A stretch of DNA of 22,658 nucleotides from a virus, in the IMG/VR virus record IMGVR_UViG_3300030507_000041, positions 1-22,658 of that record. One strand, 5' to 3'. The notes beneath the pieces are model-generated. The model was not told the origin of the DNA. It did not search any database and saw nothing but the letters and a program-made list of their open reading frames with translations. Of this stretch, positions 1 to 22,658 are shown in pieces; within the stretch, counting starts at the first letter, position 1; each line of letters opens with the position of its first letter. The position numbers were made by a program, and so were the translations under genes.

Positions 1-1590
1 AACTGGTTTTACGATAATATCTTTCGCTATCTGAAAGAGGGCGATCAGGAATATATGGATCGTCTGAAGCGCGCCTATCGCTTCAATCACACTCGCGAAA
101 TCGTCGATCTGGTTCAAAAATACATCTTCAAGACCGAGCCTGCGCGAAACGTCACCGACGCGCCGGCGGCGATTAAGACATTTTGGGAAGACTGCACGCT
201 CGCCGGGCTCGAAATCAACCAGTTCATGCGCCTGGTCTCCACGGCCTCATCGATCGATGGTCGCATCTGGGTGTTCGTTGATTCGACGCAGAGTCAGGTC
301 GGCGTTTCCGTCGCCGACGCCAAGAAGGCCGGCGCCCGAGTCTACGCCTATATCGTTCGCGCCATCAACATGCTCGACATGGGGCTCGACGAGGATACCG
401 GCGCGCTGAAATGGGTGCTGGTGCGTGAATATCACCGCAACGACGCCGATCCGGTCAACGATAATGGCTTCGTCGAGGAACGCTATCGGCTGTGGACCGA
501 AGACGAGTGGGTGCTGTTCAAGATCGTTGACATCTCCAAGGAGCAACAGCAGCAATTACAGCTGGTGCAGCCGTCGGCGCTCGAAGCCAACCCGAACATT
601 TCCGCCTATGTCACGCAACAGACCTCGATGACGCAGCAGACGCTGACGCCAAAGGTTATCGATCGTGGCCCTGTAACTATCGGTCGCGTGCCATGCTTCG
701 CTGTCGATAACGTGATTGGCGATCATCGCTACAGCTCGCCGGCGCTGATCGAGGACATCGCCTATCTCGATCGCGCCGTCGCCAATTACTGCTCGAATCT
801 CGACGCGGTGATTCAGGATCAGACTTTCTCGCAGCTGGTTATTCCGACTCAGGCGATCGTCGAAGGTCAGGATAAATACGATCCGCTCTATCAGCTCGGC
901 ACCAAGCGCATCTTCACTTATGACGCCGAGGGCGGCAGAGCGCCGGAGTATATTTCACCCGACGCCTCGCAGGCGAAGGTGATCATGGACACCATCGCCG
1001 CGACCATTCACGAGATTTATCATTCCGTCGGCATGGCGGGAGAGCGCACCAGCAAGGATAACGCCGTCGGCACCGATGATTCATCCGGCGTCGCCAAGGC
1101 ATATGACTTCGAGAAGTTGAATTCGCTGCTGACTACCAAGGCCGAGGCGAACGAAAACGCCGAAAACAAGCTGGTCGAGTTGGTGCTTCTGATGAATGGC
1201 ATCAAGGAGATGCCGACGGAAGAACTGGTTGAATACCCCGACACTTTCGATGTGCGCTCACTGTTCGATGAATTCACTGTCGCCGAGAAACTTGAGCTGA
1301 TTGGGGCGCCCGACACCGTGCGTCGCGTTCAGATGGGTCAGGTGCAGGCTAAGCTATTTCCAGCGCAGCCAAAGGCAGAAGCCGCCGAAATGGCCGAGGA
1401 ACTCAAAAGCTGGCCTCCAGAGCCGCTCGAAATCACGCTGGCGACAATGAGCGCCGCAAATGGCAGTCCGCCACAGGGTTCGATTAAGAATGCGCCCGCA
1501 TCCTCTTCAGCGCCCGGTGGAAAGCCGGCGGCGTCAAGGAATCCCCAGACGAAAAATCGTCAGGGACAGGTCACTTCGGAAACGAAGTGA
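1..1590 (+). CDS. Portal protein (5' end missing)
   Basis: The reading frame is open from base 1, before the first ATG at 55, so the gene begins upstream of the window; at least 529 residues are present. I infer the dodecameric portal at the head vertex, through which DNA is packaged and ejected. Supporting signs are its place directly before scaffold and capsid genes, its length, and the acidic, charged helical central and C-terminal region (segments such as HEIYHSVGMAGERTS and a long Ala/Glu/Lys helix that follows) typical of portal stem and clip regions. The last ~60 residues are Pro/Ser/Ala-rich and probably disordered. The final codons form half of a perfect hairpin that includes the stop. 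It could belong to one of several portal families; I cannot say which without a search. The terminase genes would be expected upstream. Confidence 0.8.
   Translation, partial: NWFYDNIFRYLKEGDQEYMDRLKRAYRFNHTREIVDLVQKYIFKTEPARNVTDAPAAIKTFWEDCTLAGLEINQFMRLVSTASSIDGRIWVFVDSTQSQVGVSVADAKKAGARVYAYIVRAINMLDMGLDEDTGALKWVLVREYHRNDADPVNDNGFVEERYRLWTEDEWVLFKIVDISKEQQQQLQLVQPSALEANPNISAYVTQQTSMTQQTLTPKVIDRGPVTIGRVPCFAVDNVIGDHRYSSPALIEDIAYLDRAVANYCSNLDAVIQDQTFSQLVIPTQAIVEGQDKYDPLYQLGTKRIFTYDAEGGRAPEYISPDASQAKVIMDTIAATIHEIYHSVGMAGERTSKDNAVGTDDSSGVAKAYDFEKLNSLLTTKAEANENAENKLVELVLLMNGIKEMPTEELVEYPDTFDVRSLFDEFTVAEKLELIGAPDTVRRVQMGQVQAKLFPAQPKAEAAEMAEELKSWPPEPLEITLATMSAANGSPPQGSIKNAPASSSAPGGKPAASRNPQTKNRQGQVTSETK
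1571..1590 (+). other. Perfect 8-bp hairpin with GAAA tetraloop over the portal stop codon
   Basis: TCACTTCG (1571-1578) and CGAAGTGA (1583-1590) are perfect reverse complements around the loop GAAA, a GNRA-type tetraloop. The right arm ends exactly with the portal TGA stop. No T-run follows, so it does not look like an intrinsic terminator. It may stabilise the upstream mRNA end or mark a processing site. Confidence 0.6.
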
Positions 1591-1596
1591 ATTTCC

Positions 1597-1637
1597 GAGC
1601 CGAGAAACTGGCTCAACCGTAGGCCGAGAAACTGGCC
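1597..1637 (+). promoter_or_regulatory. Two tandem hairpins with identical loop GAGAAACT before the scaffold gene
   Basis: Hairpin A is GAGCC (1597-1601), loop GAGAAACT, GGCTC (1610-1614). Hairpin B is GGCC (1622-1625), the same loop GAGAAACT, GGCC (1634-1637). The stems differ yet both pair, so the loop sequence and the paired state are kept while stem bases vary. Hairpin B directly abuts the scaffold Shine-Dalgarno GAGGAG (1638-1643). This suggests an RNA-level element, such as a protein-binding site controlling scaffold translation, but that role is inference. The structure also contains a 14-base direct repeat (1599-1612 and 1623-1636). Confidence 0.55.
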
Positions 1638-1649
1638 GAGGAGTAGTAG

Positions 1650-2528
1650 ATGAATAAGATGATGAAATACTGGGGCGTCGCTCATTTCGACGCCGCCGAC
1701 GACAAAGCCGCGGCTGATGAAGCCTCGCGCATCGCCGCCGAAAAGGTCGCGGCCGACGCCGCCGCCAAGGCCATCGCGGATAAGGAAGCCGCCGACGCCG
1801 AAGCCGCCCGTATCGCCGCCAGCAAGATTCCCGAGGCCGAAGCCAAACTTCTCAAGGAAGTGATGGCGAAGAAGAAGCTGATCGAGGATCTTCAGGAGAA
1901 GCTCAAGGGCTTCGATGGCGTCGATCCCACCGAATTCAAAAAGCTGACCGAGCAGAAGAAAGAGGCCGAAAAGGCCAAAAAGGACGCCGAGAAGAAAGCT
2001 GCCGAAGCCGCCGGCGACATCGATCGGGTCAAGAAGATCATGGTCGAGGAGCATGAGCGCACGTTGGCGGAAGCCGTCGCCGCGCATGACGTAACCAAGC
2101 AGGCGCTCGCCAAGAAGGACGCCGAGATCAACGATCTGACGGTCGGCCAGGCGTTCAACGTGTCGCCGTTCGTCACCACCGAGCTGGTGCTGACGCCGAC
2201 CAAGGCGCGCGCGGTTTATGGCGCGTATTTCGAAAGCAAGGACGGCAAGGTCGTCGGCTACGACAAGCCGGCGGGCGCCGCCGAGCGCACCGAGCTGATC
2301 GATGGCAAAGGCAAGCCGCTACCGTTCGAGGCGGCTATTCGTAAGCTGGTCGAGTCGGATGCGGATCGCGATCATATGCTGAAGTCGAAGATCGCCGCCG
2401 GCGCCGGTTCGAAGCCTGGCGCTTCGGGCGCGAAAGTTACTGTCGAGGGCGATGGCGAACCGCGTGGTTTGGCGCGTTTATCGGCGGCTTTGGCGAAAAG
2501 CGGCTTCGGCAACGCCTCGAAAAAGTAA
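1650..2528 (+). CDS. Capsid scaffolding protein
   Basis: The 292-residue product is inferred to be the internal scaffold that guides procapsid assembly and is then lost or degraded. Residues ~15-165 are extremely rich in Ala, Glu, Lys and Asp with heptad-like spacing, a long coiled coil typical of scaffolds. The C-terminal third (~170-275) has a mixed segment with VYGAYFESKDGKVVGYD, then an Ala/Gly-rich tail, a pattern I associate with scaffolds encoded just before HK97-fold capsid genes. The start is set by GAGGAG at 1638-1643, six bases before the ATG. The gene lies between portal and capsid genes, as expected. No protease motif is visible, so a scaffold-protease fusion is unlikely. The two upstream hairpins may regulate its translation. 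Confidence 0.8.
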   Translation: MNKMMKYWGVAHFDAADDKAAADEASRIAAEKVAADAAAKAIADKEAADAEAARIAASKIPEAEAKLLKEVMAKKKLIEDLQEKLKGFDGVDPTEFKKLTEQKKEAEKAKKDAEKKAAEAAGDIDRVKKIMVEEHERTLAEAVAAHDVTKQALAKKDAEINDLTVGQAFNVSPFVTTELVLTPTKARAVYGAYFESKDGKVVGYDKPAGAAERTELIDGKGKPLPFEAAIRKLVESDADRDHMLKSKIAAGAGSKPGASGAKVTVEGDGEPRGLARLSAALAKSGFGNASKK

Positions 2529-2552
2529 ATCAAATCGACGCTAACTTACAAA

Positions 2553-2566
2553 AGTCAGCGTTGACT
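2553..2566. promoter_or_regulatory. Palindrome AGTCA-GCGT-TGACT (copy 1)
   Basis: This is a perfect 5-bp inverted repeat with a 4-base spacer in the gap after the scaffold gene. It is the first of a family repeated across the non-coding gaps of this window (consensus ATAAGTCA-N4-TGACTTAT). The right half overlaps a possible -35 hexamer, TTGACT at 2561-2566. It could be an operator for a phage regulator or a short RNA hairpin. Confidence 0.5.
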
Positions 2567-2593
2567 GATCTTTTTCCTTCCAATAGCTATGCT
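2561..2593 (+). promoter_or_regulatory. Possible promoter for the major capsid gene
   Basis: TTGACT (2561-2566) resembles a sigma70 -35 box. At 17 bases spacing the -10 would be TAGCTA (2584-2589), which is poor; TATGCT (2588-2593) is a better hexamer but 21 bases away. The stretch between them is T/C-rich. A capsid promoter is plausible because this is the longest gap in the window, but the match is weak. Confidence 0.3.
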
Positions 2594-2604
2594 CTAGGTT
2601 TAAT

Positions 2605-2636
2605 ATAGCGGTAAGTCGAAAATGACTTACCGCTAT
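2605..2636 (+). promoter_or_regulatory. 13-bp perfect hairpin in the capsid leader (contains palindrome copy 2)
   Basis: ATAGCGGTAAGTC (2605-2617) and GACTTACCGCTAT (2624-2636) pair perfectly around the 6-base loop GAAAAT. The inner part, AAGTC/GACTT, is a variant of the recurring AGTCA-N4-TGACT palindrome. No T-run follows, so a terminator is unlikely. It ends 33 bases before the capsid start and would sit in the 5' untranslated region, where it could stabilise the mRNA or bind a regulator as DNA. Confidence 0.6.
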
Positions 2637-2669
2637 GCCGCCGCGTGCGGTGAAACTGGAGTTATGTGA

Positions 2670-3572
2670 ATGCCTCTTTTGCAGGTTCAAGCCGAAAAGC
2701 TGTCTCTCGAACAGCTTGAGCGCGGCATTATCGAAGAAATCATCGACATCGACCAGTTCTATGCGCTGGTTCCGTTTTTGCCGGTCAACGGCAAGGCGTA
2801 TCTCTACAATCGCGAGCAGACGCTTTCCGAGGCCGAATTCCTTTCGCCTTACGATCCCGTCAGCGAAGGCGCCGCGACTTTCGAGGAAGTCACCGCCAAG
2901 CTGCGCATTATCGCGGGCGATGTCGATATGGATAAGTTCATCGTCTCGACGATGAGCGATCACAACAGCCAGTTGGCGATTCAGTTGGCCGAGAAGGCTA
3001 AGGGCGTCAGCCGTATGTTCCGTCGCGCGCTGATTCAGGGCGACTGTTCGGTTAATCCGAAGTCGTTCGATGGTCTCGCCAAGCTCTGCGTTCCCGATCA
3101 GACCCTGGTCGCCGGCGTCAATGGCGCCGCGATGACCCTGGGTATGCTCGACGAGCTGCTCGACGCGGTGAAGCTCGGCGCCGATGCGCTGGTGATGCGT
3201 CGTTCGACCTGGCGTTCCGTGCGCGCGCTGCTGCGCTCGTTCAACGGCAACCATGCCGACATGATCATGATCAAGAACTTCGGCCAGCCGGTTCCCGCCT
3301 ACAATGGCACGCCGGTGCTGCTGAATGACTTCATTCCTCCGACCGAAGTGACCGGCACCAACAACGCCACGACTTCGATCTACGCCGTTCGTCTCAACGA
3401 GGCCGATGGTTTCCATGGCATCGTCGGTGGCGAGGCCGCGGGCTTCAAGATCGAGGAAATCGGCACGATTCAGAACAAGGACGCCGTTCGTTACCGCGTG
3501 AAGTGGTATGTCGGCACGGCGCTGAAGTCCACCCTGTCGCTGGCTCGCCTGTCTGGCCTGACCAACGTCTAA
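2670..3572 (+). CDS. Major capsid protein (HK97 fold)
   Basis: The 300-residue product is inferred to be the main shell protein. The N-terminus carries LSLEQLERGIIEEII and PFLPVNGKAYLYNREQ, followed by an E-loop-like segment and a helix-rich P domain, a pattern I recognise from ~300-residue HK97-fold capsid proteins of siphoviruses that pair with a separate scaffold. The C-terminal part (NNATTSIYAVRL to the end) is beta-rich, as in the A domain. There is no obvious N-terminal delta domain of the HK97 self-scaffold type, consistent with the scaffold gene upstream. The ATG at 2670 has GGAG at 2658-2661, eight bases upstream. The gene is flanked by a structured leader and a strong terminator, suggesting its own high-expression unit. 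Confidence 0.85.
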   Translation: MPLLQVQAEKLSLEQLERGIIEEIIDIDQFYALVPFLPVNGKAYLYNREQTLSEAEFLSPYDPVSEGAATFEEVTAKLRIIAGDVDMDKFIVSTMSDHNSQLAIQLAEKAKGVSRMFRRALIQGDCSVNPKSFDGLAKLCVPDQTLVAGVNGAAMTLGMLDELLDAVKLGADALVMRRSTWRSVRALLRSFNGNHADMIMIKNFGQPVPAYNGTPVLLNDFIPPTEVTGTNNATTSIYAVRLNEADGFHGIVGGEAAGFKIEEIGTIQNKDAVRYRVKWYVGTALKSTLSLARLSGLTNV

Positions 3573-3583
3573 GGTTGTATGAC

Positions 3584-3597
3584 AGTCAATTCTGACT
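3584..3597. promoter_or_regulatory. Palindrome AGTCA-ATTC-TGACT (copy 3)
   Basis: A perfect 5-bp inverted repeat with a 4-base spacer lies between the capsid stop and the terminator hairpin. The right side extends to TGACTTAT, matching the consensus of the other copies. Confidence 0.5.
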
Positions 3598-3605
3598 TAT
3601 AGTGA

Positions 3606-3629
3606 GGGCGGGAGCGATCCCGCCCTTTT
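3606..3629 (+). terminator. Rho-independent terminator after the capsid gene
   Basis: GGGCGGGA (3606-3613) pairs perfectly with TCCCGCCC (3618-3625) around the loop GCGA, and TTTT follows at 3626-3629. This 8-bp GC-rich stem with a T-run is a convincing intrinsic terminator. It would trim transcription into the downstream glutaredoxin and connector genes, which are needed in far fewer copies than the capsid protein. Confidence 0.8.
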
Positions 3630-3644
3630 GCTTTGAGTGGTGAG

Positions 3645-3923
3645 ATGACAAAACAAATCGAAATTTATGGCCACAATGGCTGCGCCTGGTGCGAGCGAGC
3701 TAGGGCGCTGGCGACGCGATTCAAGCAGCCGTTCGTATATTATAACTATACGAACGATCCAGCCATACTTGCCGAACTGCTGCTACGCGGCAATAAGGCC
3801 GGCGTCGAGGTTAGAACCGTGCCGCAGATTTTCATCGGCGACATTTTACTTGGCGGTTACGAAGACTTCGCTAAGGCGATAGAAAACGGCGAGATCGCGA
3901 ATTTTCTATCTGGAGAAGTGTAA
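3645..3923 (+). CDS. Glutaredoxin
   Basis: The 92-residue product is a small cytoplasmic thiol-disulfide oxidoreductase of the glutaredoxin family. Visible signs are the beta strand QIEIYGHNG followed by the active-site pair C13-A-W-C16, the cis-proline motif TVPQIF, and the LGGYEDF turn that helps bind glutathione, all in the correct order and at typical family length. The CAWC site lacks the Pro of the common CPYC. The ATG at 3645 is preferred over TTG at 3633, which would sit directly on the terminator T-run with no ribosome binding site. Its stop overlaps the next start (TAATG). Phage glutaredoxins usually sit with ribonucleotide reductase genes; its place between capsid and connector genes is unusual. 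Whether it acts on virion, phage or host thiols is unknown. Confidence 0.88.
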   Translation: MTKQIEIYGHNGCAWCERARALATRFKQPFVYYNYTNDPAILAELLLRGNKAGVEVRTVPQIFIGDILLGGYEDFAKAIENGEIANFLSGEV

Positions 3924-4408
3924 TGGGTTTTCGCAGAATTCGGATCACGCAGCCGACTTGGCTCGGTTTCACCGGTCACATGGCGTCGGTTGAGTTCGTC
4001 GATGGCGTTTCGACCACCTTCGTGCCGCAAAATATCTACGATCGCATCGCCGCGGAGCTTTCGATTGTCGATGATCGCAGCGAGGAAATTCTCGGCGTGC
4101 AGACGCGCATGATCAGCGCCAGGCTGAAGACGCTGAATGTGCTTCCCGACACGGCGCGCGCGCCGGTGGTCACGCCGGAGGTTGTAGTCGAATTCGTGCC
4201 ACCGCCGCCGGTGCTTACGCCGAAGTGGACCAAGGAGACGCTCGAAGCGCTGGCCGACAAGACCGGCATCAAGGGTCTGCGCGAGATCGGCGACCCGCTT
4301 TCCGCCAAGGGTCGCGCTATTCCCGAACTGATCGAGGCGATTCTACGTGCTCAGAATGAGGTGGTCGCGCGTCGCGAAGGCCAACTGGCTCGATTGAGCG
4401 AAGGCTAA
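3923..4408 (+). CDS. Putative head protein with a C-terminal helix-loop-helix (SAP/HeH-like) domain
   Basis: The product has 161 residues. I do not recognise the family. Residues 1-~60 include a small beta-rich segment (GHMASVEFVDGVSTTFVP), followed by a charged helix and a Pro/Val-rich linker (~80-100). Residues ~102-144, from WTKETLEALADKTGI to IPELIEAIL, look like a helix-extended loop-helix fold of the SAP/HeH or Rho-N type, often nucleic-acid binding and seen at the ends of some phage head proteins. The start codon shares a base with the glutaredoxin stop (TAATG), implying coupled translation. Position right after the capsid unit suggests a head accessory or completion role, which is inference. 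Confidence 0.5.
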   Translation: MGFRRIRITQPTWLGFTGHMASVEFVDGVSTTFVPQNIYDRIAAELSIVDDRSEEILGVQTRMISARLKTLNVLPDTARAPVVTPEVVVEFVPPPPVLTPKWTKETLEALADKTGIKGLREIGDPLSAKGRAIPELIEAILRAQNEVVARREGQLARLSEG

Positions 4409-4411
4409 GTC

Positions 4412-5266
4412 ATGATCACCTATCCAGCAGGCACGGCGATTAATCTGTCGATTGCGCTGCCGAACGACAGCACGGGCACGCCCGTCGTGCCGCTGGGCAT
4501 CAACTGGACGCTGACCGACGAGGCTAACCGGCTGGTGATTCAGACGACGGCGGTCGAGGGTCCATTCATATCGCCGATCATTATTCCGATCGCCGCGGCG
4601 TCGAACGCGCTGCGTCAGGACATCTATGTCGGGCTCAGTCCCAATCTGTCCAATCAGACTGTCGGCGCGCGCGTGTTGGAGATGGTGATCGCAACCGCCA
4701 ACGGCGCCTATATCGTCAGATCGACCTATCTGCTGCAAGACACCGGCAATGACGCTCTCCAGCTGCTGGTGAATTCGTTTCAATCGCTGGTGCAGGCCGA
4801 GCTTAACGCGGTCAGCATTCCCGGCATCGCGCCCGTCTGGAACGTCACCAGCGACGCCGATAAAGTCGCGGCGATGACCGAAGCCTATTTTCGCATGATC
4901 AAGTTCGGCTTTTACGTGCGCTGGCCGCGCGATCCCGACGCTCAGAACATCGTCACCTGGTTCAATGATCGCAACGAGGTGATCGTGCCGCGGCTTTGGT
5001 ATGTCATGACTATTGACCGGTTCCTGAACTGGTATCCGGAGGATTTTCGTGTCGCGCTGCGTCGCGCCCAGATCATTGAGGCCGTGCATATTCTGGCGCC
5101 GAACAAAATTCTGGAGATGCGTCTCGCCGGCGTCACAGCGACCGGTGTTGGCGAGACACGCACGACGTTCTCCAATGTGCGGCCGCTCGATATTGGGCTG
5201 TCGCGCGCGACGCTGAAGGTGCTGGCGAATTACATCGACCCCCGCTTCACCACAACTCGCAGCTAA
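4412..5266 (+). CDS. Putative head-tail connector / neck protein
   Basis: The product has 284 residues. The N-terminal ~110 residues are beta-rich with repeated Thr/Val strands, like a small Ig-type or jelly-roll domain. The remainder is mainly helical and ends with RLAGVTATGVGETRTTFS and LSRATLKVLANYI. That ending resembles the C-terminus of proteins found between capsid and head-closure genes in other siphoviruses, which I associate with the connector (adaptor) ring. It starts three bases after the preceding stop. The next gene has a very strong ribosome site overlapping its own stop. Assignment rests on position and weak sequence resemblance, so another neck role is possible. Confidence 0.5.
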   Translation: MITYPAGTAINLSIALPNDSTGTPVVPLGINWTLTDEANRLVIQTTAVEGPFISPIIIPIAAASNALRQDIYVGLSPNLSNQTVGARVLEMVIATANGAYIVRSTYLLQDTGNDALQLLVNSFQSLVQAELNAVSIPGIAPVWNVTSDADKVAAMTEAYFRMIKFGFYVRWPRDPDAQNIVTWFNDRNEVIVPRLWYVMTIDRFLNWYPEDFRVALRRAQIIEAVHILAPNKILEMRLAGVTATGVGETRTTFSNVRPLDIGLSRATLKVLANYIDPRFTTTRS

Positions 5267-5276
5267 GGAGGCGTCA

Positions 5277-5636
5277 ATGCTGATTCCAAATCAGGTCGGC
5301 GTCTGGATGCAGCTGACGGGCTACAATCTATACGGTGAGCCAATATGGGGACCGTCAACGGATGTGCCGTGCTCGATCGTCAGTATGAAGCCGAAGTTGG
5401 CGAAGACGCCCATTCGTTCCGAAGCATCCGCCTCGCACTCGGCGTCTGACGAAGAAGATTCGTTGGCGACGATCCTAGTGTCGGCGTCGGCCCCGGTTGG
5501 CATCGGCGATCGATTCGAGGTCGTTGGCGAGGATTTTCGCTTTATCACGGTGCAGCAGCGCTTCGATATTCTCGGCGATCTCGATCATTATCAGTGCGAG
5601 TGCGAAGCCTGGTTCCTATTGGGGCCTGCTCCGTAA
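5277..5636 (+). CDS. Putative head closure (stopper) protein
   Basis: The product has 119 residues and is mostly beta strands with a central acidic/Ser-rich loop (~45-62), the size and fold type of head-closure or stopper proteins that plug the portal channel and dock the tail. It lies exactly where such a gene belongs: after the connector and before the HK97 gp10-like gene. The start is firmly set by AAGGAGG at 5265-5271, five bases before the ATG and overlapping the previous stop. A Cys-Glu-Cys pair lies near the C-terminus. The call is based on size, order and secondary structure rather than a recognised motif. Confidence 0.5.
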   Translation: MLIPNQVGVWMQLTGYNLYGEPIWGPSTDVPCSIVSMKPKLAKTPIRSEASASHSASDEEDSLATILVSASAPVGIGDRFEVVGEDFRFITVQQRFDILGDLDHYQCECEAWFLLGPAP

Positions 5637-6127
5637 TGCGCGTGAGAAGCAAAATCACCGGCTTCGAGGAGATTTCTATCGGACTGCGCCATATCGCCGA
5701 CAAGGTGAAGGATGGCGCGCGTAAGCAGATGCACCGTTCGGCCGATAAGATCGTCAAGGAGGCGCAGCTCAACGCCCCTTTCGACACCGGCGCGCTTGAA
5801 AAATCCATTCACAAGGAAATCTCATACGAGACTAGAGGTCGGCTGCGCATCACCATCGTAGCCGGCGGTGAAGTCGATGGCGTTGATGTAGACGCTTATG
5901 TCGTGATGATCCATGAACATTATGACGATATGCGTCCCGGCGAGGGCACGCGGCTAAAGATGCAAGCGAATCCCGGTCGTCTGATCGGTGATCACTTTCT
6001 GACACGCGCCTATGATGCTCAGGAAAACAAGCTGCAAAAGGCGATGATCGGTATGGTGTCGTTGCTTGGTAACGTCAAGGTCGGCACGTCGCTTCCAAAT
6101 ATCGATGTGGAAACGGGTGAAGAATGA
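5636..6127 (+). CDS. HK97 gp10-like neck/tail protein
   Basis: The product has 163 residues. It is inferred to belong to the HK97 gp10-like family of neck or tail-completion proteins that act at the head-tail joint. The diagnostic stretch is a helix (KQMHRSADKIVKEAQLNAP) followed directly by FDTGALEKSI, the P-x-D-T-G-x-L-x-x-S-I pattern characteristic of this family. A beta hairpin then leads to YVVMIHEHY, matching the family's Y-x-x-x-x-E-x-x motif. I start at ATG 5636, which overlaps the previous stop (TAATG) and has GGGG at 5620-5623; an in-frame GTG at 5594 would force a 43-base overlap and is less likely. The next gene begins inside its stop (ATGA). Confidence 0.75.
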   Translation: MRVRSKITGFEEISIGLRHIADKVKDGARKQMHRSADKIVKEAQLNAPFDTGALEKSIHKEISYETRGRLRITIVAGGEVDGVDVDAYVVMIHEHYDDMRPGEGTRLKMQANPGRLIGDHFLTRAYDAQENKLQKAMIGMVSLLGNVKVGTSLPNIDVETGEE

Positions 6128-6516
6128 ATCTTTGCATTATAGCCGATATGATCGTCAACGCTGGGCTTGGCGTCCTCGGCACCAGCCTATTCATCGATCA
6201 CATGCCGGAGACATGCGAGGTCGGCGTGATGATCCGTAATCCGCTCCAAGGCAACCCGATCAATCATTATATTCCAGGCTATGAGAAATGGCAGTTTCAG
6301 ATCATTGTGCGGGATCGCACGCATGTCGGCGGGGAGACGCGCTCGAACGCCATCAGCAAGCTGCTGTATTTTGGTAATATGAATTTCACTCAGGCCGACG
6401 GCAGCAATCTGCTTATAAATTTCTGTCGCCCGCGCACCAAGCCGGTGACTTATCCGCGTCTGCCGAACAATCTGATTGAATGGTCCACGATGTTTGAGGT
6501 CAATTCGGCCGAATAG
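6124..6516 (+). CDS. Putative tail terminator / minor capsid-type protein
   Basis: The product has 130 residues. It starts within the previous stop codon (ATGA), so translation is probably coupled. The pattern of an N-terminal helix, a GYEKWQFQIIVRDRTHVGGE strand, a helix rich in Ala/Ser/Lys, and a closing strand (TYPRLPNNLIEWSTMFEV) fits the small alpha/beta tail-terminator fold of lambda gpU and its relatives, or the 'minor capsid' family found at this position. Such proteins cap the tail tube and dock it to the head. Placement between the gp10-like gene and the tail tube supports this. The specific family is uncertain. Confidence 0.6.
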   Translation: MNLCIIADMIVNAGLGVLGTSLFIDHMPETCEVGVMIRNPLQGNPINHYIPGYEKWQFQIIVRDRTHVGGETRSNAISKLLYFGNMNFTQADGSNLLINFCRPRTKPVTYPRLPNNLIEWSTMFEVNSAE

Positions 6517-6519
6517 GCT

Positions 6520-6548
6520 TTGACCTTATTACGGTCAAGCTGTAGAAT
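6520..6548 (+). promoter_or_regulatory. Sigma70-type promoter for the tail tube gene, -35 within an inverted repeat
   Basis: TTGACC (6520-6525) and TAGAAT (6543-6548) are separated by exactly 17 bases, a good sigma70-type promoter. The predicted start would be near 6555. The -35 forms one arm of the inverted repeat TTGACC-N7-GGTCAA (6520-6538), which could be an operator or a short hairpin. It lies in the 73-base gap before the tail tube gene, one of the most highly expressed structural genes. Confidence 0.6.
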
Positions 6549-6549
6549 A

Positions 6550-6563
6550 GATCAGTTCTGAAT
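6550..6563. promoter_or_regulatory. Degenerate palindrome GATCA-GTTC-TGAAT (copy 4)
   Basis: This aligns with copy 3 over its whole length (ATCAGTTCTGAATTAT against GTCAATTCTGACTTAT). The half-sites are imperfect. It would overlap the predicted transcription start of the tail tube promoter. Confidence 0.3.
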
Positions 6564-6589
6564 TATCTGTCGCTGAAGGAAGCTGTTCC

Positions 6590-7456
6590 ATGTCCGATAC
6601 AAGAAATATTAAAATCGGCGCGTGCCGCGTCTTCTTTGGCGGCGTCGATCTCGGTTTCACCCAGGGTGGCGTCGAGGTGTCCGTGACGACCGAGACCCAC
6701 AAGATCATGGTCGATCAGTTCGGCAAGACCATCGTCGATGAAATTATTCTGTCGCGAAACATCGACGCCAAGGTGCCGTTGGCCGAAACGACCATCGAAA
6801 ATCTGGTCAACATCATGCCGGGCGCCGTGCTGTCGCAGACCGGCGCGACCTATGCCTCGGGCAACATCACCTATACGGCCGTTCCGGTCACTGGCACCGG
6901 CACTGTCACGGTCAATGGCATCGTGTTCACCGCCATGACATTGCCCACCGCGCCCAATCAATTCGCCATCGGCGCCAATATCGCCGCGACGGCGGCGAAT
7001 TTGGCCGCGACGCTCGAAGCATATGATGATCCGGCGATCAACGTCGCCAGCTATGTCGCCACCGCTGGCGTCGTCGCCGTCACTTATGATCAGGCCGGTG
7101 GTCCCGATTCGGCTTACGTCGTCGCGGCGGGTAACGCCTTCACGCTCGCCGTCTCCGGCACGGGCGTCACTGTCTCTGGCGCAACTCTGTCGGGCGGCGT
7201 CGGCGCGACCTCGCGCACCGTCACCGTGCCGACCGCCGTCAACACCTCGTTGCTGGCCTTGGCGCAGGAGCTGGTTCTGCATCCGCAGATTCTTCCGTCC
7301 AGCGATCACAGCCAGGATTTGGTGATTCCGCTCGCCAACACCGCCGGCGCGATGCAGTTCGCCTATCAGGTCGAGAAGGAGCGTATCTTCAACGTCTCCT
7401 TCAACGGTTATCCGAACGCGACGACTGGCGAGCTGTTTTCTTACGGCGGTCAGTAA
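6590..7456 (+). CDS. Major tail tube protein with an inserted domain
   Basis: The 288-residue product is inferred to polymerise into the hollow tail tube. Residues 1-~92 (FFGGVDLGFTQGGVEVSV, ILSRNIDAKVPLAET) match the first half of the siphovirus tube fold: strands in which the protein states its offset from a 'ground' surface, then a helix. Residues ~93-202 are a distinct Ala/Gly/Thr/Val-rich module built around GTVTVNGIVFTA and IAATAANLAATLEAY, a domain I have seen inserted in other phage tail proteins. The tube fold resumes with ELVLHPQILP and ends with VEKERIFNVSFNGYP. AAGGAAG (6576-6582) lies seven bases before the ATG. The gene has its own promoter and terminator. Confidence 0.82.
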   Translation: MSDTRNIKIGACRVFFGGVDLGFTQGGVEVSVTTETHKIMVDQFGKTIVDEIILSRNIDAKVPLAETTIENLVNIMPGAVLSQTGATYASGNITYTAVPVTGTGTVTVNGIVFTAMTLPTAPNQFAIGANIAATAANLAATLEAYDDPAINVASYVATAGVVAVTYDQAGGPDSAYVVAAGNAFTLAVSGTGVTVSGATLSGGVGATSRTVTVPTAVNTSLLALAQELVLHPQILPSSDHSQDLVIPLANTAGAMQFAYQVEKERIFNVSFNGYPNATTGELFSYGGQ

Positions 7457-7479
7457 TCGCTTGCATCGTCTCTTGAATA

Positions 7480-7493
7480 AGTCAATACTGACT
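7480..7493. promoter_or_regulatory. Palindrome AGTCA-ATAC-TGACT (copy 5)
   Basis: A perfect 5-bp inverted repeat with a 4-base spacer, extended on the left to ATAAGTCA (7477-7484). Its last three bases are also the first bases of the terminator stem that follows, so the two structures would compete as RNA hairpins. Confidence 0.5.
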
Positions 7494-7513
7494 GGCGCCC
7501 ACTGGGCGCCAGT
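7491..7513 (+). terminator. Terminator-like hairpin after the tail tube gene
   Basis: ACTGGCGCCC (7491-7500) and GGGCGCCAGT (7504-7513) form a perfect 10-bp GC-rich stem with a 3-base loop. The following tract (TTCAATTTA) is T-rich but broken, so termination may be partial. It mirrors the terminator after the capsid gene and would limit expression of the chaperone and tape measure genes. Confidence 0.6.
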
Positions 7514-7536
7514 TTCAATTTAGGACACGCAACAAC

Positions 7537-7908
7537 ATGACAACCCAAGAAACCAAGACGCAATTTCTCGATCTCGACGCTCTGCTGCCGGCGGTCGAAG
7601 TGACCGTGAAGCTGGGCGGTAAATCGCACAAGCTGAAGCAGCTTTCGGTGCAGGATTTCGTCGCCAACACCGCCGATCAGCAAAAGCTGGGCGAGGCCAG
7701 CACTCTCGCGGCCGAGGTAGAGACGGTCGTGCGAATGCTGCATCGCGCATTTCCGAGCATCACGGTCGAAATGTTCAACGAACTCGAACTCGCCAAGCTC
7801 TACAAGCTGCTGTCGTTCGCGCTCGAACAGAACGGCAGCGACAAGGCCAGCAAGGAAGTCGCCGCGGAGGCGAAGTCAGACGATGAAAACCCTCAGACGG
7901 CGGCGTAG
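7537..7908 (+). CDS. Tail assembly chaperone (lambda G-like)
   Basis: The product has 123 residues. It is inferred to be the short tail assembly chaperone that coats the tape measure during tail assembly and is absent from the finished tail. Supporting signs are its place between tail tube and tape measure, a small beta-rich start (VEVTVKLGGKSHKLKQLS) and a helical middle (ETVVRMLHRAFPSIT, MFNELELAKLYKLLSFALEQ). That pattern is typical of these chaperones. An acidic, Ala-rich disordered tail ends at TAG 7906-7908. A slippery heptamer lies 13 bases before this stop, so part of the ribosomes should make the longer fusion described separately. Confidence 0.75.
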   Translation: MTTQETKTQFLDLDALLPAVEVTVKLGGKSHKLKQLSVQDFVANTADQQKLGEASTLAAEVETVVRMLHRAFPSITVEMFNELELAKLYKLLSFALEQNGSDKASKEVAAEAKSDDENPQTAA

Positions 7909-8258
7909 TTAAAGCTATCGATTTCGGCTTTATCTTCACCCGCTTCTGTCGGTTTTATTCCTACAGTCACCAGAGAGTTTTAGCGATGCCGCTAAAACTT
8001 TTCTGGATGATGCACAAGAGCATCGATCGGCTCACGGCCGAGGAAGATATGCGATTGGCGATGACGCTCATTTCATCGGAGAGCGGCGAAGGTTTTTCGT
8101 CACTGATGGAAAATTTGCGCAAGCAAATGGGTAAGGTCGTCGTCATCGATGAAGTTAAAACGGCGTTGTTGGAAAAGCACGACCGGGCAGGGATGTTGTC
8201 TATCGCGGCGCTCGGTAAAGGCGCATGTCTCGGAAAGGCTTTGAAAAGTGTCAATTAA
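7537..8258 (+). CDS. Frameshifted tail chaperone fusion (lambda GT-like), join 7537-7893 and 7893-8258
   Basis: The G frame contains A-AAC-CCT at 7887-7893, a canonical X-XXY-YYZ slippery heptamer in the correct zero frame. A -1 slip reads AAA-CCC and continues TCA from 7893. The -1 frame is open from 7887, immediately after a TGA at 7884-7886, to TAA at 8256-8258, giving a 240-residue fusion. The added part (~121 residues) includes FGFIFTRFCRFYSYSHQRVLA and PLKLFWMMHKSIDRLTAEEDMRLAMTL. The second segment resembles T domains, which recruit the tube protein to the G-coated tape measure. No ATG with a convincing ribosome site begins the second part until 7986, which would cut off its start. I see no strong downstream pseudoknot by eye. 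Confidence 0.75.
7887..7893 (+). other. -1 ribosomal frameshift site AAACCCT
   Basis: The heptamer fits X-XXY-YYZ in the G reading frame, with both tRNAs (AAC to AAA, CCT to CCC) able to re-pair at their first two positions. The -1 frame opens at exactly this point. Lambda uses GGGAAAG at the equivalent place. Confidence 0.75.
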
Positions 8259-11200
8259 GGTTGAACTAGAACTCGACTCCGGTGATTTTGAATCCGGTGT
8301 TGTTCGCGCGAGCACCACGCTGGCTCAACTTAACACGGCAGCGAGCGGCACTGTCGTTAGCATTAATCGCCTGGAAGACAACTCCAAGTCGTTTCTATCG
8401 ACGCTGCGCGACGTGACGACGGTGCTAGGACTCGCCGGCGCCGCCATTCACAATGTTCATGCGGTGACGACGGGCTGGGTTGGCGAGATTATTCATCTCA
8501 ACGCTGAAGTTCAGAAGATGACCGCGACGTTGCGGGCGATGTCCACCGCGACCGATCCGATGAAGGAGGCGCTCGGCAGCATCAAGGATTTGCGTAAGGA
8601 GGCCAAGGAAACGCCGTTCTCGCTTCAGGCGATGCATCAGGCGTTCGTGCGTATGAAGTCGGGCGGGCTTGATCCCACCGCCGGTTCGATGAGAGCCCTG
8701 ACCGATGCGGTCGCGGCGTTTGGCGGCACCGATGAGACCTTGAACCGAGCGGCGCTGGCGTTTCAGGAAATGGCCGGCAAAGGCGTCGTGCAGATGAAGG
8801 AGCTGCGTAACCAGCTCGGCATGGCTGTGCCCACCGCGATGCCTATGATGGCGCGCGCCTTTGGCGTCACCTATCAGGAGTTGATGTCGGATGTTCACAC
8901 CGGCACGGTGAAGGCGACCGAGGCGATCGCGGCTCTGCTCGCCGAAATGAATCGCAGCTTCGGCGGTCAGGGTCTGAGGCAGATGGAGACCTTTTATGGT
9001 CAAATGAATCGCTTCAAAACCATCATGATGGATTTGTCGCTAATCGCTGGCGGCGAAGGTAAAGTAGGTGGCTTCTTTCAGACCATCGAGACTCAGTTCG
9101 CCGATATGAATAACATGCTCGATGGTTCGATCGGTAAGATGCTCGCTGGTCAGATTGGCGATCAGCTCACCGGCGTCGTGCTGTCGATTCGTAAGGTGAT
9201 CGATGCGGCGATGGAGATGCGCGGCGCGATCGTTAGCGTCGGCACGGCGATGGCTTATGGTCTCGGCGGCACGATGGCGATCAATTCGACGCTCGGGCTG
9301 ATCACGATGATTAAAGGTATAGGCGCCGAATGGGCGCTTATGGCGGCGAAGATGAGGATCTCCGACGCTAATATTTCGGCGTCTTGGGCGTCTTTAATGC
9401 CGGCTATGGCAACTCTGCGCACCGGAATAACGCTTCTCGGCACAGAGCTTAAAATCGCGGGGCGCAGCGTTCAGATATTTTCGTCAAATTTCATGGCGGC
9501 GGTCGAGGCGACGCGCGTCGGAATGACGATGATGGTCGCGCAAGGTGCTTTTTCGTTTCGCGCTTTATCCACCGAGATAAACATAGCGGCACTGAGCATT
9601 CGGGGATCATGGTCATCGATGGTGACAACTATTTCCGTGCTACCGCAGGCGCTCTCTGCCGTCGGCTCGATCATTGCTGGCGGCATTATGCCCGCAATGC
9701 GGTCGCTTCTCGGCATCGGCGCCGGCGTATTCGGTGTGCTCGCAGCCGGCGCTGTCGCCTTCGCCCCCTATTTGCCGCTGATTTTGGGTGGTCTTTATTT
9801 AATCAATGACACCTTCGATCTGATGGGTAATAAGGCTAAAGACGCCTGGAAGGATATGGAGGAATATGGCGCCCGTTCCGCGAAGCAGGCGAAGCAGGTT
9901 GGCGACGCCTATATTAATGATTTAGAGAAAAAGTTGGTAATGGTCAGAAGTCGGCCGAAAATATTTCGCGCTGATGGCGACCTCGAAGAGATACAGAAAC
10001 AAATAGATGCCGCCAAGGAGGCGCAGAGCGGTTTCATATTTTCCGGCACTCAGGCGGACGCGGAAAAATCTTCGAAGGCGCTTATTAAGCCGATGCTGGA
10101 GGCCGAGCAAACGCTTCGTCTCGCCTATTTGCAAACCGCTGCCGAGCAAAAGAAGCGTCTCGATCAAGAAACCGCGGACACAATCGCTCACGGTCACTCT
10201 GTTGAAGAGGTTACGAAGGAAAATCAGCGAGCCGTTCGCGCGACCAATCTAAAACTTTATGACGATCTCATTGCGAATTACACCGCTTATCAGCAGAAGA
10301 TGCGGGAGATCGCCGGCGATGGGCAGAAATCGACCACCGATCGGCTCGCCGCCGACATAGCAGCTAAGGAAGCACAGCGTCGCATCGATGAAGAAACCGC
10401 CCATCGCGCCGAGGAAGCGTCGCGAAAGATGGGTGTGGCGATGCTCCCTAAGGCGATGAAGGATGAGGAGCTTTTTGGTAAGGGAACCAAGTTCCTCGAA
10501 AAGCTCAGCGCCGACATCGAGGGTGCCAAGGCCGGCATCATGGGTCTTGATCCGGATGTTGCCAATCTGAAGCGCTCGCTCGCCGATATGAAGTTTGGCG
10601 ACGAGAATATCGAGCGCTTCAAACAACTCGGCGATCAGATCCTCGCTGCGAAGCAGGAGGCCGACGATCTCAACACGGTGATGAATTCCGGCAAGAAGAT
10701 CGATCAGAGCCTCGATACGCTTCTAGCCAAGCAGGCCGAGGAGCATTTCGACCTCACGCACCAAAGCATGAGCGATGTCGAAAAGTTGCAGGAGAAGATC
10801 AGGTCTGGCTTCTTCGCCGGCTATGGCGAAGCGAGTTCGCCGGTGGCCGCGAAGCTGGTCGAGCTGCGCAAGCAAACGCAGGATGTGTTCATTTCCGCCG
10901 AGAAGGTCGGCAATCTTCTAAAGAACGGCGTGTTTGGCGGTGAGGCGATCACCGGCGCGCAGACCTATTACACCGCGATCGATAAGATCGCCTCGGTGTT
11001 CGAGCGCATAAAGGGCTCGATCGTTGACGCCAATATCGGTGAAGCCTTCAGCTCGATCGGCAAGCCAGGCACGCCGATGTTCACGCGCCCGAACAGCGGC
11101 GCGCAGGGCGACTATTATTCCAATCTCTATGGCGCGGAGTCGAGCAATCGAACCAACGCCGCGGCGACGACCTCCAGCGCGCAGGGTCTCGGTCAGTTCA

Positions 11201-13251
11201 CCGAAGGCACCTGGATGCAGTTCATCAAGACGATGCATGAGGATATGCTGGCGCTGGGCCGTGACGCCGTGCTGGCGAAACGCACCAGCGATCCCGATAT
11301 GATGAAGGAGGCGACGGGCTGGCTCGCCAATCAGAACGCCGCTCAGTTGCAGAAGAGCGGTGTCGAGCCGACCGATCAGAACGTCTACGCAGCGCATTTC
11401 CTGGGCGCTACGGGCGCCGTCGATGCGCTGAAGGCGCCCGATAGCACGATGCTGTCGGCGATCGACAGTCTCACCAGCGCGCTCAAGGCCAATCCAATTC
11501 TGCGCCCGATGACGGTCGGTGACTTCAAGGATTACGTCGCCAGCAAGGGCTTCGGCACCGGTCAGACATGGAGTGGCAAGGCGGCGCCAGCGGTTGGCTC
11601 GTCCAACCCACAAGGCTTGAACGACGACGAATCGCGCAAGATGGGCGATGCCGTCGCGAACGAAGCTCGCGACGCGCCATTGCGGGTCAAGAAGCAGTTG
11701 ACCGAGGATGTAGCCGCTGCGGAGGCTAAGATCGCCGAGGCGAGCGCGATCGAGGTCGAAAACAACAAGCGTGTAGCCGCCTACAAGACGCTGATCAAGG
11801 AGGGCAAGGGCGCGAATCCTCTTGATCGTAATCCTGACGCCGACGAATATAAGGAGGTGCTCGCGGTTCTAGCGCGCCTAGATACGGCCGAGGAAGCGCG
11901 CGACACTCGTAAGAAGCTGAGAACAGCGGCCAGCGCTGCCGCCGAAAAGCTGTCCGAGCAGTCTAAAAGAGCCGACGAAAAGCTAAAGGATTCGCAGGTC
12001 GGTTTGGGTAGTCCGCAGGATGTTCACATCAGCAGTGAGCAGGAGCGCACTAAAAAGGAGAGCGCGCCGAATGTCGAAAAACTCAATGAGGATTATCAGG
12101 CCGATCTGAAGAATTATCAGAAGGCGCTAGACCAAAAGAACACCGCGCTCGCTGAGTCCTTGAAGGAGAGCGTCGCCAAGAGTAAGGCGGCGCTTGATTT
12201 GGGCACGGCGGAGGCGGCGCATTCGCTCGCGGCTGAAAAAGACGCCGAGGTGACGACTGAGATCAAGGCACTCGATAAGAAGACGCAGGCGAATGTGCGC
12301 TTCTTGGAAGGTTTGGATGAGTCGCGCGAGGACGCATTCGAAAAGGAAAAGACACGGCTTAGTAAGGAACTGGCGACCTATTCGGGCACCGAGGAGCAGA
12401 AACTCGCGCTGACGAAGAAACTCGATGCCTATGTGATCTCGGAGCAGGCTAAGCTGAACGCTGAGTCGCCGCTCGGCAAGGCGATGAAAAGCTGGACCGA
12501 CATCGGGCAGAATTTTCAATCCGGCATGATAGCCTCGATAAACACTGTCGCCGATAATCTGACCACTCTCGCCATGCACGGTAAGGTGAAGTGGAAAGAT
12601 ATGACAAAGAGCATGGAAAAGGACATGCTCTCTATGCTGATGAAATGGTCGTTCGGATCGGTTGGTCAGATGGGTAAGCAGGGCGCCAGCGCGGCGTTCG
12701 GCGGCACCGGTCTTGGCGCGATGGCGGGCATCGGCGGTCCCGGCACCAGCGGCGTGCCGTCGAGCAGCATCGGTGGTTCCGCTGGCGGACTGTTTGGCGG
12801 TCTTCTTGCAAAATTATTCGGTTCTGGCACCGCGCCGGCGGCGAGCACGGATGCGACGATTCTGTCTGGTCTGTATCATACCGGCGGCTTGATCGGCACC
12901 ACCGGCGGATTAAACTTTCGCTCGGCGTCGATGGGCCTATTCGATAATGCGCCGAAGTTTCACACTGGCGGCGTTGTTGGCGCCGACGAGGTGCCGATCA
13001 TCGCGCGTAAGGGTGAGGGCGTCTTCACTCAGGCGCAGATGGCGGCGCTTGGTGGCGGTAAGACCCAACACATCAATATTTCTTCGCCGATTTCGGTGAA
13101 CGCTAATGGCGGCACGCCGGATCAGAATAACGATCTTGCTCAGAAGATCGGCGATCAGGTGCAGCAGTCGATGCGCAACACTATCGTGCAGGAACTTCAA
13201 AATCAGATGCGCGACGGCAATATTCTGTCCAGTCGCTACGCTAGACAGTAA
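8248..13251 (+). CDS. Tape measure protein with embedded lytic-transglycosylase-like domain
   Basis: The product has 1667 residues and is inferred to set tail length and to enter the cell envelope at infection. Residues ~80-260 form the conserved tape-measure N-terminal domain (VAAFGGTDETLNRAALAFQEM, GVVQMKELRNQLGMAVPTAM). Hydrophobic segments lie at ~330-358 and ~475-520, followed by long charged coiled coil. Residues ~950-1110 look like a soluble lytic transglycosylase: AESSNRTNAAATTSSAQGLG, then QFTEGTW, with E964 the likely catalytic acid. The C-terminus has FHTGGVVGADEVPIIARKGE and VFTQAQMA, typical of lambda H-like proteins. The GTG start has AAAGG at 8234-8238 and overlaps the T-domain stop by 11 bases. 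By the usual ~0.15 nm per residue, the tail would be about 250 nm, less if the enzyme domain does not extend. Confidence 0.9.
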   Translation: MSIKVELELDSGDFESGVVRASTTLAQLNTAASGTVVSINRLEDNSKSFLSTLRDVTTVLGLAGAAIHNVHAVTTGWVGEIIHLNAEVQKMTATLRAMSTATDPMKEALGSIKDLRKEAKETPFSLQAMHQAFVRMKSGGLDPTAGSMRALTDAVAAFGGTDETLNRAALAFQEMAGKGVVQMKELRNQLGMAVPTAMPMMARAFGVTYQELMSDVHTGTVKATEAIAALLAEMNRSFGGQGLRQMETFYGQMNRFKTIMMDLSLIAGGEGKVGGFFQTIETQFADMNNMLDGSIGKMLAGQIGDQLTGVVLSIRKVIDAAMEMRGAIVSVGTAMAYGLGGTMAINSTLGLITMIKGIGAEWALMAAKMRISDANISASWASLMPAMATLRTGITLLGTELKIAGRSVQIFSSNFMAAVEATRVGMTMMVAQGAFSFRALSTEINIAALSIRGSWSSMVTTISVLPQALSAVGSIIAGGIMPAMRSLLGIGAGVFGVLAAGAVAFAPYLPLILGGLYLINDTFDLMGNKAKDAWKDMEEYGARSAKQAKQVGDAYINDLEKKLVMVRSRPKIFRADGDLEEIQKQIDAAKEAQSGFIFSGTQADAEKSSKALIKPMLEAEQTLRLAYLQTAAEQKKRLDQETADTIAHGHSVEEVTKENQRAVRATNLKLYDDLIANYTAYQQKMREIAGDGQKSTTDRLAADIAAKEAQRRIDEETAHRAEEASRKMGVAMLPKAMKDEELFGKGTKFLEKLSADIEGAKAGIMGLDPDVANLKRSLADMKFGDENIERFKQLGDQILAAKQEADDLNTVMNSGKKIDQSLDTLLAKQAEEHFDLTHQSMSDVEKLQEKIRSGFFAGYGEASSPVAAKLVELRKQTQDVFISAEKVGNLLKNGVFGGEAITGAQTYYTAIDKIASVFERIKGSIVDANIGEAFSSIGKPGTPMFTRPNSGAQGDYYSNLYGAESSNRTNAAATTSSAQGLGQFTEGTWMQFIKTMHEDMLALGRDAVLAKRTSDPDMMKEATGWLANQNAAQLQKSGVEPTDQNVYAAHFLGATGAVDALKAPDSTMLSAIDSLTSALKANPILRPMTVGDFKDYVASKGFGTGQTWSGKAAPAVGSSNPQGLNDDESRKMGDAVANEARDAPLRVKKQLTEDVAAAEAKIAEASAIEVENNKRVAAYKTLIKEGKGANPLDRNPDADEYKEVLAVLARLDTAEEARDTRKKLRTAASAAAEKLSEQSKRADEKLKDSQVGLGSPQDVHISSEQERTKKESAPNVEKLNEDYQADLKNYQKALDQKNTALAESLKESVAKSKAALDLGTAEAAHSLAAEKDAEVTTEIKALDKKTQANVRFLEGLDESREDAFEKEKTRLSKELATYSGTEEQKLALTKKLDAYVISEQAKLNAESPLGKAMKSWTDIGQNFQSGMIASINTVADNLTTLAMHGKVKWKDMTKSMEKDMLSMLMKWSFGSVGQMGKQGASAAFGGTGLGAMAGIGGPGTSGVPSSSIGGSAGGLFGGLLAKLFGSGTAPAASTDATILSGLYHTGGLIGTTGGLNFRSASMGLFDNAPKFHTGGVVGADEVPIIARKGEGVFTQAQMAALGGGKTQHINISSPISVNANGGTPDQNNDLAQKIGDQVQQSMRNTIVQELQNQMRDGNILSSRYARQ

Positions 13252-13262
13252 GGCTAATCATC

Positions 13263-13619
13263 ATGACTATACCCACATTTACACCGCCGCGTCTGCCCGA
13301 CATGGGCACCGGCGGCAAATTTAAAACCAAGATATTGAAGGCTGATTTTGGTGACGGCTATACGCAAAGCGCGGCCGATGGTGTGAACTATATTCGTCGC
13401 ACGGTGACACTTTCCTGGGAGGTGCTGACGCCGACCGAGATCGCCACGATGAACGCCTTCTTCGTCGCGCAGGGCGGCTGGAACCCATTCTGGTGGACGC
13501 CGACCGATGAGAGCACGCCGGTTAAGTGGACCTGCGAGGAGTGGGACATCAAGGGCACCAACAGCGGCCTGCGCACCTGGAGCGCAGTGTTCGTGCAATC
13601 GTTCAATCTGACCACTTAA
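13263..13619 (+). CDS. Minor tail protein, lambda M-like
   Basis: The product has 118 residues. It is inferred to be a tail-tip protein of the lambda gpM family, part of the hub joining tube and tip. Key signs are FGDGYTQSAADGVNY, a short GDGY-type motif typical of this family, TLSWEVLTPTEIATMNAFF and GGWNPFWWTP, and the closing pattern in which a strand-rich domain recognises the end of the tube. Length matches the family (~110 residues). It precedes L, K, I and J in the lambda order. TAAGG at 13249-13253, overlapping the tape measure stop, is nine bases before the ATG. Confidence 0.82.
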   Translation: MTIPTFTPPRLPDMGTGGKFKTKILKADFGDGYTQSAADGVNYIRRTVTLSWEVLTPTEIATMNAFFVAQGGWNPFWWTPTDESTPVKWTCEEWDIKGTNSGLRTWSAVFVQSFNLTT

Positions 13620-13632
13620 TAAGCGCTTGCCG

Positions 13633-13652
13633 ATAAGTCAAAGGTGACTTAT
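13633..13652. promoter_or_regulatory. Palindrome ATAAGTCA-AAGG-TGACTTAT (copy 6, best copy)
   Basis: A perfect 8-bp inverted repeat with a 4-base spacer in the short gap between M and L. It is the longest member of the family and defines the consensus. It ends eight bases before the L start, so as RNA it would form a hairpin beside the ribosome site; as DNA it could be a protein-binding site within the operon. Confidence 0.6.
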
Positions 13653-13660
13653 AAGAAGGA

Positions 13661-14380
13661 ATGTCCTTACTTCCCTCGGTCGGCCAGACTCCAAACCCCG
13701 GTGAGTTCGTTACGTTGTTTCGTCTCGATACGACGATCATCGGCGGCACCGTCATGTATTTCTGTCAGGCGGCTTACGGCAGCTCCGAAATTTATTTCGG
13801 CGGCGTGCTCTACACCGCGGTCGATGTTGAGTTCTCCGGCTTCGAGACATCCGGCGTTGGCGGTCTGCCGCGTCCGAAGATGAAGCTGTCGAACTGCAAC
13901 GGGGTGTTTCAGACACTGGTCAACACCTATGGCGATCTCGCTGGCTGCACCATTCAGCGCGTTCGCACCTTCGCGCAGTTTCTCGATGGCGCCAGCGAAG
14001 CTGATCCGACCGCCTATTACGGCCCCGAGACCTTCGTTATAGACCGTAAATCCTCGGAAAATCCGGTCTATATCGAGTGGGAGTTATCGGCTTCGTTCGA
14101 TCAGGAGGGCAAGATGCTGCCGGGCAGGGTGATCCTGCGCGACACTTGCCTGTGGCAATATCGCTTCTGGGACGCCACGACCAGCACCTGGGATTATTCC
14201 AAGGCATATTGTCCCTACACCGGCTCCAGTTACTTCGACGCGCTCGGCAACGTGCAGACCTCGCCGGCGCTCGATCAGTGCGGTCGCAATCTATCCGACT
14301 GCAAGCTGCGTTTCGGCGCTAATGGCAATCTGCCGTTCGGAGGCTTTCCTGGCGTCGGCCGCGCGAGCGGGGCGAATTGA
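13661..14380 (+). CDS. Minor tail protein, lambda L-like, predicted Fe-S protein
   Basis: The product has 239 residues, close to lambda gpL. Its N-terminal beta domain (VTLFRLDTTIIGGTVMYFCQ) and C-terminal cysteine-rich domain fit this tail-tip family. From memory, lambda gpL binds an iron-sulfur cluster through four C-terminal cysteines; here C163, C184, C207 and C214 are candidates, and the last three have the 23- and 7-residue spacing I recall for lambda. The start is odd: AGAAGGA is immediately next to the ATG with no spacer, directly after a hairpin. No better in-frame start exists, because a TAA lies at 13652-13654. Its stop overlaps the K start (TGATG). Confidence 0.82.
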   Translation: MSLLPSVGQTPNPGEFVTLFRLDTTIIGGTVMYFCQAAYGSSEIYFGGVLYTAVDVEFSGFETSGVGGLPRPKMKLSNCNGVFQTLVNTYGDLAGCTIQRVRTFAQFLDGASEADPTAYYGPETFVIDRKSSENPVYIEWELSASFDQEGKMLPGRVILRDTCLWQYRFWDATTSTWDYSKAYCPYTGSSYFDALGNVQTSPALDQCGRNLSDCKLRFGANGNLPFGGFPGVGRASGAN

Positions 14381-15180
14381 TGGGTGAGCGTAAGCCCCTG
14401 CTGATCCCGCCTAACGCGCGCTCCACAATCGTAGCGCACGCGCGCGCCGAATATCCCAATGAGAGCTGCGGGCTGCTGTTCGACAATGGTTTCTATTTGC
14501 CGTGCTTCAATTATGCGGCTGATCCGCTGAACGACTTCGAAATCTCCAGCGGAACTTATTCGCAGGCGCTGCTCGACACCTCCAGAAAGATCACCGCGGT
14601 CGTGCATTCGCATCCCGGCTTGCAGCGTCATCCTAGCGCCAGCGACACGCGCGGACAGATCGGTACCGCAGTGCCGTGGGTGATCGTGCCGCTCGACGCC
14701 GAAAACGTGCTGCCGTTCACACAATGGGGCGATCAGCTACCGATGGCGCCGATCCTCGGGCGTCAGTTTTTACATGGCGTGCAGGATTGCTATTCGCTAA
14801 TTCGCGATGTCTACGCGCTCGGGCGGCATGAGTTGGCAAAGCAAGAGATTGATTGGCCGCTGCCGCCGATCGATTTACCGCAGTTTCCGCGCGACGACGG
14901 CTGGTGGATAGGAACTAAAGATAAGCCGGGTGAAAATCTCTACGTCAATAATTCGCTGAAGACTGGATTTATTCAGATTGCGAATACGGAAGCGCGTCCT
15001 GGCGATATGTTTTACATCAAGATTAAGTCCGAACAGGCGAATCACGGCGGCTTGCTAATTGGCGGCGGTCTTATTTTACATCATTTGCCGACGCGCCTGT
15101 CACGTCGCGAACCCTCGGGAATGTGGGTGCGGTCGATTGATCGCTGGATGCGTTACGTCGGGCCGGAGAAAACAAATTGA
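14380..15180 (+). CDS. Tail assembly protein, lambda K-like (JAB protease plus NlpC/P60)
   Basis: The product has 266 residues in two enzyme domains. The first (~1-120) is a JAB/MPN metalloprotease-like domain: E28 in NESCGLL and the zinc motif H76-S-H78-P followed by S86 and D89 (HxHP-x6-SxxD) are all present. The second (~125-266) is NlpC/P60-like: C137 in the context VQDCYSLIRDVY, H222 in NHGGLLIG, and further histidines H234-H235. Both active sites look intact. Lambda gpK acts at the tail tip; a cell-wall peptidase role during entry is the usual inference. I start at ATG 14380, which shares one base with the L stop. A TTG three bases earlier is also possible. Its own stop overlaps the I start. 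Confidence 0.88.
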   Translation: MGERKPLLIPPNARSTIVAHARAEYPNESCGLLFDNGFYLPCFNYAADPLNDFEISSGTYSQALLDTSRKITAVVHSHPGLQRHPSASDTRGQIGTAVPWVIVPLDAENVLPFTQWGDQLPMAPILGRQFLHGVQDCYSLIRDVYALGRHELAKQEIDWPLPPIDLPQFPRDDGWWIGTKDKPGENLYVNNSLKTGFIQIANTEARPGDMFYIKIKSEQANHGGLLIGGGLILHHLPTRLSRREPSGMWVRSIDRWMRYVGPEKTN

Positions 15181-15896
15181 GAAATGTTTATTTGCACGGT
15201 TTTCTCGGCGAGAAATACGGACCTATCTATCGACTAAAAGTCGCGACCGCCGGCGAGGCGATCCGCGCGCTGAACGCCAACTTCAAGGGTTTCACTCGCG
15301 ACATGAGCGAGCACGAATGGGAAGTCGTGCGCGGCGCCGAAGATACCGGAATGCGTCTCGGACTGGAGGATACCAACGCCTTCAGACTGGGTAATGCCGA
15401 CCTGCATTTTATTCCGGTTGTCGCCGGTTCGAAGCGCTCGGGGCTGGTGAAGACGCTGCTGGGCGGCGCGCTGATCGGCGCGGCGCTGTTCATGGTCACG
15501 GGTGGTCTTTCGGCGGTGGCGGGAGCAGGCGTCGCCGCGATGGCGCCAGCGGGTCTCGCTGGCAACCTTGGCATGGTTGGCTTGGCGCTGACCGTCGCCG
15601 GCGTCGCCTCGCTGCTCAGTCCAAAAACTAATCCGCAAAAAACCGGTAATAGCGCGTCTTACGCGCTCGGCGCCGTCAACGTCTATACGCAGGGTAATCC
15701 GGTGCCGCTGGTCTACGGCGAGGTCAACGCCGGCTCGGTTGTAGTTTCATCCGGTCTGTCGGTCGAATTGGTGCCGCCTGGTTTCGTGCCGGTCACTGGC
15801 ACGGTGGTGGATGTGAGCACTCCAGCCGGCTACGTGCCGCTTGGTCTAGGCGGTATGATCTCCGGCACTGTCGGAAGCAACGTAGGATCGACATGA
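15177..15896 (+). CDS. Tail assembly protein, lambda I-like
   Basis: The product has 239 residues. Residues 1-~90 (VYLHGFLGEKYGPIYRLKVA, AIRALNANFKGFTRDM) match the ubiquitin-like N-terminal domain of the lambda tail I family. A Gly/Ala-rich hydrophobic segment follows at ~98-145, probably membrane-active or a buried assembly element. The C-terminal ~70 residues contain SYALGAVNVYTQGNPVPLVYGEV, a segment common near the end of this family where it contacts J. It starts with TTG at 15177, sharing TTGA with the K stop; no ATG lies nearby in frame. Its stop overlaps the J start (ATGA). In lambda this protein assists tip assembly with K and J. Confidence 0.85.
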   Translation: MRNVYLHGFLGEKYGPIYRLKVATAGEAIRALNANFKGFTRDMSEHEWEVVRGAEDTGMRLGLEDTNAFRLGNADLHFIPVVAGSKRSGLVKTLLGGALIGAALFMVTGGLSAVAGAGVAAMAPAGLAGNLGMVGLALTVAGVASLLSPKTNPQKTGNSASYALGAVNVYTQGNPVPLVYGEVNAGSVVVSSGLSVELVPPGFVPVTGTVVDVSTPAGYVPLGLGGMISGTVGSNVGST

Positions 15897-18800
15897 TGAC
15901 GCCGAAGTTTCTTCCCGCGCCCATTCAAGGCTCCGGCGGCGGCAAAAAAGGTGGCGGTAAAGGTGGTGGCGCCTCGACCGCCTCGACCGTAACTTATCCA
16001 AACTCGCTTCAGTCCGATACGCAAATTCAGGTGATCGAGCTGATCTCCGAAGGACCGATCGTCGGACTAGTAAACGGCGGGAATTCGATTCTATTTGGAA
16101 ATACGCCAGTCGTTAATCCCGACGCCACCGTTAATTTTCATGGCGTCAGTTGGAATTTTCAGAACGGCGGTCCCGATCAAATGCCGTTTCCGGGCAATTC
16201 TGGCGCCCAAACGGTATTCAACGTTGGAACCGAGGTGCTCGCCGAACTGAGTATCGTTAGAACTATAGATGATGCTAATACAACCTCGGTGATAATCATC
16301 ACCGAGATTCCTGCACTGATGTCAACTTATAACGGTAGCACTTATCCTTGGACTGTCGGCTGGATGGTCGAGGTTCAACCAGTTGACGGCGCCTGGACAA
16401 CTGTCGTCAATCGGACGATTTATGGCGTGTGCTCGTCGCCGGTTTATATTCAAGATTCATTCGTGCTACCAGTCGGCGGCTTTCCCTGGAATATTCGCTA
16501 CAGTCGCACCATAGCCAACCAAAATGGCACGACCTTTATCGGTCAGACTTTCTTTTCGAGCTATATCGAGGTGGTTGAGGCGCAGCTTACCTATCCCTAC
16601 TCCGCGGTGGTCGCATTGGAGGTTGACGCCGCCTATTTCGGTAGCTCGTCGTTGCCGACGCGCTCCTATGCCGTCAAGGGTCTGATCATCGAGGTGCCGT
16701 CGAATTACGATCCGATCGCTCGAACCTACACCGGCGTTTGGGATGGCACTTTTAAGAACGCATGGACCAATAATCCAGCGTGGATCTTGCGCGATCTGCT
16801 AGTGAACAACCGCTACGGGCTCGGACAGTTCCTTTCGGCAGATATGGTGGATATCTGGGGTCTCTACGCGATCGCCCAATATTGCGACGGTCAGGTCTCC
16901 GATGGTTATGGCGGCATGGAAACCCGCTACACTATGAATATTCAGATTATGGATCAGCAGGAGGCGTTCAAGGTCATTCAGACCATCGCCGCCGCATTTC
17001 GAGGCATGGCGTTCTGGTCGCTGAGCCAGGTGTTTTGCGTGGCGGATATGCCCGCCGACCCAATCAAACTCTACTCGCCGGCGAACGTCATCGGTGGTCA
17101 TTTCGAATATTCCGGCACGGCGATGACCTCGCGTCACTCGGTCGCGCTCGTCACCTGGTATGATCCATCTAATTTTTATATCGCCGCCGTCGAGGTGGTG
17201 ATCGACGACGCGCTGCTGCAAAAATTCGGCTGGCGTCAGCTGGTGATCGACGCGCGCGGCTGCACCACGCGCGCCATGGCTAATCGTTATGGTCGCTGGG
17301 CGATCGACACTGAGGAGACCGCGACCGACACCGTGCAGTTCAGCGCCTCGTTCGATTCGGCGAACATCGTGCCGGGCGACATTATCGCTATCGCCGATCC
17401 CTATAAGGCCGAAGTGCGCGCCGGTGGGCGCATCATTGCTATATCTGGAAATTATGTCACCATTGACGCGCCGTTCGTTCCGGGTGTTGGCGAGACTTAT
17501 AATCTGCTGGTCGAATTACCCGACGGTTCGATCGCCACCGGCGCGATCTACGGCTTCGATGTAACCAATACGATAATCGAGTTGGAGACGGCATTTTCGC
17601 CGCAACCGCAGATCGCCGCGATGTTTGTGATCTCCGGCACCGATGTCGAGCCGCGTCAGTTCACTGTGCTTTCGCGCAATGAGACCGCGCCGAATATCTT
17701 CCAGATCACCGGCTTGTTTTACGATCCGACTAAGTTCGCGCGCATCGAGCAGGATATTAATTTCAATCCTGTGAATTATTATCGTCCGCCCACGACGATC
17801 ATGCCGCCGTCGAATATGACCTTCAATGAGAGCGTGTTTCTGACCAATGGTGTCGGCTCGAATAACCTCACGGTGTCGTGGACGCCTGGTCCTGATTTTC
17901 TCGCCGTCTCCTATCAGGTCTCCGCGCTGACGCCGAATGGTTTCGTTAGTTACGGCTCAGTGTCTCAGGCCACCTTTACGCTGAATAATCCCACCGTCGG
18001 CGAATATACCTTCTATGTTTCGGATGTCGGGCTCGCCGGATTGGTTTCGACGCCGCTGACCGCCAGCTACACCGTCACCAGCTGGACTGGTCAGCCGACG
18101 CCGACTGTTTCGAATTTGGAGATCGCGGGGCAGGGCAACTCGACGACGTTCGGCGGGCAGAATTGCACGGTCGTCTGGAATAATAATTTTCCGATCACAA
18201 GTTACGATTACGGCGCCGCCGGTGAGCCGGCGGGCGGGCAACCCAATCCGTTCTATCGTGACAATTTGGTGCAAATATACGACCCGACGGGTCAGACGCT
18301 GCTGAGCACATGGAGCACCACCACCAATACCTTTGAATATACCTTCGCGCAAAACACTGCCGACAACGCGCCATTCAATCAGCCGGCGCAGCGCTCGTTT
18401 CTGATTGTCGTCACAGTGCGCGACACGCTCGGCAATGAGTCGCAGCCAGTGTCGATTCTGTGCGACAATCCCGTGCCGGCGATGATCATTCCTAATGTCA
18501 CCGCCAGTCTTTCAACTATTTATGTGAACTATCCGCCGCCGGCTGATCTCGATTATTCTGGTTCGATCATCTGGCTCTCAACCACTCAAAATTTCAATCC
18601 GTTGACCACGACGCCAGTTTATAACGGGGCGCTCAACGCTGTGTCGTTTCCGGCGGCGTCGTTCACGACCTACTATGTGATGTTGGCTTGTTACGACGCC
18701 TTCAACCAGCTAAATCTGAACATCTGCCCGGCGATCGCCATCACCGTTGGTGGCGTGCTGGTCGATACGACGCCGCCGCCCGTGCCGACGGGCCTGGCGC

Positions 18801-20536
18801 TGACCACCTCTGCCTCGCTTAACGCAGATGGCACGCTGATGGTCGATTTAAACGCGACATGGGCGCCGACGCCGGAGATGACGCCGCCAGCGGGTGCGCC
18901 GCCAGGCTGGTATAATAATTTCGCCTATTTCAACGTGTCGATTTCTCAAAACGGCGGCGCATATGTCAGTTACCAGACGGCGCTGCCGAGCTTCTCATGG
19001 GATGGGCTCGTAGCCGACACGCCTTATTCGGTCGAAGTCGCCGCGGTGTCGCAAAACGGCTACTCGTCGTATTTTTGCAGCTCGGTCAGTATCACCAGCG
19101 CCGCGCAGACCACTGGTCCCGCTGCGCCGACTTCCTTCACCGTCGCCGCCTCGCTGAAATCAGCCTATCTGCAATGGATTAATCCGAGCAACACCGATCT
19201 CGCCGGCGTGCAAATTTGGCAGAGCATGGATTCGGTCGAGGCGGACGCGGTGCTGGTTGGCTCGGTGTCGGGCCAGGCGTTCACCGTTTCCGGACTGACC
19301 ACCGGCACGGCCTATAATTATTGGCTGCGCCCGTTCAATACCTCGGGATTGTTTGGCGCCTATGTCGGGCCTGTATCGGTCACGCCGGGCCAGGTGGCAA
19401 ACGGCGACATCGCCGCCAGCGCCATCACCGCTGATAAGATTCTCGCCGGCACCATCACCGGCGATCGACTTAACGTGAGCACCTCATTTCCGGCGACGAT
19501 CACCGTCGGCTCGTCGGGCATCACCATGGGTGCGATGCTCAATCCGGCGAACTTGATCAACGCCGGCAGCACGACGATTAATCCGGGCCAAATTCTGATC
19601 GCAGGCTCGACCACATTAGCGAACTGGCAGCAGGGCGGCGACACCACCAAAATCTCCGGCGGCGCTATCTCGGCCAACACCATCGCGGCCAACGCGCTCA
19701 CCATCGGCCTGCGCGGTATCACCGTGACCGGCATTCGGTTTTCGTTCGACGGCTCCAATAATCTCAACTGGACCGCCGGCGCGATCGGCTACGTCGATAA
19801 CTCTGGCACGGCGCAAAATGTGGCGATCAGCGCCGGCACGGCCGCTTGGACCACGGGCACGCTGTATGTCGGTTGGGCGATGGGCGCCACAACGCTCGTC
19901 ACCAACACCGCGCCCTATTCGGCCGCGACCTACGTCGCTCTGGCGGTCTACAGCGGCGGCACCTATCTGGTCGCGGATTATGGTCAGACCACTATCACCG
20001 GAGCGATGATCGTCACCGGCTCGATCACCGCGGCGCAGATCCAGACCGGCACCATAACCGCGGCGCAGATAGCAGCGGGCACGATCACCGCGACGCAGAT
20101 TGCCGCGAATTCAGTCACTTTTGATAAGATGGCGGGCGGCACCATCAGCGCCTCGACGGCGATCTATCTTGGCGGCACCACTTTCGAATTGAGCGCCACC
20201 AATCAGCAGCTGATCATTCAGGACGCGCAGCTGACGCCAGTGACGCGGGTGATCATCGGTAATCTCACCGGCGGCGCCTCGAATTATGGCGCGGAGTTTT
20301 TCAACGCCGCCGGCGCGCTGATCTTTTCTACTGGCGGCGGCATCTCGGCGGCGGCTATCTCGCCGGGTCTAATTGTTGACTCGATGATCACGAGCATCGC
20401 AGCATCGAAGATCGTCGCGACCAGTCTATCGGCTATTTCCGCCAATCTCGGCACGATCACCGCCGGTCAAGCCAGTGATGCCGCTGGTATGTTCGTGATT
20501 AATTTCACCAACGCTAATTTGATCGTGTCGGATTAA
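15893..20536 (+). CDS. Host-specificity / tail tip protein, lambda J-like
   Basis: The product has 1547 residues, a large central tip protein that contacts the host receptor. A Gly/Lys-rich start (~12-28) precedes YPNSLQSDTQIQVIELISEG, the hallmark of the J N-terminus. Conserved J features follow: SYAVKGLIIEVPSNYDP, LRDLLVNNRYGLG near residue 300 and NRYGRWAIDTEE near 465. Several fibronectin-III-like segments occupy ~630-1160. The C-terminal ~380 residues are Thr/Ile/Gly/Ala-rich beta repeats, including three 10-residue units (20021-20110), and probably form a trimeric fibre ending in the receptor-binding region. The ATG at 15893 overlaps the I stop; ATG 15896 is also possible. It is longer than lambda J (about 1130 residues), mainly through added fibronectin-like domains. 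Confidence 0.9.
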   Translation: MMTPKFLPAPIQGSGGGKKGGGKGGGASTASTVTYPNSLQSDTQIQVIELISEGPIVGLVNGGNSILFGNTPVVNPDATVNFHGVSWNFQNGGPDQMPFPGNSGAQTVFNVGTEVLAELSIVRTIDDANTTSVIIITEIPALMSTYNGSTYPWTVGWMVEVQPVDGAWTTVVNRTIYGVCSSPVYIQDSFVLPVGGFPWNIRYSRTIANQNGTTFIGQTFFSSYIEVVEAQLTYPYSAVVALEVDAAYFGSSSLPTRSYAVKGLIIEVPSNYDPIARTYTGVWDGTFKNAWTNNPAWILRDLLVNNRYGLGQFLSADMVDIWGLYAIAQYCDGQVSDGYGGMETRYTMNIQIMDQQEAFKVIQTIAAAFRGMAFWSLSQVFCVADMPADPIKLYSPANVIGGHFEYSGTAMTSRHSVALVTWYDPSNFYIAAVEVVIDDALLQKFGWRQLVIDARGCTTRAMANRYGRWAIDTEETATDTVQFSASFDSANIVPGDIIAIADPYKAEVRAGGRIIAISGNYVTIDAPFVPGVGETYNLLVELPDGSIATGAIYGFDVTNTIIELETAFSPQPQIAAMFVISGTDVEPRQFTVLSRNETAPNIFQITGLFYDPTKFARIEQDINFNPVNYYRPPTTIMPPSNMTFNESVFLTNGVGSNNLTVSWTPGPDFLAVSYQVSALTPNGFVSYGSVSQATFTLNNPTVGEYTFYVSDVGLAGLVSTPLTASYTVTSWTGQPTPTVSNLEIAGQGNSTTFGGQNCTVVWNNNFPITSYDYGAAGEPAGGQPNPFYRDNLVQIYDPTGQTLLSTWSTTTNTFEYTFAQNTADNAPFNQPAQRSFLIVVTVRDTLGNESQPVSILCDNPVPAMIIPNVTASLSTIYVNYPPPADLDYSGSIIWLSTTQNFNPLTTTPVYNGALNAVSFPAASFTTYYVMLACYDAFNQLNLNICPAIAITVGGVLVDTTPPPVPTGLALTTSASLNADGTLMVDLNATWAPTPEMTPPAGAPPGWYNNFAYFNVSISQNGGAYVSYQTALPSFSWDGLVADTPYSVEVAAVSQNGYSSYFCSSVSITSAAQTTGPAAPTSFTVAASLKSAYLQWINPSNTDLAGVQIWQSMDSVEADAVLVGSVSGQAFTVSGLTTGTAYNYWLRPFNTSGLFGAYVGPVSVTPGQVANGDIAASAITADKILAGTITGDRLNVSTSFPATITVGSSGITMGAMLNPANLINAGSTTINPGQILIAGSTTLANWQQGGDTTKISGGAISANTIAANALTIGLRGITVTGIRFSFDGSNNLNWTAGAIGYVDNSGTAQNVAISAGTAAWTTGTLYVGWAMGATTLVTNTAPYSAATYVALAVYSGGTYLVADYGQTTITGAMIVTGSITAAQIQTGTITAAQIAAGTITATQIAANSVTFDKMAGGTISASTAIYLGGTTFELSATNQQLIIQDAQLTPVTRVIIGNLTGGASNYGAEFFNAAGALIFSTGGGISAAAISPGLIVDSMITSIAASKIVATSLSAISANLGTITAGQASDAAGMFVINFTNANLIVSD
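20021..20110 (+). repeat. Three 30-base tandem repeats in the J C-terminal region
   Basis: Three in-frame 30-base units at 20021-20050, 20051-20080 and 20081-20110 encode SITAAQIQTG, TITAAQIAAG and TITATQIAAN. Differences are largely at third positions or conservative, so the protein repeat seems to be kept by selection. Further diverged units (SAITADKILAGTITGDRL) occur about 600 bases upstream. Confidence 0.8.
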
Positions 20537-20539
20537 GTC

Positions 20540-20977
20540 ATGACCAAGCGGCTTTTATTGGGAGCATTTCCAGATGGGGGCTACGGGCTGCGCATTAGCG
20601 AGCCCGGTTACGATGTTACGTCGAATCCCGTGGATAATGAGCAGTTGCTTTTCAATTCAGACTGGCCTGGCGTGCTGCCGATTTACTTACTTGGCAATGT
20701 GTCGGTCAGCAACTCAACTGTGACGGTGACGTATCCCGATAATCTTGGCTATCTACCAATGGCTTCAGTATTGATGAACGACAACGGCGGGGGCTATCAG
20801 GTATTTGCGTTGACAAATAATGTTGTGGATGTCGGATCGCTAAGCGGTTATGTGTTCGAGGGTAACGCTTTTACCAATGTTCAGGTAACTCTATACGTCG
20901 ATCATGCCACCTTTTATTCTAGCGGCACGCTGGACTTTAGTTACGCCATTTATCGCATGAAGGGATTTACGTCATGA
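20540..20977 (+). CDS. Putative tail fibre accessory protein, paralog 1 of 3
   Basis: The product has 145 residues. I do not recognise the family. It is the first of three tandem genes sharing an N-terminal pattern M-x-x-R-hydrophobic-(I/L)-L followed by IS-x-PG-x-D. Here that reads MTKRLLLG, then LRISEPGYDVT. The rest is beta-rich and low in charge, with VDHATFYSSGTLDFSYAIY near the end. It starts three bases after the J stop (TAAGTCATG) and overlaps the next start (ATGA). Placement after J and the strand-rich make-up suggest a tail tip decoration, fibre or receptor-binding protein; this is inference. Confidence 0.55.
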   Translation: MTKRLLLGAFPDGGYGLRISEPGYDVTSNPVDNEQLLFNSDWPGVLPIYLLGNVSVSNSTVTVTYPDNLGYLPMASVLMNDNGGGYQVFALTNNVVDVGSLSGYVFEGNAFTNVQVTLYVDHATFYSSGTLDFSYAIYRMKGFTS

Positions 20978-21447
20978 GCCAGCGCGTCATTTTAGGAAAT
21001 TATGACGGCAATGTCGGCATGTGGATCTCGGCGCCGGGTAAGGACGCCAGTTCGACGGTGTTCGAAGATCTGTTGGTTGATACGACCCGCATCAATATGC
21101 AGCCGATCATGAAAGGTGTAATATCAGGTATATCGATGCCGCAAACCGCCTCTTCGTCGCCGTTCGTAATTTATATAAGCGGGTTGCCGTTCAACGAGAG
21201 CGGCTGGATGAACTGGGGTCTGACCATCACGCACGGGCTTGGTTACGTGCCGCTATGTCATCTATCAATTTTAAACTACGAACCGGGCACTGACTCGCCG
21301 CAAGTATATATTACGAGCACCACATTGACGCTTTTTTACAGTCAGGTTTGGACTAATAGTGGATTAGGTATTCCCAATTCTATGCCTAATCCGATCAGCT
21401 TCAACGCTGACTTTCACTGGACGCTATTTCGTCAGGCGGCGGTGTGA
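20974..21447 (+). CDS. Putative tail fibre accessory protein, paralog 2 of 3
   Basis: The product has 157 residues. The N-terminus MSQRVILGNYDGNVGMWIS and APGKDAS matches the pattern of paralog 1. The middle contains WGLTITHGLGYVPLCHLSI; paralog 1 has a related NLGYLPMASVLMN segment, so the similarity continues into the core. The end (FNADFHWTLFRQ) is again a strand followed by a basic tail. The ATG overlaps the previous stop by four bases. The 'GYVP' core, with strands either side, recalls small phage structural proteins that carry a conserved histidine-Gly-Tyr-x-Pro turn. Function is unknown beyond a likely virion role. Confidence 0.55.
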   Translation: MSQRVILGNYDGNVGMWISAPGKDASSTVFEDLLVDTTRINMQPIMKGVISGISMPQTASSSPFVIYISGLPFNESGWMNWGLTITHGLGYVPLCHLSILNYEPGTDSPQVYITSTTLTLFYSQVWTNSGLGIPNSMPNPISFNADFHWTLFRQAAV

Positions 21448-21935
21448 TGGTCGAGCGCATCATTTTAAACGATACCACGTTTCAAATTAGCCGGCCCGGC
21501 TACGATGTGACCACTTGCACCGAGCAGGAGATCGCCTTCGACGGCTTTCTTGGGCCTTATAATGGCTGTCTGATGTCGGGTGAAAGCTCCGAGGGCTCGA
21601 CAGGTTGGACCAGCTACTCAACCGGAAATCCGTTTCTTGGCGGCGCGACGGTTTATCGCAACTATCTCAATATTCCATTTGGTTTTTCGCTATCAGCGCC
21701 GCCGCAGGTGATTTACACTGTGCGTAATACGGGTGGTGGGTTAACCGGCGGCGCCTGGCCGAGATTCGCGGCGGCGAATAATCCTAGCGGGTCGGGTTAT
21801 GAGACGGCGGTGGTGTGCGGCGCCGTCACCTATGTTGATCACCTGATGCTTTACATCGATACGCCATTCGAGAGCATCTTCACCGGCAGTTACGGTATCG
21901 CCTTCGACATCGCCTATGTGGTGTTTCAAACCTAG
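21447..21935 (+). CDS. Putative tail fibre accessory protein, paralog 3 of 3
   Basis: The product has 162 residues. It begins MVERIILNDTTFQISRPGYD, matching the other two paralogs in the M-x-x-R start and the IS-x-PG-x-D turn. That alignment favours ATG 21447 (sharing one base with the previous stop) over GTG 21444. The middle has SLSAPPQVIYTVRNTGG, in the place of the GYxP core of the others, and the end has VDHLMLYIDTPFES and IAFDIAYVVF, close to the VDHATFY and LDFSYAIY of paralog 1. It is the most Gly/Ser-rich of the three. Function unknown; a tip or fibre component is inferred. Confidence 0.55.
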   Translation: MVERIILNDTTFQISRPGYDVTTCTEQEIAFDGFLGPYNGCLMSGESSEGSTGWTSYSTGNPFLGGATVYRNYLNIPFGFSLSAPPQVIYTVRNTGGGLTGGAWPRFAAANNPSGSGYETAVVCGAVTYVDHLMLYIDTPFESIFTGSYGIAFDIAYVVFQT

Positions 21936-21944
21936 AGGTCTGTA

Positions 21945-22340
21945 ATGTTCGTATTTTATAATCCGACGACGCTGGCGATCGATCATGTCGTGCATATGGC
22001 GCCGCCAAATTACGCGGCGTTTCTGGCGACACGGCCCGATCTGACCTGGGTGCAGACTGATCTGAAGCTTAGTCCGAAGGAAATCGAAATTCTTCCAAAC
22101 AAGACTGTCGGCAAGCGCGTGGCAATGACACTGACGCCGACGCTCGCCAAGGCTGGGCTGGAGAGCACGGTCGCCGGCATTCCGCCTGGCGCGGCGATCA
22201 CTTTTAATGGCGCGGTTCAAGGCGTCATGGATGCAAGCGGGCTGCTCGAATTCACTCCGGCGACCGCTGGCGTCTACAAAATCACCATTACATGCACCGG
22301 TTTTATCAAGGAGGAGCTGTCTCTTGAAATTCTCGCTTAA
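21945..22340 (+). CDS. Putative small tail protein with C-terminal Ig-like segment
   Basis: The product has 131 residues. I do not recognise the family. Residues ~1-55 (FVFYNPTTLAIDHVVHMAPP, ATRPDLTWVQT) are a short alpha/beta stretch. Residues ~60-131, with the central motif GIPPGAAITFNGAVQGVMDA and the ending AGVYKITITCTGF, have the strand pattern of a small Ig-like or PEGA-like domain. AGAGG at 21934-21938 is six bases before the ATG. It sits nine bases after paralog 3 and overlaps the next gene by 17 bases. Position suggests a tail tip or fibre-associated protein, but a chaperone role cannot be excluded. Confidence 0.5.
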   Translation: MFVFYNPTTLAIDHVVHMAPPNYAAFLATRPDLTWVQTDLKLSPKEIEILPNKTVGKRVAMTLTPTLAKAGLESTVAGIPPGAAITFNGAVQGVMDASGLLEFTPATAGVYKITITCTGFIKEELSLEILA

Positions 22341-22658
22341 TCTCGATCTGACGCCTCTCAAGACCGCGGCTTTTACCACGATCGACGCCTCCGCGGCGAA
22401 GATCACGACGAGCTGGAGCGCGCTGGCGCCGATGCACGCCGCGAAACTGCAATCGGCTCAGGCCGTGCTTGCCGGCGCCGCGAAGACACCAGAGTTGATC
22501 GCCGAGGCCGCGCAGCGCAAGCTCACGGTCATTGGACTGTGCCAGCTGATCGTCGAGAAGGCTCAGACGCAGCAGAGCGCGCTACTGGCGCTCGACGCCA
22601 AGCGCCAGGCCGCGAAGGTCGCCGTTGGCGCGGCGACGACACAGCCAGCGATAGACGC
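22324..22658 (+). CDS. Unrecognised Ala-rich protein, TTG start, 3' end outside the window
   Basis: The frame starting at TTG 22324 stays open for 111 codons to the window end. The start is set by an unusually strong ribosome site, AAGGAGGAG (22308-22316), seven bases upstream inside the preceding gene. The product begins LKFSLNLDLTPLKTAAFTTI (TTG would be read as Met) and becomes a long Ala/Gln/Lys-rich helix with one cysteine (VIGLCQLIVEK). Helical, coiled-coil-like make-up and its place at the end of the tail tip region suggest a virion or assembly protein, but I recognise no family. The 17-base overlap with the previous gene suggests coupled translation. Confidence 0.6.
   Translation, partial: MKFSLNLDLTPLKTAAFTTIDASAAKITTSWSALAPMHAAKLQSAQAVLAGAAKTPELIAEAAQRKLTVIGLCQLIVEKAQTQQSALLALDAKRQAAKVAVGAATTQPAID

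Follow-up and report, generated by a model that had tools for sequence, protein, structure and literature searches.

A conserved cassette of three related genes behind the phage tail-tip gene J and its possible role as a heterotrimeric receptor-binding head

Introduction

The tail-tip hub of phage lambda is a trimer, and in lambda-like J proteins the terminal unit, a homotrimeric tip, is part of the J chain itself. Most known phage fibre tips are encoded by one gene and form homotrimers, and the known H-type lectins, which bind sugar at their subunit interfaces, are homo-oligomers. A trimer can also be built from paralogues, as in the PCNA1-2-3 heterotrimer of Sulfolobus. In phage T1, a head protein heterotrimer consists of gp48 and two gp49 (PMC11945409). 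In phage JBD30, the tail-tip hub gp53 is a trimer, and a single receptor-binding gene, gp54, lies behind the hub gene. The gp54 product forms three homotrimers arranged as a tripod; this distal receptor-binding end is docked on the C-terminus of the hub (PMC11445458).

Here, we analyse a stretch of viral DNA of 22,658 nucleotides (IMG/VR record IMGVR_UViG_3300030507_000041, positions 1 to 22,658; the whole stretch is called the window below), which is closed by a lambda-type tail module with the genes L, K, I, J, p1, p2, p3, ORF4 and ORF5. Like gp54 of JBD30 (PMC11445458), p1-p3 are encoded directly after the hub or J-like protein, and like the C-terminal domain of lambda-like J they would have their place at the end of J. 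The differences are that the terminal unit here consists of three separate, non-identical proteins, and that gp54 is a single gene with homotrimeric products and an alpha-helical N-terminal thigh bundle that grips the C-terminus of the hub (PMC11445458), whereas p1-p3 are three paralogues with an all-beta prediction and an N-terminal beta-hairpin. We will argue that p1, p2 and p3 constitute, with somewhat better than even probability, an ancient three-unit tail-tip cassette whose products form a receptor-binding, heterotrimeric (1:1:1) head on J. The logic, in which duplicated subunits share the positions of a trimer, is that of PCNA1-2-3 and T1 gp48/gp49, which are other proteins with other functions and for which no homology is claimed. 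Literature searches returned no description of a heterotrimeric phage tail tip or of an H-type lectin fibre.

Results and Discussion

The coordinates of the features are collected in Table 1. J matches phrog_31, 'central tail fiber J', with an E-value of 4.5e-227 and phrog_1727 with 2.2e-224, its Pfam matches are Phage-tail_3 and FNIII-A_GpJ, and it is the expected carrier of the p1, p2 and p3 products. The stop of J is at 20536, and the cassette genes are coupled through 4-nt start/stop overlaps, ATGA for p1/p2 and GTGA for p2/p3 (TGATG with the ATG start of p3, which is the more likely one of the two). The GC content is 48.6% over 20500-21499, the cassette, versus about 52-62% across J. Over J residues 1-560, the window has an identical match in another IMG/VR contig, 3300029982_000278, which stops within J. 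As to ORF4, its relatives come after the cassette in other phages, while in cassette-free phages ORF4-like ORFs seem to lie directly 3' of J; ORF4 is thus associated with J and is not a member of the cassette.

Table 1. Positions of the tail-tip features in the window and of one remote counterpart
Feature	Coordinates	Strand	Evidence or remarks
J, tail tip / host specificity protein, 1547 aa	15893..20536	+	phrog_31, phrog_1727, Pfam
J C-terminal ~40 residues, ending ...FVINFTNANLIVSD	20414..20536	+	resembles '..RILIAD' end of other cassette-preceding J
p1, 145 aa	20540-20977	+	p1-profile match, AlphaFold2 model
p1 conserved N-terminal hairpin, residues 1-45	20540-20674	+	
p1 beta-sandwich body (predicted), residues 46-145	20675-20974	+	
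p2, 157 aa	20974-21447	+	p2-profile match; aligns with p2 of Rhizobium phages ('MWVSKPG')
p3, 163 aa from GTG 21444, 162 aa from ATG 21447	21444-21935	+	p3-profile match
ORF4, 131 aa	21945..22340	+	syntenic neighbour of cassette; Y-D/N-x-x-G-x-I start, Ig-like end
BUCT603 gp46-gp45 (locus L262, own numbering)	1269-2233	-	1+2 layout after J

A first-pass annotation, made from the letters alone, had described three overlapping ORFs directly behind J as paralogues, and the features on which it relied are all present at that location. The shared M-x-x-R-hydrophobic start reads MTKRLLL in p1, MSQRVIL in p2 and MVERIIL in p3, the IS-x-PG-x-D motif reads ISEPGYD, ISAPGKD and ISRPGYD at residues 19, 18 and 14, respectively, the G-Y-x-P core is LGYLP in p1 and LGYVP in p2, and p1 and p3 end alike (VDH...FSYAIY and VDH...FDIAYVV). 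Like most p3 of close relatives, the p3 of the window is without the Gly loop of 4-8 residues between strands 1 and 2.

Positional HMMs were constructed from 50 other loci, with the window excluded and with 60 shuffled decoys and the remaining ORFs of the window as controls; a mixed alignment of 12 sequences was too diverse for scanning, and the positional alignments were used instead. The window ORFs match their own positional models with E-values of 1.6e-31 (p1), 4.6e-17 (p2) and 3.6e-14 (p3), and these three are the only window ORFs matched, all other ORFs and decoys having E-values of at least 1e-3 (1.4e-3 for the best shuffled decoy). The profile-profile comparisons p1-p2, p1-p3 and p2-p3 with hhalign give probabilities of 99.4-99.7% and E-values of 1e-22 to 1e-26 over about 120 columns, compared to at most 0.6% for the column-shuffled, reversed and ORF4 controls. 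These results establish p1, p2 and p3 as true paralogues, and the motifs are the visible portion of a homology at the profile level. Sharing of motifs by chance is ruled out by the decoys. Searches of Pfam, PHROGs and NCBIfam with the single window proteins gave nothing usable; none of the three collections covers p1-p3, in agreement with the annotation, which knew of no described family.

By tblastn, p1 has relatives in the Brevundimonas phages MaInes and StAshley and in the Rhizobium phages RHph_N1_10, RHEph10 and others. In the Rhizobium phages, p2 matches the gene after p1 and p3 the one after that, the three genes lying in the gp019-gp021 region of RHEph10, and J-p1-p2-p3-ORF4 is thus a conserved block. 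The p1 of MaInes (L001, 8001-8432) is an intact ORF that is unannotated in GenBank ON529866. A scan of IMG/VR with the window p1 alone found no relative; scans of IMG/VR with J, p1, p2, p3 and a marine-type profile, together with GTDB genomes, extended the set of carriers to Rhizobiales prophages and many metagenomic phages in addition to the Rhizobium and Brevundimonas phages. The GTDB genomes with cassette relatives include Nitratireductor, Chelativorans, Aquamicrobium and Devosia, and a survey of the order containing one of these hosts was positive for 14 of 397 genomes. The closest relative of the window p1, at locus L184, is 43% identical over the protein and 78% over the first 50 residues.

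In some marine phages (L140, L148, L203-L221, L231, L238) the cassette lies behind a structural protein of roughly 430-650 aa instead of J. These structural proteins match phrog_15511 or phrog_3287 where any match exists, and many of them end in ..EPRLVLNPxGNxxPE..R.YF. The cassette is thus not bound to J alone and is present in another tail type. Enlarged marine versions also occur: at L108 (1942-10143) the products of the three genes are 908, 440 and 1379 aa long, there are long insertions within the unit, and p3 carries poly-Gly stretches that we take to be reminiscent of gp38-type adhesins. The same enlargement is seen in L110-L112, and another at L109 (1477-5217 and 6001-9054).

We now consider the number of units. 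When profile domains are counted per cluster, exactly three are found in 108 of the 122 clusters (54 of 59 in an earlier, narrower census). It should be pointed out that clusters were merged for identical C-termini only, so that close relatives are counted repeatedly in these figures; among the triplets of separate genes, 42 representatives are left at below 50% mean identity. The units are laid out as three genes, as 1+2 or 2+1 fusions in about 20 loci (e.g. L148, L170, L203, L206, L143, L194), or as a single polypeptide with all three (L231 and L238), and the fusions are of both kinds, p1-p2 and p2-p3. As for the 14 deviating clusters, a third unit can be recognised by eye in L108, L146, L149 and L246, the sequence is cut by the contig or locus end in L205 and L193, and L062 and L073 have the gamma-type layout discussed below, while L109, L228, L235, L252 and L259 seem to be genuine deviations. 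The scans were performed with p1, p2 or p3 singly, and a separate J-only scan gave 54 loci with enough downstream sequence, namely 3 triplets, 28 gamma-type 1+2 layouts and 23 with neither; the number three is thus not built into the search. The window itself has exactly three units, located directly behind the tail-tip protein in the order p1-p2-p3. The annotation had suggested looking for copy-number variation of the locus in relatives, and the outcome is the opposite, a number that is nearly fixed even through fusion.

The order of the units is conserved as well. With a leave-one-group-out profile assignment, the position is recovered for 43 of 54 group-level units, compared to 18 expected, and each of the three window proteins has its highest score with the profile of its own position. 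Support in the maximum-likelihood tree is poor, but its grouping follows position, with 5 changes versus 14.8 for shuffled labels. The p1, p2 and p3 distances co-vary (Mantel r 0.35-0.44, 0 of 2000 permutations), a result that kinship of the phages alone could also yield. The existence of position-specific orthologues means that the p1/p2/p3 split predates the Rhizobium, Brevundimonas and metagenomic phage lineages, and judged from the sequences the duplication is ancient, not recent. A recent local duplication is rejected, as each position has orthologues elsewhere. The stepwise duplication with rapid divergence that the annotation had envisaged thus holds for the strong divergence of the bodies and is not supported as a local or recent event. 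Its idea of interchangeable subunits finds no support either: a shuffling of such subunits is rejected by the conserved position and sits badly with the co-variation of the three genes.

Two arrangements of the products have to be weighed at this point. With a trimeric hub, a fold type that trimerises (see below) and three units kept through fusions, the simplest account is that the units share the places of one trimer, and the number rule then predicts a 1:1:1 complex. The main alternative is that p1, p2 and p3 each form a homotrimer of their own, stacked beyond J or borne by different arms, and that each trimer has a receptor or a structural role to itself. This we regard as rather unlikely, although it accommodates most of the same facts: phage fibre tips of such a fold are homotrimers, as is each leg of the JBD30 tripod (PMC11445458), fusion of neighbouring units would suit a stack, and orthologues at each position are what fixed layers would lead one to expect. 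A stack, however, offers no reason for exactly three layers across distant phages, the fusions join p1 to p2 as well as p2 to p3, and gain or loss of layers would be expected.

We now turn to the connection between the cassette and the end of J. Of the J proteins that lie upstream of a triplet, 26 were detected by phmmer, and every one of these has an Asp among its last four residues, as opposed to 1 of 23 cassette-free J proteins (L083). All 26 close in one kind of strand, with endings such as ..RILIAD, ..RIVIADSS and ..FIISD, and that of the window is ..NLIVSD. In the cassette-free J proteins of L014, L021 and L046 the corresponding segment is internal (E-values 3.4e-6, 5e-7 and 0.008) and is followed by 226, 173 and 125 further residues, respectively. 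As the terminal strand of the cassette-bearing J proteins is internal in these three, the cassette appears to stand in for a terminal domain that is otherwise encoded by J itself, and we propose the C-terminal strand of J as the candidate docking site.

The structure of the window p1 was predicted with AlphaFold2 from a 55-row alignment (pLDDT 82.4, pTM 0.66). The model consists of an N-terminal hairpin (strands 5-9 and 15-20) followed by a beta-sandwich (strands 36-39, 48-64, 74-81, 84-90, 114-118 and 122-138), and with its strands and one 3-residue helix it is without an alpha-helical thigh bundle of the gp54 type. For the body (residues 46-145), VIA-align gives Z-scores of 7.4 for T4 gp9, 6.9 for the Pam1 tailspike, 6.5 for the P. 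aeruginosa pseudaminidase, 6.1 for LKA1, 5.6 for phage K gp144, 5.5 for phi297, 5.3 for the R2 pyocin fibre, 5.0 for Fri1 and 4.8 for the T7 gp17 tip. The top matches are mostly phage fibre, spike or baseplate proteins. Since all of these Z-scores are below 8, where common arrangements also score, they indicate a likely fold type and not a demonstrated relation. According to the model, p1 likely consists of a hairpin and a beta-sandwich similar to that of trimeric phage fibre tips (Z 4.8-7.4), which supports the tip- or fibre-like character suggested earlier, and the same fold is assigned to p2 and p3 by homology. A Foldseek search of the PDB returned no match at E ≤ 1e-3, a PDB sequence search with the family profile gave no match, and the 8 BFVD matches at E ≤ 1e-3 include none with a named function.

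Of the natural fusions, the two-unit set was folded and not the triple one, as MAFFT stacks all single units on the third domain of L231/L238. The two-unit chain of L148 (18 fused sequences; pLDDT 80.0, pTM 0.73) has its units placed against each other with some confidence, judging from the pTM, and the model supports packing of two units but not an arrangement around a threefold axis; BFVD models of similar two-domain proteins reproduce no single arrangement (TM 0.30-0.41). Domain 2 of L148 resembles the C-terminus of the P. aeruginosa pseudaminidase with a Z-score of 8.9, and the H-type lectin domains of discoidin I/II with Z-scores of 6.3-6.8, i.e. below 8, and rmsd values of 2.5-2.9 Å. Discoidin is absent from the list of structural matches of the window p1. 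The predicted beta-sandwich of cassette relatives may resemble the H-type lectin fold (discoidin I/II, PF09458; Gp53-like_C, PF21882), but no cassette member reaches the Pfam cut-off: PF09458 has no match to the window p1-p3 at E ≤ 1, its best E-value among 27 family members is 0.018, under the Pfam gathering threshold, and the weak H-type lectin and Gp53-like_C signals (0.018 and 0.047) come from one member each.

Often the hairpin is conserved and the body variable. The identities of p1 over the N-terminal 50 aa and over the rest are 0.78 and 0.27 for the window and L184, 0.76 and 0.22 for L094 and L115, and 0.80 and 0.40 for L006 and L007, and in a comparison of two Rhizobium phages no tail genes are less conserved than p1 and p2 (0.79, compared to 0.88 for J). 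Faster divergence of the body than of the hairpin is not universal, exceptions being p1 of L165-L169 and p2 of L006-L007. We count this variation, which resembles that of adhesins, in favour of a receptor-binding head. It also bears on the proposal that the products are non-adhesive tip proteins, either a cap or plug closing J or a decoration lost on attachment. Such a role would go well with small, compact products, genes that always adjoin a tail-tip or structural gene, and a conserved docking hairpin. We nevertheless judge it improbable, as the body is often the variable part, just as in adhesins, the marine homologues are extended by long insertions and contain poly-Gly repeats, and the fold matches are mostly to receptor-binding tips.

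For the heterotrimeric head, we infer presence of the products in the virion, trimerisation in a 1:1:1 composition, docking on J and binding of a receptor. The conserved N-terminal hairpin (MxxRhhL...hxISxPGxD) would dock each product, and the variable C-terminal beta-sandwich would belong to the type of fold from which trimeric phage fibre tips and H-type lectins are built. A single copy each of p1, p2 and p3 would in this way assemble into a head seated on the J homotrimer, at its C-terminal strands, where other J proteins have their own C-terminal domain. The head would bind the host surface, probably a glycan. With the sugar sites of H-type lectins lying at the interfaces, a heterotrimer would have three different sites, the binding surface differing from one subunit interface to the next. 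The hetero-oligomer considered in the annotation is thus plausible, the heterotrimer being our own inference. If correct, this would be an asymmetric adhesin of three co-inherited subunits whose interfaces could each have a ligand of their own, and a family of small 'hypothetical proteins' that Rhizobium, Brevundimonas and many metagenomic phages encode behind the tail-tip gene would gain a function.

A remote counterpart may exist in gamma- and betaproteobacterial J loci. There, J is followed by a protein of about 100 aa (gS) and then by a two-repeat protein of about 235 aa (gA+gB), which together make three related units: the hhalign probabilities are 93.6-95.8% for gS-gA and gS-gB and 50-69% for gA-gB. 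These families (PHROG 3370/4062/6061) likewise come after J, as in Xanthomonas phage phiL7 (P22-P23) and in BUCT603 (gp46-gp45), but they are without the MxxR...ISxPG hairpin of p1-p3 and have one fixed split, 1+2. P22 and P23 of phiL7 (L261, 11711-12693) fit the pattern with E-values of 6.6e-19 (gS), 9e-8 (gA) and 1.7e-9 (gB). The connection with p1-p3 is weak, though it holds in either direction, with a best hmmsearch E-value of 6e-6 and a best reversed decoy of 0.06 in that search; the matches of gA, gB and gS-alpha, at 1e-3 to 6e-6, are likewise weak and above the reversed decoys. The best hhalign match between the two groups is gA-p3 (56%), and the L148 model matches phiL7 p23 in Foldseek with an E-value of 1.4e-4. 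The PHROG models 3370 and 4062 have no direct match to p1-p3 of the window, for which the only PHROG hit is phrog_21060 to p3 (0.032). The sequences are thus only suggestive of a relation between the gamma/beta units and p1-p3.

The counterpart has a bearing on the possibility that the products are not virion proteins at all but chaperones for J assembly (Tfa/gp38-like) or superinfection-exclusion proteins of the lysogen. Genes after tail fibre genes are often chaperones, and in N15, phi80 and Rtp, exclusion genes of the cor type adjoin those for the tail fibres (PMC4936722). By mass spectrometry, however, gp45 is among 24 virion proteins of BUCT603, with 5 peptides and 29% coverage (PMC9294509, Table 3), its assignment to the gamma-type family being based on an E-value of 5e-4 and on position. 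Its one-domain partner gp46 (E 1e-4) is absent from the same list (PMC9294509). Together with the all-beta prediction resembling fibre tips, the conservation of three paralogues, and units that in the loci read are fused to each other and not to J, this makes a non-virion role very improbable. For AH14a, the particles were without tails, so that the proteomics is uninformative for tail proteins (PMC4936722).

Extended beyond the window, the proposal would be that many tailed phages carry an obligate p1-p2-p3 heterotrimer as the head, at times with the subunits fused into one or two chains, in which the threefold symmetry of the tail tip is broken and the three binding interfaces are not equivalent, with the J-gS-gA+gB layout following the same principle. 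We regard this generalisation as having close to an even chance, falling slightly short of it, and it would perhaps also provide a function for the unnamed PHROG 3370/4062 families.

Among the head genes of the window, finally, there is a glutaredoxin-like ORF at 3633-3923 with a CAWC motif and a TTG start, the likeness being judged by eye.
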